Origin: a bacterium
GTDB lineage: Bacteria > Acidobacteriota > Thermoanaerobaculia > Multivoradales > JAHEKO01
DNA: 64,000 nt
Direction of reading: 5' to 3'
Assembly: GCA_024224155.1 (NCBI GenBank)
Contig: JAAENP010000254.1
Coordinates: 1-64,000 of the forward strand
Shown: positions 1-64,000 of the stretch, piece after piece
How the letters are laid out: each line of letters opens with the position of its first letter
Position numbering within the stretch: position 1 is the first letter of the stretch
The notes under the pieces: model-generated
What the model was told of the DNA's origin: nothing
The model's input: the letters and a program-made list of their open reading frames with translations, nothing else
Databases searched by the model: none
Position numbers and translations under genes: made by a program

Positions 1-1
1 C

Positions 2-2710
2 GTCCCCCCCGGAGCGGGCTGCGGGGCTCGTCGGTGGGACCCCGCGGAGGTCAACGGCATCGTGTTCTTCACCGCGGACGACGGCGTCAGCGGCCGTGAG
101 CTGTGGACGAGCGACGGCACCGAGGCCGGCACGGTTCTCGTCAAGGACATCCGGCTGGGTCCTTCCTACCCGTCCGAGCTCACGGCCGTTGCGAGCACAC
201 TGTTCTTCGTGGTCGATGACGGCGTATCGCGCGAAGAGCTCTGGAAGAGCGACGGTACGGCGGCAGGCACTGTCCTAGTCAAGGACATCAGTCCTGGTGG
301 GTTCTCGTCCTCGCCCGCGCACCTCACTGCTGTTGACGGCACGCTCTTCTTTGAAGCAGGCAGTCTCGGAGCCGTCGGTCGCGAGCTGTGGAAGAGCGAT
401 GGCACAGAACCCGGCACCATCCTAGTCAAGGACATCAACCCGGGAGCCGACTCGTCGGGCCTCTCCGATCTCACCGACGTCAACGGTGAGCTGTTCTTGG
501 CGGCCGACGACGGCACGACCGGGACTGAGCTCTGGAAGAGCGATGGCACAGCCGCCGGCACCATCCTGGTCAAAGACATCAACCCGGGAGCCGACTCGTC
601 CTTTTACAGCGAGTACCCCCACATCAGGGGACCTCCCAAGCTCGTCAATGTCGGCGGTGAGCTGTTTCTCACTGCCGACGATGGCGTTGTTGGAATCGAG
701 CTCTGGAAAAGCGACGGCTCGGAGACTGGCACGGCCCTTGTCAAGGACATCGACACCGCCACGGCCGGTTCCTCACCCGGGACTGCAACAAACGTCAACG
801 GGACGGTGTTCTTCGGGGCCGACGACGGCATCAACGGTGCCGAGCTTTGGAAGAGCGACGGCACGACCGCCGGCACTGTTCTGGTCAAGGACGTTCACCC
901 TGGCTCCGAGGGCTCCCTTCCCTGGGAGCTCGTCGACCTCAACGGCACTCTGTTCTTCAGAGGCAACGATGGTAGTTCCGGCACCGAGCTTTGGAAGAGC
1001 GACGGCACTAAGGCTGGTACCGTCCCGGTCAAGGACATCAATGCGGGAAGCGGAGATAGCTCTCCCAACTACCTCATCGTGGTCAACTCCACGCTGTTCT
1101 TCCGCGCTACGGATGGTGTCAGCGGAAACGAACTGTGGAAGAGCGACGGCACTGAGGCTGGCACCGTCCCGGTCAAACCCGGGGTTAGCACAACACACGA
1201 ACTCGTCGAGTTCAACGATATGCTGTTCTTTGAAGGTTATGACGGCACTGCCGGCTGGGAGCTGTGGAAGAGCGACGGCACCGAAGCTGGCACGGCCATG
1301 GTCAAGGACATCAATCAGGGAACCAACTCGTCCTTTCTTTCCGATCTCACCGTGGTCAGCGGCACTCTGTTCTTCAGAGGCTTCGACGGTACTTCCGGAG
1401 GCGAGCTGTGGAAGAGCGACGGTACCGAGGCAGGCACAGTGCTGGTCAAAGACATCTACCCAGGAGGGTCCTCGTCCTCGGCCTCGGAGATCACGGCTTT
1501 CAACGGTACGCTGTTTTTCACGGCGACCGACGGCATCGCCGGACTGGAGCTGTGGAGGAGCGACGGCACCGAGGCCGGGACCGTCCAGGTAAAGGACCTC
1601 TACCCGGGAGACGGCTCGTCCTCTCCTTCCAACCTCACCGAGGTCAACGGCACTTTGTACTTCGCCGCCGATGACGGTTCCCTCGGTCGCGAACTCTGGC
1701 GGAGCAACGGCACGGAAGCCGGCACCGTGCTGATCAAGGATATCCAACCAGGGGCCGGCGGATCGCTCCCAGACAATCTAGCTGGAGTCAACGGCAAGCT
1801 GTTCTTCGCAGCCGACGACGACGATGATTCCAACTCAACCAAGAACCTCTGGTTGAGCGATGGCACGGAGACCGGCACCCTCAGAATCGACCTCAAACCC
1901 GGCCGCAGCGGCTACTCTCCGCGATTCCTGGCTCAATCGGGTGACGTGGCGTTCTTCTCCGCAACTACGGCCCAAGAGGATCGCGAACCGTGGATGCTGC
2001 TTCCCGAGGACTTCGGAGACGCGCCGGATCCTCTTCACCCCACCCCCAGCTCGTACGCGACGCTGAGAGTCAACAACGGTGCGGTGCACCCACTGCGGCT
2101 CGGGGGGCCAGTGCTAGGGGTGCTTCGGGAGGGCGAAGACGACGGGCTTCCAAGCACAGCGGCAAACGGCGACGACATGAACGGGCTGGACGACGAAGAC
2201 GGAGTAGTTTTCACCAGCGTGCTCATGCCGGGGAGCCCGGCGGCCTTGACCGTAACTGTGAACGCCGTGAGTCGGCTAAACGCCTGGCTCGACTTCAACC
2301 GAGACGGTGACTGGGCCGACGCTTACGAGCAAGTGCTGATCGACGTCGACCTGGTGCCAGGCCTCAACCCGCTCCAGATACAGATGCGTAGCGACGCCCA
2401 AACCGGCCCGACCTACGCGCGGTTCCGGCTCGCCACCGTCGGCGGCCTGAGCTTCGACGGTAGCGCTCCAGACGGAGAGGTAGAGGACTACGCAGTCATG
2501 GTCGGCTGCCCAGCCGACCTCGACCTCGTCGATCGAACGCTTCTGGTGACGGAGCGATTCGAGGCGACAGAGTCCATTTCCACCGAGGGAGTCACCGTAG
2601 CGTTAACCGCGGACGTAACCTTGGAGGCTGCTGTGGTCGGAATAGGCAACGGCACCCTCATCGCAGGGAATCTAACGGTCATCTCGGCCAGCGGCGACTG
2701 CCTCCCCTAA
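2..2710 (+). CDS. ELWKSDGT-repeat secreted protein with C-terminal GEVED domain, 5' end outside window
   Basis: The frame is already open at base 2 and reads PAEVNGIVFF into the first repeat, so the gene begins upstream of the window and the GTG at 62 is not its start. The visible 902 residues hold 13 tandem units with a period of about 48-52 residues, each built around (E/N)LW-(K/R/T/L)SDGT-xAGT-xxVKDI-xPG. Then come a DFGDAPD segment, a DFNRDGDW acidic calcium-type loop and GEVEDYAV, which are the marks of the GEVED domain seen in secreted multidomain proteins. The last 60 residues form a beta-rich tail of a type found in surface proteins. The repeats probably fold as a beta-propeller-like array; this is inference. 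Function is unknown; an extracellular or adhesive role is likely. It converges with the response regulator gene, overlapping it by 4 bp. Confidence 0.85.
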   Translation, partial: VPPGAGCGARRWDPAEVNGIVFFTADDGVSGRELWTSDGTEAGTVLVKDIRLGPSYPSELTAVASTLFFVVDDGVSREELWKSDGTAAGTVLVKDISPGGFSSSPAHLTAVDGTLFFEAGSLGAVGRELWKSDGTEPGTILVKDINPGADSSGLSDLTDVNGELFLAADDGTTGTELWKSDGTAAGTILVKDINPGADSSFYSEYPHIRGPPKLVNVGGELFLTADDGVVGIELWKSDGSETGTALVKDIDTATAGSSPGTATNVNGTVFFGADDGINGAELWKSDGTTAGTVLVKDVHPGSEGSLPWELVDLNGTLFFRGNDGSSGTELWKSDGTKAGTVPVKDINAGSGDSSPNYLIVVNSTLFFRATDGVSGNELWKSDGTEAGTVPVKPGVSTTHELVEFNDMLFFEGYDGTAGWELWKSDGTEAGTAMVKDINQGTNSSFLSDLTVVSGTLFFRGFDGTSGGELWKSDGTEAGTVLVKDIYPGGSSSSASEITAFNGTLFFTATDGIAGLELWRSDGTEAGTVQVKDLYPGDGSSSPSNLTEVNGTLYFAADDGSLGRELWRSNGTEAGTVLIKDIQPGAGGSLPDNLAGVNGKLFFAADDDDDSNSTKNLWLSDGTETGTLRIDLKPGRSGYSPRFLAQSGDVAFFSATTAQEDREPWMLLPEDFGDAPDPLHPTPSSYATLRVNNGAVHPLRLGGPVLGVLREGEDDGLPSTAANGDDMNGLDDEDGVVFTSVLMPGSPAALTVTVNAVSRLNAWLDFNRDGDWADAYEQVLIDVDLVPGLNPLQIQMRSDAQTGPTYARFRLATVGGLSFDGSAPDGEVEDYAVMVGCPADLDLVDRTLLVTERFEATESISTEGVTVALTADVTLEAAVVGIGNGTLIAGNLTVISASGDCLP

Positions 2711-3090
2711 TCGGATCGCCTGTTCTCTTCGTCGAGCAGCTCAGCGACGACCGCGGCCAGCCTCTCCGGATCGAGAATCGGCTTCGAGATGTACTGATCG
2801 AAGCCGACGGCTAGGAACCGCTCGCGGTCACCCACCATGGCGTGGGCGGTGAGCGCGACCACCGGCAATTCGCGCAGGCCGTCGATCTGACGGATTCTCT
2901 TCAGCACCTCTGCGCCGTCCATCTCGGGGAGCGAGATATCCAGGAGAATCAAGTCGGGCGGTTTCTCCTGCATGGCCGCAAGAGCCTTCATGCCGGTATC
3001 GAACTCGGTCAGCTCGTAGCGGTCTTCCAGGATCGCACGCACGAGCAGCCGGTTGTCCGGATTGTCTTCAATAACCGCGACGTGCTTCAA
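2707..3090 (-). CDS. Stand-alone response regulator receiver protein (CheY-like)
   Basis: A 127-residue single receiver domain without an output domain. The acidic pocket is E8/D9, the phospho-acceptor is D51 in LILLDISLP, the switch threonine is T81 in ALTAHAM, and the conserved lysine is K103 in YISKP. This is the full CheY-type set, so phosphorylation competence is well supported. It overlaps the upstream HPt gene by 4 bp (ATGA), so the two are probably translationally coupled and act as a phosphotransfer pair. The cognate histidine kinase is not in the window. It may feed a multistep phosphorelay or act by protein-protein contact; the target is unknown. Confidence 0.9.
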   Translation of the reverse strand: MKHVAVIEDNPDNRLLVRAILEDRYELTEFDTGMKALAAMQEKPPDLILLDISLPEMDGAEVLKRIRQIDGLRELPVVALTAHAMVGDRERFLAVGFDQYISKPILDPERLAAVVAELLDEENRRSD

Positions 3091-3434
3091 GCCGCGGGAA
3101 CCTCAGCGAGCTTCTTGAGCACGAGCAGAGCCGTCCGTGTTTCCTCTTCCAGCTCGGGCAGACCCGCCTCGAACCGCTCACGCTTCTGCTCGCCGGCCAG
3201 ACTCTCGAGCCTGGCCGCGGTCTCGGCCAGCTCGATCGCTCCCAGGGTCACGGAGCTGGAGCGCAGGGAGTGGACGGCGCGCGCAGTGCGCGACCAATCG
3301 TCCGACGCAAGACCGCGCCGGATCTCTTCGAGGCGCAGCGGAGTGTGTTCCAGGAACAGCCGGGCCAGCCGGCCCAGGAGCTCGTCCCCTCCGATCTCGC
3401 GGATCTGGGCCAGCGTCTTCACGTCTAGTTCCAC
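3087..3434 (-). CDS. HPt (histidine phosphotransfer) domain protein
   Basis: A small 115-residue, mostly helical protein. Residues about 50-65 read ARAVHSLRSSSVTLGA, which matches the HPt signature AHxLKGxxxxxGA and makes H55 the likely phospho-accepting histidine. Such proteins relay phosphate between receiver domains. The start chosen is GTG at 3434, with GAGAGGA a short distance upstream; the ATG just before it is out of frame. It lies directly upstream of, and overlaps, the single-domain response regulator. A Ser replaces the usual Gly after the lysine/arginine (LRSSS for LKGSS), a conservative departure. The partner kinase is not visible. Confidence 0.85.
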   Translation of the reverse strand: MELDVKTLAQIREIGGDELLGRLARLFLEHTPLRLEEIRRGLASDDWSRTARAVHSLRSSSVTLGAIELAETAARLESLAGEQKRERFEAGLPELEEETRTALLVLKKLAEVPAA

Positions 3435-3460
3435 CGACAGTCCATTCCTCTCGTCTCCGC

Positions 3461-4717
3461 CTAGTTCAGATACTTCAGCATGTCCTTCACCGAAGCAGCT
3501 TCGGGATGGTCGGGCGCGAGCTCGAGAAACTTCTCGAAGGCCACCCTAGCCTTGCCGTTCTCTCGGGCGCTAGCGTAGCAGAGGCCGAGCTGGTGGTGCG
3601 CCTGCGGATTGGTCGGATCGAGCGCGACTGAAGTCTGGACCGCCTCGGTGGCCTCGGCAATCGAACCGTTGTTGAAGAAGTTGATGGCGTCGCGGAGGAA
3701 CATCTCGGCCGCCGCAAGGGGGCTGTTCTGCTCGAGCTCCGCGAACGCTTCGTCCGCGGCTTCCTTGTTGCCGAGCTCCTGGTAACTGACATAGCGCACG
3801 ATATTGGCCCGAGCATTGCCGGCGTCGTGTCCCAGATACTCCTCGGCCTTGTCGATCGCCGCCTGCCATTCGCCTTTCGAGTAGTGGATCTGCGCCAGCG
3901 GCAGCAAGGCCTGGTACAGACCGGGATCCACCTCGAGCGCCTGGGTGAAACCACGCGCCGCGGCGTCGTAGTCATCGACTTTGGCCGCCGCCACGGCCTG
4001 GTTGAAGATCCTGGCGGCGACGGCGGTTCCCGAATCCAGCAACGCGAGCCGCTTCAAGACCTCGTCGGCATTCTCTTTGTCGCCTTCTCCCCAGTAGGAG
4101 TCATAGAGTATCTGCAGCGCCAGTGGTTCGTCGGGCGCGACCGCGAGGAAAGCCTCGGCAGCCGCCCGAGCTTCACCCCAGCGCTCGGTTTCGAGCAAGA
4201 CCCTCGAGAGCGCGGCATGGGCCATCTCGAGCTCGGGATTCGCGTTGACGGCCTCTCGGAAGTGGCCGATGGCCGCTTCCAGGTCCTTCGCGTTGTAGGC
4301 CTCGGCGCCCTTGTTGTACGCCTTGGTGGCCTTGTCCTGAGCCTGCAGGGCCTGGAGCTGCTTGCTCTGCTCGGCGGCTTCGGCCTCGGTGTTGAGGATC
4401 CACTCCGAGTCCACCACCTGTCCGGACGAGAGCTTGAACGGCTGCTCCCGGGTCACGTAGCCGTCCTTTTCCAGACGGATCACGTAGTCGCGACCGGCGT
4501 CGGAGATCGTGAAATTGAACTTGCCTTTCTTGTTGGTCGTGGTCACCTTCTCGAAGGCGAAGTCCACGCCCTGAAGAGTGACCGTCACTTTCGCCAGCGG
4601 CGTGCCACTTGAGTCCATCACCACCCCGCGCGCGCTGCCTCCGGTCGCCATCGCCGCGGAAACGAGGGTGGCGGCCAGCAAACAGCAGCCGAAAAACAAA
4701 CGTATTCGTGAGCTCAT
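3461..4717 (-). CDS. Secreted TPR protein with N-terminal carboxypeptidase-regulatory-like domain
   Basis: A 418-residue protein. An N-terminal signal sequence (LFFGCCLLAATLVSAAMA) is followed by one transthyretin-like beta-sandwich (about residues 28-110, GVVMDSSGTPLAKVTV to the KDGYVT turn), a short coiled Q/A-rich linker and then about six TPR units to the C-terminus. ATG 4717 was chosen because it sits at the signal peptide, with AAGGGG upstream; the open frame continues further but that part is non-conserved. The fusion suggests an envelope scaffold with a beta-domain for contact and a TPR array for partner binding. No enzymatic motif is present. It lies 32 bp after the peptidase gene in the same direction and may share its transcript. 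Specific function is unknown. Confidence 0.8.
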   Translation of the reverse strand: MSSRIRLFFGCCLLAATLVSAAMATGGSARGVVMDSSGTPLAKVTVTLQGVDFAFEKVTTTNKKGKFNFTISDAGRDYVIRLEKDGYVTREQPFKLSSGQVVDSEWILNTEAEAAEQSKQLQALQAQDKATKAYNKGAEAYNAKDLEAAIGHFREAVNANPELEMAHAALSRVLLETERWGEARAAAEAFLAVAPDEPLALQILYDSYWGEGDKENADEVLKRLALLDSGTAVAARIFNQAVAAAKVDDYDAAARGFTQALEVDPGLYQALLPLAQIHYSKGEWQAAIDKAEEYLGHDAGNARANIVRYVSYQELGNKEAADEAFAELEQNSPLAAAEMFLRDAINFFNNGSIAEATEAVQTSVALDPTNPQAHHQLGLCYASARENGKARVAFEKFLELAPDHPEAASVKDMLKYLN

Positions 4718-4749
4718 CTCAAGATCCCCTTCAGGAAAAATCAGTCTCC

Positions 4750-6579
4750 CTACCAGCCGCAGGCCAGACCTTCGGTCTGCTCTTCGAGCCAAGTCTGCAG
4801 CGGGGCGAAGTAGTCGACGATCGCAGTCGCATCCATCTCCCTCTGACCGGTCACCGCCTCGAGCGCCTCGGGCCAGGGCCGGCTCGCCCCCATCTCGAGC
4901 ATCTTGATCAGCCTCTCGCCGGCGTCCTGATTGCCGTAGATGGAGCATCGGTGCAAAGGTCCTTCGACTCCGGCCACCTCACAGAGTGACCGGTGAAACT
5001 GAAACTGCAGTATGTGTGCCAGGAAGTAGCGTGTGTAAGGTGTGTTCGCCGGGACGTGATACTTCGCTCCCGGATCGAAGTCGGCCTCGCTGCGCGCAAC
5101 TGGCGCGACGACCCCCTGGTACTTCTCTCGCAGTCGCCACCAGGCAGCGTTGTACTCGTCCGGCTGGATCTCGCCGCTGAACACGCCCCATCGCCACTGA
5201 TCGACCAGCAGCCCAAAGGGCAGGAACGCCACCTTGTCGAGCGCCATGCGTAACAACACGCCGAGATCGGCGGAGGCATCCGGAGCTTGATCCAAGAGAC
5301 CGACCTTGACCAGGTAGTCGGGAGTCACCGAAAGCGAAATGGTGTCGCCGACGCCTTCGTGAAAGCCGTCGTTGGCGCTCTCTCGGAAAAGAAAGGGCTG
5401 CCTGCTGTAGGCCCGCTGATAGAAATTGTGCCCGAGCTCGTGATGGATGGTCGAGAAGTCCTCTGCGTTGCGCTCGATGCACATCTTGATCCGGATGTCA
5501 TCCACTTGATCGATGTCCCACGCGCTCGCGTGGCAGACGACCTCCCGATCGGCAGGCTTAGTGAACAGCGAACGTTGCCAGAAGGTCTCGGGCAGCGGCT
5601 CGAATCCGAGCGAGGTGAAGAAGCGCTCGCCGTAGCGAACCATCTCGAGCTCGTCCACGCCCTTCTCTTCCAGCAGGTCGGTCAGGTCAAAGCCAGGATC
5701 GGCACCCGCCGGCGCAATCAGAGGATAGATGTTGGCCCAGGTCTGAGCCCACATATTGCCCAGAAGATGGGCCGGTATGGGCCCGCTCGCCGGCGCCACG
5801 GCTTCCCCGTAGGTCTCGTTGAGCTTGGACCGCACGAGGCAGTGAAGCGGCTCGTAGAGCGGCCGAACCTGATCCCACAGCCGGTCCAGCTCGGCCCGGA
5901 AGTCATCGGGGGGCATGTCGTAATTGGAGCGCCAGAGCGAGCCGAGGTCGCTGAAGCCCAGCTCGCGGGCGCCTTTGTTGCCGAGCTCGGCAAAGCGCTG
6001 GTAGCTATCTCGCATGGGCGGCGAAATGGTCCGCCAGCCCGTCCAGACCTCGAGCAGCTCATCGGGCTCTCGGCTCGAGGCCATGATCTTGCTCAGCTCC
6101 CCGAGCGCCTGGCACTCGCCGCCCTCGGGGCAGTACTTGCCCTTGCCATAGGTGCTCTCCATGGAGGAAGCGATCTGGGTCAACTCCGAGCGCTCTTCGG
6201 CGTCACTCGGCGCCGGCAGCGCCATCCCGGTCTTCAGGAGGTTCAGCTGACGCTCCACGGCTTCGGGCAGCTCGAGTCCGTCGAAGCGGGTAGTGCCCCG
6301 AGCGTACTCCATGGCCTTGCCGAGGTAGTCGTCGTAGGCCTCGGCCGCAAGCTGCTCGGTATCCTCGGTGATGTAGGTGGCCTGCACCCACTGAGCTTTG
6401 GCCAGGCCGATCGCCTCATTCAGCAAATCGCCGTCGACATCCGCCACGAACGCCTCGGCGCCGGCCACGGTGGCCGGATACGGGTCCTCGCCGGTCGGTG
6501 GCAGACAAGCTGCCGCTGCGAATACGGCGGCGACCAGGGTGACACCGGCCGCCCGCACCCATTTCTCGTTGCTGACCAT
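4750..6579 (-). CDS. M2-family peptidyl-dipeptidase (ACE-like) lipoprotein
   Basis: A 609-residue zinc metallopeptidase resembling angiotensin-converting enzyme. The zinc motif is HELGH at residues 380-384, and E408 in FHEGVGD is the third ligand, with the H380-to-E408 spacing of 28 that is typical of ACE. This family removes C-terminal dipeptides from oligopeptides. The N-terminus is a lipoprotein signal (basic start, hydrophobic stretch, AAAAC with C25), so the enzyme is probably anchored in the envelope and acts on periplasmic or outside peptides. Length suits single-domain bacterial members. It is followed at 32 bp by the secreted TPR gene. The physiological substrate is unknown; peptide scavenging is the simple guess. 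Confidence 0.9.
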   Translation of the reverse strand: MVSNEKWVRAAGVTLVAAVFAAAACLPPTGEDPYPATVAGAEAFVADVDGDLLNEAIGLAKAQWVQATYITEDTEQLAAEAYDDYLGKAMEYARGTTRFDGLELPEAVERQLNLLKTGMALPAPSDAEERSELTQIASSMESTYGKGKYCPEGGECQALGELSKIMASSREPDELLEVWTGWRTISPPMRDSYQRFAELGNKGARELGFSDLGSLWRSNYDMPPDDFRAELDRLWDQVRPLYEPLHCLVRSKLNETYGEAVAPASGPIPAHLLGNMWAQTWANIYPLIAPAGADPGFDLTDLLEEKGVDELEMVRYGERFFTSLGFEPLPETFWQRSLFTKPADREVVCHASAWDIDQVDDIRIKMCIERNAEDFSTIHHELGHNFYQRAYSRQPFLFRESANDGFHEGVGDTISLSVTPDYLVKVGLLDQAPDASADLGVLLRMALDKVAFLPFGLLVDQWRWGVFSGEIQPDEYNAAWWRLREKYQGVVAPVARSEADFDPGAKYHVPANTPYTRYFLAHILQFQFHRSLCEVAGVEGPLHRCSIYGNQDAGERLIKMLEMGASRPWPEALEAVTGQREMDATAIVDYFAPLQTWLEEQTEGLACGW

Positions 6580-6695
6580 GATTGAACTACCTCCCAGGTG
6601 ATTGAAAAGTGCGGACCTGCCGGTACCGCAAAACCCGATCTTAGCGCGTCCGGCAGAGCCCGAGGCCGCCCAAGGCGACGGCCATTCGACCAGCG

Positions 6696-6842
6696 AAGTG
6701 CAGCTCGAAGCCGCTCGATGCCTTCCCGCAAGCGTTCGGTCGAGCAGGCGAAAGAGATCCGTACGTGGTCGTCGGCTCTGAAGGCGAAGGCCGAAGGTCC
6801 TCCGACAACCGTATAATCCCGCGACGACAAGTTCTTCGGCAT
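6696..6842 (-). pseudogene. 3'-end relic of a class I/II PLP aminotransferase
   Basis: The 301-base gap between the peptidase and the DsbD-like gene (6580-6880) holds no intact gene. On the minus strand it encodes about 49 residues containing VVGGPSAFAF, then ADDHVRISFACS, then LREGIERLRAAL. This is the C-terminal end of fold-type I aminotransferases (PGxAFG, then the RxSFA substrate-arginine segment, then the last helix). The remaining roughly 350 residues that should lie upstream are absent; that place is taken by the oppositely oriented DsbD-like gene. It is read as a decayed gene tail, perhaps left by a deletion or rearrangement. A similar but intact aminotransferase lies at 10456-11673 and is not close enough in wording to be an obvious recent duplicate. 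Confidence 0.6.
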
Positions 6843-6880
6843 GCCCCCGCTAGCGGTCGTCCGGCTCCGAAGATCCCCGC

Positions 6881-8692
6881 ATGAGAAAACACTCCTCGAT
6901 CCTGGCCGGCTTCGCCCTGCTGACAGCTCTGTCCGCGCCGGCCTTCGGCTTCACTCAGAACGAGACCGGCTTCGCTCCGCCGGCGAAGGCCTCCGTCGTG
7001 GCTCACCCGGCTCGTGAGGCCTATCTGCCGGGCGAGCCAGTGACGATCGAGCTCCTGGTCGAAGTCGATCCCGGCTGGCACATCAACAGTCGTTGGCCGA
7101 CCTTTGACTATTTGATCCCGACGGCTGCCGAGGTCGATCTTCCCGAGACCTGGCCCACGGCCCGCGTGACCTACCCGCAAGGCGCGATGAAGACCTTCGC
7201 ATTCGCCGATGAGCCCCTGTCGGTCTACGACGGCCAGTTTGTGATCGAGGCCGAGACGGCTGTGCCACAGGACGCTGCCTGGGGCACCGTTGCGGTCGCG
7301 GCCTCGCTGCGCTACCAGGCCTGCGACGATCGCAGCTGTCTGCCACCGACCACGGCCGAGACGGTCGTGTCTCTGGAGGTCGGAGAGCCCGGCCCGGCGG
7401 CCACCGGCCAGGGCTCGGCGCCGGCAGTCACCGACAGCCCACGCACGGCCACCGGCATCGGCGCCTTCTTGCTCTTCGGCTTCGTCGGTGGCCTGCTCCT
7501 GAACACCATGCCCTGCGTTCTTCCCGTCCTGTCCCTCAAGCTGATGGGCCTGGTCAAGAGCTCGACTAAAGACCGAAAGGAGGTTGTGGCCGGTTCGCTC
7601 GCGACCGCCGCCGGAATCCTGATTTCCTTCTGGGCCCTGGCGGCCGCGGCGATCCTCGCGAAGTCCGCGGGCGCTACCGTCGGATGGGGCATCCAGTTCC
7701 AGCAGCCGGTGTTCGTAACCGCGCTGGCCTTCGTCGTGGCTCTGTTCTGCCTCAACCTCTGGGGTCTTTTCGAGGTACCCCTCCCCCGGCGAATCGCCGG
7801 TTGGGCCGAAGCCGCGGGCGGAGAGGGACTGCCGTCTCACTTCACCGCGGGCCTGTTCGCCACTCTGATGGCAACTCCCTGTTCGGCTCCGTTTCTCGGC
7901 ACCGCCGTGGGTTTTGCGCTGGCCCAGGCTAGCGGTGTGACTCTGGGTATCTTCACCGCGGTCGGGTTCGGGATGGCGCTCCCCTACTTTCTTCTCGCCA
8001 CCGCCCCGGGCGCCATCAAGCTGCTACCGAAGCCGGGTGTCTGGATGGAGCACTTCCGCCACTTCATGGGCTATCTGCTCGCCGCCGCCGCGATCTGGCT
8101 CCTGTACGTCCTGTCCTCGCAGGTCTCTCGCGAACGTTTGGCGTTCATCGAGGTTTCGCTGCTCGCCCTGGCGCTCTTCGTTTGGATCAGGCATAGCTCC
8201 GGCGGCAGGGGGTCCTGGCGCTGGATTGGCGTGGCGGGAGCCGTCTCGGCCGTGGCGATCGGATTGTCTCTCGCGGCTGCCGCTCTCGAGAGCCCAACCG
8301 AAACAGCCCGCGGCGACCGCGCCCAGAAACTGATCCCATGGGTCTCTTTCGACCGCGAGGAGGCCGAACGGATGGCCGGGCAGGGGTCCATGGTGTTCGT
8401 CGACGTCACCGCCGATTGGTGCTTCACCTGCAAGGTGAACGAGAGGCTGGTGCTCGAAACCCCCGAGATCGAGGACGCTTTCTCGAGATACGAGGTCGTG
8501 CCGATGAAGGCCGACTGGACCAACCGCGACGACGACATCGCCGCCTTCCTGGCCGACCATGGAAAGTACGGCATTCCGTTCTACCTCCTCTACCGGCCGG
8601 GCCGAGAGCCGCACCTGTTCAGTGAGCTCTTGACCAAGGATGCGGTCTTGGCCGTGCTCCGAGAAACCGGCGAACCCGGCGTTCCGTTCTAG
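6881..8692 (+). CDS. DsbD-like thiol:disulfide interchange protein
   Basis: A 603-residue membrane protein that carries reducing power from cytoplasmic thioredoxin to periplasmic thiols. A signal peptide (residues 1-23) is followed by a periplasmic N-terminal domain with the pair C148/C153 (ACDDRSC). An eight-helix-type core holds C212 (NTMPCVLPVLS) and C334 (ATPCSAPFLG), and a C-terminal thioredoxin-like domain has WCFTC (C514/C517). All three redox pairs expected of DsbD are therefore present. Targets may include cytochrome c maturation or disulfide isomerases; none is encoded here. It stands alone on the plus strand, convergent with pckA. No strong Shine-Dalgarno is visible before the ATG. 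Confidence 0.9.
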   Translation: MRKHSSILAGFALLTALSAPAFGFTQNETGFAPPAKASVVAHPAREAYLPGEPVTIELLVEVDPGWHINSRWPTFDYLIPTAAEVDLPETWPTARVTYPQGAMKTFAFADEPLSVYDGQFVIEAETAVPQDAAWGTVAVAASLRYQACDDRSCLPPTTAETVVSLEVGEPGPAATGQGSAPAVTDSPRTATGIGAFLLFGFVGGLLLNTMPCVLPVLSLKLMGLVKSSTKDRKEVVAGSLATAAGILISFWALAAAAILAKSAGATVGWGIQFQQPVFVTALAFVVALFCLNLWGLFEVPLPRRIAGWAEAAGGEGLPSHFTAGLFATLMATPCSAPFLGTAVGFALAQASGVTLGIFTAVGFGMALPYFLLATAPGAIKLLPKPGVWMEHFRHFMGYLLAAAAIWLLYVLSSQVSRERLAFIEVSLLALALFVWIRHSSGGRGSWRWIGVAGAVSAVAIGLSLAAAALESPTETARGDRAQKLIPWVSFDREEAERMAGQGSMVFVDVTADWCFTCKVNERLVLETPEIEDAFSRYEVVPMKADWTNRDDDIAAFLADHGKYGIPFYLLYRPGREPHLFSELLTKDAVLAVLRETGEPGVPF

Positions 8693-8778
8693 CAGCCGAG
8701 TTTGTTGAGCCGCCCTTCCCCGGACCCTTCGAGCTTGGTAACCAGGGCGGGGGCACGCACTCGGTCCTGTCCTGCTCT

Positions 8779-10437
<1,659 letters not shown>

Positions 10438-10455
10438 CGCGCTTGTCCCCCGCGG

Positions 10456-11673
10456 TTAGTTCCAGTCGCGAATCAGTTTGCGGTCGCCCATGTAGAGCTC
10501 GTTGGGTGAATTCGGGTCCAGAGCCCACTTGATGCGCTCGATGCCTTCGGTGATGTCTTTGACGGCGCCACAGTAGGAGAGGCGCAGATGGCCGTCCACG
10601 CCGAACTCGGCGCCCGGTACGGTGATCACCTGAACCTTCTCGAGCAGGAACTCGGCCAAACGGTTCGAATCCTTGTCGTAGTGGCTGAAGTCGGGCAGAC
10701 AGTAGAAGGTACCGTCCGGCACCGTGACGTTCACTCCGTCGAAGCTCGACAGCTGCTGCAGCATGATGTCGCGGTTGTTTCTGAGCTGTACGCGCAGATT
10801 CTCGACCGACGACTGGACGCCGTTGATCGCCGCCACCGCCGCTTTCTGCAGCACTCCCGGCGGGCCACTCGTCTGGTGACCCTGGATGTTGGCCATGACC
10901 CGGATGAGGTCCGCATTTGCGACCGCCCACCCGATGCGAAAACCGGTCATTGCGTACTGCTTGCTGACGCCGTTGACCACGATGAGCTTCGACTTGCTGC
11001 CCAGGTCGTTGGCGAACTCGTAGCAGTTGATCGGCTTCTTGCCGTCGAAGATCAGGCGGTGGTAGATGTCGTCCATGATCAGGTAAAGATCTTCGTTCTC
11101 ACAGAACTCGACCACGTCCTTGATGAACTCGGCGCTGTACATCACCCCGGACGGGTTGTTGGGGCTGTTGATGATCACGGCCTTGGTGTAGCTGCTGACG
11201 CGCTGAGTGATGTCCTGGATGCGCGGATAGAAGGTGCCGTCTTCAGCCGGAGCCGGGATCGGCTTCGCTCCGCAGAGCTTGACCATCTCCGGGTAGCTCA
11301 CCCAGTAGGGCGCCGGAAAGACGACCTCGTCCTGCGGGTCGAGGATGGCCTGCAAGGCGACCATGATCGCCTGCTTGGCGCCGCTCGAAGCGATGACCTG
11401 CTCGTGAGTGACGCGATGAAAGTAGAAGTCTTTGACGTACCTGATGATCGCGGCCTTCATCGCAGGTGTTCCGTCGGCCGGCGTGTAGCGCACTTCGCCC
11501 GAGTTGAGGAGGTTCGATGCGGCAACGATGGCGTCGAGCGGCGCACGGCTTTTGGGCTCGCCGCCTCCCAAATGAATGACCGGATCTCCCTTGGCGCGCA
11601 GAATAGCGGCCTTCTCGTTCATCCGGAGCGTGCCGGATTCTTCGATCGTTCTCGCGATCTGACTGATACTCAT
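10456..11673 (-). CDS. Class I aminotransferase, probably aspartate aminotransferase
   Basis: A 405-residue PLP enzyme of fold type I. The Schiff-base lysine is K238 in VSKQYAMTGFRIGWA. NSPNNPSG and the C-terminal arginine segment HLRLSYC are also present. The wording is closest to prokaryotic-type (Ib) aspartate aminotransferases, so exchange of aspartate/oxaloacetate with glutamate/2-oxoglutarate is the likely reaction, though related enzymes use other amino acids. ATG 11673 was chosen over earlier in-frame codons because GGAAGGG lies at a good distance and the preceding residues look non-native. It is followed at 18 bp by pckA, which uses oxaloacetate. Confidence 0.88.
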   Translation of the reverse strand: MSISQIARTIEESGTLRMNEKAAILRAKGDPVIHLGGGEPKSRAPLDAIVAASNLLNSGEVRYTPADGTPAMKAAIIRYVKDFYFHRVTHEQVIASSGAKQAIMVALQAILDPQDEVVFPAPYWVSYPEMVKLCGAKPIPAPAEDGTFYPRIQDITQRVSSYTKAVIINSPNNPSGVMYSAEFIKDVVEFCENEDLYLIMDDIYHRLIFDGKKPINCYEFANDLGSKSKLIVVNGVSKQYAMTGFRIGWAVANADLIRVMANIQGHQTSGPPGVLQKAAVAAINGVQSSVENLRVQLRNNRDIMLQQLSSFDGVNVTVPDGTFYCLPDFSHYDKDSNRLAEFLLEKVQVITVPGAEFGVDGHLRLSYCGAVKDITEGIERIKWALDPNSPNELYMGDRKLIRDWN

Positions 11674-11812
11674 GGCTTTACCCTTCCATTCGGCAAGTCT
11701 GTACGTCGAGCCCTGTTGCAGAGGGAGGAAGTGCCTCACCATCCCCGAAACTCGGGTTCGGCGGGAGAGTTATCTTAGCGAGATGGCTCGGTAGAAGATA
11801 GTGGACGGGTGA

Positions 11813-12823
11813 CTACCCGGAGGCTTCGATCTCGGTAACCAGGGCGTCGGCGAACCCACTCGTCGAAGCCTCACCCCCCAGGTCGCGAGTTCGAAGGCTG
11901 CGCTCGGACATCACGCAGTCGAGTGCCGTCCGCACCCTGAGCGCCTCGTCCGTCAGGCCCAGATGCTCGAGCATCAGAACGCCGGAACGAATCAGTGCCG
12001 TCGGATTGGCGAGGTTCCGACCCGCAATGTCGGGCGCGCTGCCGTGGACGGCCTCGAATACCGCGATGTTCTCGCCGTGATTGGCCCCTGGCACGACGCC
12101 CAAACCGCCAACCAGGCCCGCACACAGGTCCGAGAGGATGTCTCCGTAGAGGTTGGGCAAAACCAGGACATCGTACTTGAGCGGGTTGACCACCACCTGC
12201 ATGGCCATGTTGTCGACGATCCGGTCTTCGGCCTCGATCTCCGGGTATTCCTCGGCAATCTCTCGAAAGCACCTCAAAAAGAGGCCGTCGGACTGCTTCA
12301 TGATGTTGGCCTTGTGCACAGCGGTGATGCGCTTGCGACCGTGGGTGCGGGCGTGCTCGAACGCAAAGCGCGCGATTCGAGTCGACGCCTTGCGCGTGAT
12401 GATCTTCAGACTCTCGACAACGCCCGATACGACCTCGTGCTCGAGACCGCTGTAGAGCCCTTCGGTGTTCTCGCGCACGACGACCAGATCGACATTGCCG
12501 AAATGTCCGGGCAGGGCCGGAAGCGTCTGAATCGGACGCAGGGCTGCGAACAGGTCCAGCCGCTTGCGAATCTGTACATTGACCGACTGGAATCCGTGGC
12601 CCACGGGTGTGGTAACCGGTCCCTTGAGGGCGACCCGGTTGCGCAGAACGGACGCGATCAACTCCTCGGGCAGCGGCTCGCCGTGCTTGTCCATGGCATT
12701 GAGACCGGCGACGTGGGGCTCCCATTCGAAATCAATGCCCGTAGCCTCGAGCACGCGTACTGCGGCGGACGTCACTTCGGGTCCGATGCCGTCGCCTTCG
12801 ATCAATGTGATGGTCGTCGTCAT
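11813..12823 (-). CDS. NAD-type isocitrate dehydrogenase (isocitrate/isopropylmalate dehydrogenase family)
   Basis: A 336-residue beta-decarboxylating dehydrogenase. It opens with TLIEGDGIGPEV, has the substrate arginine segment NVQIRKRLDLFAALRP, VVRENTEGLYSG, the metal-binding loop NLYGDILSD and the nucleotide loop AVHGSAPDIAG. The short length, and a substrate loop closer to IDH3-type NAD enzymes than to LeuB, favour isocitrate oxidation to 2-oxoglutarate. 3-isopropylmalate or homoisocitrate activity cannot be excluded from sequence alone. The ATG overlaps the stop of the upstream unknown gene (ATGA), and that tight junction fixes the start. The next gene downstream is the aspartate-type aminotransferase after 139 bp. 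Confidence 0.85.
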   Translation of the reverse strand: MTTTITLIEGDGIGPEVTSAAVRVLEATGIDFEWEPHVAGLNAMDKHGEPLPEELIASVLRNRVALKGPVTTPVGHGFQSVNVQIRKRLDLFAALRPIQTLPALPGHFGNVDLVVVRENTEGLYSGLEHEVVSGVVESLKIITRKASTRIARFAFEHARTHGRKRITAVHKANIMKQSDGLFLRCFREIAEEYPEIEAEDRIVDNMAMQVVVNPLKYDVLVLPNLYGDILSDLCAGLVGGLGVVPGANHGENIAVFEAVHGSAPDIAGRNLANPTALIRSGVLMLEHLGLTDEALRVRTALDCVMSERSLRTRDLGGEASTSGFADALVTEIEASG

Positions 12824-13923
12824 TGCGCATCCCCCTTGGATCCGGCTCGCGGCCCGGCGCCGGCAGAAACCGGAGCCCGGCCCCAGTCCACCAGCCCTTC
12901 GCCGACGAACACATCGCGCAGCCGCTGGACTCTCGCTCCACGTTCGAAATCCAGACACAGGTCTTCATAGTCGAGTCCGGGCTCGCCACGATCCTCCAGG
13001 ATCCAGACCAGCCGGGTACCGGCCCGGAGCAAGTCTCCAGGGCGAGCCAGGACATCCGAGGCGCCAAGCTCGACCTCCTCCCAGGCAAGGTCTTCCCACG
13101 CGATGTTCTGCTCGGCGAGCCACTTCCCGAGAACCGGTATCCGAGACAGGGAAAGCAATTCTTCGGTCCAAGACGCCAGCCGCCCTCGGTCGCCGGCTCC
13201 ACGGCCGTCGCCCGCGAACTCGATCTGCGCCAGGCCGAACACCCGAGAGGGCGCCGCAAGCACTCCGGGCAAGCCCGCGACTACGGTTGGAAACTCGGCC
13301 CTCCTCGCCGGCAGCTCCTCCGCTCCCCAAGAAGCCAGACGAAGCTCGGGCACGAGATCGCTCTTGCCGCCGAAGAGCTCCATTCGCACCTGAAACCGCT
13401 GGGTCCCGAAGCGCTTTTCTCGGCGCAGTTGATCTTCGCCGGGCAAGACGTTCTCGACCGTCGGGCGCAGGTCCCCGACGACGGACCAAGCCTGCCCCCA
13501 ATCGGGTCGGAAAATCTCCTTGAAACTCGGGGGCTCGAGCTCGTCGCCCGGCAAGACCTCGCGGTACGGGCTCGAGCCCTCGACGGTGAACCAGAGGATC
13601 CTCGCTTCGAGCCTTCCTTGCCAGGGCCTGATCAGATCGGTTGAAACGGATTCGCCCAGGAAATCGAGATTCTTCGCCTCCGTATAGTAAATCCGCCCAC
13701 CCCGGAAGGTCTCGGCTTCGATCACCGCGTAGAGCCGGAAAGCGGTTCCGGCCGGTATCTCCACCGGCCCGACCCGCGCCAGACTCTCGCCCTCGGGCTC
13801 GATCGCTACCCAGAGCCCAACCGGGACCGGGCTGACTCTTTCACTCGCCTTGGTGAGAAGAAAGAACACCCCAACGAGCGCCAGAACAGCTGCGGCTATC
13901 CATCCGGGTCTTATCTCTCGCAC
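12820..13923 (-). CDS. Uncharacterised membrane-anchored protein
   Basis: A 367-residue protein of no recognised family. Residues about 8-24 (WIAAAVLALVGVFFLLT) form one N-terminal transmembrane anchor, so the remaining 340 residues, rich in beta-prone segments and acidic/aromatic residues, should lie outside the inner membrane. No catalytic motif, lipobox or repeat was recognised. The GTG start at 13923 lies 14 bp after the stop of the large TPR gene and has AAGAG upstream. Its stop overlaps the isocitrate dehydrogenase start by 4 bp. The arrangement implies co-expression with both, but a functional link to isocitrate oxidation is not evident. Confidence 0.75.
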   Translation of the reverse strand: MREIRPGWIAAAVLALVGVFFLLTKASERVSPVPVGLWVAIEPEGESLARVGPVEIPAGTAFRLYAVIEAETFRGGRIYYTEAKNLDFLGESVSTDLIRPWQGRLEARILWFTVEGSSPYREVLPGDELEPPSFKEIFRPDWGQAWSVVGDLRPTVENVLPGEDQLRREKRFGTQRFQVRMELFGGKSDLVPELRLASWGAEELPARRAEFPTVVAGLPGVLAAPSRVFGLAQIEFAGDGRGAGDRGRLASWTEELLSLSRIPVLGKWLAEQNIAWEDLAWEEVELGASDVLARPGDLLRAGTRLVWILEDRGEPGLDYEDLCLDFERGARVQRLRDVFVGEGLVDWGRAPVSAGAGPRAGSKGDAQ

Positions 13924-13937
13924 CCGTTCTCTTACTG

Positions 13938-16124
13938 CTAGCTTTGGCGCAACTCTTCGAGCTTGGCTACCACGTCCCGATAGTTCGAGTTGGCGCCGTA
14001 GATCTCCGCGAAAGTGTCCTTCGCGGTGGCGCGGTCGCCCGTGCTGAGATAGAGATTACCGAGCTCGTAGAGGAGACCGAGCTTCTCTTCATCCGAGACG
14101 TTCGGCGCCTTGAGTCCGCGTTCGTACCACTTCACGGCGAGATCTTGAAAACCCTTCTCTAGAAACGAGGCTCCCAGAAGAGAACAGCAGTCCACCAGGT
14201 ACTGCTCGGACTTGGCCGCCAGCTGAAACTCACCGATAGCTTCGTCGACGAGGCCCATCTCGCGATAGGCGATGCCGAGGTTGTAGTGGGTGTCGAAGTC
14301 CTCGGTCGAGAGGGTTTCCGCCACTCCCTGCTTGAAGCCTTCGACGATCTCCTCGATCGACTGCTCTTCGAGCTGGGGCATGAGTCGACCGTCTCCGGCG
14401 GTCTCCTCGGCCATGAGTTCTTCCTCGAGCTCCGCAGCCAGATCGAAGAACTGGTCCTCTTCACCAAAAAAGGCCTCTGAAGCAGCTCCCTCCGAGACCG
14501 GCGCTTCCTCATCGAGCCAGTTCAGCCTCGCCTCGGCTGCTGGCACGGCTTCCGGCTCGACCGGCACTGCCTCTGCGCGTTCTTCGAGCTCCTCTGGCGC
14601 GTGCACGCGCCCGTCTTCGAGCCTGTAGTCCCAATCTTCCAGCAGTTCGGTCAGACGAGACGAAAATGCCCCGCCGTCCACAAGACCTTGTGCAAGATCG
14701 ACGACTTCGCGGGACCTGCCGGCCTGGTGGTGGAGATGCAAGAGCAGCTCGGCCGCTTCGGCGTGCTGCGGCACAAGCTGAAGGGCGTCATCGAGAAGCT
14801 CTACCGCCTTGTTCTCCAGACCATAGTTCGAGAGCACTTGCGCCTCTGTCACCAGCTCATCGGCACGGCTATCCGCCGTGGCTTCGGGCTCGATGAGCTC
14901 CGCCGCCTCGGAGGATGGCTCGACGACAACCTCCGGCCGCGCCTCGTCCTCGGCCGCGACTTCGGCTTCGAGCTCATCGAGGGTAATCTCGAACTCCCCT
15001 GTCTCCTCGTGTGGCGGAGCTACCGGGGGCGGTTCCTCGGCGGGCATCTCGGACTCGATCTCCACCAGGTCCGCCAGGTCCACGACCTCGATCTCCTCAG
15101 CTGCTTCGGCCGAGGCGTCCGCGACCGCGGCAATCTCCTCCTCGCCGGCGTCGAGGTCGGCGGCCGGCTCGCCCGCGCCGATACCTTCAGGCAAGACCGC
15201 GCTCTCGAGACCCAATTCAGAAACGTCGATGGCCTCTGCTCCCGGAGTCAGGTCGAGCTCGAGAACCGCAGACTCGTCTTCGCCCGTCGCCTCGTACCGG
15301 GCTTCCGTAATTCCGATTCTCGCCGGCTCGTCGACCCCGGCCAGCGGCTCCTGCGGCAGTTGGCTGCCCCGCCTATCCGCGACATCCAGAAGCGGCAGGT
15401 CGACCAGCTCGGCGACCCGCGCGGCATCGGGGTTCTTCTCGACCGCCTCGTTCAACAACCGCTGAGCCACTTCGTCGTGACCGAGGTCCCTCAACTGGAC
15501 GATGATGTCCGTCAGAAAACCGAGATCGTCGACCTTGAGCTCGAAAGCGCCCAGGTACACCTTGAAGGCTTCCTCGACTTTGCCGTGCTCGAGCATGAAA
15601 TGAGCGATCTTCTGATACTGCTCCATCGCCTGCGGTATCTGCTCGGAGGCGCAATAGAACTCGGCGAGCTTTAGTCTGTGACTCGGATTGTCCGGCTCGA
15701 GCTCGACCATCTTCTCGAAGACCGCCACGAGAGCTCGCTTGTCGTTGACCTGCTTGTAGTAATCCGCGACCACCTGGTACTGGGCCCGAGCCTCGTTGAC
15801 CAGGCCCTGGCGGTGATACAGATCGGCAAGCGTTTCGTAGACCTCGATCAGGGTCGGGTCCAGGCGGATGATCTTCTTGTAAATCGCGATCGCCTTGACG
15901 AAGAAGCCCTCCTTGGTGAAGTGATCCGCAGCCGAGGTGAACATCTCCACCGCTTCGTCGACTCGATTGAGCCGGGCGTGGAGATCACCCAGACGGTTGA
16001 GCGTTCCCGTGTCTTCGGGACTCTCGGCGAGAGCCTTACGGTACTGCTTGACCGCGGCCTCGAGCCGTCCCCGCGAAACCAGCTTCTCGGCAGCCTGGAG
16101 CGCCGATCTCCGGCTACGAGCCAT
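13938..16124 (-). CDS. Large TPR protein with long acidic linker
   Basis: About 728 residues. The first roughly 240 contain at least five TPR-like helical pairs, for example AAVKQYRKALAESPEDTGTL and the YKKIIRLDPTLIEVYETLADL region. The middle (about 240-420) is a long Glu/Ala/Asp-rich disordered stretch with many EEP, AEE and VDLAD runs. The C-terminal third returns to TPRs, including NYGLENKAVELLDDALQL and FDTHYNLGIAYREMGLVDEA. No signal peptide or enzyme motif is seen, so a cytoplasmic scaffold is inferred. The start MARSRR at 16124 overlaps rnhB by 11 bp; an alternative start lies 30 bases upstream. It follows rnhB in the translation-gene cluster. Confidence 0.82.
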   Translation of the reverse strand: MARSRRSALQAAEKLVSRGRLEAAVKQYRKALAESPEDTGTLNRLGDLHARLNRVDEAVEMFTSAADHFTKEGFFVKAIAIYKKIIRLDPTLIEVYETLADLYHRQGLVNEARAQYQVVADYYKQVNDKRALVAVFEKMVELEPDNPSHRLKLAEFYCASEQIPQAMEQYQKIAHFMLEHGKVEEAFKVYLGAFELKVDDLGFLTDIIVQLRDLGHDEVAQRLLNEAVEKNPDAARVAELVDLPLLDVADRRGSQLPQEPLAGVDEPARIGITEARYEATGEDESAVLELDLTPGAEAIDVSELGLESAVLPEGIGAGEPAADLDAGEEEIAAVADASAEAAEEIEVVDLADLVEIESEMPAEEPPPVAPPHEETGEFEITLDELEAEVAAEDEARPEVVVEPSSEAAELIEPEATADSRADELVTEAQVLSNYGLENKAVELLDDALQLVPQHAEAAELLLHLHHQAGRSREVVDLAQGLVDGGAFSSRLTELLEDWDYRLEDGRVHAPEELEERAEAVPVEPEAVPAAEARLNWLDEEAPVSEGAASEAFFGEEDQFFDLAAELEEELMAEETAGDGRLMPQLEEQSIEEIVEGFKQGVAETLSTEDFDTHYNLGIAYREMGLVDEAIGEFQLAAKSEQYLVDCCSLLGASFLEKGFQDLAVKWYERGLKAPNVSDEEKLGLLYELGNLYLSTGDRATAKDTFAEIYGANSNYRDVVAKLEELRQS

Positions 16125-16797
16125 GGGCGCGCTCCGAATCGCCACCGTCGTCACGAATGGCGGATGGCAGAACCGAATGGAAAGTCAGCCGATGATGGCA
16201 GCTGGGGCCGTACTTACGCAGTGCTTCGAGATGCCGGGGCGCAGCGTACCCCTTATGGGTAGCGAAACCGTAATGCGGATATTTCGCGTCGAGCTCAGTC
16301 ATGATCCGATCGCGCGAGACCTTGGCCAGAATTGAAGCCGCCGCAATAGCGTAGCTTATGTAGTCACCCCGCACCAATGGCAGGCAGCGCAGACCGGGCA
16401 CCCGGAGAGGCACCGCATCGACCAGAGCCACCTCGGGGCGGGGCCTCAGGCTCGTCAGAGCCCGGCGCATGGCCTGCTTGGTGGCCTCGAGGATATTGAT
16501 CCGATCGATGACTTCCGCCGCCACCGGCTCGACACTCCAGCTCAGCGCCGTCTCGCGAATCTGCGCGGCGAGCAGCTCGCGTTTGGCCGGATTGAGCAAC
16601 TTGCTATCTGTGACGCCCGGAATCAGACTCTCCGGATGAGGGATTACCGCCGCCGCGACCACCGGCCCCGCCAAGCATCCGCGGCCGGCCTCGTCGACGC
16701 CTGCGATCCGTTGGTAGCCCGCGCAGCCGAGCTCCGACTCGAGACCCGCGACCATGCGGAGCCGAAACGACTCCACGCCCAAATGAACCAGACTCAC
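16114..16797 (-). CDS. rnhB: Ribonuclease HII
   Basis: A 227-residue RNase H fold nuclease that cuts RNA in RNA/DNA hybrids and at misincorporated ribonucleotides. The first catalytic pair is in AGVDEAGRGCLAGPVVAAAV, a third acid is the Asp of VALVDAVPL, and the family motif AAASILAKVSRDR carries the last Asp. KGYAAPRHLEALRKYG near the C-terminus is also typical. The open frame starts at GTG 16797; a start at the Met 14 codons in (MVAGLE) is possible. It follows rplS, the usual order in trmD-rplS-rnhB clusters, and its end overlaps the start of the large TPR gene. Confidence 0.95.
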   Translation of the reverse strand: MSLVHLGVESFRLRMVAGLESELGCAGYQRIAGVDEAGRGCLAGPVVAAAVIPHPESLIPGVTDSKLLNPAKRELLAAQIRETALSWSVEPVAAEVIDRINILEATKQAMRRALTSLRPRPEVALVDAVPLRVPGLRCLPLVRGDYISYAIAAASILAKVSRDRIMTELDAKYPHYGFATHKGYAAPRHLEALRKYGPSCHHRLTFHSVLPSAIRDDGGDSERAHGS

Positions 16798-16877
16798 CCG
16801 TCAAGCCCTCCGACAGGGAGGACTCTAGCAGCCTGCGATCGAAGTCCGGACGGTCGCGAGCTGGGCCCCCTCGACGC

Positions 16878-17249
16878 TCAGCCGCCGGACTTTTTGCGGA
16901 TCCGTTCGTCCCGACGCTCTTCGATACGGGCCGCCTTACCGCGCAACTTGCGCAGGTAATAGAGCTTGGCTCGCCGAACCCGGCCTCGCCGGACAACCTC
17001 GATCTTCTCGATCGTAGGAGTGTGCAGGGGAAAGACCCTCTCTACGCCGATCCCGCCGGAGATCTTTCGAACCGTGAACGTCTCGCGAGTGCCACTGCCG
17101 CGGCGGGCGATCACGACACCCTGAAAGATCTGAATTCGCTCTTTGTCGCCCTCGGCGACCTTGACGTGGACCTTGACGGTGTCCCCGGCTCGAAACTCGG
17201 GGACGTCCGAGCGCAGGAATGGGCTCTCGACTTCACTCAGACTATGCAT
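16878..17249 (-). CDS. rplS: 50S ribosomal protein L19
   Basis: A 123-residue ribosomal protein located at the 30S-50S interface. [53 protein letters not shown] and [19 protein letters not shown] are the L19 family blocks in order. ATG 17249 ([10 protein letters not shown]) was preferred to a start ten codons upstream because GGAG lies at the right distance and family members begin here. It is slightly longer than the usual 115 residues because of a basic tail ([13 protein letters not shown]). It lies between trmD (75 bp) and rnhB (80 bp). Confidence 0.97.
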
Positions 17250-17324
17250 GATTGTCTCCAGTTCGCTAGCAGCGCTCACGAGGAGCGGCCGCAGAGCCTA
17301 CCATGAATGCGTCGGCAGAGGTGG

Positions 17325-18062
17325 TCATGGGGCTTCCTCCTCTTCCTCGATCTCGGCGAGCAGCCGGCGATCGTCGGAATCGAGCTTCGCCCCGTCCAGG
17401 AGATCCCGCCTCCGCCGCAGGGTATTGCGTAGCGACTCCTTCCGGCGCCAGCGAGAGATTGCCGCGTGATCGCCGGAAAGCAGCACCTCGGGCACATCCA
17501 GGCCGGCCACGCGGCGAGGCCTCGTGAAGTGCGGGAAATCCAGTAAGCCCGCTCGAAAACTGTCGTTCTCGACCGACTGCGGGTCTCCGACGACACCCGG
17601 AATCTGCCTGGAGACGGCCTCGATGAGAGCCATCGCGGCGACCTCGCCACCGGAGAGCACGAAGTCGCCCAGGGAAACCTCCTCGTCCACGACGGTGGCC
17701 CGAACCCGGTCGTCGAGGCCCTCGTAGCGTCCACAGAGCAGCAGCAGGTCACCGATCTCGGCCAGACGCCGGACGCTCGCGTCATTGAGCGGCGTCCCCT
17801 GCGGGGAGAGCAGGACGCGGTGGCACGTTCGACCTGCCGCCAGATCGCCGACCGCGCGGAGCCAGGGCTCGGCCATCATCACCATGCCGCCGCCACCGCC
17901 ATAGGGCTCATCATCAACGGCCCGATGGACGTCCTCTGTGTAATCCCTGAGGTCGACCACGTCGACCTGGAGCTCTCCACGGCCGATGGCGCGGCCCAGC
18001 AGGCTGGTCTTCAGAAAACCCGAAAAGAGCTCGGGGAAAATCGTTATGACCGAGATGCGCAT
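17325..18062 (-). CDS. trmD: tRNA (guanine-37-N1)-methyltransferase
   Basis: A 245-residue SPOUT methyltransferase that makes m1G37 next to the anticodon and so prevents +1 frameshifting. It has the family opening ISVITIFPELF, the glycine-rich YGGGGGMVMM loop, LLSPQGTPLND and the trefoil-knot SAM site LLLCGRYEGLDDRV followed by SLGDFVLSGGE. Its start lies inside the end of rimM (19-bp overlap), which suggests coupled translation. The end is acid-rich (EIEEEEEAP). The order rpsP-khpA-rimM-trmD-rplS is the widely conserved bacterial arrangement. Confidence 0.97.
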   Translation of the reverse strand: MRISVITIFPELFSGFLKTSLLGRAIGRGELQVDVVDLRDYTEDVHRAVDDEPYGGGGGMVMMAEPWLRAVGDLAAGRTCHRVLLSPQGTPLNDASVRRLAEIGDLLLLCGRYEGLDDRVRATVVDEEVSLGDFVLSGGEVAAMALIEAVSRQIPGVVGDPQSVENDSFRAGLLDFPHFTRPRRVAGLDVPEVLLSGDHAAISRWRRKESLRNTLRRRRDLLDGAKLDSDDRRLLAEIEEEEEAP

Positions 18063-18586
18063 GTTTCCAGAAGCCCTTCGGGCAGGTCGAGCTCGATCGG
18101 CCCGCCCTGCCGATCGATCGAGACCAGATAGTCGCGCACGAAGGGCACTAGAACAGTCCGGGCATCACCCCTTATCTCAAGGAGCAGTCCGCCGCCGTCC
18201 TCGAGAACCGCGACCACCTCGCCCAGATCGCCGGACCGGCGGTCGCGACAGGAGCGTCCGACAAGATCGAAGTAGTAGTACGAGCCTTCCGGCGCGTCGC
18301 GCACGGCTGCCGCTTCGACCATCAGATCCGCACCTCTCAGGGCGGCGACCTCTTCTCGGTCTTCCAAACCGGCAAAGAGAATCAAGAGGCCTCCCCGATG
18401 CGCCCGCGCGGAGACGATCGACAGCACTCGGCGATCGCCCGACCGGGCGATCGCAATCAGCTCGGAGCCCGGCCGAAAGCGCTCGGGGTCGTCGCTCAGA
18501 ACCTCGATCAGAACCTCGCCCCGCACGCCGTGAGGGTTGCGCACGTGGCCGACCAGAACGAGGTCGGCTGGTTCGCCGGTGGCCAT
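18044..18586 (-). CDS. rimM: Ribosome maturation factor RimM
   Basis: A 180-residue protein that binds S19 and assists maturation of the 30S head. The N-terminal beta-barrel opens with LVLVGHVRNPHGVRGEVLIE. The PRC-type C-terminal domain includes SYYYFDLVGRSC, GDLGEVVAVLEDGGGLLLEI and VLVPFVRDYLV. The start was set at ATG 18586, shortly before the conserved block. No clear ribosome-binding site precedes it, and the open frame runs 28 codons further upstream, so the start is the uncertain part. It overlaps trmD by 19 bp. Confidence 0.93.
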   Translation of the reverse strand: MATGEPADLVLVGHVRNPHGVRGEVLIEVLSDDPERFRPGSELIAIARSGDRRVLSIVSARAHRGGLLILFAGLEDREEVAALRGADLMVEAAAVRDAPEGSYYYFDLVGRSCRDRRSGDLGEVVAVLEDGGGLLLEIRGDARTVLVPFVRDYLVSIDRQGGPIELDLPEGLLETCASRS

Positions 18587-18642
18587 GGAGTTGGGGCTGT
18601 CTCGGCGCTTCGAGAACCCTCGAAGCAGCCCGGAGACGATGT

Positions 18643-18885
18643 CTAGTTGTCCAGGATCTTCAGATCCCACGGCCGCTCGCCATGGGCCGATCGAGCCGCG
18701 AGCACCCGGCGCAACGCCCGCGCCGTTCGACCTTGGCGCCCGATGACCTTGCCGAGGTCACCGTCGGCCACCCGACCCTCCAGACGTGGCCCATCGTCCG
18801 CGCTGACGTCGCTCACGGCCACCTCCCTGGGCTCGTCGACGAGCAGTGTCAGAACCTGGGCGAGATCGTCACGGATCTCCGACAC
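18643..18885 (-). CDS. khpA: KH-domain RNA-binding protein (KhpA-like)
   Basis: An 80-residue protein consisting of a single KH domain with the GxxG loop in LGKVIGRQGRTA. Such proteins sit after rpsP in many bacteria, bind RNA and help small-RNA or ribosome-related processes together with KhpB. GTG 18885 was chosen as the start: it lies only two bases after the rpsP stop, and the preceding in-frame residues are just rpsP read in another frame. The length fits the 75-80 residues of the family. The downstream gap to rimM is 56 bp. Confidence 0.9.
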   Translation of the reverse strand: MSEIRDDLAQVLTLLVDEPREVAVSDVSADDGPRLEGRVADGDLGKVIGRQGRTARALRRVLAARSAHGERPWDLKILDN

Positions 18886-18887
18886 GG

Positions 18888-19133
18888 TCAGGCCGCCGTT
18901 GCCTTCTGATGGCGCACCAGCTTGGCGACGGTCGGCGACATCTGTGCGCCCTTGTCGACCCACTGCTGGATCCTATCGACCTCCAGGGTGGCCGATTCCA
19001 TGCCCCGGGTGGGGTCGTAGTGGCCGACTTCCTCAAGGGCGCTGCTGATCGGGGTTTTTCGTGAATCCGACACCACAACCCGGTAGAACGGTCGGTTGCG
19101 GTTGCCCATGCGTCTCAGTCTGATCTTGAGCAT
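18888..19133 (-). CDS. rpsP: 30S ribosomal protein S16
   Basis: An 81-residue ribosomal protein of the 30S body. The start LKIRLRRMGNRNRPFYRVVV and the following SRKTPISSALEEVGHYDP are canonical S16. It is the first gene of the rpsP-khpA-rimM-trmD-rplS-rnhB run. The 101-bp gap upstream (19134-19234), which separates it from ffh on the same strand, is the likely place for a promoter; no convincing -35/-10 pair could be fixed there. The normal length and unbroken frame give high confidence. Confidence 0.98.
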   Translation of the reverse strand: MLKIRLRRMGNRNRPFYRVVVSDSRKTPISSALEEVGHYDPTRGMESATLEVDRIQQWVDKGAQMSPTVAKLVRHQKATAA

Positions 19134-19234
19134 CTCTCGGTTACCTTCTTCTTTGTGGTCTCTGCGGGGATCGCCTCACACCGGCAGCTCCGGCCGGGGG
19201 GCTGGGGAGCAGCGTAGTCTAGCAGAAAAGCGAA

Positions 19235-20557
19235 TCAGCCCCCACCCATGGCCTTCCGCAACCAGGAGCCCTTGACCCCCTTGAACATCTTCTGCATCAT
19301 CCGGTACTGCTTGACCAGTTGGTTTATCTCCTGAACCGTGGTTCCCGAACCGCGCGCGATACGGCGCTTGCGGCTGGCGTTGAGGGCCGTCGGCTTCCTT
19401 CTCTCCGGCGGGGTCATAGAGTCGATGATGGCTTCGACCCGCTTCAGCTTGCTCTCGTCCACGGAGGACGGGTCGAAGCCCTTGAGCGGACCGCCGCGAG
19501 GTAGCGCCGCCATCAACTGCGACAGCGGTCCCATGCGGCGCATCTGGCGCAGCTGGTCGCGCAGGTCTTCGAGCGTGAACTCCCGCTTCGCCAACCGCTC
19601 GGCGAGGCGCCGGCTCTCGGCCGCATCCACGCCCTTCTCGGCCTTCTCGATCAGGCTCAGAACATCGCCCATGCCGAGGATCCGCGAAGCCATACGGTCG
19701 GGGTGGAACTCTTCGAGATCCTCGAGCTTCTCGCCCACTCCCACCATTCGAATCGGCAGGCCGGTCACGGCCCGCACCGAAAGCGCGGCCCCACCGCGGG
19801 TATCGCCGTCGAGCTTGGTCAAGATGATCCCGGTGATCGGCAAAGCCGTCGAGAACGCTTCTCCGCTGCGCACCGCATCCTGGCCGGTCATCGCGTCGGC
19901 AACAAACAGGACTTCCTGCGGAGAGGCCTGCGAAACTACCGCTTTGAGCTGTGCCATCAGCTCTTCGTCGATGTGCAGTCGGCCGGCGGTGTCGACGATC
20001 GCCACATCGCGCCCGAGCTCCCGAGCCTGTTTGAGGGACGAGGTCACGAAGCCCGCCACATCCTGCCTGCTGTCGTCGGGAGTCAGCACCGGTGTGTCCA
20101 CGCTCCTGCCAACCTGCTGGAGCTGCTCGACCGCCGCGGCCCTCTGAAGATCCGCGGCGACCAGAACCGGGTTCTTTCCCTGGCTCCGGAGATGACGAGC
20201 CAGCTTGCCCGCCGTGGTCGTCTTCCCGGAGCCCTGGAGGCCGCAGAGGACGATCACCGCCGGCCGGCCTTTGACCTGAAGTGGCTCGCCTTTCTCTCCC
20301 AGCAGGGCGGTCATCTCCGAGTGGACGATCTTGACGACCTGCTGGGCGGGGGTGAGGCTTTCGATCACCCCCTGGCCCTCCGCCTCGGCTCCGATCTTGG
20401 CGACGAAGTCCTTGACAACCCTGTAGTTGACGTCGGCTTCGAGCAAAGCCATGCGAATTTCGCGCAGGGCGCCATCCAGCACCTCGCGGGATACGCGCCC
20501 CTCGCCCTTGAGCCGACGAAAAACGCCTTGAAGCCGATCTTGAAGACCATCGAACAT
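19235..20557 (-). CDS. ffh: Signal recognition particle GTPase Ffh
   Basis: The SRP54 homologue that, with 4.5S RNA, targets nascent membrane proteins to FtsY. The N domain (MFDGLQDRLQGVFRRLKGEG) is followed by the G domain with GLQGSGKTT, DLQRAAAVEQL, DTAGRLHIDEEL and TKLDGDTRGGAAL. The Met-rich M domain carries SGTTVQEINQLVKQYRMMQKM. About 440 residues, normal for the family. The start MFDGL is the usual Ffh start; a GTG eight codons upstream is open but neither start has a good ribosome-binding site. The plus-strand pyruvate kinase gene begins 80 bp away, so the gap is a divergent promoter region. Confidence 0.96.
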   Translation of the reverse strand: MFDGLQDRLQGVFRRLKGEGRVSREVLDGALREIRMALLEADVNYRVVKDFVAKIGAEAEGQGVIESLTPAQQVVKIVHSEMTALLGEKGEPLQVKGRPAVIVLCGLQGSGKTTTAGKLARHLRSQGKNPVLVAADLQRAAAVEQLQQVGRSVDTPVLTPDDSRQDVAGFVTSSLKQARELGRDVAIVDTAGRLHIDEELMAQLKAVVSQASPQEVLFVADAMTGQDAVRSGEAFSTALPITGIILTKLDGDTRGGAALSVRAVTGLPIRMVGVGEKLEDLEEFHPDRMASRILGMGDVLSLIEKAEKGVDAAESRRLAERLAKREFTLEDLRDQLRQMRRMGPLSQLMAALPRGGPLKGFDPSSVDESKLKRVEAIIDSMTPPERRKPTALNASRKRRIARGSGTTVQEINQLVKQYRMMQKMFKGVKGSWLRKAMGGG

Positions 20558-20637
20558 CGCGGCCGCCGATCGTATCTCCACACTCGGTCTGGAGCAACGA
20601 CCTTGGCAAGCGCGCGGCCCTCGTATACTCCGCGAAC

Positions 20638-22104
20638 ATGGACCCTCACGCGAAGATCGTGGTCACGGTCGGACCCGCTACGGCCGGGGCGCGCGTCCTG
20701 AAACGCGTCCTCAGGGCGGGCGCCGACGTCATCCGAGTCAATCTTTCCCACGGATCGACGCAGGAGCACCGCGCGACCTTCGAGCGCGTGCGTGCCGTCA
20801 GCGCCGAGATCGGCTCGCATGTGCCGGTGATCCTGGATCTCATGGGACCGCGCTACCGGCTCGGCCGCATGGAAGCCCCGCGCTCGCTTCGCCGCGGGCA
20901 AACCGTGGTCATCGGACCCACCGGCGGCGAGGTCGATCTGCCGATCGACGACCCGAAGCTCCTCGGGCATCTGAAGAGCGGTGACCGATTCCTTATCGGC
21001 GACGGCTTGGTCGAGCTTGGCGTCAACTCCGAGAGCGGCGGTGCGTTCACCGCCGAGGTGGTCAATGGCGGCACGGTCTCGAGCCGCAAGGGCATCAACC
21101 TGCCCGACAGCGATCTGCCATTCACGATCAGCACCAAGGACCGACAGGACCTCGAACTCGCCGTCGAGCTCGGTGCCGACTATGTCGCGGCAAGCTACGT
21201 CGGGACCGCCGAGGATCTCGAGGCGCTGCGTCGGATCATTCGCCTCGCCGGGGGCGACATCCCACTCATCGCCAAGCTCGAGAGCGCGCGCGCGATCAAG
21301 CACCTGCACGGAATCGTCTCGAGTGCCGACGCGGTCATGGTCGCGCGCGGGGACCTAGGCGTCGAAGTGCCTCTCCACAGAGTTCCCGTACTTCAGAAGC
21401 AGATCATCGAGTCATGCCGGATTCACGGCAAGCCGGTCATCGTTGCGACCCAGATGCTCGAGTCGATGGTCAAGCGACCCCGTCCTACGCGGGCGGAGTC
21501 GTCCGACGTCGCAAACGCGGTTTTTGATGGCGCCGACGCGCTCATGCTCTCGGGCGAAACGGCCGCGGGCCGCTATCCGGTGGAAGCGGTGAAGACCATG
21601 GCGAAGATCATGCACGAAGCCGAGGCGCACAGGCTGTTCTCGCGCCGCGAACGCGAAGTGCGTCCCCTCGCCCACGCCGGAGACCCCGGATCGAGCAGCG
21701 AGGGCAGGGGCAAGCGCGACGAGGCCTTCGTCCTCGCCGACGTGGTCGCCGCGGCCGCGGTGTTCTCGACCAAGAACCTCAAGGTGCGTCAAATAGTGGC
21801 CTTCAGCCAGGGCGGCTTCACCGCCCGCACGATCGCTCGCTACCGGCCCGACACCCCGATTTGCATGTTGACCACGGATGCGCGAGTGGCACGAAGCGTT
21901 CAACTGGTCTGGGGCGTGCGACCTCTGCTGGTCGACAAATCGGTCGAGCACCACGACCAGGTCGTGGAGCTGGTGGACCGCGAGCTACTCGAGGCCGACC
22001 TCGCCCGGCCCGGTGAGGTCATCGTGATCTTGATGGGCGTTCCGATTCACGATCGCCCGCTGACCAACCTGATGCGCCTGCACCACGTTCGCAGCCTCGA
22101 GTGA
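20638..22104 (+). CDS. pyk: Pyruvate kinase
   Basis: A 488-residue glycolytic enzyme making pyruvate and ATP from PEP and ADP. The (beta/alpha)8 barrel begins IVVTVGPAT and has VIRVNLSHGS, the active-site lysine in PLIAKLES, the metal segment AVMVARGDLGVEVP, ATQMLESM and ALMLSGETAAGRYPVEAV. The C-terminal domain follows an inserted hydrophilic stretch (about residues 340-365). The early motif reads LDLMGPRYRLG where most enzymes have LDTKGPEIRTG, and AASYVG replaces AASFVR, so it belongs to a divergent branch. It overlaps the downstream hydrolase gene by 4 bp (GTGA). Confidence 0.92.
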   Translation: MDPHAKIVVTVGPATAGARVLKRVLRAGADVIRVNLSHGSTQEHRATFERVRAVSAEIGSHVPVILDLMGPRYRLGRMEAPRSLRRGQTVVIGPTGGEVDLPIDDPKLLGHLKSGDRFLIGDGLVELGVNSESGGAFTAEVVNGGTVSSRKGINLPDSDLPFTISTKDRQDLELAVELGADYVAASYVGTAEDLEALRRIIRLAGGDIPLIAKLESARAIKHLHGIVSSADAVMVARGDLGVEVPLHRVPVLQKQIIESCRIHGKPVIVATQMLESMVKRPRPTRAESSDVANAVFDGADALMLSGETAAGRYPVEAVKTMAKIMHEAEAHRLFSRREREVRPLAHAGDPGSSSEGRGKRDEAFVLADVVAAAAVFSTKNLKVRQIVAFSQGGFTARTIARYRPDTPICMLTTDARVARSVQLVWGVRPLLVDKSVEHHDQVVELVDRELLEADLARPGEVIVILMGVPIHDRPLTNLMRLHHVRSLE

Positions 22105-23000
22105 CGAAACGCCCTCCCGATCTTCCGAGTTTTCTAGAGGATCTGTTCCCCTTCGACCGCGCCACGATCGAGCTCGAGAACGGGCCGAATCGTGGACTGC
22201 TTATGCACTACGTCGACCACGGCCCGCGAGATTCGTGCGCGGTCTGGCTGCAGCACGGCAACCCGACCTGGAGCTTCCTTTGGCGTAAGGTCATCGCCGA
22301 ACTGCCTCATCTGCGCGTGATCGCACCCGATCTCTTGGGCTGCGGCCTTACCCAGAAGCTCCTCAAGCCTGGTGACCACACCCTTGCACGCCATCGCGAA
22401 GCACTTTCTGAGCTCTTCGATCGTCTGCGGATCGAGCGGGTCGTGCTCGTTGGGCAGGACTGGGGCGGTCCCCTGGTCGCTCTTCTTGGAGCTCATGCGC
22501 CCGAGCGAGTCGCCGGCCTGGTTCTGGGCAACACCTCGATACTGGTGCCGGCACGCCCGCGCGGCGCGGGCTTCCACCGCTTCGCGGCGACGCCGGTCCT
22601 GAGTGATCTCGTCTTCCGACTCGGGGCCTTTCCGCTGCAGATCCTCGACCGCACCCAGGGCGATCGGTCGTCGATCTCCGGCGAGATTGCGCGCGCCTAC
22701 CGCTGGCCGTTCGGTAGCTGGCGCGACCGGGCGGCTCCGCTTGGTCTGGCTCGGATGGTCCCGACCTCTCCCGATCACCCCAGTCTGCCGCTGCTTCTCC
22801 GCGGCGAGGAATGGGCACTGTCATTCGACGGCCCGATCGAGCTGATCTGGGGCCTGCGCGATCCGATCCTGGGCCGCGCTCTCAAACGCCACGAGAAACG
22901 CTTCCCACAGGCCCGGGTCACCCGCACCGAAGCCGGGCACTTCCTTCAAGAGGAAGTGCCCGAGGAGTTCGTCCGCGCGATTCGGGAGATTGTGGAGTAG
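22101..23000 (+). CDS. Alpha/beta hydrolase of the haloalkane dehalogenase type
   Basis: A 299-residue alpha/beta-hydrolase. The oxyanion segment HGNPTWSFLWR carries N54, and the nucleophile elbow GQDWGG has Asp (D120) rather than Ser, followed by W121. The catalytic His is H280 in AGHFLQEE and the acid is probably the Asp of GLRDPI. Asp nucleophile with neighbouring Trp and HGN-Asn is the set used by haloalkane dehalogenases to hold the leaving halide, so dehalogenation is chemically plausible. Several hydrolases with this look have other or unknown substrates. The GTG start overlaps the pyruvate kinase stop, implying co-translation. The true substrate is unknown. Confidence 0.85.
   Translation: MTKRPPDLPSFLEDLFPFDRATIELENGPNRGLLMHYVDHGPRDSCAVWLQHGNPTWSFLWRKVIAELPHLRVIAPDLLGCGLTQKLLKPGDHTLARHREALSELFDRLRIERVVLVGQDWGGPLVALLGAHAPERVAGLVLGNTSILVPARPRGAGFHRFAATPVLSDLVFRLGAFPLQILDRTQGDRSSISGEIARAYRWPFGSWRDRAAPLGLARMVPTSPDHPSLPLLLRGEEWALSFDGPIELIWGLRDPILGRALKRHEKRFPQARVTRTEAGHFLQEEVPEEFVRAIREIVE
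22934..22962 (+). repeat. Perfect 11-bp hairpin inside the hydrolase gene
   Basis: CGGGCACTTCC and its exact complement GGAAGTGCCCG are separated by a 7-base loop (TTCAAGA). The stem covers the codons for the catalytic histidine region AGHFLQEE, 38 bases before the stop. No T-run follows, so it is not a standard intrinsic terminator. It may slow translation or protect the mRNA 3' end, or be chance in GC-rich code. Confidence 0.6.
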
Positions 23001-23185
23001 ACACCCCGGGCCTCACGCTGTAAGACCGGTCCCTCCACCAAGATCCGCGCCGGCGAGGTCGAAACCGGCTTCTGTGCCTTATCTTAGCGGCTGGATTAGA
23101 CACCTGGCGCCTGTGGCCTCGCTAGCTGCGACGAGGGTCTTCGGCGGTGCCGCACGACCGGGCGGAAAGACCGGCGGGGAAGCAA

Positions 23186-23348
23186 GGCGGCTTGGCAGGC
23201 GATTCGCCCAGGGGGCTCGCCGCAAGCGCTCGGAAGGCCCTCTCGAAGACCACCAGCGGTTTGCGCGTAGCGGCGCGCAGGCGAGAGCCCGACCCATTGC
23301 AGGCCTTCCAGCTCGAGCCGGCCCCTGGTGAATCGCCTGCCGACCGCC
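23186..23348. repeat. 163-bp nested inverted-repeat element (possible structured RNA or REP/MITE-like unit)
   Basis: The 416-bp gap 23001-23416 between convergent genes has no credible coding region. Inside it lie paired arms in properly nested order: GGCGG (23186-23190) with CCGCC (23344-23348); GGCAGGCGATTC (23194-23205) with its exact complement (23330-23341); CCAGGGG-like (about 23207-23216) with CCCCTGG (about 23321-23328); GGAAGGCC (23232-23239) with GGCCTTCC (23302-23309); CTCTCG (23240-23245) with CGAGAG (23282-23287). Together they would fold one long interrupted hairpin with a GC-rich head. No transposase or RAYT gene is nearby. Whether it is transcribed is unknown. Confidence 0.6.
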
Positions 23349-23386
23349 GTCGACGCGCAAATTCGGTCGACACGCATTCGGGAGGA

Positions 23387-23405
23387 GACACCTTGGAACG
23401 GTGTC
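23387..23405. terminator. Weak hairpin before the MMPL gene end
   Basis: GACACC, a 7-base loop TTGGAAC and GGTGTC form a perfect 6-bp stem, 12 bases beyond the stop of the minus-strand exporter gene and at the end of the convergent gap. There is no T-tract on either side, so a terminator role is only a guess from position. Confidence 0.3.
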
Positions 23406-23416
23406 CCCGAGCCGGC

Positions 23417-25969
23417 TCAGTCGCGCGCGGGCGATTCTTCCAGCCAGGTGAGAAACGCCGGCAGCACGCTGATTGCCACAATGCACGTCGACAGCGCACC
23501 CAGGATCGCCACCATCCCCATCGAGCTCAATCCGGGAAAGTGCGACTGCGACAGTGACCCGAAACCGATGATGGTCGACAACGCCGCGAGAGTGATCGCC
23601 TTGCCGGTCTCGACCAGACCCTGTTGCCGACGCTCCGCGCTCTTGCCCGCGAACTCGCGATGCCGGTGCACCATGTGGACGCCGTAGTCGACACCGATTC
23701 CGATAATCATTGTGCTGACGAAAATATTCATGAAATTCATGGGTAGGCCCAACCACCCCATGGCGCCGAGCATCCACACGATCCCGATCAGCAGCGGACC
23801 CAGGGACAACGCCGTCGCGCGCGCCCTGCGGTAGTCCAGAAACAACAGAAACGCGACTACGACGAAGCCCAGGATCGCCGCGAACACCGCGTCTTTGAGC
23901 ACTCGCTCGCGCATGTAGCGGCTGATCACATTGGCGCCGGTCAGGACCGCGCCGTCTCCGAGGTCGCCGGCCAGGGCCAGCGCTTCCGGAGGCGCCTCCC
24001 TACGCCAAGTCATCGGAGGTGGATACAGGTAGACCACGCTCTTCCAGCCGGTTTCGAGCTGCCTCAGGTACCGTCGCATCAGCTTCTGTCCCTGGCTATC
24101 GCGCTCGAGCTCGGCAGCCGTCAACGGCTGGTCGCGGGCAATAGCGCTCCGAATCAGATCCAACCCCTTCGCGAAGGGTGTCGCACGCACGCCCTGTTTC
24201 TCGAGGGCGTCTCGGAACACGCGCTCGATACGATCCGAGTCGAGTCGATCGCCTCGCTCGGCTCGAAGCCAATCCAGCGCCGCTTCCTGGGAAACGGTGG
24301 GCGGCAGTAGCGAAGCCACCGAGTCCGCGTCCTGGAGAATGCCCTCTCGCACCAGACCCCGGGCCCCGGTCTCAGCTCGCTCAGCCAGCTCCAGAACTTC
24401 TTCGAGCTCATCGGCCGATACGATCAGCATCATCTGATCGAACCCGACTCCGAAGCGCTCGGCCACCTCGTCGCGCACTTCGACTCCCGGGTTGCCCGTC
24501 GGACGCATCGCCTTGACGCTGTCCTCGAAGCGCAGGTCCTTGAGGCCCCAGGCGGCCAGAGCGGTGAGCGCAAAGCCGGCCGCCAGCACGGCCTTCGGAT
24601 TGCGAATCGCGAACCCGATCACCCGCGCGCTGCCGAAACCGTGCAGGAACAGCCGTGGTAACGAACGGCTCCTCTGGTGCCGATCGTCGGCCCATGCCAG
24701 CATCGCCGGCAGCAAGAACAACACCGACAGCATACAGACCAGAATGCCGGTGCCGGTCAGGATTCCCATCTGAAAGAGACCGGTGAAATCGGTGACCGCG
24801 AACGCGTACAAGGTCGCCGCGCTGGTCACTCCGCCGACAACGACGGCGCGCCCCGAAGAGCCGCTCATCAGAGCCAGCGCCTCGTCCAGATCGTGACCGC
24901 GCTGGCGCTCTTCGACAAACCTGCCGTACGAAACGATGACGAAGTCGATCCCCAGGCCGATGAGGAGCGCGGCGACGCCGCTGGTCGCGGCACTGACCGT
25001 GCCGAACGCCCAAGCCGCGAAGGCGAAGGTCAGGACAAGTCCACACGCCAAGGGGACGAAGGCGTACAGAAGGAGACCGAACCGTCGAAAGGCGAAAAGG
25101 AACAGAATCAAAACCCCGAGCATGGAGGTCGCCGCGTTCGAGATCATGTCCGAGCGAATCAGCCCGGCGTCCGCCACTCCGATCACGTGGCGCCCACCCA
25201 GGTCCACCTGAGGATCGGGCGGCGCCTCGTCGCCGAACTCCTGCCGCCACTCGGCGGTCGACGCGAGCACAGCCTCTTCGACCGCAACGATCAGCTCCTT
25301 CGAGAAATCGACATCCTGGGGCGGCCCGGTCGGCTTGGCCAGAACGAGCATCATTCCCCGATCGCGCGAAAGGAAGTATCCACTCTGCCAATCGAGCGAC
25401 ACGCCGGCGCGCGAGCTCTCGAGATGGTCGAGGAATATCGTCGCGACCCCCAGGGGATCGAGGAGTACCAGGTCTTTCTGGGCAAGAAGCTTGGGCGTCG
25501 TAATCAGACGCCGAAGCTCCCCGGCGCGTCGCTCGAGCGCGTCATCGGTGAGGGCGCGGGCCAGATCCTCCAGAGCGTCGGGCGGCAGAAACAGCAGCGC
25601 TCGTGGCAGAAAGGCCTCGAGCAGCTCTTCGAGACTGCCGATCTTGTACTCGACTTCGGTGAGTTGGTCGAGCTCCGCAAGGCGCTCACCCAGAATCCCC
25701 ACAAAGGATTCATAGGGGTCCACCACCTCGCCCTCCGGCAGTCGCACGGCGACCAGCAGATAATCGACGCTACCGAACTCCTCGAGTCCGGCTCGAAAGT
25801 TCTGCACCACCGGCTCGTTCTTCGGCAACAAGCCCAGAACGTCGGTGTCGAAACGCAATCGGAGGGAAGAGACCAGGCCGGCGACGACGACCAAGGCGGC
25901 AATCGTGAATACCAGCCCGTAGCGACGGCGAGTCAGGCGGGCCAGGCTCCGCAGAGAGGGGTGCAGCAC
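23417..25969 (-). CDS. RND-superfamily exporter with two MMPL domains
   Basis: An 850-residue inner-membrane protein. The layout is that of MMPL/HpnN-type exporters: a first helix (FTIAALVVVAGLVSSL), a large periplasmic loop, a helix bundle near residues 270-430 (GLGIDFVIVSYGRFVEERQ, with VVGGVTSAATLYAF), a second periplasmic loop, and a second bundle from about 690 (GIGVDYGVHMVHRHREF, with ITLAALSTIIGFGSLS). The paired GxGxDF/Y motifs carry the acidic residues used for proton flow. Related proteins move lipids such as hopanoids or siderophore-like compounds; the cargo here is not known. It is the last gene of the long minus-strand run, 6 bp after pgsA. Confidence 0.85.
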   Translation of the reverse strand: MLHPSLRSLARLTRRRYGLVFTIAALVVVAGLVSSLRLRFDTDVLGLLPKNEPVVQNFRAGLEEFGSVDYLLVAVRLPEGEVVDPYESFVGILGERLAELDQLTEVEYKIGSLEELLEAFLPRALLFLPPDALEDLARALTDDALERRAGELRRLITTPKLLAQKDLVLLDPLGVATIFLDHLESSRAGVSLDWQSGYFLSRDRGMMLVLAKPTGPPQDVDFSKELIVAVEEAVLASTAEWRQEFGDEAPPDPQVDLGGRHVIGVADAGLIRSDMISNAATSMLGVLILFLFAFRRFGLLLYAFVPLACGLVLTFAFAAWAFGTVSAATSGVAALLIGLGIDFVIVSYGRFVEERQRGHDLDEALALMSGSSGRAVVVGGVTSAATLYAFAVTDFTGLFQMGILTGTGILVCMLSVLFLLPAMLAWADDRHQRSRSLPRLFLHGFGSARVIGFAIRNPKAVLAAGFALTALAAWGLKDLRFEDSVKAMRPTGNPGVEVRDEVAERFGVGFDQMMLIVSADELEEVLELAERAETGARGLVREGILQDADSVASLLPPTVSQEAALDWLRAERGDRLDSDRIERVFRDALEKQGVRATPFAKGLDLIRSAIARDQPLTAAELERDSQGQKLMRRYLRQLETGWKSVVYLYPPPMTWRREAPPEALALAGDLGDGAVLTGANVISRYMRERVLKDAVFAAILGFVVVAFLLFLDYRRARATALSLGPLLIGIVWMLGAMGWLGLPMNFMNIFVSTMIIGIGVDYGVHMVHRHREFAGKSAERRQQGLVETGKAITLAALSTIIGFGSLSQSHFPGLSSMGMVAILGALSTCIVAISVLPAFLTWLEESPARD

Positions 25970-25975
25970 GGGGGG

Positions 25976-26527
25976 CTACTTGCCGCGGCCGGCGCCGAAG
26001 AGTCGGGGGCCGTAGCGGAAGAAATACTCGAAGCCGGAGTAAAGGCTGGCCAGCATGGCGAGCCAGAGCGAGACCGTTGCGAGCCGCTCGAAGCTCCCGA
26101 GCCGGTCATAGAAGATCAGTAGAGCGATAGCCACCATCTGCGTGACCGTCTTGACCTTCGCGGACGAGATCGCCCCCAGAACAATGTTCTCGCTGGCCGC
26201 GACGCTGCTCAGAGCGGAGACGGCGAACTCCCTCGCGATGATCGCCACCACCATCCAAGCAGGAGCCAGATTCAGCTCGACCAGAGCGATGAACGCGGCC
26301 GAGTTCAGGATTTTGTCGGCGGCCGGGTCGAGCAGCTTTCCCAGACGAGTGACCATCCCGCGCCTGCGAGCGATGAAGCCGTCCAGAAAATCCGTGAACG
26401 AGGCCACCAAGAAGACGCCCAACCCCACAAACTCCTTGCCCTCGAACTTGGTCAACAGCACCGCCACCAAGAGCGGCACCAGCAGGATGCGAATAAGCGA
26501 CAGGATATTGGGAAGGTTCAAGATCAT
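25976..26527 (-). CDS. pgsA: CDP-diacylglycerol-glycerol-3-phosphate 3-phosphatidyltransferase
   Basis: A 183-residue integral membrane enzyme making phosphatidylglycerol phosphate, the committed step to PG and cardiolipin. The CDP-alcohol phosphatidyltransferase signature is complete, with D46, D49, G50, R54, G63, D67 and D71 at canonical spacing (FTDFLDGFIARR then GKLLDPAADK). The start NLPNILSLIRILLVP is typical of PgsA. Several hydrophobic helices follow. It lies between the lytic transglycosylase (20 bp) and the MMPL exporter (6 bp) in one direction, a small envelope group. Confidence 0.95.
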   Translation of the reverse strand: MILNLPNILSLIRILLVPLLVAVLLTKFEGKEFVGLGVFLVASFTDFLDGFIARRRGMVTRLGKLLDPAADKILNSAAFIALVELNLAPAWMVVAIIAREFAVSALSSVAASENIVLGAISSAKVKTVTQMVAIALLIFYDRLGSFERLATVSLWLAMLASLYSGFEYFFRYGPRLFGAGRGK

Positions 26528-26547
26528 CGGGGACGAGCGAACTCGGT

Positions 26548-27212
26548 CTATCCGCTGGGAGGGCTCGTCGTCATGACCAGACGGCCCGAGGCGTCGCGAA
26601 TGAGGTAGGTCTTGCGCCCCCGCCGGAGATACCTCGAGCCTGCCAGAGAGTACTGCGAATCACGTTTGTAGAGTCGCATCACCTTCTCGACGTAATCGCG
26701 AGTCTCCGGATAAGGCGGTACGCCATGGAAGCGCTTCACCGCGGCGGGACCCGCATTGTAGGCCGCGAGACCGAGCTCCAGTCCACCGTGGGAATCGATC
26801 AGCCGCTTCAGGTACTTGGTTCCCGCACCGATGTTCTGCTCCGGATCGTAGGGGTCCGACACGGCAAAGGCCGCTGCCGTCTCCGGCATCAGCTGCATCA
26901 GGCCCATGGCGCCTTTGTGGGATCTCGCGCGGGGATCAAAGGCGGACTCGACCTGGATCACCGCTTTGACGAGCCTGGGCTCGAGAGCTGCATGGTTGGC
27001 ATGGCGATTGACCATGATCTCCAGCGCTTCACTCGGCCGGCCGGGTGTGGCGGTGGTCGTCGCGGTCCGACTCGGTGGACTCGGCGTTCGACGCGAGCGG
27101 ACGTTGTAGACGTAGGTACTGCCGTCCGGGCGCTGGACCACCCTCACCTCGGCCCACAAGCCGTGGCCGAACAGAGTAGCCAGCAAGAACGCCGGCGCCG
27201 CCAACCGTCCGA

Positions 27213-27216
<4 letters not shown>
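26548..27216 (-). CDS. Lytic transglycosylase (SLT domain)
   Basis: A 222-residue secreted enzyme that cleaves peptidoglycan glycan strands to 1,6-anhydro ends. A signal sequence (residues 1-22) and a short Ser/Thr/Pro-rich linker precede an SLT-type lysozyme fold. The catalytic glutamate is E90 in VIQVESAFDP, followed by GAMGLMQLMP and, later, GLAAYNAGPAAV, the usual three blocks. The tail YKRDSQYSLAGSRYLRR is basic. The start overlaps the alaS stop by 4 bp. Similar DUF4124-like VVQRPDGSTYVYN openings occur in such enzymes. A role in wall remodelling or in making room for envelope machines such as pili is inferred. Confidence 0.92.
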
Positions 27217-29899
<2,683 letters not shown>

Positions 29900-29903
<4 letters not shown>

Positions 29904-30388
29904 GAAGCCTCCCCATCGACCAGAGCCTCGGTCCGCTCGAGTGCCGAGAGAATCGCACCCCCTGAGAATCCTTTGCCCTTGAGATGGCGCGCCAGACGGT
30001 CGCGATCCCAGGAATTGCGATTCAACCAGAGAGACGCGGCCTGTCGCAACTGCTCTTGCTCGCCGTCGGCGTAGTGCTCGGCGACGACCCGGCGGGCGGT
30101 ACCCGAGTCCGAACCGCGCCGCGTCAGCGTGGCAAAGAGCTTGGCCGGTCCTTCATGGCGCCGCTCCACTCGCAGCCGAGCGAGCTCACGCGCACACTCC
30201 AGGTCGTTCAGAAAACCGCGCTCGGTAGCCCGATCCAGTGCGGCTTCGACCTCTTCCGCGCTGAAATCGCGCATCAGGAGCTTCTGCTCCAGCTCGCGAC
30301 GAAAGTGGGACCTGCGACTCAACAAGTCCAGGGCCTTGTCGAAACAACCCCCCGACGGAGCGGGCCGGCCGTTTCTACTGATCGCCAA
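29900..30388 (-). CDS. recX: Regulatory protein RecX
   Basis: About 162 residues, a helical three-repeat protein that restrains RecA filaments. The first repeat ALDLLSRRSHFRRELEQKLLMRDFSAEEVEAALDRATERGFLND is the RecX signature, with FARELARLR-like and RHLKGKGFSGGAILSAL repeats following. The start is uncertain. No ATG or GTG lies at the right place; TTG 30388, with GAGG nine bases upstream and overlapping the end of pilT by 14 bp, gives the expected length. Continuing upstream would read pilT in another frame. Its stop overlaps alaS. recA itself is not in the window. Confidence 0.85.
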
Positions 30389-31556
30389 AGCGCTCGACCT
30401 CGAAGGGCGAGTCCTGGGCTGTCGGATCCGAGTCATCCGCCAGCTCGAGCGTCGACTCCATCTGTTCGCGCGACACATCGGCAGTGAACTGGACACCCTG
30501 AATCTTGAGCCTGAACTCGTCCGGATTCGATGCGCGACGCAGGGCTTCATCGAGCGTGATCAAACCGCCCTTGTAGAGCTGATAGAGCGATTGGTCGAAG
30601 GTCTGCATTCCGTATTGGCTGGTTCCCAGGGCGATCTGCTCACGAATGTACTTGGTCTTTTCCTTGTTCTCGATGGCCTCGCGGATATAGCCGGTCGCCA
30701 CCATGACCTCGGCGGCGGGCACCCGACCGGTGCCGTCGGCGCGCGGAACCAGCCGCAGAGAGATCACCGCTCTCATGACCTGAGCCAGCTGAATTCGGAT
30801 CTGCTTCTGCTGGTGAGGTGGAAAGACCGAAATGACGCGATTGACGGTCTCGGTCGCGTCCAGGGTGTGCAGAGTCGAAAACACGAGATGCCCGGTCTCG
30901 GCGGCAAGCAATGCCGTCTCGATGGTCTCGTGGTCGCGCATCTCACCGACCAGAATCACGTCGGGGTCCTGACGCAGGGCCGACCGCAGGGCGTGCGCGA
31001 AGCCCTGAGTGTCGACGTCGACCTCGCGCTGATTCACGATCGACTTCTTGTCGCGGTGGAGGAACTCGATTGGATCCTCGATCGTCATGATGTGCTCGGT
31101 GCGATGCGAATTGATGTGATCGATCATCGAAGCCAGCGTGGTCGATTTTCCCGAGCCCGTGGTGCCGGTGCAGAGCACCAGGCCTCGGCGCTCCATACAG
31201 AGCTTCTCCAGGACCTTGGGAAGCATCAGCTCGCGAATCGACAGAACTCCGGCGGGAATCACACGCAGAACCAGCCCGGCCGAGCCACGCTGCTGGAAGA
31301 CGTTGCAGCGAAAGCGGCCGAGGCCCGGGACCGAGTAGGCGATATCGAGCTCCAGATCCTCCTTGAAGCGCTGCTTTTGACGCGAGTTCATCATCGAGAA
31401 CGCCATCGCCACGGTGTCTTCCTGCATCAGTCGCTTGACGTCGATCAGCGGCTGAAGCACACCATCGACTCGGATCACCGGATGGCTGCCGACCTTGAGG
31501 TGAAGATCCGACGCCCTTCGCTCGACGGCGAGTTTGAGAAGATCGTTGATGTTCAT
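30375..31556 (-). CDS. pilT: Type IV pilus retraction ATPase (PilT/PilU family)
   Basis: A 393-residue hexameric motor that depolymerises type IV pili for twitching. An N-terminal PAS-like domain (LLKLAVERRASDLHLKVG) leads into the Walker A GTTGSGKS (residues 131-138), the Asp box TIEDPIEF, Walker B region DPDVILVGEMRDHETI and the His box GHLVFSTLHTLDA. ATG 31556 was chosen over an upstream TTG because family members begin at MNIND. The C-terminal segment YGMQTFDQSLYQLYKGGLIT is typical. With the MglA-like GTPase across the divergent region it suggests surface motility. It lies between rsmE and recX. Confidence 0.93.
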   Translation of the reverse strand: MNINDLLKLAVERRASDLHLKVGSHPVIRVDGVLQPLIDVKRLMQEDTVAMAFSMMNSRQKQRFKEDLELDIAYSVPGLGRFRCNVFQQRGSAGLVLRVIPAGVLSIRELMLPKVLEKLCMERRGLVLCTGTTGSGKSTTLASMIDHINSHRTEHIMTIEDPIEFLHRDKKSIVNQREVDVDTQGFAHALRSALRQDPDVILVGEMRDHETIETALLAAETGHLVFSTLHTLDATETVNRVISVFPPHQQKQIRIQLAQVMRAVISLRLVPRADGTGRVPAAEVMVATGYIREAIENKEKTKYIREQIALGTSQYGMQTFDQSLYQLYKGGLITLDEALRRASNPDEFRLKIQGVQFTADVSREQMESTLELADDSDPTAQDSPFEVERFGDQ

Positions 31557-31605
31557 AGCTTGGTTCTCGGGCCCCGGCAAGCCTATCGGCCGTCTTCGAG
31601 GGGTG

Positions 31606-32300
31606 TCAATGCGAACTCACACAGGTCGAAACCGCCACCACCGCGGCGGTTTCCACTCTCAAGACACGCGGACCCAGCCCGCTCGGACGATGCCGATCTC
31701 GGCGAACCCCTCCAATTCTCGGCTCGACCAACCGCCCTCTGGCCCAACCAGCAACGAAATCGAGCCGCAGCCGCCGGTCGGCCTCAGCGGCCCTCCCGAG
31801 GGATCGAGCACGAACGAAGCGGCCGAGGCGTCGGTCAAGCTCGCCACCTCCTCACTCTCGTGCATCCCCGTGATTTCGGGTGCGCGGGCTCGCTCACACT
31901 GCTCGGCCGCAGATCTCGCGATCCTCTGGAAGCGCTCGAACGCTCCCTCACCGTACGATCTAGGCCCGCGCTCCGAGCGCAAGAAGCGAACCGCACGGAC
32001 ACCAAGTTCGGTGGCCTTCTCGACCAACCATTCGGCACGCGGCTTCTTCGGCGCCACGACCAGTAACTGAACGTCGACCTCCGCTTCGTTCCCCGGAACC
32101 TCGTGGCCCAGTCGAACCTCGGCGAGCGCTTTGCTCACCGACTCGATCACTCCCAGCCGGGCACGGCCGGCGCCGTCAGCCAGGCGTAGCGAATCCCCCA
32201 CCGCCAACCGGACGACGCGAAACAAATGGTGATGAACCGCACCTTCGAGCTCGACGCGCTCCCCGGCCCACTCCTCCGGAGTAATGAAAACGGTGGTCAT
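31606..32300 (-). CDS. rsmE: 16S rRNA (uracil-1498-N3)-methyltransferase with an apparent frameshift
   Basis: A SPOUT methyltransferase modifying U1498 of 16S rRNA. The N-terminal PUA-like domain (HHHLFRVVRLAVGD), KKPRAEWLVEKATELGV and LLVGPEGGWSSRELEGF are clear. The intact frame then reads GWVRVS and stops at 31659. A -1 base shift at about 31675-31682 restores LGPRVLRVETAAVVAVS and a stop at 31606. LGPRxLRxETA is the SAM-binding knot segment expected exactly here, so one base seems to be missing. The cause may be a sequencing/assembly error, a real loss-of-function mutation, or less likely recoding. Full length would be about 231 residues, normal for RsmE. The start overlaps prmA by 4 bp. 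Confidence 0.85.
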
Positions 32301-33187
32301 GCCGGGCTCTCGCTTGCTCCCAATCGCATCAGAAACGCACGCCAGGCGTCGAGATCACGCGCTTTGACCCGATGCAAGCCAAGTCTCCGGAGCGTCGCCT
32401 CGTAGTCGCTGGCCTGATCGCGCAAGAAGCCTGAAATCACCGCTCGGCCTCCCGGTTTCAACCGGTTGACGATGGCGGGCAAGTCATCGGCAATTCGCTC
32501 CGGAATCACGTTAACCAGCGCCAGATCGAAGCGCCGGGTGTCGCGAATCGCATCCAGACGTCCGGCCAGGAGCGGAAACCTGACCCGATTGAGTGTCTGG
32601 TTGTGCGCCGCCAGAAGTGCCGCCACCGGGTCGACCTCGACCGCAACCACCGCGGCGGCGCCGAGCGCCATGGCCGCAAACGACAGAATCCCCGAGCCGC
32701 TGCCGACATCCAACACGACGCAGCCTGCCAGCTGCTCATTTTCGAGAATCTCGATAGCCAGACGCGTGCTCTCGTGAGAGCCGGTGCCGAAGGCTCGGCG
32801 AGCTGGGAGGTGCAGAGCGATGCGGCCCTCCGGAGCCGGTGCGCCGTTGGTCCGGCCGGCTTCGTCTCCCGAATCCACCCAGAAGCGTCTCCCGACCGCG
32901 AACGGCTCGATGCTCCGCCGATAATCCTCGAGCCAATCTCGCTCTTCGAGCGCCGCGACGGCCACGACCTCGATCGATTCTCCCCCGAGCTCAATAATAT
33001 CTTGGCTCCAGCCCTCCTCGACGATCCGACCGCGCTCGAAGTAGGCAGTGACGAGCGTCTTGACCCCGGATTCGCTGGTCTCGAGTCCGAGAGTGCCTCT
33101 TGCCCAGAGCTCTGCCGTAACAGCCGCCTCCTGGGCCCCGTCCAGGCGCAGGTTGAGAACATCGTAGCCGCCCACGGCGGTTGACAA
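32297..33187 (-). CDS. prmA: Ribosomal protein L11 methyltransferase
   Basis: About 296 residues. A poorly conserved N-terminal substrate domain is followed by a Rossmann SAM-methyltransferase core: FGTGSHESTRLAIEIL, CVVLDVGSGSGILSFAA (motif I), VVAVEVDP and the NVIPERI catalytic-loop equivalent of NILA. PrmA trimethylates lysines of L11. TTG 33187 is chosen as start because a perfect AGGAGG lies nine bases upstream, overlapping the dnaJ stop. The order dnaJ-prmA-rsmE is conserved in many bacteria. NVIP for the usual NILA is a small departure. Confidence 0.88.
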   Translation of the reverse strand: MSTAVGGYDVLNLRLDGAQEAAVTAELWARGTLGLETSESGVKTLVTAYFERGRIVEEGWSQDIIELGGESIEVVAVAALEERDWLEDYRRSIEPFAVGRRFWVDSGDEAGRTNGAPAPEGRIALHLPARRAFGTGSHESTRLAIEILENEQLAGCVVLDVGSGSGILSFAAMALGAAAVVAVEVDPVAALLAAHNQTLNRVRFPLLAGRLDAIRDTRRFDLALVNVIPERIADDLPAIVNRLKPGGRAVISGFLRDQASDYEATLRRLGLHRVKARDLDAWRAFLMRLGASESPA

Positions 33188-33196
33188 CTCGCGGTC

Positions 33197-33202
33197 CCTC
33201 CT
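33197..33202 (-). promoter_or_regulatory. Perfect ribosome-binding site deciding the prmA TTG start
   Basis: AGGAGG on the minus strand, nine bases before TTG 33187 and overlapping the dnaJ stop codon TAG. It supports the rare TTG start and suggests ribosomes finishing dnaJ reinitiate on prmA. Confidence 0.7.
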
Positions 33203-34325
33203 AGCCAAAGAGGTCCTTGACGCGATCGAAAACGCGCCGACCTTCTTTGATCTCACTACCGCCAAGCTCGGCCAGTTCGCGCAGAAGCTCGACCTCTTCA
33301 TCGGAGAGATTCTTGGGGTGTGGGACGGCCAACCTCACCACGGCGATATGGTCTCCTTTGCCGAAGCCGTTGAGCTGTTCTATGCCCTTGCCCTTGATCC
33401 GGAAACGCGTTCCGTCCTTGGTTCCCGGTGGCACCTCGAGCGATTCCGCACCATGAAGAGTTTCGACCTCCAGCTCGGCTCCCAGGACTGCCTGTGGGTA
33501 GGCCAGCTCGACCTCGCTCAAGATGTGAGAGCCGTCCCGATGAAGGCGCTCGTGCGGCTCGACGACAATATCCACATAGAGATCCCCGGTCCGACCTCCT
33601 TTGCGGCCGTGTTCGCCCTCTCCGCTGAGTCGAAGGCGAGTCCCGGTGTCGACTCCGGCCGGGATCTTGAGCTGAATCTTTCGACGCTTCTCGACGCGCC
33701 CTTCTCCGCCGCAGCCCGTGCACGGATTCGTCACCACGCGGCCTTCGCCACCACACTGCGGGCAGGTCCGGGCAACCGTGAAGAAACCCTGCGTGAATCG
33801 AACCTGGCCCTGGCCGGCACAACCCTGACAGGTCTCGGCCTCGGTTCCGGCCGCGCTGCCACTACCGGAGCATGACTCACACCTCTCGAGCCGGGGGATC
33901 TCGAGGGTTTCTTCGGCTCCAAAAGCCGCCTTCTCGAGCTCTATATGAAGCTCGTAGCGGAGATCCGCTCCCGGTTGTCCGGCGCCGGAGCGGCGGGCCC
34001 GCCCGAACATGTCGCCGAAGCCAAAACCGAAAAAATCTCCGAGGATGTCGGAGAAATCCCCGAACACGGTGGGATCGAAACCGCTGAAGCCGCCGCCCGC
34101 CACGCCGCGGTGCCCGAACCGGTCATAGCGCGCGCGTTTCTCGGTGTCCGAAAGAACGGCGTAGGCTTCGGCGGCCTCCTTGAAGCTTTCCTCCGCCATC
34201 TTGTCTCCCGGATTGCGGTCGGGGTGGTACCGAACCGCGAGCTTCCGGTAGGCCGACTTCACCTCTTGCTGGGTGGCCTCCCGGTCCACGCCGAGGATCT
34301 CGTAGTAGTCGCGCGGTGACGCCAT
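33201..34325 (-). CDS. dnaJ: Chaperone DnaJ (Hsp40)
   Basis: A 374-residue co-chaperone that stimulates DnaK ATPase and hands over unfolded clients. The J domain is YYEILGVDREATQQEVKSAY with the HPD motif in RYHPDRNPG. A Gly/Phe-rich linker (FGDFSDILGDFFGFGFGDMFG) follows. Four zinc-binding CxxCxGxG units are present: CESCSGSG, CQGCAGQG, CPQCGGEG and CTGCGGEG. The C-terminal substrate domains are complete. It starts 14 bp after dnaK in the hrcA-grpE-dnaK-dnaJ operon. Confidence 0.97.
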   Translation of the reverse strand: MASPRDYYEILGVDREATQQEVKSAYRKLAVRYHPDRNPGDKMAEESFKEAAEAYAVLSDTEKRARYDRFGHRGVAGGGFSGFDPTVFGDFSDILGDFFGFGFGDMFGRARRSGAGQPGADLRYELHIELEKAAFGAEETLEIPRLERCESCSGSGSAAGTEAETCQGCAGQGQVRFTQGFFTVARTCPQCGGEGRVVTNPCTGCGGEGRVEKRRKIQLKIPAGVDTGTRLRLSGEGEHGRKGGRTGDLYVDIVVEPHERLHRDGSHILSEVELAYPQAVLGAELEVETLHGAESLEVPPGTKDGTRFRIKGKGIEQLNGFGKGDHIAVVRLAVPHPKNLSDEEVELLRELAELGGSEIKEGRRVFDRVKDLFG

Positions 34326-34339
34326 GGGCGACTCGGGAT

Positions 34340-36160
34340 CTAGACCGACTCTTCAATGTTTTCGAGCATCAATTCCGAGAGCTGGCGTGACACGCTGTTC
34401 AGATCGAACATGGCCGCCTCGAGATCGGCTCGGTCATCGGCAGCGAGCGCCATTCGCGCCTGGATCAGGGTCTCTCGGACACGGCGGCGGTCATCGTTCG
34501 AGAGCATCTTCTGGAACTGTTCGAAGACTCGCTCGTTGGTGTAGATCAGCCCTTCGAGCCGGTTCTTGAGGCGCCTCACCTCGCGGCGCTGGCTGTCTTC
34601 GCGCCCGTGCACTTCGGCTTCTTGGACCAGACGTTCGATCTCGTCCTTGGTCAGACCTCCGGCAGGGTTGATCTGCAATCCCTGAGACTTGTTGGTGGCC
34701 ATGTCCCGGGCGGACACGTTGACGATGCCGTTCGAGTCGATCGCGAAGCTCACTTCGATCTGGGGAACGCCTCGGGGTGCCGACGGAATTCCCACCAGTT
34801 CGAAACGCCCCAGGGATTTGTTCTCCGCCGACAGCTCTCTCTCACCTTGGAGGACGTGGATCTCGACGGTGTCCTGGTTGTCGACCACCGTGGTGAAGAT
34901 CTGGGTCGCCTTGGTCGGGATCGTCGAGTTGCGCTCGATCAGCTTCGTAAACAGACCGCCGTGGGTCTCGACGCCCAGGGTGAGCGGCGTGACGTCGAGC
35001 AAGACGATGTCCTTGATGTCGCCGCGAAGAATGCCGCCCTGAATCGCGGCCCCCATCGCTACCACCTCGTCCGGGTTCAGCTCGCGATTCGGCTCTCGCC
35101 CGAACATCTCCTCGACGGCCCTGCCAACCATCGGCGTTCGTGTCTGCCCACCGACCATCAGCACCTCGCCGATCTGACCCGGCGAGAGCCCGGCGGCCTC
35201 CATCGCTTCGCGGCAGGGCGCCTCGGTACGTTCGACCAGGTCCCGCACCAGCTCCTCGAAATGGGTCCGGGTCAAGGTGCGTGAGAGATGACGCGGACCG
35301 CTTTCGTCCGCAGAAATGAAAGGTAGATTGATCGGGGCCTCGTCGGAAGCAGAAAGCTCGCACTTGGCTCGCTCGGCGGCCTCCTTCAGGCGCTGAAGGG
35401 CCATTCGGTCGCGGCGCAAATCGATCGATGTCTCTTTGCGGAACTCGTCGATCAGCCAGTCCATGATCCGCTGGTCGAAATCCTCGCCACCCAGAAAGGT
35501 GTCGCCCGCCGTCGACTTAACCTCGAAGATGCCCTGAGAGAGCTCCAGAATCGAGATGTCGAAGGTGCCGCCGCCCAAGTCGTAGACCGCGATGACGTCT
35601 GCGGAGTCCTCTCGATCCATCCCGTACGAAAGCGCAGCAGCGGTGGGCTCGTTGATGATGCGAAGCACCTCGAGCCCGGCGACGCGACCGGCGTCGCGAG
35701 TCGCCTGGCGCTGGGAGTCGTTGAAGTATGCCGGAACCGTGATGATCGCCTCCTGGACTTCCTCGCCCAGGACTTCGTCCGCAAAAATCTTGATCTCGCG
35801 CAGGATGAAGGCCGAGATCTCCTCCGGACTGTACTGGCGATCCCGAACCTGGATCTTGACGTCCCCGTTCGCGGCCTCCACCAGCGGATACGGCAGAATC
35901 TCTCGCGCGCGCTGCACCTCGGGATCGTCGTACTTGCGCCCGATCAGACGCTTGACGGCAAAAACCGTGTTTTGGGGGTTGGTAATCGCTTGACGTTTGG
36001 CGATCTGGCCGACGAGTCGATCGCCGTCTTCGGTAAAAGCCACAATCGACGCCGTCGTCCGGGCACCCTCGCGATTCGCCAAGACGCGCGGCGCGGTCAC
36101 GTCAACCACTGCGACGCAGCTATTGGTTGTACCGAGGTCGATGCCTAGGATTTTCGCCAC
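34340..36160 (-). CDS. dnaK: Chaperone DnaK (Hsp70)
   Basis: A 606-residue ATP-driven chaperone. The ATPase domain has [47 protein letters not shown] and the GGQTRTPMV loop. The linker is [19 protein letters not shown], followed by the beta-sandwich substrate domain and helical lid. GTG 36160 starts one base after the grpE stop; upstream in-frame residues belong to grpE sequence. The protein is about 30 residues shorter than E. coli DnaK and ends [10 protein letters not shown], lacking the long disordered acidic tail. The [11 protein letters not shown] segment replaces the usual VGGxTRxP, a small change. Confidence 0.96.
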
Positions 36161-36161
36161 G

Positions 36162-36815
36162 TCAGGCTTCCGGCTCGTCGGAGCTGTTGGCCGCCTCGGC
36201 CGCAGGTTCGCTCGGAACCGCAACTTCTACCAGAGCGGGCCGTAACAGACGATCCCACAGCCAGTAGCCCGACTGCAGTTCTTTGACGATCGTTGGCTCG
36301 GCAACCTCGTCGCTCTCGTGGCGCACCACGGCTTCGTGGGCGGCCGGATCAAAACGCTCGCCGGCAGAAGGGATTCGCTCGGCGCCGTGGCGCTTCAGCA
36401 GATCTCCCAGCTGACGGAGAATCAAATCGACGCCTTCTCTCAGCTCCGCTACCGAGCCCTGGGCTTCGAAGGCGCGCTCCAGATTGTCGATCACCGAAAG
36501 CAGTTCTCGCAGGATCTCGGCACCGGCGTAACGACGCTGATCACCACGCTCACGCTCCACCCGCTTTCGAAAGTTGTCGAAATCGGCGAGCGTTCGCATG
36601 GACTTGTCGCGCAGCTCTTTGACCTCTTCTCGAAGACCCGCCAGAGTGCCGGTCTCGACGGCTCCAAACGGATCTTCGACCTCGCCATCGGTTGCGGTGC
36701 CCTCCACAGCCTCCAGCGCTTCCTTCATCGCTTCTTCAAGGGATCCCTCTGTAGCTTCACCAAGGTCCAGTTCCTCGGTCTCGGCTTCATCGCCTACAAA
36801 CGGTCGATCGGTCAT
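36162..36815 (-). CDS. grpE: Nucleotide exchange factor GrpE
   Basis: A 217-residue dimeric factor releasing ADP from DnaK. A long acidic N-terminal region (residues 1-60) leads into the paired coiled-coil helix with DFDNFRKRVERER-like wording (TLADFDNFRKRVERERGDQ), then LLSVIDNLERAF and the C-terminal beta-wing with ERFDPAAHEAVV and VKELQSGYWLWDRLLRPALV. These blocks are canonical. It lies between hrcA (3 bp) and dnaK (1 bp). Confidence 0.96.
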   Translation of the reverse strand: MTDRPFVGDEAETEELDLGEATEGSLEEAMKEALEAVEGTATDGEVEDPFGAVETGTLAGLREEVKELRDKSMRTLADFDNFRKRVERERGDQRRYAGAEILRELLSVIDNLERAFEAQGSVAELREGVDLILRQLGDLLKRHGAERIPSAGERFDPAAHEAVVRHESDEVAEPTIVKELQSGYWLWDRLLRPALVEVAVPSEPAAEAANSSDEPEA

Positions 36816-36818
36816 TCG

Positions 36819-37889
36819 CTACTGCTCCAGGGCATCCGAACCTTCAGCGAAGGTTCTTTCCAACGCTTGGCCGATTTTCTCGCCGAAGTACTCGACGATC
36901 GGAATTACTCTTTGATAGTCCATTCTCGAAGGTCCGAAGATGCCCAATTTCCCCACGCTACGGTCCCCGACATCGTAGGAAGTCGCCACCAGGCTGAAAT
37001 CCAACTCGGAGGTCAGGTCGCTGTCCTTGCCGATCACGACGCGAACCCCGGGACCCTCGATCAGTTGATTGAGAACTCGGACCAATGTCGCCTTGTCTGA
37101 GAACGTGCCGAGAAGCCGCCGAATCCTGTCCAGATCGGATAGCTCGGGCTGGTTCAGGATTGCCGTCGTACCTTCGACCAATACGGCCGGAGTTCCTTTA
37201 TCGGCAAAGGCTTTTTGAGCCAGCTCGATCGCACGCCCGAGCAGAAGGTCGACCTTGGTCCGGTCCTCGGCCATCAGATCAATCAATTCGTCGCGAATCT
37301 CGCGCAAGGTCTTGCCGGCGAAATGATCCGTCAGATAGTTCGAAATGCGCACCAAGTCCCGCCGGGCGATGGGCTCGGGGGTCTCGATGACCTTGTTGTC
37401 GACGAACCCGCTCGCCCCGACGAGAACGCAGAGCACCTTCGATCCGGAGAGGTTGACGAAATCAATCGCCCGCAACGTCGAGCGCCCAACCGTCGGCGTC
37501 ATGACGATGCCGATCTGGTGGGTAAGCTCGGAAAGCAGCTGGCTCGCCGAGGACATCATCTCCTCGGCGCCGCTTCCACCGGAGGCAAGAGTTGCGTCGA
37601 TCGTGCGTCGTGCCTTCGCCGTGATCGAACGATTCTGCATTAGGGCATCGATATAGAAGTGATAGCCGTTTCGTGTCGGCACCCGGCCGGCCGAGATGTG
37701 CGGCTGGCTCAAAAAGCCCAGATCTTCCAGGTCGGCCATGACATTGCGTATGGTGGCGGCGGAAAGCGCGTGCTTGCCGCGCTTTGCGACCGAGCGGGAG
37801 CTCACCGGCTCGCCGCTCAGAATGAAGGTCCGGATGATGTCGTTGAGGATCTCGCGATCCCGCGCGTTGAGTCCCGAACCCTCAGCCAT
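36819..37889 (-). CDS. hrcA: Heat-inducible transcription repressor HrcA
   Basis: About 356 residues. The N-terminal winged helix (LNARDREILNDIIRTFILSG, VSSRSVAKRGKHALSAATIR, MADLEDLGFLSQPHISAGR, VPTRNGYHFYIDAL) is classic HrcA, followed by a GAF-like core ending near VVIGKDSDLTSELDFSLVATSY. HrcA represses chaperone operons by binding CIRCE and is activated by chaperonin. ATG 37889 sits at the conserved start; the frame is open 44 codons further with no good ribosome-binding site for either. No CIRCE (TTAGCACTC-N9-GAGTGCTAA) was found upstream. Confidence 0.94.
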   Translation of the reverse strand: MAEGSGLNARDREILNDIIRTFILSGEPVSSRSVAKRGKHALSAATIRNVMADLEDLGFLSQPHISAGRVPTRNGYHFYIDALMQNRSITAKARRTIDATLASGGSGAEEMMSSASQLLSELTHQIGIVMTPTVGRSTLRAIDFVNLSGSKVLCVLVGASGFVDNKVIETPEPIARRDLVRISNYLTDHFAGKTLREIRDELIDLMAEDRTKVDLLLGRAIELAQKAFADKGTPAVLVEGTTAILNQPELSDLDRIRRLLGTFSDKATLVRVLNQLIEGPGVRVVIGKDSDLTSELDFSLVATSYDVGDRSVGKLGIFGPSRMDYQRVIPIVEYFGEKIGQALERTFAEGSDALEQ

Positions 37890-38064
37890 GCCCGAGATCG
37901 GCTCGGGTGTCTCGTGACGTCCTGTGGATCGAGTCCCTGGGTTTCGCATGGTCTGCCGTGAATGACCGGCCGCAGTCCGCGGATACAACCCCATGGGTCG
38001 CACCACCGTGCGGCGTACCAAGCTGATATTCTAACCTGGCCGCGGCCTCGGCCGGCACATCTCC

Positions 38065-38089
38065 CGTCAGCGGCCCCTGATCCCTGACG
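38065..38089. promoter_or_regulatory. Inverted repeat in the divergent hrcA/mglA control region
   Basis: The 284-bp gap between hrcA (minus) and the MglA-like gene (plus) has CGTCAG and CTGACG arms separated by 13 bases, and just before it a GGCCGCGGCC palindrome (about 38037-38046). The position suits an operator for either gene. It does not match the CIRCE consensus, so assignment to HrcA is not supported. No firm -35/-10 pair was found. Confidence 0.35.
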
Positions 38090-38173
38090 CGGAGTGCTGG
38101 GCCGATGGTAAGATCGGCCGGCTGTTTCCGGGCGAGACCGAAGAAATCGCGCCCACGATCAAGCGCTCTGACC

Positions 38174-39190
38174 ATGGCGTTCTTCAACTACTCGACAATG
38201 CAGATGACGGCCAAGGTCGTTTACTACGGCCCGGGTCTGTGCGGAAAAACCACCAATCTCCAGTACATCTACGGGCATACCAAGAGCGATTCTCGAGGCG
38301 AGATGGTGTCGCTGGAGACGCAGACCGATCGAACGCTCTTTTTCGATCTACTGCCCTTGGACGTCGGGTCCGTCGCCGGCTTTCGAACCAAGATCCAGCT
38401 CTATACCGTACCCGGTCAGGTGTTTTACAACACGACTCGTAAGCTTGTGCTCAAAGGAGTCGACGGCGTCGTCTTCGTCGCGGACTCCCAGATCCCCATG
38501 GCTCAGTCGAACATCGAGGCGCTCGAGAACCTGGGCGAAAACCTGGCCGAGCTCGGCCTCGATATCAAGAACATCCCACTGGTCCTGCAGTACAACAAGC
38601 GCGACCTGAGCGAGGTCTTGAGCAAGGAGGAGCTAACCGAGTCTCTGAACACGAACGGCTGGGAGAGCTACGAGGCCTCAGCGCTGACCGGGGCAGGGGT
38701 CTTCGAGACCCTGCGTGGCATCTCGCGCCTGACCCTCCTCTCGCTGCGCGACCAGCTCGAGATGACGCCCGGTGGCAGACGCGTACCGAGCCCGGACCAG
38801 GCGGTGGTGACGACCGGGGCCCAGGCCTCCGAGCCATCGAGGCCCACGGCTCCACCTCCGGAGCCGGAGGCCCTGGCAGCGACCTCCGCGGCAACCGAGG
38901 CTCCAGAGGCGCAGGCGGGGATCGACGAGGCCGCGGCAACAACCGAGCCCAGCGTCGAACCCGAGGCCGCGCCCGCCGTCCAGTCGCCGAAGCCGGTGCG
39001 CAAGGATCTTCTCCTGCGACTGCCGGCCGCGGATTTCAAGAGGACGAAGCGACTCGCCGTGCGGCTAACTCTCGAAGATTCGGACGGGCACGTGGTACGC
39101 GTCACTCGTGACGTCCAGCTCAAGATCGATCCGACCGCAAGCGACGAAGCGCTGCTCAGCTTGAACCTCGCCCTGAGATCTGACGGCTAA
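38174..39190 (+). CDS. MglA-like Ras-type GTPase with C-terminal extension
   Basis: A 338-residue protein. Residues 1-195 are a small GTPase of the MglA group, with the opening [21 protein letters not shown]-loop GPGLCGKT (19-26), the VPGQVFYN switch II region (DxxG replaced by PGQ as in MglA) and base-specific NKRD. A Pro/Ala/Glu-rich linker follows (about 210-285) and then a compact basic/beta domain ending [21 protein letters not shown]. MglA proteins set cell polarity and control gliding or type IV pilus reversal; PilT is encoded across the divergent region. ATG 38174 was chosen at the conserved start. The extension is absent from standard MglA (about 195 residues). No MglB is seen here. 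Confidence 0.88.
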
Positions 39191-39228
39191 CCTGGCTGGA
39201 TGTTTCCGGCTATCGCCGACCTAGAACA

Positions 39229-39684
39229 ATGAAGTGCCCCTTCTGCGGAGAACTCAAGGACCGCGTTGTCGATTCCCGTGAGAGCCGCGACGGCCTTGCG
39301 GTGCGCCGTCGCCGCGAGTGCCTGAGCTGCAGCCGCCGCTTCACCTCCTACGAAGAGATAGAAGATATCCCGTACATGGTAGTCAAGAATGACGGCTCTC
39401 GAGAGGACTTCGATCGGAAGAAGCTGCTCGCCGGCCTACACCGGGCCTGCCAGAAAAGGCCAATCGCGGTGACCGAGCTTCAAGGAATCGTCGACGCCGT
39501 CGAGCAAAAACTCCACGAGCAAGAGGATCGCGAGATCTCCACTCGAGCGATTGGAGCTTTGATCATGCGGCGCCTCAAGAAGCTGGATCAGGTGGCCTAT
39601 GTGCGCTTCGCTTCCGTGTACCGAAAGTTCGAAGACGTCGACGCGTTCATGGAAGAGCTGCAGAAGCTCGTCAACAGGGGATAG
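39229..39684 (+). CDS. nrdR: Transcriptional repressor NrdR
   Basis: A 151-residue regulator of ribonucleotide reductase genes that senses ATP/dATP. The N-terminal zinc ribbon has C3/C6 (MKCPFCG) and C31/C34 (CLSCSRRF). The ATP-cone follows, with [20 protein letters not shown] and a C-terminal [21 protein letters not shown]. These are diagnostic. It binds NrdR boxes at distant nrd promoters; no nrd gene is in the window. It sits 38 bp after the MglA-like gene and 15 bp before hsp20, and may be co-transcribed with both. Confidence 0.97.
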
Positions 39685-39699
39685 CCCGGCTAGACGCCT

Positions 39700-40164
39700 A
39701 TGACGACTCGCTTGAACGTGTTCCGGATCGTGAGCCAGATCAAGACCGAATTGGACTGCATCCTGGAGCATGAATCAGACCTGCCGGGTGATCTGGGTGA
39801 CGAATCGGGGGTGATTCCACGTGTCGACGTCGCGCAGAACGACTCGAGACTCTGCCTGCTGGTCGAGGTGCCGGGAACGGGCGTCGAGGACCTCGAGGTC
39901 ACAGTCGTGGACAACGTCGTCACGGTGTCGGGAAACAAGAATGCCTTGGGATCTCCCGCCGCGGGGGCCCGCTTCCTGAGAGTCGAGCGGCAGTGGGGAC
40001 GGTTCGAGCGAAGCGTGGAGCTGCCGTCGGCCGTGAATCCGAAGAAAGCCCGCGCCTTCCTCGAGCACGGAGTGCTGCGACTCGAGTTCCCACTTCTACC
40101 GGATCAGCGCAATCAGACCTATCGGCTCGCGATCGAACCCCGAGAGGGAGAGACAGTTGGATAG
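39700..40164 (+). CDS. Small heat-shock protein, Hsp20/alpha-crystallin family
   Basis: A 154-residue ATP-independent holdase. The alpha-crystallin domain spans about residues 38-140, with VIPRVDVAQNDSRLCLLVEV, PGTGVEDLEVTVVDNVVTVS and FERSVELPSAVNPKKARAFL before the GVLRLEFP strand, the usual G-x-L motif. The short N-terminal arm and absent I-x-I tail are variable parts of the family. Its stop lies within the start of lon, so chaperone and protease are probably made together. Confidence 0.92.
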   Translation: MTTRLNVFRIVSQIKTELDCILEHESDLPGDLGDESGVIPRVDVAQNDSRLCLLVEVPGTGVEDLEVTVVDNVVTVSGNKNALGSPAAGARFLRVERQWGRFERSVELPSAVNPKKARAFLEHGVLRLEFPLLPDQRNQTYRLAIEPREGETVG

Positions 40165-42574
40165 CGCTGACCTCGAAACCCAGGAGGAGATCATCGCCCT
40201 CCCGGACCTGCTTCCGGTCCTACCACTCAAAGACACCGTCGTCTTTCCGTACATCATCGTCCCGCTCTCGATCGGCCGCGACAAGAGCGTGCTTGCCGTG
40301 GACGAAGCCCTGACCGCAAACCGGATCGTGATGCTCGCGGCCCAGAAAGACCCGGAGGTCGAGGACCCCCAGCAGGACGACGTCTACGCGCTCGGCACCG
40401 CGGCCGTCATCATGCGAATGCTCAAGCTACCCGACGGTCGGATACGGATCCTGGTTCAAGGTCTCACCCGAGCTCGAATCCAGCACTTCAGCCAGACCGA
40501 GCCGTTCCTCCAGGCGAAGATCGAGCGTCTCGATGACCCGCCTGTCGACGAGCCCAAGCTCGAGGTCGAAGCTCTGATTCGGAGCGTCAAGGACGGTCTC
40601 GATCGGGTCGTTCAACTCGGCAAGGGAGTCTCGCCCGAAGTGGTCGTCATCGCGGCGAACCTGGAGGATCCGGGGCGCCTTGCGGATCTGGTGGCGAGCA
40701 ACCTGGACCTCAAGACCGACGAGGCTCAGCAGATCCTGAGCACCGTCAGTCCAGTGGGCAGGCTCAGGCTGGTCAATGCCTCGCTCGCGCGAGAAGTCCA
40801 GGTCCTGACCATGCAGCAGGAGATATCGACTCAGGCCCGTGGCGAAATGGACAAGAGCCAGCGGGACTATTTCCTTCGCCAACAGCTCAAGGCGATTCGC
40901 GACGAGCTCGGAGAAGGCGACGATCTTGCGGCGGATCTGGAGAACTACCGCAAGCTGGCTGCCGAGAAGGGCCTCTCGGAAGAAGCCAACGAGGAGCTCG
41001 AGACCCAACTCAAGAAACTCGAGCGCGGTCACCCGGAAAGCGCTGAGACTTCCATCGTCAGGAACTTCCTGGATTGGCTGACGTCGCTGCCCTGGAGCAC
41101 GGTCAGCAAAGATATTTTGAACCTGAACCGGGCCCGCCGGATTCTCGACGAAGACCACTACGACCTCGCCGAGGTCAAGGATCGGATTCTCGAATACCTC
41201 GCCGTCCGCAAGTTGAACCCGGAGGTCAAGGGCCCGATCCTGTGCTTCGTCGGCCCACCCGGAGTCGGCAAGACGTCACTGGGCCGGTCGATCGCGCGTG
41301 CCATGGACCGCAAGTTCCTGCGCGTGTCGCTCGGTGGCGTTCGCGACGAAGCCGAGATCCGCGGCCACCGCCGCACCTATGTCGGCGCCCTGCCAGGTCG
41401 GGTCCTTCAGGGATTGCGCCAGGCCGGGACCAGCAATCCAGTCTTCATGCTCGACGAGATCGACAAGCTCGGTACCGACTTTCGCGGCGATCCATCCTCC
41501 GCGCTGCTCGAGGTATTGGATCCGGAGCAGAACTCGACCTTCCGTGACCACTATCTCGGTGTCGCCTACGATCTCAGACGAGTGATGTTCATAACCACCG
41601 CCAATCAGCTGCATCCGATCCAACCGGCTTTCCGAGATCGCATGGAGATCATCCGCCTTTCCGGGTACATCGAAGAGGAGAAGATCGAGATCGCCAAGCG
41701 CCATTTGATCCCGAAGCAGGTCCTGGAGCACGGACTGAGCGGCAAGAATCTGAGCTTCACCGATGCCGGGATCCGCAAGATCATCCGCCACTACACCAAG
41801 GAGGCCGGGCTGCGGAACCTGGAACGCGAGATCGCGAAGATCTGCCGCAAGGTCGCCGTCAAAGCAGCTCGCGGAAAGCTTCGCTTCAGAGTCTCGGTCT
41901 CGGCGAGATCGATCGAGGATTATCTCGGCGCGGCCCGGCACTTCAGCGAGGAGCTTCTCAACCGGGATCGCGTCGGCGTAGCCACGGGACTTGCCTGGAC
42001 GCCGGTCGGAGGAGACCTCCTGTTCATCGAGGTCGTCGCCGTGCCGGGCAAGGGAGGTCTCATGCTCACCGGCCAGCTCGGCAAGGTAATGAAGGAGTCG
42101 GCGCAGGCGGCAATCACCTACGCGCGCTCCTCCAAGCTCCTCAAAGACGCACCCAAGGACTTCTTTGCCAAGAACGATATTCACATTCACGTTCCGGCGG
42201 GCTCGATCCCGAAGGACGGTCCCTCGGCCGGCATCACCATCGCGGCTGCGCTGGTTTCGCTCCTGACCCAAAAGCCGGTTGACCGGCGCGTCGCGATGAC
42301 CGGCGAGATCACGCTCCGCGGCGACGTCCTGCCGATCGGCGGTCTCAAGGAGAAGATCCTGGCAGCGCGCAACGCCGGGGTTCGCACGGTGGTCATTCCC
42401 AAGCTCAACGAACGCGACCTGTCCGAGATCGATAGCGACCTCAAGGCCGGACTCACCTTCCACCTTGTAGACCATTGCGAGGAGGCGGTCGAGATCGCAC
42501 TTACCCGGCCCCAGAAGAGAAGGCGTCGCCGGGCCTCGAAAAGCAGACTGCCTCGAGCCGCCCGTGGCGCGTAG
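40157..42574 (+). CDS. lon: ATP-dependent protease Lon (LonA type)
   Basis: An 805-residue AAA+ serine protease for quality control and regulatory proteolysis. The N-terminal substrate domain begins LPVLPLKDTVVFPYIIVPL. Walker A is GPPGVGKT (366-373). The sensor and arginine-finger regions are normal. The catalytic dyad is S690 in KDGPSAG and K733 in GGLKEK, at the expected spacing of 43. The start is TTG 40157 with GGGAGA upstream, overlapping the hsp20 stop; the preceding frame belongs to hsp20. The C-terminus is a basic tail (RPQKRRRRRASKSR). It overlaps thiL by 11 bp. Confidence 0.97.
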   Translation: MDSADLETQEEIIALPDLLPVLPLKDTVVFPYIIVPLSIGRDKSVLAVDEALTANRIVMLAAQKDPEVEDPQQDDVYALGTAAVIMRMLKLPDGRIRILVQGLTRARIQHFSQTEPFLQAKIERLDDPPVDEPKLEVEALIRSVKDGLDRVVQLGKGVSPEVVVIAANLEDPGRLADLVASNLDLKTDEAQQILSTVSPVGRLRLVNASLAREVQVLTMQQEISTQARGEMDKSQRDYFLRQQLKAIRDELGEGDDLAADLENYRKLAAEKGLSEEANEELETQLKKLERGHPESAETSIVRNFLDWLTSLPWSTVSKDILNLNRARRILDEDHYDLAEVKDRILEYLAVRKLNPEVKGPILCFVGPPGVGKTSLGRSIARAMDRKFLRVSLGGVRDEAEIRGHRRTYVGALPGRVLQGLRQAGTSNPVFMLDEIDKLGTDFRGDPSSALLEVLDPEQNSTFRDHYLGVAYDLRRVMFITTANQLHPIQPAFRDRMEIIRLSGYIEEEKIEIAKRHLIPKQVLEHGLSGKNLSFTDAGIRKIIRHYTKEAGLRNLEREIAKICRKVAVKAARGKLRFRVSVSARSIEDYLGAARHFSEELLNRDRVGVATGLAWTPVGGDLLFIEVVAVPGKGGLMLTGQLGKVMKESAQAAITYARSSKLLKDAPKDFFAKNDIHIHVPAGSIPKDGPSAGITIAAALVSLLTQKPVDRRVAMTGEITLRGDVLPIGGLKEKILAARNAGVRTVVIPKLNERDLSEIDSDLKAGLTFHLVDHCEEAVEIALTRPQKRRRRRASKSRLPRAARGA

Positions 42575-43598
42575 CGGGCCCGGCCGAAAGATATCGGCCA
42601 GCTCTGAAGACGAACTGATCGGCTGGCTTCGCAACGAGCTCGATCGTCGGGGGCTTCCCGACCTGCTCGGCGACGACGTGGCACGACTCACGCTGTCGGG
42701 AGATTGGGCCGTATCGGCCGATCAGCAGCTCGAAGGAACCCATTTTCCCTCCGGTCTGCCGGCGATCCGGATCGGCCGGCGACTCGTGGGGGTCAACCTC
42801 TCCGACCTGGCGGCAGCGGGCGCGGAGCCTCGCTACGCCATCGCTACCCTGGCGGCGCCTCCTGGGTTCGATCACAAGAGCTTTTTTGCCGGCCTGCTCG
42901 ACGCGTGTCAGGAATTCGCGATCGAGCTTGCTGGAGGCGACCTGGCCCGGTCTCCTCGTACCCACGCCACTCTCACCGTTTTCGGTAGGCGACCACCGCG
43001 CGGCCATTTTCCACGCCGCGATCTGGCGCGAGCCGGTGATCTCTTGTGGCTCGGAGGCCCGGTGGGTGACTCCGCTCTCGGCAGGCTTCTCCTAGCCCGT
43101 GGCGCTACCGCAACCGCGCGTACGATTCGCCTGCCCGCCGATCTCGAGCTGCCCGAGGCTCTGCGAGCCGCCGCTCGCTCGTCGATCGGGCGTCACCTCG
43201 CTCCGACCCCGCAGATCGAACTCGGCGGCTGGCTTGCCAAGCGGCCACGGGCGGCGGCAATCGACGTCTCCGACGGAGTGCTGCTCGACCTGGAAAGGTT
43301 GGCGCGCGAAAGCTGCGTTTGCTGCGAGCTGGATGCGACGGCCCTGCCATGGAGTCTTCGGTTTCCAGAGCTTGCCCGAGCCCTCGACCAGAATCCGATG
43401 ACCCTGGCACTCACCGGCGGCGAAGACTACGTCCTGATGTTCGCGCTTCCCGAAAGCGAGCAACCTCCGGCCTCTTTCCGAGCCACGCCGGTCGGTCGGG
43501 TGACAGCCGCAGTCGAGGATCGGCGCGACTCCTTGGTGAAGTTACGCGGGGCCGAGCTCCCGACCGGCCGGTCCAAGGGCTGGGACCACCTGGCCTGA
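42564..43598 (+). CDS. thiL: Thiamine-monophosphate kinase
   Basis: A 344-residue enzyme of the PurM/ThiL fold that phosphorylates thiamine phosphate to the active diphosphate. Family blocks are present: LLGDDVARL, the substrate/metal segment SADQQLEGTHFP, GVNLSDLAAAGAEPRYA, ELAGGDLARSP, AAIDVSDGVLLDL and LTGGEDYVLMFA. Some positions depart from consensus (GDDVA for GDDAA, SADQQLEGTHF for TTDMLVEGVHF), but the acidic metal-binding residues remain. The GTG start overlaps lon by 11 bp. A thermosensing or TPP riboswitch was not found upstream. Confidence 0.9.
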   Translation: MARSGPGRKISASSEDELIGWLRNELDRRGLPDLLGDDVARLTLSGDWAVSADQQLEGTHFPSGLPAIRIGRRLVGVNLSDLAAAGAEPRYAIATLAAPPGFDHKSFFAGLLDACQEFAIELAGGDLARSPRTHATLTVFGRRPPRGHFPRRDLARAGDLLWLGGPVGDSALGRLLLARGATATARTIRLPADLELPEALRAAARSSIGRHLAPTPQIELGGWLAKRPRAAAIDVSDGVLLDLERLARESCVCCELDATALPWSLRFPELARALDQNPMTLALTGGEDYVLMFALPESEQPPASFRATPVGRVTAAVEDRRDSLVKLRGAELPTGRSKGWDHLA

Positions 43599-43621
43599 GC
43601 TTCTCGCCGTTATCGTCGGTG

Positions 43622-44476
43622 TCAATGGCGGGCGCCCCCGCCCCGAGGATCCAGGTAGTCGACCAGACCGTCACCGAGGAAGTTCAATCCCATCACGGTT
43701 ATCAGAATGGCGATTCCCGGAAACAAGGCCAGATGGGGTGCGTCAAGCAGGTGGCCGCGTCCGGCGTTGATCATGGCTCCCCAGGACGACGTCGGCGGCT
43801 GGATGCCCAAACCCAGAAACGAAAGACCTGCCTCGGCGAGAATCGCCGCCGCCATGCCCAGGCTGGCCTGAACGAGCAACATCGGGAGGACGTTGGGCAG
43901 AATGTGCTTGAGGAGAATCGCGCCAGGCCGGGTTCCGGCGGACCGCGCCGCGGTCACGAACTCCTGCTCGCGCACCTGCAGAACCTGAGCCCGGACCAGT
44001 CGTGCATAGCCGACCCATCCGATCACGACCAGCGCCAGCACGACGTGCCGAAGAGCGGGTCCCAGCACCGCCACCAGGGCGATCGCCAGGAGGATTCCGG
44101 GAAAGGCCATGAAAACGTCGGTGACTCGCATCAAGAAAGCGTCGACTCTCCCGCCGAGATACCCCGAGATCGAGCCGATCAGGGTGCCGATCGCACCTGC
44201 CAGTAGAACCACCGTCAAGCCGACGCCGACCGAGATTCTCGCACCGTGGAGCAGTCTGGAAAGAACATCCCGACCGAGCTCATCCAGGCCCAGAGCGTGC
44301 CCTGGGGATGGACCTTCCAGTCGCCGCTCGAGCTGCTGTTCGAATGGGTCATAGGGCGCTAGCACCGGCGCCAACAATGCGGCGCCCATTGCCATCAGCA
44401 CGAAGACGGCGCCGAGCCCGAGACCCCAGGAGCCCCTACGGCGTTCGGGAGTGGATTCGAGTAATGACTCCTTCAA
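43622..44476 (-). CDS. ABC transporter permease, DppC/OppC type
   Basis: A 284-residue inner-membrane permease of the peptide/nickel importer family. The N-terminal helix precedes APYDPFEQQLERRL, and LGLDELGRDVLSRLLHGARIS is the DppC signature. The coupling-loop EAA motif lies in EFVTAARSAGTRPGAILLKHILPN. GLSFLGLGIQPPTSSWGAMI is also typical. The start is TTG 44476, the only usable codon; the ribosome-binding site is weak. Its usual partner dppB is separated from it by an antiparallel gene, so dppC needs either read-through or its own promoter in 44477-44570. No substrate-binding protein or ATPase is encoded nearby. Confidence 0.92.
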   Translation of the reverse strand: MKESLLESTPERRRGSWGLGLGAVFVLMAMGAALLAPVLAPYDPFEQQLERRLEGPSPGHALGLDELGRDVLSRLLHGARISVGVGLTVVLLAGAIGTLIGSISGYLGGRVDAFLMRVTDVFMAFPGILLAIALVAVLGPALRHVVLALVVIGWVGYARLVRAQVLQVREQEFVTAARSAGTRPGAILLKHILPNVLPMLLVQASLGMAAAILAEAGLSFLGLGIQPPTSSWGAMINAGRGHLLDAPHLALFPGIAILITVMGLNFLGDGLVDYLDPRGGGARH

Positions 44477-44570
44477 ACCGCCAGCGACTCTACACCGTCC
44501 TTTTGCGCACCGAAGCCCTCGTCGCGCCGGTCACCGGGAGTTCTTCGGGACCCTGTTAAGCTCCGCGGCG

Positions 44571-45059
44571 ATGACCAAGGCGGCCCACCGGCAAGTTCCG
44601 GACAAGCCGGCGCTCTACCGGGAGCTCGCCGGTCAAATCGAATCGGTCGTTCGGGGTCTCGACGACGACGTCGCAACCATGGCGTCCGCCGCGAGCCTGA
44701 TTCACAGCATGTTGCCGCACACCAGCTGGACCGGGTTCTACCGGGTCGTGGACGACGCGTTGCTGCGGATCGGTCCGTATCAAGGGTCTTTGGGCTGTCT
44801 CGAGATCCCGTTCGGCAGCGGGGTTTGTGGCACCGTTGCCGCCGAACAGCGATCGCTGGTCGTGCCCGACGTCCATGCCTTCCCTGGCCACATCGCCTGT
44901 GACTCCGCCGCTCGCTCCGAGGTCGTCGTTCCGGTTCACAGGAAGGACGGCAGCTTGGCAGCGGTGCTGGACCTCGATTCACACGCACCGGCGGCGTTCG
45001 ACAACGATGATCGGGCCGGCCTCGAGGCGATCGCCGCAATCCTGAGCCGCCAGCTCTGA
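44571..45059 (+). CDS. Free methionine-(R)-sulfoxide reductase (GAF-domain fRMsr)
   Basis: A 162-residue single GAF domain. The three cysteines of the family are all present: C76 (LGCLEIPFG), C86 (SGVCGTVA) and C110 (GHIACDSAARSEVVVP). Their spacing of 10 and 24 equals that of E. coli fRMsr (C84, C94, C118). TGFYRVVDDALLRIGPYQG is also conserved. The enzyme reduces free Met-R-sulfoxide with thioredoxin. ATG 44571 was chosen at the conserved start; the open frame continues upstream without similarity. It stands alone on the plus strand between dppC and dppB. Confidence 0.93.
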   Translation: MTKAAHRQVPDKPALYRELAGQIESVVRGLDDDVATMASAASLIHSMLPHTSWTGFYRVVDDALLRIGPYQGSLGCLEIPFGSGVCGTVAAEQRSLVVPDVHAFPGHIACDSAARSEVVVPVHRKDGSLAAVLDLDSHAPAAFDNDDRAGLEAIAAILSRQL

Positions 45060-45066
45060 AGCAGAC

Positions 45067-45088
45067 CGGGGCTGCCCATCGAGCCCCG
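45067..45088. terminator. Possible bidirectional terminator hairpin
   Basis: CGGGGCT, an 8-base loop and AGCCCCG form a perfect 7-bp GC-rich stem in the 31-bp space between the convergent ends of the fRMsr gene and dppB. There is no T-tract, so it is supported by position and stem only. Confidence 0.45.
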
Positions 45089-45090
45089 CG

Positions 45091-46011
45091 TCACGCGACT
45101 CGGATCCGGGGATCCAGCATCGCGTAGACCACATCGGTGATCAGATTGATCAGAATGTAGGTCAAGGCGATGGCCAGGATGCTCCCCTGCACCAAAGGAT
45201 AGTCGCGCAGGCGAATCGCCTGGATCACCAGCCGGCCCAGGCCGGGCCAGGAGAAGATCGTCTCTGTGATGATCGCTCCGGTGAGAAGAGCACCGAACTG
45301 CAGGCCGACGATCGTGACCACCGGAATCGAGGCGTTCTTGAGAGCATGCCGTCGAAGGACCGGGCCGCGGCCCAGCCCTCTGGCCTGCGCCGCCCTCAAA
45401 TAGGGTTTCTCCAGCTCCTCGGCAACCGAGCTGCGAACCATCCTGGTCAAGAGTCCCGACAGAGCTGTTCCAAGGGTGATCGCCGGAAGTACGAGGCTCA
45501 GCCAACCACCTCTGCCGGATACCGGGAACAGGTCGAACTGAATGGCAAAGAGCAGAATCAGCATCGGCCCGAGCCAGAAGTTGGGCATCGACACACCAAC
45601 CAGCGCCAAAGCCCTCGAAAAGTGGTCGAGAAACCGGTTGCGACGGCTCGCTGCGACCACGCCGAGAGGAATCGAGACCAGAAGCGCGACGACCATGCTC
45701 GCCAGCGTCAGCTCGATCGTGGCCGGATAGTGCCGCGCGAGAATCCGGATCACCGGTTCTCGGAAATGCAGGGACACTCCCAAATCGGCGCGCACGAGAC
45801 CACCCAGGAAGCTCAGGTACTGGGCCGTCAGCGACCGATCCAGCCCCAGGTCGTGACGGAGCTCTTCGACCTGAGACCGCTGCGCGCCCTCTCCAAGCAT
45901 CATCTCCACGGGATCCCCGGGGATCAAGTGAATCAGGGAGAAGACCAGCGTCGCGACGAGAAGGGCGATCGGGATCGTCTGCCCGAGCCGTCGCAGCAAG
46001 AAACCGGTCAC
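45091..46011 (-). CDS. ABC transporter permease, DppB/OppB type
   Basis: A 306-residue permease. The start FLLRRLGQTIPIALLVATLVF, then HLIPGDPVEMMLG and a large periplasmic loop ending DLGVSLHFREPV are standard DppB. The EAA region reads KPYLRAAQARGLGRGPVL, followed by RHALKNASIPVVTIVGLQFG and FSWPGLGRLVIQAI. It pairs with DppC to form the channel of a peptide-type importer. The GTG start overlaps the stop of the sigma-54 activator gene (GTGA), implying coupled translation. The ATPases and binding protein are missing from the window and must be encoded elsewhere. Confidence 0.93.
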   Translation of the reverse strand: MTGFLLRRLGQTIPIALLVATLVFSLIHLIPGDPVEMMLGEGAQRSQVEELRHDLGLDRSLTAQYLSFLGGLVRADLGVSLHFREPVIRILARHYPATIELTLASMVVALLVSIPLGVVAASRRNRFLDHFSRALALVGVSMPNFWLGPMLILLFAIQFDLFPVSGRGGWLSLVLPAITLGTALSGLLTRMVRSSVAEELEKPYLRAAQARGLGRGPVLRRHALKNASIPVVTIVGLQFGALLTGAIITETIFSWPGLGRLVIQAIRLRDYPLVQGSILAIALTYILINLITDVVYAMLDPRIRVA

Positions 46012-49000
46012 GGATCGAGCTCTAGCGTGCGCACCAGGTAGGACAGAAGCTGTCGGTTGATGACAAGGCGACGGGCTGCTTCTGCACGGTTCCCATTTGC
46101 CGATCGAAGCGCGTCTCGGACGAGGCGGCGCCGGTAGTTCAGGACCAGCTCATGGTACCCGATGTCCGGCGTGGTCCCGGCTCGCGCCGGCCGATAGGGC
46201 AAGTCCAGGTGCTCGGGGAGCACCTCGCCGCCGGCCGCGAGAGCCGCGGCGACAGACAAGACGTTCTTGAGCTCTCGCACATTGCCTGGCCAGTCGCAGT
46301 CGAGCAACAGCCTCCGGGCCGCCTCGCTCAGTCCGAGCACTCGACTCACGGGATCTCGGTGCAGGAAGTGCTCGGCGAGAATCAAGACGTCTTCGCCACG
46401 GTCTCGCAGCGGCGGCAGCTCGAGCGCGCCGACCCGCAGCCGGAAGTACAAATCCGCCCGAAAGCTTCCCTCCTCGACCATGCCCTCGAGGTCGCGATGG
46501 GTGGCGGCGACCACCCGAACCTCCACCTTGCGGGGCAAACTCTCGCCCACACGCCGAACCTCCCCCTCCTGCAGAACCCGCAAGAGGAAGCCCTGGGCCC
46601 CCAAAGGCAGATCGCCAATCTCGTCGAGAAAGACCGTGCCGCCCCGAGCCGTCTCGAAGATCCCGGCTCGATCCCGCGCAGCACCTGTGAACGAGCCCTT
46701 GACGTGTCCGAAGAAGTCGGACGCCAGAAGCTCCTCGGCAACGGCGGCACAGTTCAGGACTACGAATGGGCCATCGCTGTGCCGGCTCTTTGCGTGGACC
46801 TCCTTGGCCAGTAGCTCCTTGCCGGTACCGGTTTCTCCGAGAATCATGATCGGCACTTCCGAAGCGGCCAGGAGACCTGCACGCTCCAGCACGTCGAAGA
46901 CGGCGGCAGACTGGCTCACGATCGCAGACTGGCTGCTCGGGGCGCCGGCTCTCTGCGAGTCACCCTCGGCAACCCCCTCCGCCTCGAGCGCCAAGGAGTG
47001 CGGCTCGAGTGACTCGGCCAGGATCGCCAGCAAGGTTTTCTGCACTTCGTCGATAAACGGAGCCTGCAAGACGAGGTCTCCGCGCGCAAGCGACCGGCTG
47101 ATTTCGTTCACGCCTCCCCGGCCTTCGCGAAGGACTTGGTCACCGGTCGGCCTCCGAAACAGCAGCCGCACTTCCGGATACCCCGCATCGACAAAGAGCC
47201 GGTCAAGCTCTTCGGCGGTCGTTCGTCGCCCCGCCAGATAGGCCCCAAGAGCGCGCCAGGCCGTTGCATCCCGTGCATCCAGGCGCTCCGCCAAGGGGCC
47301 AGCACCGGCTTCTCGCAGAGCAACCACGGCACGCCGCAAGATGGCAGGCGGTGAAGTGCCGGGCGCCACCAACTCGACGTCGAAAACAAACCGGCCGGCA
47401 CGGTAGGGCTCTACCTCCTCGAGTGCCCGCCAATCGTCCGCGCTCGGGTCCGTGCCGGTCAGGACCATCGACCACAGCCTGCGCAGCGACCCATCCGGCG
47501 CCGCGGCCAGGGCGGCCTCGCGATCACCCGCCAGCGCCCACAGGGCCGGAACCTCCTCGGGCTCCAACTCTCCCGCCGTTTCCATGCTCGCCGACTCGAG
47601 CTCTGCTGCGGCCTCCTCGGAACGCCCGAGCCAGCCGAGCGCCCGAGCGGCAAGCACGTGCAGTTCCTCGGACCGCCAGGAGATTCCCCGATCGGCGAGC
47701 TCGTCGATCGCTTCGCGCGCTCTGACCAGAGCCGCGTGCGCTCTGCCTCGGACCAGCTCGTAACGAACCCACAGCTCGAGATCGTGGGCGAGGCTGCGCC
47801 AGTTGCGCGCCCGCCGGTCCTCGGCCGTGGCTCTCTCCAGAATATCCAGTACTCCGATGAGCCGGCCAAGTCGCAAGCGGATCTCGGCCAGATTGAACAG
47901 TGCCGAGGTCGTCACCCGCGACCCCTGGACCTCCCTGTGGAGTCTCAGCGTGTGCAGCAGGGCCCTCTCCGCACCGTCCAGATCGCCGGCGAGTGCTCGA
48001 CCCATGGCCAACTCGTTCCACAGCGCTCCCGCCTCGAACGGCGTCAGCCGGCGGCGCGCGATGCGCAACGCCTCGCCGAAGTGGCCTGCGGCCACGACGC
48101 CATCCTTGCGCGCGGTTGCCTCCAGTCCTTTCGCCTTGTGCCACCGCCAGTCGAAGTCCTCTCCGCCACCTACGCCGTTCAGTGCCTTCGCGACTCGATC
48201 GAGTCGGGAGCGCATGGTCTCGAGATCGCCTCGGTCCCAAGCGTTCAAGGCGGCCAGGAGCTCGGCCCGGTTTCGAGCCGCGGCGTCTTGCTCCCGCAAT
48301 CCTTCGGCCAGCCAGCGGTCGGCCTCTTTCGTTGCGCCTCGGTTCTCCAGAACCCGGAGTGCCACAGCCAGGAGCTGCATTCGCTGCCTCGGAGTCAGGT
48401 CGGCGCGGTCGACCGCGCCGAGCTCGCGCTTCGCCGGTCCGAGCTTGCCCAGCCTGTACAAGCACCAGAGCCGCAGGATCCGAGCCGACGGCCGCCGTAG
48501 GCCCTTCAAAGTCTCGAGCGCGTCTTGAAACCGGCCCACGGCGTAGAGTGAGCGCGCGCACTCGACGCGTTCTTCCGTGGTCTCCGGCAGAACCGCCTCC
48601 CAGGCTCTCGCCGCGGCTCGCCAGTGCCCGGCTTCCGCCAGCCGGAGCGGCGAACGGCCTCCGGCATCGGCACGCCAGATCTCTCTCGCATCGGTCCCGG
48701 ACAAGCGTCCGGCGACCTGGGCCAGATCTTGGGCTCCCTTTCTCATGGCTCTCGAGAAATGCCTCGGCCCCAGAACCCGCAGCCGTGAGTTTCCATTTTC
48801 GGTGGCACGAGCGGCCAGGCAGGCTCGAGCGCGTGAGAACTCCTGCTCCCAAAGGAAGGGCGCCTTCTGGAGCAGATCGTCCACCGCCTGGCCCGGAGCG
48901 ATGGCCTTGACGCTCTGCTGCCAGAGAACGAGGAGGCTTCGGGCGACGCGCCGGCCCTGGCCTCGTCCTGCCGGTGCCCCCTCGGTCTGGAAGAGCTCGC

Positions 49001-49307
49001 GCAAAAGGGCAATCAGTAGTTTCTGGGGCAGAGCATCGGCCGCAGCCGGTACCGCCGCGAGCCCCGACAACAAGGCGTCGCCGTCGACACTGGCACTGGA
49101 CCAGTCGCGGACCGTCCAGCCCCGCTCGCCGAGATGAGCCATGGCACAGGCCCCCTGAAACAGGAGGCCGATGCGCTGACGGTCGGTCAACCGGGCTGCC
49201 GCGAGCGGCTGCCCCACGGCCGGCCGCAACGCCGCATGCTCCAAACGCGGTCTGGATTTCCCGCGCAGTCTCGATCTCGCCGAGATCTTGCCTCTCTTCG
49301 CCACCAT
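46008..49307 (-). CDS. Sigma-54-dependent activator with very large TPR-like N-terminal region
   Basis: An 1099-residue enhancer-binding protein. Residues 1 to about 790 are helical, with TPR-like repeats rich in Ala/Arg/Leu (for example RAWEAVLPETTEERVECARS and ALLHTLRLHREVQ), and probably sense a signal. The AAA+ domain has Walker A GETGTGKE (824-831), the sigma-54 contact loop GSFTGA (871-876, Ser replacing Ala of GAFTGA), Walker B GGTVFLDEIGDLPL and FRADLYFRL. A Fis-type helix-turn-helix ends the protein (NGNRAEAARRLVINRQLLSYL). It has neither receiver nor GAF domain. Coupling to dppB suggests control of peptide uptake, an inference. Confidence 0.88.
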   Translation of the reverse strand: MVAKRGKISARSRLRGKSRPRLEHAALRPAVGQPLAAARLTDRQRIGLLFQGACAMAHLGERGWTVRDWSSASVDGDALLSGLAAVPAAADALPQKLLIALLRELFQTEGAPAGRGQGRRVARSLLVLWQQSVKAIAPGQAVDDLLQKAPFLWEQEFSRARACLAARATENGNSRLRVLGPRHFSRAMRKGAQDLAQVAGRLSGTDAREIWRADAGGRSPLRLAEAGHWRAAARAWEAVLPETTEERVECARSLYAVGRFQDALETLKGLRRPSARILRLWCLYRLGKLGPAKRELGAVDRADLTPRQRMQLLAVALRVLENRGATKEADRWLAEGLREQDAAARNRAELLAALNAWDRGDLETMRSRLDRVAKALNGVGGGEDFDWRWHKAKGLEATARKDGVVAAGHFGEALRIARRRLTPFEAGALWNELAMGRALAGDLDGAERALLHTLRLHREVQGSRVTTSALFNLAEIRLRLGRLIGVLDILERATAEDRRARNWRSLAHDLELWVRYELVRGRAHAALVRAREAIDELADRGISWRSEELHVLAARALGWLGRSEEAAAELESASMETAGELEPEEVPALWALAGDREAALAAAPDGSLRRLWSMVLTGTDPSADDWRALEEVEPYRAGRFVFDVELVAPGTSPPAILRRAVVALREAGAGPLAERLDARDATAWRALGAYLAGRRTTAEELDRLFVDAGYPEVRLLFRRPTGDQVLREGRGGVNEISRSLARGDLVLQAPFIDEVQKTLLAILAESLEPHSLALEAEGVAEGDSQRAGAPSSQSAIVSQSAAVFDVLERAGLLAASEVPIMILGETGTGKELLAKEVHAKSRHSDGPFVVLNCAAVAEELLASDFFGHVKGSFTGAARDRAGIFETARGGTVFLDEIGDLPLGAQGFLLRVLQEGEVRRVGESLPRKVEVRVVAATHRDLEGMVEEGSFRADLYFRLRVGALELPPLRDRGEDVLILAEHFLHRDPVSRVLGLSEAARRLLLDCDWPGNVRELKNVLSVAAALAAGGEVLPEHLDLPYRPARAGTTPDIGYHELVLNYRRRLVRDALRSANGNRAEAARRLVINRQLLSYLVRTLELDP

Positions 49308-49403
49308 CTCCCCCGTTCTCCGCGGGCCCGCTCAACCAAGCCGACGGAATGTTTGATCGGAAAGCTCACCGGATCTTACACCCGAGCGGACGGCTCTCGC
49401 CGA

Positions 49404-52400
49404 TCAGCGAAGCTCGACGCGCTCGAGGGTTCCGCCCCGCGCAGTGATCGTGCGCTCCCAGGAGCGACCGTCGCTCGCTTCGGCGCGGATCAGCCACTGC
49501 CCGTCCGGAACCCCGGAGATCACTGCGGTTCCCGAGTAGAGCAGCCATCTGTCCCTCAGAGAGCCCCAATTCGGCACCCGGAGCGACCGCCCGTCCGGGC
49601 CGGTCAGACGCACCTCCGCCTTGACCGGCTCGCCCTGGATCTCGGGAACCACCACCTCGAGTCGCGCTTCGGGCGTCAGCGCTACCGGCACAGGAACCGT
49701 CGAGGGACTTTCGGCACGGACGGCGGCGACCGCAAAGCCGGGCGCGAGCACCAGAACGTCCCACACGCCGGGCGGCACCGTCGAGACCCGGACCCGCCCG
49801 TGCCCGATCGATGGGTAGCTGCCGACCTCGAACGCGCGACCCTCGTCTACCACAGCCACGGTTACGCTCTGCGGTGCGCCGCCCGCCGCCGAAAGAACCT
49901 GAAGCAAAATGCCGCGATTGGCGCTGAGGCGCAACACCAGACCCTCCAGAGGAGTATCGGGCCCAACCGCAAGGTTGAGCTCACCCGAAGCGTAGCCGGT
50001 CTTCTCCGCGCGCAGGCGGTAGCTGCCGGTGCCGACCTCCTCGATCCGAAAGAAGCCCTCGGAATCTGTAGTTTCCGAACCTCGCCAGATTCGCGGCATG
50101 TCGTCGGCCACCGGCTGCAGAGGCTCGAGCTTCACCGCGGCGCCGGCTATCGGCTCCGACGTCGCCGTATCCAAGATGTGCCCGGTAACCCGTACCGTCG
50201 ACAGATCGATGACGATGGCTTCGTCACCGCTCATTGAAACCACTTCGGTATGTACTCCCGGCACCGATATCTCGTGAGGGCCCGGTTTGAGCCCCGAAAG
50301 CTCAAAGCGCCCTTCGTGATCCGTCGTGACCCGGGCCATCCACTGAACCTCGAGCCCCCGAATCCCGAGGTGGACCCCGGCGACCGGCTGGCCGTCTCTA
50401 AGAACGGTTCCGGTCAAGGTCAACCCGGCGGTGAACTCCAGATCCAGCGTCTGCTCATTCGCTCCCGCCGAGATCTCGATCCGTGCGTCGGCCGTCTGTC
50501 CGGTCGCCTCGATCCGGGCCGCGATCATCCACTCGCCGGCGCTCAATCCCTTCACCTCATAGGAGCCATCCGCGCGAACCAGGCCCAAGCTGACTTGGCG
50601 CGGCGTCATCTGGACCGCGTAGACCTGGACATTCCTGACCGCGGCATCTTCCAACCCCAGGAGCCGACCCCGCACCGTCGTGCCGGCCTCGAGACGGATC
50701 TCTATTCCAGAAAGAGGCGTGCCCGCCACTTCGAAGGCGGCTCCCGAGACGGCGGGGGCGTAGCCTTGCTTCTCCACATGAAACTGAAAGCTCCCGTCCG
50801 GAACGTCGGTAAACCGGAACGCCCCGTCGGGCCCGGTCTCCTGTCCGGCGCCCCCAAAATTCATGAACTCGCTCGGAGCGACGAGCCGAACCAGGGCTCC
50901 GGCGACCGGACTGCCGCCGTCGCCCACGACCCGCCCGGCGACTTCCGTGCCGGCCTCGAAGACGAGGTCGAGCCGGTTCTCCCCGAGCGCCACTTCGAGC
51001 TCACGCACCAACTGCCGGTCCGCATCCCGCACCACAACCTGGCGCAGCCCCGGCTCGACCCCCTCGAGCCGGTAGCGTCCATCGCCGTCTGAGCGCGAGA
51101 ACGCTCCCCGCATGAACGACGCCCGAGCGCCCGGTTCCACGTGGATCGAGACGAACGCCTCGCTCACGGGCTCCCCGTTCGACCCGAGAACCCTACCGGT
51201 GATGGTCGCGCCGCGCTCGAGCACGATCTCGAGCCCGCTGACCGCCTCGCCGGCAGCCACCTCCAGGTCCTCGAGGGCTGACGTGCGCCAGCCCTCGGCA
51301 TTCACGGTCAGGCGCAGCGGTCCAGGTGACACATTCTCGATTTCGAACTCTCCGTCGCCGTCCGTCTCGGCGGAACCCTGGCCCGACGAGCTCGAGAAAC
51401 CCCCTGCAACGGTCCGTCGCACGAGCACCTGGACCCTGGCCCCCTCGACGGGATGCCGATTCGCCCCGAGAACGCGCCCAGAAACCCTTGCGGCCCGCTC
51501 CAGTACGATCTCCAGCGGCTCGCTGGTCGGAACCTTCACGCCCGGTACCGACTGCTCGCCATAGCCCTCGAGACGAATCATCAAGCTGATTTCGCTGCCC
51601 GCCGTCAGATCCTCGAGTTGGAATTCCCCGCGCTCGTTGGCTGTCGCGCTCACGCCGCTCTCGAAAGGCGAGAAACTGCTCCGCGTCAGCATCCTCATAT
51701 CGTTGGGGGTTCCCGACACCTCGGCGCCGGCCAGAGGCTCGCCCTCACGGTTGACAATGAGCCCGCCAACCGCCGCGCCCGGCTCGAGGGCCGTCGTACC
51801 GAGATCGGTTCCCCCCGGCGAGATTTCGAGGGCCAGAACCTCGACACGAACGAAACCCGCGGCCTCGACTTCAAGGTCGTAGCTGCCGGCGTTCACATGG
51901 GGGATCTCGTACTTGCCGTCCTCATCGGTCCGAACGCTCTCCCGCAACGGTTCCTGGTATCTCGACATCAGAAGCCGGGAGAGCGACTCGCCACCGGCGC
52001 TCGATCTCGCCAGACTTACCTCAGCACCGGCGACCGGCGCGCCGTCGGTGTCCACGATCCGGCCGAACGCCCCAGTACCTTGAGTAAGAATGATCTCGAA
52101 ACCCACCCGATCGCGCCCGGCTTCGAGTCCCGCGGCCTCGACCTCGGTCGTGGCATAGCCCTCGAGTTTCGCTCTAACCGTGTACCGATGACCAGGAACC
52201 AACGGGCTGAGAACAAAACCGCCGTCGGGGCCCGAATACGACAGAGCCGGCGGATTACGCAGGGCGACTCGAGAGACCTTGGTCCGACTCGGAGCGGCCC
52301 TCGCTGTGACCTCCACTTCGGAAAGCGGATCGCCCGAGCTGTTCCGGACGACTCCCAGCAGTCGAATCGAAGGGATCAGAGCCACGGTCGGCACGGACGA

Positions 52401-53504
52401 GCCCCTGTCGACAATCTCGGCACTCCCCGGAAGGTAGCCTTCGGCGGCCGCGCTCACCGAGCGCCGGTACCCTGCTCGGCTTGGCAGAAGCGGAAGCCGG
52501 TAGCCACCCGCGGCATCGGTCTCGGCCCACGCGGAAAGCTCGCGCGCCACCCAGACCAGAGCACCGTCGACCGGCCGTCGAGCCTCGGCGTCGACAACCG
52601 TGCCCGAGAATTCGACCGGAGCCGACAGACGGATCACCAGCGGCGACTCGAGCTTGGAGGAATCCTCCAGTTCGGCGTTCTGCGATCCGGATGAACCGTC
52701 GGCAGTGCTGGCCCTCACCTCGAGCGGCTGGCCGCTCGGGACCGCGAGCTCGAGTCGGCCGGTCTCGTTGGTCAATCCGACCGACCAGCGGTTGAGACGC
52801 ATCAGAGACCCGGGCTCGGCGCGCCCCAGCCCCCGGACTTCGACCTCAATTCGCCGAGGAGCCCTCTCGAGCTCGAAGCGCACGGGCTCTCCCTCGGTAG
52901 TCACGCTCTTGGGCTCGACAAACGAATTCTCGAAAACCGAGATCTCCAGGCGCTCGCCGTCGCCACGAGGCAAGAGCGCGCGTCCGTCCTCATCGGTGGT
53001 CGCCCTGCGACGCACCGGAACCCACCGAGAAGAGGCGGGCCATCGGCGCCTCGCCGGGTCCCTCCGGACGCTCGCTCCAACTCGAGCACCGGCGATCGGC
53101 TCGCCATTGCCGTCGACGACTCTGATCTCCACCGGCGTGTCTTCTGCGAGCTCAACCGCCGGCAGCTCGATCGGACCCAGCAGCGGTCGAAGATGAAACT
53201 CCTGTGCCAGGTATCCGCGGGCAGCGAGGCGCAGTCGCCACATCCCGACTCCGGGCGCAGCCAGCTCGAATCTTCCCGAATCGTCGACCTCGGTCGAGAC
53301 CACAGCCTCCGGCGCCCACTTGCCTTCGAGCGCCAACAAGCCGAGGGCGTGGTCGGAGATCTCGGGCAGTAGCCGGACTTCGGCTCCGGCCCTCTGCGCC
53401 GTGGGGCCGAGATTCACCCTGCCGCGAATGGCAACCTCGGCGGACACCACCGAAGCCAGAGCCACGACGCCCCACAGGCCGACCAAGAGTCTCCGAAGGA
53501 CCAT
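49404..53504 (-). CDS. Giant secreted protein made of tandem carboxypeptidase-regulatory-like domains
   Basis: A 1366-residue protein. A signal peptide (LLVGLWGVVALASVVSA) is followed by roughly 12-13 beta-sandwich units of about 80-100 residues. Each unit has a strand pattern such as G-x-V-x-D-x-x-G-x-P-(V/L)-x-G-A-x-V, then DGxYxLxxVxPG, then V-x-A-x-G-(Y/F). Examples are RIVDTDGAPVAGAEVSLARS, GRVLGSNGEPVSEAFVSIHV and GHILDTATSEPIAGAAVKLE. No enzyme domain, TonB plug or sorting signal was found at either end. It is probably an extracellular or periplasmic adhesive/scaffold rod. It lies between aroA and the sigma-54 gene, all on one strand. Confidence 0.85.
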   Translation of the reverse strand: MVLRRLLVGLWGVVALASVVSAEVAIRGRVNLGPTAQRAGAEVRLLPEISDHALGLLALEGKWAPEAVVSTEVDDSGRFELAAPGVGMWRLRLAARGYLAQEFHLRPLLGPIELPAVELAEDTPVEIRVVDGNGEPIAGARVGASVRRDPARRRWPASSRWVPVRRRATTDEDGRALLPRGDGERLEISVFENSFVEPKSVTTEGEPVRFELERAPRRIEVEVRGLGRAEPGSLMRLNRWSVGLTNETGRLELAVPSGQPLEVRASTADGSSGSQNAELEDSSKLESPLVIRLSAPVEFSGTVVDAEARRPVDGALVWVARELSAWAETDAAGGYRLPLLPSRAGYRRSVSAAAEGYLPGSAEIVDRGSSVPTVALIPSIRLLGVVRNSSGDPLSEVEVTARAAPSRTKVSRVALRNPPALSYSGPDGGFVLSPLVPGHRYTVRAKLEGYATTEVEAAGLEAGRDRVGFEIILTQGTGAFGRIVDTDGAPVAGAEVSLARSSAGGESLSRLLMSRYQEPLRESVRTDEDGKYEIPHVNAGSYDLEVEAAGFVRVEVLALEISPGGTDLGTTALEPGAAVGGLIVNREGEPLAGAEVSGTPNDMRMLTRSSFSPFESGVSATANERGEFQLEDLTAGSEISLMIRLEGYGEQSVPGVKVPTSEPLEIVLERAARVSGRVLGANRHPVEGARVQVLVRRTVAGGFSSSSGQGSAETDGDGEFEIENVSPGPLRLTVNAEGWRTSALEDLEVAAGEAVSGLEIVLERGATITGRVLGSNGEPVSEAFVSIHVEPGARASFMRGAFSRSDGDGRYRLEGVEPGLRQVVVRDADRQLVRELEVALGENRLDLVFEAGTEVAGRVVGDGGSPVAGALVRLVAPSEFMNFGGAGQETGPDGAFRFTDVPDGSFQFHVEKQGYAPAVSGAAFEVAGTPLSGIEIRLEAGTTVRGRLLGLEDAAVRNVQVYAVQMTPRQVSLGLVRADGSYEVKGLSAGEWMIAARIEATGQTADARIEISAGANEQTLDLEFTAGLTLTGTVLRDGQPVAGVHLGIRGLEVQWMARVTTDHEGRFELSGLKPGPHEISVPGVHTEVVSMSGDEAIVIDLSTVRVTGHILDTATSEPIAGAAVKLEPLQPVADDMPRIWRGSETTDSEGFFRIEEVGTGSYRLRAEKTGYASGELNLAVGPDTPLEGLVLRLSANRGILLQVLSAAGGAPQSVTVAVVDEGRAFEVGSYPSIGHGRVRVSTVPPGVWDVLVLAPGFAVAAVRAESPSTVPVPVALTPEARLEVVVPEIQGEPVKAEVRLTGPDGRSLRVPNWGSLRDRWLLYSGTAVISGVPDGQWLIRAEASDGRSWERTITARGGTLERVELR

Positions 53505-53559
53505 TTCCCTACTCGTGTCTTTCTATACTCGGAGGCGGCGTCTGTCCAGCGATTAGCGC

Positions 53560-54861
53560 TCAAATCGGCGCTTCACAGACCGCGCGAAAATCTCTCCAGA
53601 AGTCCGGGTAGGACTTGGCGACGACCTCGGGCACGGCGATCGAGAGGCCGGAACGGCGAAGGCCCAGGAGCGCGAAGCTCATCGCGATGCGGTGGTCGTC
53701 GGCGGTGTCGATGGTCACGGGCCGAGGCGCTGGCTCGTGCTGCGCCCAAACGCCCGGGACCGTTATCGCGTCGGGTCTCTCGATCACGCCCTCGACGCCG
53801 GCGCGCTCCAGCTCGGTCGCGACGACCGCCAGACGGTCACTCTCTTTGAGGCGCAGGTGACCGACGCCGGTGATCTCGGTGGTTCCAGCGGCGAAAGGAG
53901 CCATGACCGCCAAGGTGGGCACTTGATCGGGCATGTCCGAGAAGCTTTCGGTGACGGCCCCCAGGCAGGTGGGTCCGACGACTTCGAGGCCGCCGTCGAT
54001 CCAGTCACATCGAACGCCCATCCTTTCGAGAACCGCAAAGAAGCGGGAGTCCCCCTGTGCGGAGCCGGGTCTCAGCCCCATCAAGCTGACCCGGCCCGCG
54101 GTAAGCGCAGCCGCGGCGCCGAAGTAGCAGGCGCTCGAGTAATCGGCCTCCACCTCGAAGCTCCGAGGTTCCTCTGCAACTACCTGCGGCGCGATCGTAA
54201 AGTTGTTGTCCGCTCGGCCAACGACCAAGCCGAAGTCCTCCATGACCCGCGACGTCAGTTCTACGTACGGAGCAGAGGCGAGCCCGGTGACGTCGATCGA
54301 GACCGACTCGCGGGCTCGAACCGAGGCCATCAGAAGCGCGGACAGGAACTGACTCGAGGAGCTCGCATTCAAACTGGCCCGGCCGCCCTGAAGCGAGCCG
54401 CCCCGAATTCGAATCGGCGCGAAGCCCTCGTTCTGGAGGCACTCGATCTCGGCGCCCAGATCCCTGAGTGCCGCGATCAACGGGCCGAGCGGTCGCTGGC
54501 GCAGTCGCTCGGTGCCGTCGAGAGTCCAGAAACCGGGTCGCGTCGCCAGTGACGCCGTCAGGAAGCGGAGCATCGTGCCCGAAGCCCCGCAGTCGATGTC
54601 CGCCCGTTTCACCGATCTTTCTCTCTCAATCCTCAAATCGCCGGCAACTCGCTTCACCGCGTATCCGAGCCGGTCGAGGGCCACCACCATCGCGGCCGTG
54701 TCCTCGGACTCGAGCGGCCGGATGATCTCGGTCGCTCCACCGGCGAGGAGTGAGAGATTGAGAGCGCGGTTGGTGACGCTCTTCGAGGACGGGAGACGAA
54801 CCGTGCCGTGGGCCCGCGCTGGCGGACCGATCGGCCGAACGCCTTCACCTGAAACGTTCAC
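53560..54861 (-). CDS. aroA: 3-phosphoshikimate 1-carboxyvinyltransferase (EPSP synthase)
   Basis: A 433-residue enzyme joining shikimate-3-phosphate and PEP in aromatic amino-acid synthesis. Active-site blocks are RLPSSKSVTNRALNLSLLAG, ADIDCGASGTMLRFLTA, SSQFLSALLMAS and SFSDMPDQVPTLAVMAPFA, with LRLKESDRLAVVATEL and TADDHRIAMSFALLG towards the end. GTG 54861 overlaps the stop of the upstream lpxH-like gene (GTGA), which fixes the start; residues read further upstream are that gene in another frame. The class (glyphosate-sensitive or tolerant) was not assigned. Confidence 0.96.
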   Translation of the reverse strand: MNVSGEGVRPIGPPARAHGTVRLPSSKSVTNRALNLSLLAGGATEIIRPLESEDTAAMVVALDRLGYAVKRVAGDLRIERERSVKRADIDCGASGTMLRFLTASLATRPGFWTLDGTERLRQRPLGPLIAALRDLGAEIECLQNEGFAPIRIRGGSLQGGRASLNASSSSQFLSALLMASVRARESVSIDVTGLASAPYVELTSRVMEDFGLVVGRADNNFTIAPQVVAEEPRSFEVEADYSSACYFGAAAALTAGRVSLMGLRPGSAQGDSRFFAVLERMGVRCDWIDGGLEVVGPTCLGAVTESFSDMPDQVPTLAVMAPFAAGTTEITGVGHLRLKESDRLAVVATELERAGVEGVIERPDAITVPGVWAQHEPAPRPVTIDTADDHRIAMSFALLGLRRSGLSIAVPEVVAKSYPDFWRDFRAVCEAPI

Positions 54862-55553
54862 GGCTGCCTGAATTCGCCGGGAATCCACTCGACCGCGTGG
54901 GTCGCGAACCACGCGTCCAGAATCCGGACCCTGCCTTCCGGTACCTCCCAGTCATGCCGCTCGTGGAAGTGTCCGAGCAGCAGTTCGTCATAGCCCTCGC
55001 TGAGTCGCTTTCGGCCGTAGGCCAGGAGGACTTCCTCGGGAATCCGAGTTTTGTGCTTGAAATTGGTCTTGGAGAGGCCGTGCTCGGCGCGTTGAATCAG
55101 CAAATCCGCTATTGTCCTGGGCAATCCCAGCATACCCAGGCGGCTCAGACGGTTCTTCGAGAACCGGCGCCAAAAACGGTACAGGTAGTCGCGCGCGTTC
55201 AGACCGTCACCGTGAACGACCAGATACCTGCGCCCACAAGTCTCGAAGGAAAACTCGGCACCAATCGAGTCGAAGTAGGCTTCGTACTCGCTCCCCCGCA
55301 AGAAGAAGTCCCGGTTACCCTCGATATAGTGAGTGGGCACACCGCGATCGCGGAGGCGCTGGAGCGAATCGACGACAAGGGCGATCTCGGGGGTCTCGAA
55401 GCGCCGGCTGCCGACCCAGACCTGAAAGAGGTCACCGAGAAGAATCAGCCGCTCGCAGTCGTCCGGACGGAGAGCGTCGATCTGGTCGGCGAGCGGTGAG
55501 GCCGCGCCTCCCGGGCCTCCCAGGTGGGCGTCAGCGATGGCCGCTACAGACAT
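54858..55553 (-). CDS. LpxH-like UDP-2,3-diacylglucosamine diphosphatase (calcineurin-like phosphoesterase)
   Basis: A 231-residue metallophosphoesterase. The five metal motifs are in order: IADAHLGG (with Ala where DxH normally starts SD-H), LLGDLFQVWVG, IEGNRDFFL, VVHGDGLNARD and LLGHFHERHDW. The insertion with HxxR-like helix DYLYRFWRRFSKNRL is typical of LpxH. In lipid A synthesis it releases UMP to give lipid X, so the cell probably makes lipopolysaccharide. Other members of the fold act on different phosphodiesters. It precedes aroA with a 4-bp overlap and follows the apbC gene by 25 bp. Confidence 0.85.
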   Translation of the reverse strand: MSVAAIADAHLGGPGGAASPLADQIDALRPDDCERLILLGDLFQVWVGSRRFETPEIALVVDSLQRLRDRGVPTHYIEGNRDFFLRGSEYEAYFDSIGAEFSFETCGRRYLVVHGDGLNARDYLYRFWRRFSKNRLSRLGMLGLPRTIADLLIQRAEHGLSKTNFKHKTRIPEEVLLAYGRKRLSEGYDELLLGHFHERHDWEVPEGRVRILDAWFATHAVEWIPGEFRQP

Positions 55554-55578
55554 GACTTCGGGCGTGGCCGGTGGACCC

Positions 55579-56658
55579 CTAGAAGATCGATAGCCTGGGT
55601 GGGGTGTTGGCGACCGCCGCCGCTACCACAGCGTCCGCCAGCTTACGGAACGATTCAGCGTGCGCACCGTCGGGCTCGGCTTCGACCACCGGCACGCCGG
55701 CGTCGCAGCCGTGCATGATCGCCGGATCGAGCGGCACTCGACCCAGGAAGTTGCAGCCTAGGACCTCGGCGGTCTTCTCACCACCTCCGCGCTTGAACAC
55801 ATCGGTGGTCTCACCGCAGTGGGCGCAGACGAAGCCCGACATGTTCTCGATGATGCCGACGATCGGCACGTTGACTTTCTTGAACATCGAAAGGCCCTTG
55901 CGGGCGTCGATCAAGGCGATATCCTGAGGTGTGGTGACCACGATCGCGCCCGAGAGCGGCACCCGCTGGCTGATCGTGAGCTGAGCGTCACCGGTGCCCG
56001 GCGGCAGATCCACGATCATGTAGTCGAGCGCTCCCCACTCGACATCGCCGAGAAGCTGCTCGATCGCCTTCATCACCATCGGCCCGCGCCAGATCATCGC
56101 GGTATCGGTGTCGACGATAAAGCCCAGTGACATGAGTTTGACGCCATAGCGCTCGAACGGGAGGATCCGGTCGCCGTCGACACGCGGTCGCTCCTGGATG
56201 CCGAACATCATCGGCAGCGATGGACCATAGATGTCCGCGTCCAAGAGGCCCACTCGGTGTCCGGCCTGGGCCAGGCTGACCGCCAGATTGACGGCGACCG
56301 TGGACTTCCCGACCCCACCCTTTCCGCTGGCGACGGCCACCACGTTGGCGACTTCGGGAATCAGGCTCGCGTCGCGGGAGACCGCCTCCTGCGCCGGCGC
56401 CGAGGGGCGCTGGAGCCGGAGCTCGACGTCGACCTCCCGGACCTCATTCAAACCGCCGACAGCGTCCTTCACGGCTCGCCTCACGTCGTCGGCGAGCTCC
56501 TCGCGATGGGTAGCTATCTCGAGCTCGACCCGAACTTGCCCCGAATCCTCCACGGCGACGCGATCGACGAACCCGAAGGACACTATGTCGCGGCTCATCC
56601 CAGGAAACCGGACTTCCCTGAGTTTGTTCCAAACGGCTTGCTCCAGAGGCTCTGACAT
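55579..56658 (-). CDS. apbC: Iron-sulfur cluster carrier ATPase (Mrp/ApbC/NBP35 family)
   Basis: A 359-residue protein. An N-terminal DUF59 (MIP18-like) domain with LREVRFPGMSRDIVSFGFV is followed by a deviant-Walker P-loop ATPase, VASGKGGVGKSTVAVNLAV, DADIYGPSLPMMFG and DYMIVDLPPGTGDAQLT. The cluster-binding CxxC is in SGFVCAHCGETTDVF. It transfers Fe-S clusters to apo-enzymes in the cytoplasm. ATG 56658 has AGGAG about ten bases upstream and is preferred over the GTG two codons earlier. It lies between the plsC-like gene (11 bp) and the lpxH-like gene. Confidence 0.94.
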   Translation of the reverse strand: MSEPLEQAVWNKLREVRFPGMSRDIVSFGFVDRVAVEDSGQVRVELEIATHREELADDVRRAVKDAVGGLNEVREVDVELRLQRPSAPAQEAVSRDASLIPEVANVVAVASGKGGVGKSTVAVNLAVSLAQAGHRVGLLDADIYGPSLPMMFGIQERPRVDGDRILPFERYGVKLMSLGFIVDTDTAMIWRGPMVMKAIEQLLGDVEWGALDYMIVDLPPGTGDAQLTISQRVPLSGAIVVTTPQDIALIDARKGLSMFKKVNVPIVGIIENMSGFVCAHCGETTDVFKRGGGEKTAEVLGCNFLGRVPLDPAIMHGCDAGVPVVEAEPDGAHAESFRKLADAVVAAAVANTPPRLSIF

Positions 56659-56669
56659 GGGCACTTCTC

Positions 56670-57425
56670 CTAGGAAGATCCAAGGGCTATCAGTCGTTCG
56701 ACTTGCTCTCGGACTTCCTGAATGAGCTCTTGCTTACGGCTGACCCCGAAGTCCTGAACCGGCATCGGGCCTCCGTAGTTTACCCGCACTACACCCGGGC
56801 GTATCTTGAGACTCTTCTTGGGCTGGATCTCCGCACTGCCGGCGATTCCCACGGGCACGATTGCCAGTCCGCTCTTCAACGCCAGTAAGAAGCCGCCGCG
56901 CTGGAAGGACAGAAGCTCATCGCTCAGAGACCGGGTGCCCTCCGGGAAGACGAGCACCGAAACTCCCGCCTCCTCGAGCTGGGTGACCGCGACCGCGAAG
57001 CTGTTCCGCGCCGTGCTCAGATCACTGCGGTCGATGGTCACAAAGCCACCCATTCTGAGCGCCCAGCCGAAGAGCGGGATCTGAAACAGGCTCTTCTTGG
57101 CCAGGAACCTGGTCTGGCCGGGCAGGGTGGTAAGCAGAGCCGGGATATCAAAGAGGCTCCTATGGTTGGCCATGAAGACGTACTGACCCTCTTGATCGAG
57201 AGGCACTTCGAAGGCCGGTAGCGCGCGCACCCCTCCAAAGAAAAGCACGCCGCGGCTCCAAGTCCTCGCAACCCAGAAGATGAAATGGCCGCGTGATCCG
57301 ATCCAGCCGAAGAGCAAGGCCACCGTGGCCCAGAAGAGAGTCCCGACAACCAGAAAACCGTTCCCGATCAGAGTGCCGAAGAACACCTTCAGAACCGACC
57401 AAAACCCCGTAGTTGAAACCGTCAT
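56670..57425 (-). CDS. 1-acyl-sn-glycerol-3-phosphate acyltransferase (PlsC-like)
   Basis: A 251-residue membrane acyltransferase that makes phosphatidic acid from lysophosphatidic acid. An N-terminal hydrophobic hairpin (about 20-55) anchors it. The catalytic block is FMANHRSLFDIPAL (H-x4-D), the substrate block is VLVFPEGTRSLSDE and FQRGGFLLAL is the third motif. IVPVGIAGSAEI matches block IV. Length is normal. It starts 34 bp from the divergent small membrane-protein gene and heads the minus-strand run apbC, lpxH-like, aroA. Confidence 0.92.
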   Translation of the reverse strand: MTVSTTGFWSVLKVFFGTLIGNGFLVVGTLFWATVALLFGWIGSRGHFIFWVARTWSRGVLFFGGVRALPAFEVPLDQEGQYVFMANHRSLFDIPALLTTLPGQTRFLAKKSLFQIPLFGWALRMGGFVTIDRSDLSTARNSFAVAVTQLEEAGVSVLVFPEGTRSLSDELLSFQRGGFLLALKSGLAIVPVGIAGSAEIQPKKSLKIRPGVVRVNYGGPMPVQDFGVSRKQELIQEVREQVERLIALGSS

Positions 57426-57459
57426 GTCGCTGCTTGGGCCCTTGCTACAATCCTCGCGG

Positions 57460-57864
57460 ATGTCTCACACGGAGCATTTCGCGCGCCGGTTCCGCTTCCA
57501 GCGCGTCCTCCAAGGGAGCCTGGCCATAGGTGGGTTGTTCAACCTCGGCCTGGGCGCTCTTCTCGGCCTGGCGCCCGATACGGCTGTCGGTGTCCTTCAT
57601 ATCTCTCGACCTGATCCGCAATTCTACCTTCAGGTGCTGGCCACGCTGGCGGCACTGCTGGGCTGCTACTACCTGCTGGCCGCTTCCGACGTGCGTCGTT
57701 ACAGCGGCATCGTAGCGCTGGCGACCTCCGGTCGGTTCCTGATCGGGTTGGTGCTGCTGATTGCGGCCGCGAGCGACTCGGACCTGGCCGGCCTCTACCT
57801 GCTGGCCGGCGTCGAGATCCTGTTCGGAACGCTCCACATCGCCTCCTGGTGGTCCATAAGGTAA
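57460..57864 (+). CDS. Small four-helix membrane protein upstream of mlaE
   Basis: A 134-residue protein of no recognised family. Four hydrophobic stretches are visible (about 21-40, 50-70, 80-100 and 108-130), each with Gly/Ala/Leu content, giving an inner-membrane four-helix bundle. The first two helices are separated by APDTAVGVLHISRPDPQFYL. ATG 57460 was chosen since the frame upstream runs through the divergent plsC-like gene. Its stop overlaps the mlaE start (TAATG), so it is probably co-translated with the Mla genes and could be an accessory factor. Its function is unknown. Confidence 0.75.
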   Translation: MSHTEHFARRFRFQRVLQGSLAIGGLFNLGLGALLGLAPDTAVGVLHISRPDPQFYLQVLATLAALLGCYYLLAASDVRRYSGIVALATSGRFLIGLVLLIAAASDSDLAGLYLLAGVEILFGTLHIASWWSIR

Positions 57865-58628
57865 TGACCGGCGGAGGCTTTTTTGCCCAATGGCTCGACG
57901 ACGTCGGGCGGCTGAGCGTCCTCGCCAAGAGCGGCTTTCTGGCCCTGGTTCGCCCTCCGTACGCTGTTCGAATCTGGGTCCGCGAAATGGAGCAGATCGG
58001 TGTGCGCTCGCTCGGGGTCGCCGGCATCACGGCGATCTTCACCGGAATGGTTCTCGCTCTCCAGACTGCCTACAGCCTTCCCGGCCTGGGAGTCAAGTAC
58101 TACATCGGAACGGTGGTATCGAAGTCCGTCGTTCGCGAGCTCGGACCGGTTCTCACTGCCCTGATCGTCGGCGGCCGCATCGGCGCCGGCATGACCGCCG
58201 AGCTCGGAACCATGAAGGTCACCGAGCAGATCGACGCCATGCGCTCGATGGCCGCCGACCCGGTCAAGAAGCTCGTCGCACCCAAGCTCGCCGCGACCCT
58301 GATCATGCTCCCCGCCCTGACCATCCTGGGGAACGGCCTCGGCGTCCTCGGCGGACTGATCATTGCCACCTTTCAGCTCAATCTGACCCCCGGCTTCTAC
58401 ATCAACGACGTCTTGGGGGCGCTGACGATCGACGACATCTGCAGCGGCATCGGCAAATCGGTCTGCTTCGCCTATTTCATCGCGATCATCGGCTGCCACA
58501 ACGGATTGATGGCCCGAGGCGGAGCGGACGGTGTCGGACGGGCGACGACCAACACGGTGGTCATGGCGTCGATCATGGTTCTGGTGTCCGATTTCTTCCT
58601 GACCAAGATCTTCTACGTGCTTTTCTAG
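57864..58628 (+). CDS. mlaE: MlaE-type phospholipid ABC transporter permease
   Basis: A 254-residue inner-membrane permease. The family motifs are VREMEQIGVRSLGVAGITAIFTG, SVVRELGPVLTALIVGGRIG, AGMTAELGTMKVTEQIDAM and the final GRATTNTVVMASIMVLVSDFFL. In diderms MlaE with MlaF and MlaD moves glycerophospholipids between the inner and outer membranes. ATG 57864 overlaps the stop of the small membrane-protein gene; a GTG five codons earlier is possible. It is followed at 12 bp by the ATPase gene. Confidence 0.95.
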   Translation: MTGGGFFAQWLDDVGRLSVLAKSGFLALVRPPYAVRIWVREMEQIGVRSLGVAGITAIFTGMVLALQTAYSLPGLGVKYYIGTVVSKSVVRELGPVLTALIVGGRIGAGMTAELGTMKVTEQIDAMRSMAADPVKKLVAPKLAATLIMLPALTILGNGLGVLGGLIIATFQLNLTPGFYINDVLGALTIDDICSGIGKSVCFAYFIAIIGCHNGLMARGGADGVGRATTNTVVMASIMVLVSDFFLTKIFYVLF

Positions 58629-58640
58629 CAGGTCGAGCGC

Positions 58641-59393
58641 GTGAGCTCTCTCTTCGTCATACGAAATCTCAGCAAGAGCTACGGCCCCAAGCCGGTGCTC
58701 GACGATCTCTCCTTCGAGGTCGAGAAGGGCGAGTGCTTCGTCATCCTCGGCCGCTCGGGATGCGGCAAGAGCGTGACCTTGCGGCAACTCAACGGTCTGG
58801 AGAAACCCGATTCCGGCGCGGTTTTCTTCGACGGTACCGACATCGCCGACCTTTCTGAGAAAGACCTAGTCCCCATCCGGCAACGCGTGGCGATGCTGTT
58901 TCAAGGCGGCGCGCTCTTCGACTCTATGAGTGTCTACGAAAACGTCGCCTTCCCGGTCCGGGAGCACACTCGGCTCGCGGAGCCCGAGATCCGACTGCGA
59001 GTCCGCGACAAGCTGAGCGCCGTGCGCTTGGAGGGAATCGAGGACCGACTTCCAGCCGCGCTTTCCGGCGGCATGAGGAAACGGGTGGCGCTCGCGCGCT
59101 CACTGGCTCTCAACCCCGAGGTGGTGCTTTTCGACGAGCCCACCACCGGACTCGATCCCATGACCTCCGCCACGATCGCTAACTTGATCCAAGCGGCGCG
59201 CAGGTCGCACGATGTAACGTCGATTGTGGTCACCCACGACCTTGCGCTCACGCGGGCGATCGCGGACCGCCTGGCCTTTCTCGAAAACGGCAGGTTCCGG
59301 TTCCTCGGCACCTGGGCCGACGCCGAAAGCAGCTCGGATTCTCTCCTGGTCAGGTTTCTGGCCGGAGAAGAGGAGGACGAAGATGACTCGTGA
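58641..59393 (+). CDS. mlaF: MlaF-type ABC transporter ATP-binding protein
   Basis: A 250-residue ABC ATPase powering the Mla complex. Walker A is GRSGCGKS, the Q-loop is in MLFQGGALFDSMSV (the GALFDS wording is typical of MlaF), the signature is LSGGMRKRVALARSLAL, Walker B is VVLFDEPTTGLDP and the H-loop is VVTHDL. It has a GTG start. The acidic tail GEEEDEDDS overlaps the start of the mlaD-like gene by 11 bp. No mlaB STAS gene or mlaC/mlaA is present in the window. Confidence 0.95.
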   Translation: MSSLFVIRNLSKSYGPKPVLDDLSFEVEKGECFVILGRSGCGKSVTLRQLNGLEKPDSGAVFFDGTDIADLSEKDLVPIRQRVAMLFQGGALFDSMSVYENVAFPVREHTRLAEPEIRLRVRDKLSAVRLEGIEDRLPAALSGGMRKRVALARSLALNPEVVLFDEPTTGLDPMTSATIANLIQAARRSHDVTSIVVTHDLALTRAIADRLAFLENGRFRFLGTWADAESSSDSLLVRFLAGEEEDEDDS

Positions 59394-60540
59394 AGTGAAA
59401 GTTGGAGCCCTGGTCGTCGTCGCTCTAGCGGCTCTGGCAGCGGGTATCTTTCTGGTTGGCGAGCGCAACAATCTGTTCGCACTCAAGAACGGGTATTTCG
59501 TCCACTTCAAGGACGTCGGCGGGCTCGCCGCCGGAAACCCGGTTCAACTGAGCGGCGTAACGGTGGGCCGGGTCGAGCGAGTCGTGCTTCCAAAAGCCGT
59601 CGACGAGAAGCTCTTGACCGTTTGGATCTCTCTCGATCGAGACTACGCTGATCGCATCCGAGAGGACTCGGTCGCCAGAATCAAGACGCTCGGTCTCCTC
59701 GGTGACAAGTACATCGAGATCTCGTCGGGGTCGCCCGAGAGCCGAATCGTAGCGGTCGATGGTGAGATCAAGGCCGCGGCGCCCACGGACGTCGACCGTC
59801 TACTCACCTCGGGTGAGGACGCCGTCGACAACGTCGTGGCAATCTCCTACTCGCTGCGCAGCATTCTCGATCGCGTGGAGGCAGGCGAAGGCCTGCTCGG
59901 CGAGCTGCTGATCGCCAGCGAAACCGGTGAACGTGCCAAGGAATCCGTTGTCGATACGCTTTCGAACTTCGAGATCATCTCGGGTCGCCTGGCCAGGGGG
60001 CAAGGAACGATCGGACAGCTTCTTGCCGACGACAAACTGGCTGCTCGGCTCGAGGGCTCGATGAGCCGACTCGAGACCGTGCTCGATCAGGTCGAAACGG
60101 GCGAAGGCACCCTGGCGGCACTGATAGGCGACCCGGAGATGAAGAGCGAGGTCATAGAGACTCTGGGCAGCCTCCGATCCGCAGCCGAAGGTGCCGATCG
60201 GATCGTCACCGAGTTCCATGACAATGAGGGGCTGCTTCAACGCTTCCTGAGCGACGAGACCTTCGCGAACGACGTCACCCGGGATCTCAAGGAGCTGATC
60301 GAGAACCTGAACGTCGTCTCCGAGAAGTTGGAGAAAGGCGAGGGCGCCCTGGGTCAGATCATCAACGATCCGCATCTCTACCAGGCCATGGACGACATTG
60401 TCGTTGGCATCAACGAATCCAGGCTCTTGCGCTGGCTGATCCGAAACCGGCAGAAGGCCGGCATCGAAAAGCGGTTCGACGACGCCGGCGGCGACCTCTC
60501 GGCGGACCCTTCGGAGCCGGCCGCCCCGGCAACCCCCTAG
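59383..60540 (+). CDS. mlaD: MlaD-like MCE-domain protein
   Basis: A 385-residue protein. One N-terminal transmembrane helix (VGALVVVALAALAAGIFLVG) is followed by the MCE domain, about residues 38-115, with YFVHFKDVGGLAAGNPVQLSG-type wording (VGGLAAGNPVQLSGVTVGRV) and the SRIVAVDGEI loop. The remaining 270 residues are a helical, Glu/Leu-rich region with repeats GEGLLGELL, GQGTIGQLL, GEGTLAALI and GEGALGQII, about four units. This may form a helical needle or tube across the periplasm. A perfect AGGAGG lies six bases before ATG 59383. It is longer than E. coli MlaD (183 residues). Confidence 0.92.
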   Translation: MTREVKVGALVVVALAALAAGIFLVGERNNLFALKNGYFVHFKDVGGLAAGNPVQLSGVTVGRVERVVLPKAVDEKLLTVWISLDRDYADRIREDSVARIKTLGLLGDKYIEISSGSPESRIVAVDGEIKAAAPTDVDRLLTSGEDAVDNVVAISYSLRSILDRVEAGEGLLGELLIASETGERAKESVVDTLSNFEIISGRLARGQGTIGQLLADDKLAARLEGSMSRLETVLDQVETGEGTLAALIGDPEMKSEVIETLGSLRSAAEGADRIVTEFHDNEGLLQRFLSDETFANDVTRDLKELIENLNVVSEKLEKGEGALGQIINDPHLYQAMDDIVVGINESRLLRWLIRNRQKAGIEKRFDDAGGDLSADPSEPAAPATP

Positions 60541-60564
60541 CGGCCGACCGAAGCGCTCGAGACC

Positions 60565-60593
60565 TTGCGGAAGAGGCTTGTATCGAGTATCTT
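60565..60593 (+). promoter_or_regulatory. Possible sigma-70-like promoter for ugd
   Basis: TTGCGG (60565-60570) and TATCTT (60588-60593) are 17 bases apart in the 196-bp gap between mlaD and ugd. The match to the consensus is partial (3 of 6 and 4 of 6), so it is a suggestion only. Confidence 0.3.
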
Positions 60594-60640
60594 TTCGACC
60601 GGGCCAGCGGCGTACCGGCCACTTGTGCGGACGTTCGAAT

Positions 60641-60653
60641 GGGCTCGAAGCCC
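60641..60653 (+). terminator. Short hairpin between mlaD and ugd
   Basis: GGGCT, loop CGA and AGCCC form a 5-bp stem in the gap after mlaD. No T-run follows. It may end the mla transcript or lie in the ugd leader. Confidence 0.25.
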
Positions 60654-60736
60654 CTAAGCCAAGATAAGAAAGCTCCCATTCGCGAAGGCCTGCTCCCAGG
60701 TCATCCCATCAGGCCTCGGGCCGGTACGAGAAGACT

Positions 60737-62065
60737 ATGAAGATCTGTATTGCTGGTAGTGGCTACGTAGGCCTCGTTACCGGAACCTGCCTGGCGGATT
60801 TCGGCATGCAGGTGGTCTGTGTCGACAAGGACGAGGCCAAGATCGAGGCTCTGCGACGCGGCGAGATCCCGATCTACGAGCCCGGCTTGAACGGCATGGT
60901 GCGCAAGAACATAGCTGCCGGCCGACTCGATTTCTCGACCGAGCTCGGACCCGCGATTCGAGACGCGACCGCCATCTTCATCGCCGTCGGAACGCCCTCT
61001 CGAGTCGACGGCTCGGCCGACCTCGTCTATGTTCGGCAGGTCGCGCGCTCGATCGGCGAGAATCTCAACGGCTACAAGATCATCGTTACCAAGAGCACTG
61101 TACCCGTGGGCACGGGCCGGATGATCGAAGACGTGGTCAGGGAAGCTCGCAGCTCCGTTCAGGAGTTCGCCGTGGTCAGCAATCCGGAGTTTCTGCGAGA
61201 GGGCTCGGCCATCGAGGACTTTCTGCAGCCCGACCGAGTGGTCATCGGGAGCCTTGACCAACGCGCGATCGACATCATGCTCGATGTCTACTCCCCACTC
61301 CGAGTCGCGGACGTGCCCTTCGTGATCACTTCGGTAGAGAGCGCGGAGCTGATCAAGTACGCCTCAAACTCGTTTCTAGCCGCGAAGATCTCGTTCATCA
61401 ATGAGATAGCACATCTCTGTGAAGCCCTGAACGCAGATGTCGAGGTCGTCGCCCGGGGCATGGGCCTGGACAGCCGGATCGGCCCGAAGTTCCTCCACCC
61501 CGGCCCGGGTTTCGGCGGTTCCTGCTTTCCGAAAGACAGCCGGGCGATAGTGCAGATCGCCAGCAATCAGGGCCAGACCTTTCGAATCATGGAGTCGGTC
61601 CTGGAGGTTAATCAGGCCACCAAAGAGCGCATGGTCTACAAGATCGAAGACACGATCGAAGGCGGCGTCAGCGGCAAGACCATTGGTGTTTTGGGCCTCT
61701 CATTCAAGCCCGAAACGGATGACGTTCGCGAATCCCCGGCAATCGAGGTCGTGGACGGTCTGCTCTCGCGTGACGCCAAGGTCAGGGCGTTCGATCCGGC
61801 TTCCATGGATGAATGCCGGAAGAAATGGCCCCAAGTGACCTTCTGCAACGACGCCTATGAAGTCGCCGAAGGTGCGCACGGGCTGGTCATCGTCACCGAA
61901 TGGAACCAGTTCCGCGCCCTGGAGCTGGCAAAGCTGCGCGAGCTACTCCACGAGCCGGTAATCATCGACCTTCGCAATATCTACGAACCGGCGAAGATGG
62001 CCGCAGCCGGATTTCACTACGTATCGGTCGGCCGGCTGCCGGTCGGCGGAGACGAGGCCAATTAA
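60737..62065 (+). CDS. ugd: UDP-glucose 6-dehydrogenase
   Basis: A 442-residue enzyme oxidising UDP-glucose to UDP-glucuronate with two NAD+. The Rossmann start [20 protein letters not shown] is typical. The catalytic thiol is C263 in [13 protein letters not shown], with [12 protein letters not shown] and [16 protein letters not shown] further blocks of the family. It overlaps the decarboxylase gene (TAATG), and the next step consumes its product. It probably feeds xylose- or glucuronate-containing surface polysaccharides, although no glycosyltransferase gene is in the window. Confidence 0.97.
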
Positions 62066-63015
62066 TGACGACTTCACTGGTCACCGGTGGAGCCGGCTTT
62101 CTCGGATCGCACCTGTGCGACCGGCTGCTGGCCGAATCGCATCGAGTCATCTGCGTTGACAACCTCCTGACCGGCAATCGCAGGAACATCGCGCACCTCA
62201 TCGGTCGGGAGGATTTCTCCTTCGTCGAGCACGACGTCACGAAACCCTTCGAAACCGACGAAGCGCTCGACAATGTTCTGCACTTTGCCTCTCCTGCAAG
62301 CCCCATCGACTATCTGGAGCTCCCAATCCAGACGCTTAAGGTCGGCTCGCTCGGCACGCATAACATGCTTGGCCTTGCTAAAGCCAAGAAGGCCCGGTAT
62401 CTGCTGGCCTCGACCTCCGAAGTGTACGGTGATCCCCTGGTCCATCCTCAGCCCGAGAGCTATTGGGGTAACGTAAATCCGGTGGGGCCGCGGGGCGTCT
62501 ACGACGAAGCCAAGCGCTTCGCCGAAGCCATGGTCATGGCCTACCATCGCGTTCACGCGATCGACACACGAATCGTGCGGATCTTCAACACCTACGGGCC
62601 TCGCATGCGCCCTCATGACGGTCGAGTCGTGCCGGCGTTCATCGACCAAGCCCTTCGCGGCGAGCCCCTGACGGTGTTCGGCGACGGTTCCCAGACCCGA
62701 TCCTTCTGCTACGTGGACGACTTGATCGAAGGAATCTGGCGACTGCTCAACAGTGACATACGAGAGCCCGTGAATATCGGTAACCCCTATGAGATGACGG
62801 TTCTGGAGTTCGCGGAGACCGTCACGCGGCTGATCAATCCAGAGAGCGAGGTAGCATTCAAGCCGCTGCCGATCGATGACCCCAAGACCCGCCAGCCCGA
62901 CATCAGCTCGGCCCGCGAGAACCTGGGCTGGGAGCCGAAAGTCTCGCTCGAGGACGGTCTCGAGTCGACCATCGAGTACTTTCGCAAGCTGCTGACCGAG
63001 ACCGACGAGAAGTAG
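62065..63015 (+). CDS. UDP-glucuronate decarboxylase (UDP-xylose synthase type)
   Basis: A 316-residue short-chain dehydrogenase/epimerase. The NAD motif is [11 protein letters not shown], the [18 protein letters not shown] segment is diagnostic of UXS-like enzymes, [11 protein letters not shown] follows and the catalytic pair is Y146/K150 in [21 protein letters not shown] and [14 protein letters not shown] complete the picture. It converts UDP-glucuronate to UDP-xylose and CO2 via a 4-keto intermediate, after Ugd. It was preferred over UDP-glucose 4-epimerase because of the ASPASPIDY motif and its coupling to ugd. Confidence 0.94.
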
Positions 63016-63022
63016 GAAAGCC

Positions 63023-63289
63023 ATGGCAAGCGAGATGGAAACCCTTAAGTTCGCTCTGGAGAAGTACCCCGAACGAGTGTCCGCCACGCCGGTGAGCAGG
63101 CTCCTGATGGACAGTGCTCGGCAGAATGCCAAGCGCCCGGCCTATGTCAAGCTCGCGGTACCCGACGACCTCGTCAAGGCCCTGCGTGGTTCCGTCGAGG
63201 GGAAAGAAATGCTGCTGCTGGTCAGCGTACCGAGAGAGATCGAGTCCCGGGCCGACAGCCGGATCGTGCTGCCAAGTGAGGTTCGCTAA
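63023..63289 (+). CDS. Small uncharacterised protein
   Basis: An 88-residue soluble protein, with a charged, mostly helical N-terminal half (ETLKFALEKYPERVSAT) and a C-terminal half that looks like an alpha/beta fold (KLAVPDDLVKALRGSVEGKE). No known motif or signal peptide was recognised. It starts 8 bp after the decarboxylase gene and its stop abuts the start of the next gene, so it belongs to the same run. The compact spacing supports that it is a real gene. Confidence 0.65.
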   Translation: MASEMETLKFALEKYPERVSATPVSRLLMDSARQNAKRPAYVKLAVPDDLVKALRGSVEGKEMLLLVSVPREIESRADSRIVLPSEVR

Positions 63290-63544
63290 ATGACCGAGGC
63301 CGGCTTTCAGTGCGTTCGTTGCGGTAAGACCGAGCCCCCGCTGCCCGCGGCGCCGGTTCCCGGACCCGCCGGCGCCGAAATCGCCGAGAAGATCTGTGCG
63401 GCCTGCTGGCACGAGTGGACCCAGGCGGAGGTGATGATCATCAACGAGCTGCGTCTCAACTTCATGGATCCCAAGTCGTTGGGCATTCTGGAGCGACATA
63501 TGCGCGAGTTCTTGCTTCTCGACGGCTCCCCTCAGGCCGGCTAG
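63290..63544 (+). CDS. YggX-like Fe(II)-trafficking protein with added zinc-ribbon cysteines
   Basis: An 84-residue protein. The C-terminal half (ACWHEWTQAEVMIINELRLN, then ILERHMREFLL) follows the pattern of YggX: EAWxxWxxxQTMLINExxLN and a last EQEMxxFL helix. The N-terminus differs by having C8/C11 (CVRCG) and C36/C39 (CAACW), a likely metal-binding ribbon. YggX family proteins protect Fe-S clusters from oxidative damage. The link rests on pattern, not on alignment. Confidence 0.6.
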   Translation: MTEAGFQCVRCGKTEPPLPAAPVPGPAGAEIAEKICAACWHEWTQAEVMIINELRLNFMDPKSLGILERHMREFLLLDGSPQAG

Positions 63545-63560
63545 CCTGGAACCTGGCTCG

Positions 63561-64000
63561 ATGAACGAGAACGTGCCGCTGTCGTCGACCGGCTCGACCC
63601 GGTCGGCTGTGCTCCGAGCGCTCATTCTGGCTGCGGTCCTGGGATCGGTTTTCGCAGCGGCTCGTTGGACGCCGCTCGCGGACTGGCTACAGCGGGATCT
63701 CATCGTTGAACGGCTGCTCTCCTTTCGCGACGAGCCCTGGACCGGCCCACTCTTGGTCTCGCTGTTCACGCTCTTCGGCCTGGTCGGGCTGCCGGTCAGC
63801 CCGCTGATGTTCTCGGGTGCAGCGGTCTTCGGCGTGTTCGGCGGTTGGTTCTACAACCTGTTGGGTTGCGTCATCGGCTCGACTCTGAGCTTCGGCGCCG
63901 GCCGCTGGCTAGGAGGCGATCTGATCCGCAAACTAGTGGGTCCGAAGCGGTTCGACGCGATGTTGAGAATATGGGACCGACACGGTTTCTGGACGGTTTT
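63561..64000 (+). CDS. VTT-domain (TVP38/TMEM64, DedA-like) membrane protein, 3' end outside window
   Basis: An open frame from ATG 63561 runs off the window edge (146 codons visible). A hydrophobic helix (ALILAAVLGSVFAAARW) is followed by a segment with LFTLFGLVGLPVSPLMFSGA and VFGVFGGWFYNLLGCVIGST, then LSFGAGRWLGGDLIRK. The G-x-P-x-S-P-x-x-x-x-x-G and GSTLSFxxGRxLG patterns are those of VTT proteins. Family members may have lipid scramblase-like roles; function is not established here. It sits 16 bp after the YggX-like gene. Confidence 0.85.
   Translation, partial: MNENVPLSSTGSTRSAVLRALILAAVLGSVFAAARWTPLADWLQRDLIVERLLSFRDEPWTGPLLVSLFTLFGLVGLPVSPLMFSGAAVFGVFGGWFYNLLGCVIGSTLSFGAGRWLGGDLIRKLVGPKRFDAMLRIWDRHGFWTV

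Follow-up and report, generated by a model that had tools for sequence, protein, structure and literature searches.

A dispersed intergenic element with a conserved three-way-junction fold in one order of Acidobacteriota, and its possible mobility

Introduction

What kind of sequence is the long imperfect palindrome that separates two convergent genes in this acidobacterial genome? It lies in the window, a stretch of 64,000 nucleotides from a member of the Thermoanaerobaculia, in the 416-bp gap between an alpha/beta hydrolase gene and an MMPL-family transporter gene. A first-pass annotation, made from the letters of the window alone, read the palindrome as a hairpin of five nested pairs of arms in an otherwise empty gap, and proposed either a REP/MITE-like repeat copied in the genome or a structured non-coding RNA. 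The features of the locus are as follows.

22101-23000, + strand: alpha/beta hydrolase gene, flanking
23046-23070, + strand: remnant of module A (25 bp, 92% identity), a second repeat that lies 5' of many other copies
23173-23358, + strand: whole element, its ends placed by eye where same-genome copies stop aligning, at about GCGC..GCGC
23186-23214, + strand: 5' arm of the closing stem P1 (GGCGG..GGCAGGCGATTC..CCAGGGG), from alignment A2 and pair counts
23215-23278, + strand: inner arm P2 with its apical hairpin, from alignment and pair counts
23280-23319, + strand: inner arm P3 (GGC-GA-GRGC .. GCYC-GA-GCC), from alignment and pair counts
23322-23348, + strand: 3' arm of the closing stem P1, from alignment A2 and pair counts
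about 23375-23412, no strand: short hairpin GGRGACACC..GGTGTCCCC (GGGGACAC-type), outside the element
23417-25969, - strand: MMPL-family transporter gene, flanking

Results

The hairpin is one copy of a dispersed family

All five arm pairs of the annotated hairpin, the 12-bp pair included, are present in nested order between 23186 and 23348. Folded as RNA, the hairpin reaches -100 kcal/mol on the + strand (z -5.43) and -100.7 kcal/mol on the - strand (z -4.67), and none of 200 dinucleotide shuffles folds as well on either strand. The gap around it is less empty than had been claimed, since it also holds the 25-bp remnant of a second repeat and the short hairpin, of which there are 25 matches in two congeners.

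The suggestion of a repeat copied in the genome is borne out. A BLAST search with 23150-23390 against the 5.7-Mb draft genome from which the window comes returned 45 matches at 72-100% identity, the query locus included, and a covariance model, R1, found at least 59, several of them partial. The common part of the aligned copies spans about 180 bp, and copies in another genus, g6, start and stop close to the same bases (about L105:423 and 601). Rfam (4227 models) gave no match in the window at the gathering score and none in 22990-23430 to an E-value of 5; for eight relative loci searched to an E-value of 0.5, the only match was a sub-threshold one to mir-598, outside the element.

Further repeats occur beside the element. 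Module A, a palindrome, is about 250 bp long and has 34 matches in the same genome (for example L014:7575-7850); a consensus fold was computed for it. In this genome it lies upstream (5') of many element copies and is absent upstream of others. Other intergenic repeat modules (GAAGGAGCGGCG..GGGACCG; GCCGGTGC..GGCCGGCC) adjoin the element at L030, L032 and L040, and at L028, L031 and L044. Two repeats of the GAAGGAGCGGCG..GGGACCG type are also found in the congener G001 (L174), in the gap syntenic to that of the window.

The family has so far been found in one order of Thermoanaerobaculia (Acidobacteriota). By BLAST, 4 of the 40 genomes in a set of relatives have matches, and R1 matches 11 of the 18 genomes of the family, leaving seven without a match, and, under stricter filters, 19 of 148 genomes of the class; each of these counts includes the genome of the window. 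A second model, R2, built from the relatives, matches 17 of 396 genomes of the phylum, all in the host's order. Fourteen of the 17 belong to a single genus, g11, and none of the 20 unmatched genomes that are named (359 others are not) is a g11 genome. Copy numbers are lower bounds, the model searches having scored a part of the candidates (7 to 150 per genome); many genomes are incomplete drafts, E-values are rough and gene calls crude. A pattern scan of named genomes returned 13 stretches, 12 in Thermoanaerobaculia/Acidobacteria records and one in Acidimicrobiales (L172), which scores with neither model and is taken as a chance match. No relative was found on plasmids in one distant BLAST search, and two exact-pattern scans of viral contigs returned nothing. 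The titles and abstract openings of the open-licence papers searched contain no description of such an element.

The family fold is kept while its sequence drifts

Alignment A1 has 39 rows, drawn from 44 near-full copies with the exclusion of rearranged copies (L034, L021, L047, L050) and late-starting ones (for example L053:3335). Alignment A2 has 37 rows, 33 from the window's own genome and 4 from G001, two L037 copies with an 8-bp insert in common having been excluded. A structure of 51 pairs was built by hand from one copy's own fold and RNAalifold, and describes a three-way junction in which the closing stem P1 encloses two inner arms, P2 and P3. Across A2 this structure holds in 92.1% of cells, against 35-39% for slid versions. 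Changes on both sides of a pair occur at 22 pairs (shuffled mean 12.7) and in 126 cells (shuffled 43.4), counts that none of 500 shuffles reaches for either pairs or cells; the copies form a few subfamilies, so that not all of these changes are independent.

Three of the five annotated arms belong to this family structure and two do not. The GGCGG, GGCAGGCGATTC and CCAGGGG arms are family features, paired in 84%, 90% and 98% of cells across the 37 aligned copies. The two inner arms are copy-specific and close to private to the window copy: GGAAGGCC/GGCCTTCC is fully paired in one of the 37 copies and CTCTCG/CGAGAG in three, and the family has two other inner helices in their place. When the window copy is folded alone, the predicted structure favours the annotated inner arms over those of the family, whose structure, if imposed, gives a constrained energy of -91.4 kcal/mol against the minimum of -100. 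The layout of P2 is GC-U-CGCCGC-AA-GCGC .. GCGC-GYA-GCGGCG-C-GC; all eight pairs of its lower part show double changes across relatives, and its apical hairpin is poorly supported there (64% of cells pair, with 36 A-C and 31 G-U combinations). In P3, GA stands opposite GA in most own-genus copies, and 98% of cells are paired in relatives.

More distant copies carry the same fold. Alignment A4 (59 rows) replaced A3 (66 rows), which contained four opposite-strand reads of true sites, and also excludes L100, a near-copy of L101, and the weaker matches L106:540 and L112:2838. These 59 relatives have stem sequences that for the most part do not resemble those of the window, and nevertheless 91.7% of cells pair; the figure is 61% for shuffled and 39-45% for slid versions. 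Double compensatory changes occur at 48 of the 51 pairs, in 772 cells against 218 in shuffled alignments; A4 was fitted to R1, and its pair counts therefore lean towards the structure. Independent of the model are the single-sequence folds of the relatives, of which 61 of 62 form an outer stem with a multiloop inside, and the G-T and A-C counts in the stem arms given below. The fold is kept while the sequence drifts. That the element is structured, as first proposed, is supported by strong covariation in own-genus copies and in relatives alike, and the annotation's grounds for giving up its proposal, namely a single copy, no covariation and an ordinary folding energy, are all absent here.

One strand folds

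The arms themselves indicate which strand adopts this fold. In arm alignments that scored Watson-Crick matches only, with no model used, G-T outnumbers A-C by 117 to 20 in 62 relatives and by 42 to 18 in 37 own-genus copies, and we therefore take one strand, the + strand in the window, to be the one that folds. Simple folding is blind to strand: on the other strand the corresponding counts are 57 and 61 of the 62 relatives, and the mean folding energies of the two strands are -98.9 and -98.2. Among 26 copies from g6, differences from the consensus affect 9.7% of stem sites against 18.7% of loop sites. Changes shared among these copies comprise 45 G-T, 18 A-C, 99 other mismatches and 45 kept pairs, and rare ones (in two copies or fewer) comprise 17 G-T, 10 A-C, 25 other mismatches and 7 kept pairs. 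The weak strand bias of the rare changes fits selection at copying better than upkeep of each resident copy, although the numbers are small, the G-T excess is slight (17 to 10) and other mismatches outnumber either type in g6.

Copies appear to arrive, persist and decay in intergenic sites

With a crude gene caller, overlap with a predicted gene was seen for 2 of 108 copies. Where both neighbours could be assigned (92 copies, twins counted twice), the genes on either side converge in 29 cases, diverge in 15 and point the same way in 48; a gene on the same strand as the element is found upstream in 51 cases and downstream in 37. A terminator between convergent genes is rejected, as copies occupy all gene arrangements.

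At the window locus, the congener G001 has both flanking genes, with other repeats and no element in the gap, and in G002 the MMPL gene is present but has a pyruvate kinase gene as its neighbour where the hydrolase gene would be expected, again with no element; R2 found none at either locus to an E-value of 5. As the matching sites in both congeners carry other repeats, neither is a clean empty site. Elsewhere the element and both flanks are alike in two species at three locus pairs (L048/L054, L134/L137, L135/L136), and copies adjoining ruvB recur across one genus, so turnover is not fast. Next to the same downstream gene in g6, G007 has a complete element, G017 a complete one enlarged by a net 46 bases, and G012 a remnant reduced to the 3' end. 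Given the cases of presence and absence, the retained pairs and this g6 series, copies appear to arrive, persist for a while and decay. The additional bases in G017 (L177) themselves form a hairpin and lie in the P3 loop region.

Inverted pairs and the genes between them

Among 174 model matches, neighbouring copies less than 1.5 kb apart are divergent in 14 cases, tandem in five and convergent in one, an over-representation of inverted doublets of the kind that characterises REPINs; most copies in these draft genomes are single and not paired. Three g11 species hold seven further divergent pairs, and most of these enclose a single gene, which is ruvB in three species, apbE in two and a TPR gene in one. 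By eye, the twin members in G010 and G006 resemble different subfamilies. Paired copies enclose host genes (ruvB, apbE, the TPR gene, a gene for a DeoC/LacD aldolase) and, in one case, an uncertain ORF. No transposase is among them, and these interiors yielded no autonomous version of the element. In G023, a 240-aa ORF with no Pfam match (L118:2779-3501) lies inside a divergent pair 954 bp apart. The only convergent pair (L037:226-423 and 1575-1771) flanks the DeoC/LacD-type aldolase gene and has an 8-bp insertion in both members. Direct tandem arrays at L058, L129 and L130 have unit lengths near 325 and 440 bp.

Relative to ruvA, ruvB is inverted in 8 of 21 g11 species (loci L221-L226 and L261-L290), a count based on 8 of 20 species with both genes in one locus and on G086, co-oriented and added separately. 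A ruvB tree was built for 20 species, of which 7 have the inversion (the ruvB match of G075 was too short to include). On it the inversion needs five changes (bootstrap 4-6), at least two of which are forced by well-supported branches; resolution is poor, and no more changes are needed by 138 of 500 shuffled labellings. R2 places an outward-pointing copy on either side of ruvB in 5 of the 8 inverted species and in 6 of the other 13; of the remaining inverted species, two show one copy and G082 none. The similarity of the copies flanking ruvB is 98% within G027, 93% within G083 and 86% within G087, and 75-87% between species. At apbE the pattern is reversed, with 74% and 67% within a pair against 83% and 76% for same-side copies between species, and exchange between copies is therefore indicated at ruvB only.

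Search for a partner enzyme

A Y1_Tnp (RAYT) transposase as partner is unsupported. No element match was found at the 10 Y1_Tnp (PF01797) loci fetched, out of 50, and the two do not co-occur across the 18 family genomes, several of them incomplete: G006 has at least 16 elements and no Y1_Tnp, and G011 has 10 Y1_Tnp genes and no element.

Discussion

What, then, is the feature in the window? We suggest, with about an even chance of being right, that it belongs to a family of non-autonomous mobile elements, some 180 bp long, that would be copied by way of a folded single strand. We are led to this reading by the dispersed copies, their near-common ends, the intergenic sites occupied in any orientation, presence and absence at matching loci, the one-strand fold and the outward-pointing neighbours. 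Under this proposal an enzyme encoded elsewhere would recognise the folded single strand, which could be single-stranded DNA laid bare during replication or, with lower probability, a transcript, and would copy the element to new intergenic sites, perhaps treating an inverted pair as a single unit. If mainly those copies that fold went on to found new families, the fold would persist while the sequence drifted, and resident copies would be left to decay after insertion. With rather more reserve, at somewhat less than an even chance, we put forward a broader idea: that these elements represent a class of mobile element new for bacteria and so far restricted to a single order of Acidobacteriota. 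In this view, the signal for mobility would be a 160-nt three-way-junction fold and not a sequence, read by an enzyme in RNA or single-stranded DNA, and inverted pairs may in addition provide the ends between which host genes such as ruvB are repeatedly inverted.

Other readings share parts of this evidence. It is conceivable, if unlikely, that the many copies encode structured non-coding RNAs which work in RNA form, with divergent twins sharing a central promoter region. A strand-specific fold that tolerates G-U, extreme covariation among relatives, GA opposite GA in P3 and persistence at a few syntenic loci would all fit such RNAs. However, by eye the copies have no single upstream sequence in common, and a per-copy promoter is not apparent: module A precedes many copies in the window's own genome and not others, and in g6 some copies have a CCTCA-rich tract upstream, two have another flank in common and others have nothing. 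Nor does this reading sit well with copy numbers of up to at least 59 per genome, several copies partial, or with the 7 of 18 family genomes that lack a match. Tolerance of G-U, as in RNA, would likewise suit a SINE-like bacterial parasite mobilised as RNA, whose folded transcript a trans-acting reverse transcriptase turns back into DNA, and so would the placement of extra material (module A; the CCTCA-rich tract) at the 5' side of many copies with a more constant 3' end; we nonetheless think this quite unlikely, as it does not predict inverted twins.

The position of the copies, intergenic, often near gene ends and commoner in convergent than in divergent gaps (29 against 15), might instead point to an RNA element that acts in cis on the flanking mRNAs, such as a terminator, an RNase III site or a stability element, as proposed for REP-type repeats. 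We regard this as very unlikely because such an RNA ought to have a prevailing orientation, whereas that of the copies relative to their neighbours is not fixed (same-strand genes upstream of 51 and downstream of 37 of the 92 copies). The ruvB loci could also be taken to mean that the element is a site for a site-specific recombinase that flips the DNA between inverted pairs, given the inversion in 8 of 21 species, the five tree changes with at least two well supported, the outward-pointing pairs in 5 of 8 inverted and 6 of 13 other species, and flanking copies that are 98% alike in G027 and 93% in G083. Homologous recombination between inverted repeats would explain the flips equally well, however, and two of the eight inverted species show a single copy and G082 none; the members of apbE pairs are less alike than same-side copies between species, most copies are unpaired, and direct tandem arrays exist. 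A recombination site thus seems to us highly improbable as an account of the family.

As far as we are aware, dispersed bacterial palindromes are short, and their recognition depends largely on sequence. In the present case an element of about 180 bp appears to have spread through an order with a near-free stem sequence and a fixed multi-branched fold, which points to an enzyme that reads shape and makes the choice between RNA and single-stranded DNA a testable question. The covariance model can be used to annotate or mask these repeats. That ruvB has flipped more than once next to inverted copies suggests that the elements may reshape operons.

Comparison with known repeats helps to place the family. 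ERIC and Correia (NEMIS) sequences, found in other phyla, are plain, gene-less, intergenic imperfect palindromes of 100-200 bp, and the element is, like them, a gene-less intergenic imperfect palindrome; we know of no description of either with a conserved three-way junction and order-wide covariation. With MITEs the element has in common that it is short, gene-less and multi-copy, has inverted arms and is absent at some matching sites. It differs from them in that conservation extends to the structure of the inner arms P2 and P3, beyond what terminal repeats alone require, and in that no parent transposon with matching ends was found in the interiors of paired copies. According to PMC3733652, the TIR repeats of TIRYT genes adjoin tyrosine transposase genes, in Acidobacteria among others, with some as dimers and some carrying a common GGGGWSAS motif; this motif fits the short hairpin at about 23375-23412 and not the element. 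PMC3116915 and PMC3733652 describe REPs and REPINs as dispersed intergenic palindromes with genome-specific subfamilies, G-T pairs in their stems and inverted doublets that are the likely replicating unit. By that description the element resembles them in being dispersed, intergenic, present in many copies and in any orientation, grouped into genome-specific families and arranged in inverted doublets. Unlike REP/RAYT systems it has no link to Y1_Tnp genes (10 loci, 18 genomes), and unlike REPs, whose stems measure 5-13 bp in a table of PMC3733652, it extends over about 180 bp and is modelled as a three-way junction of 51 pairs. The element is therefore best read as REPIN-like in its layout and not in its structure.
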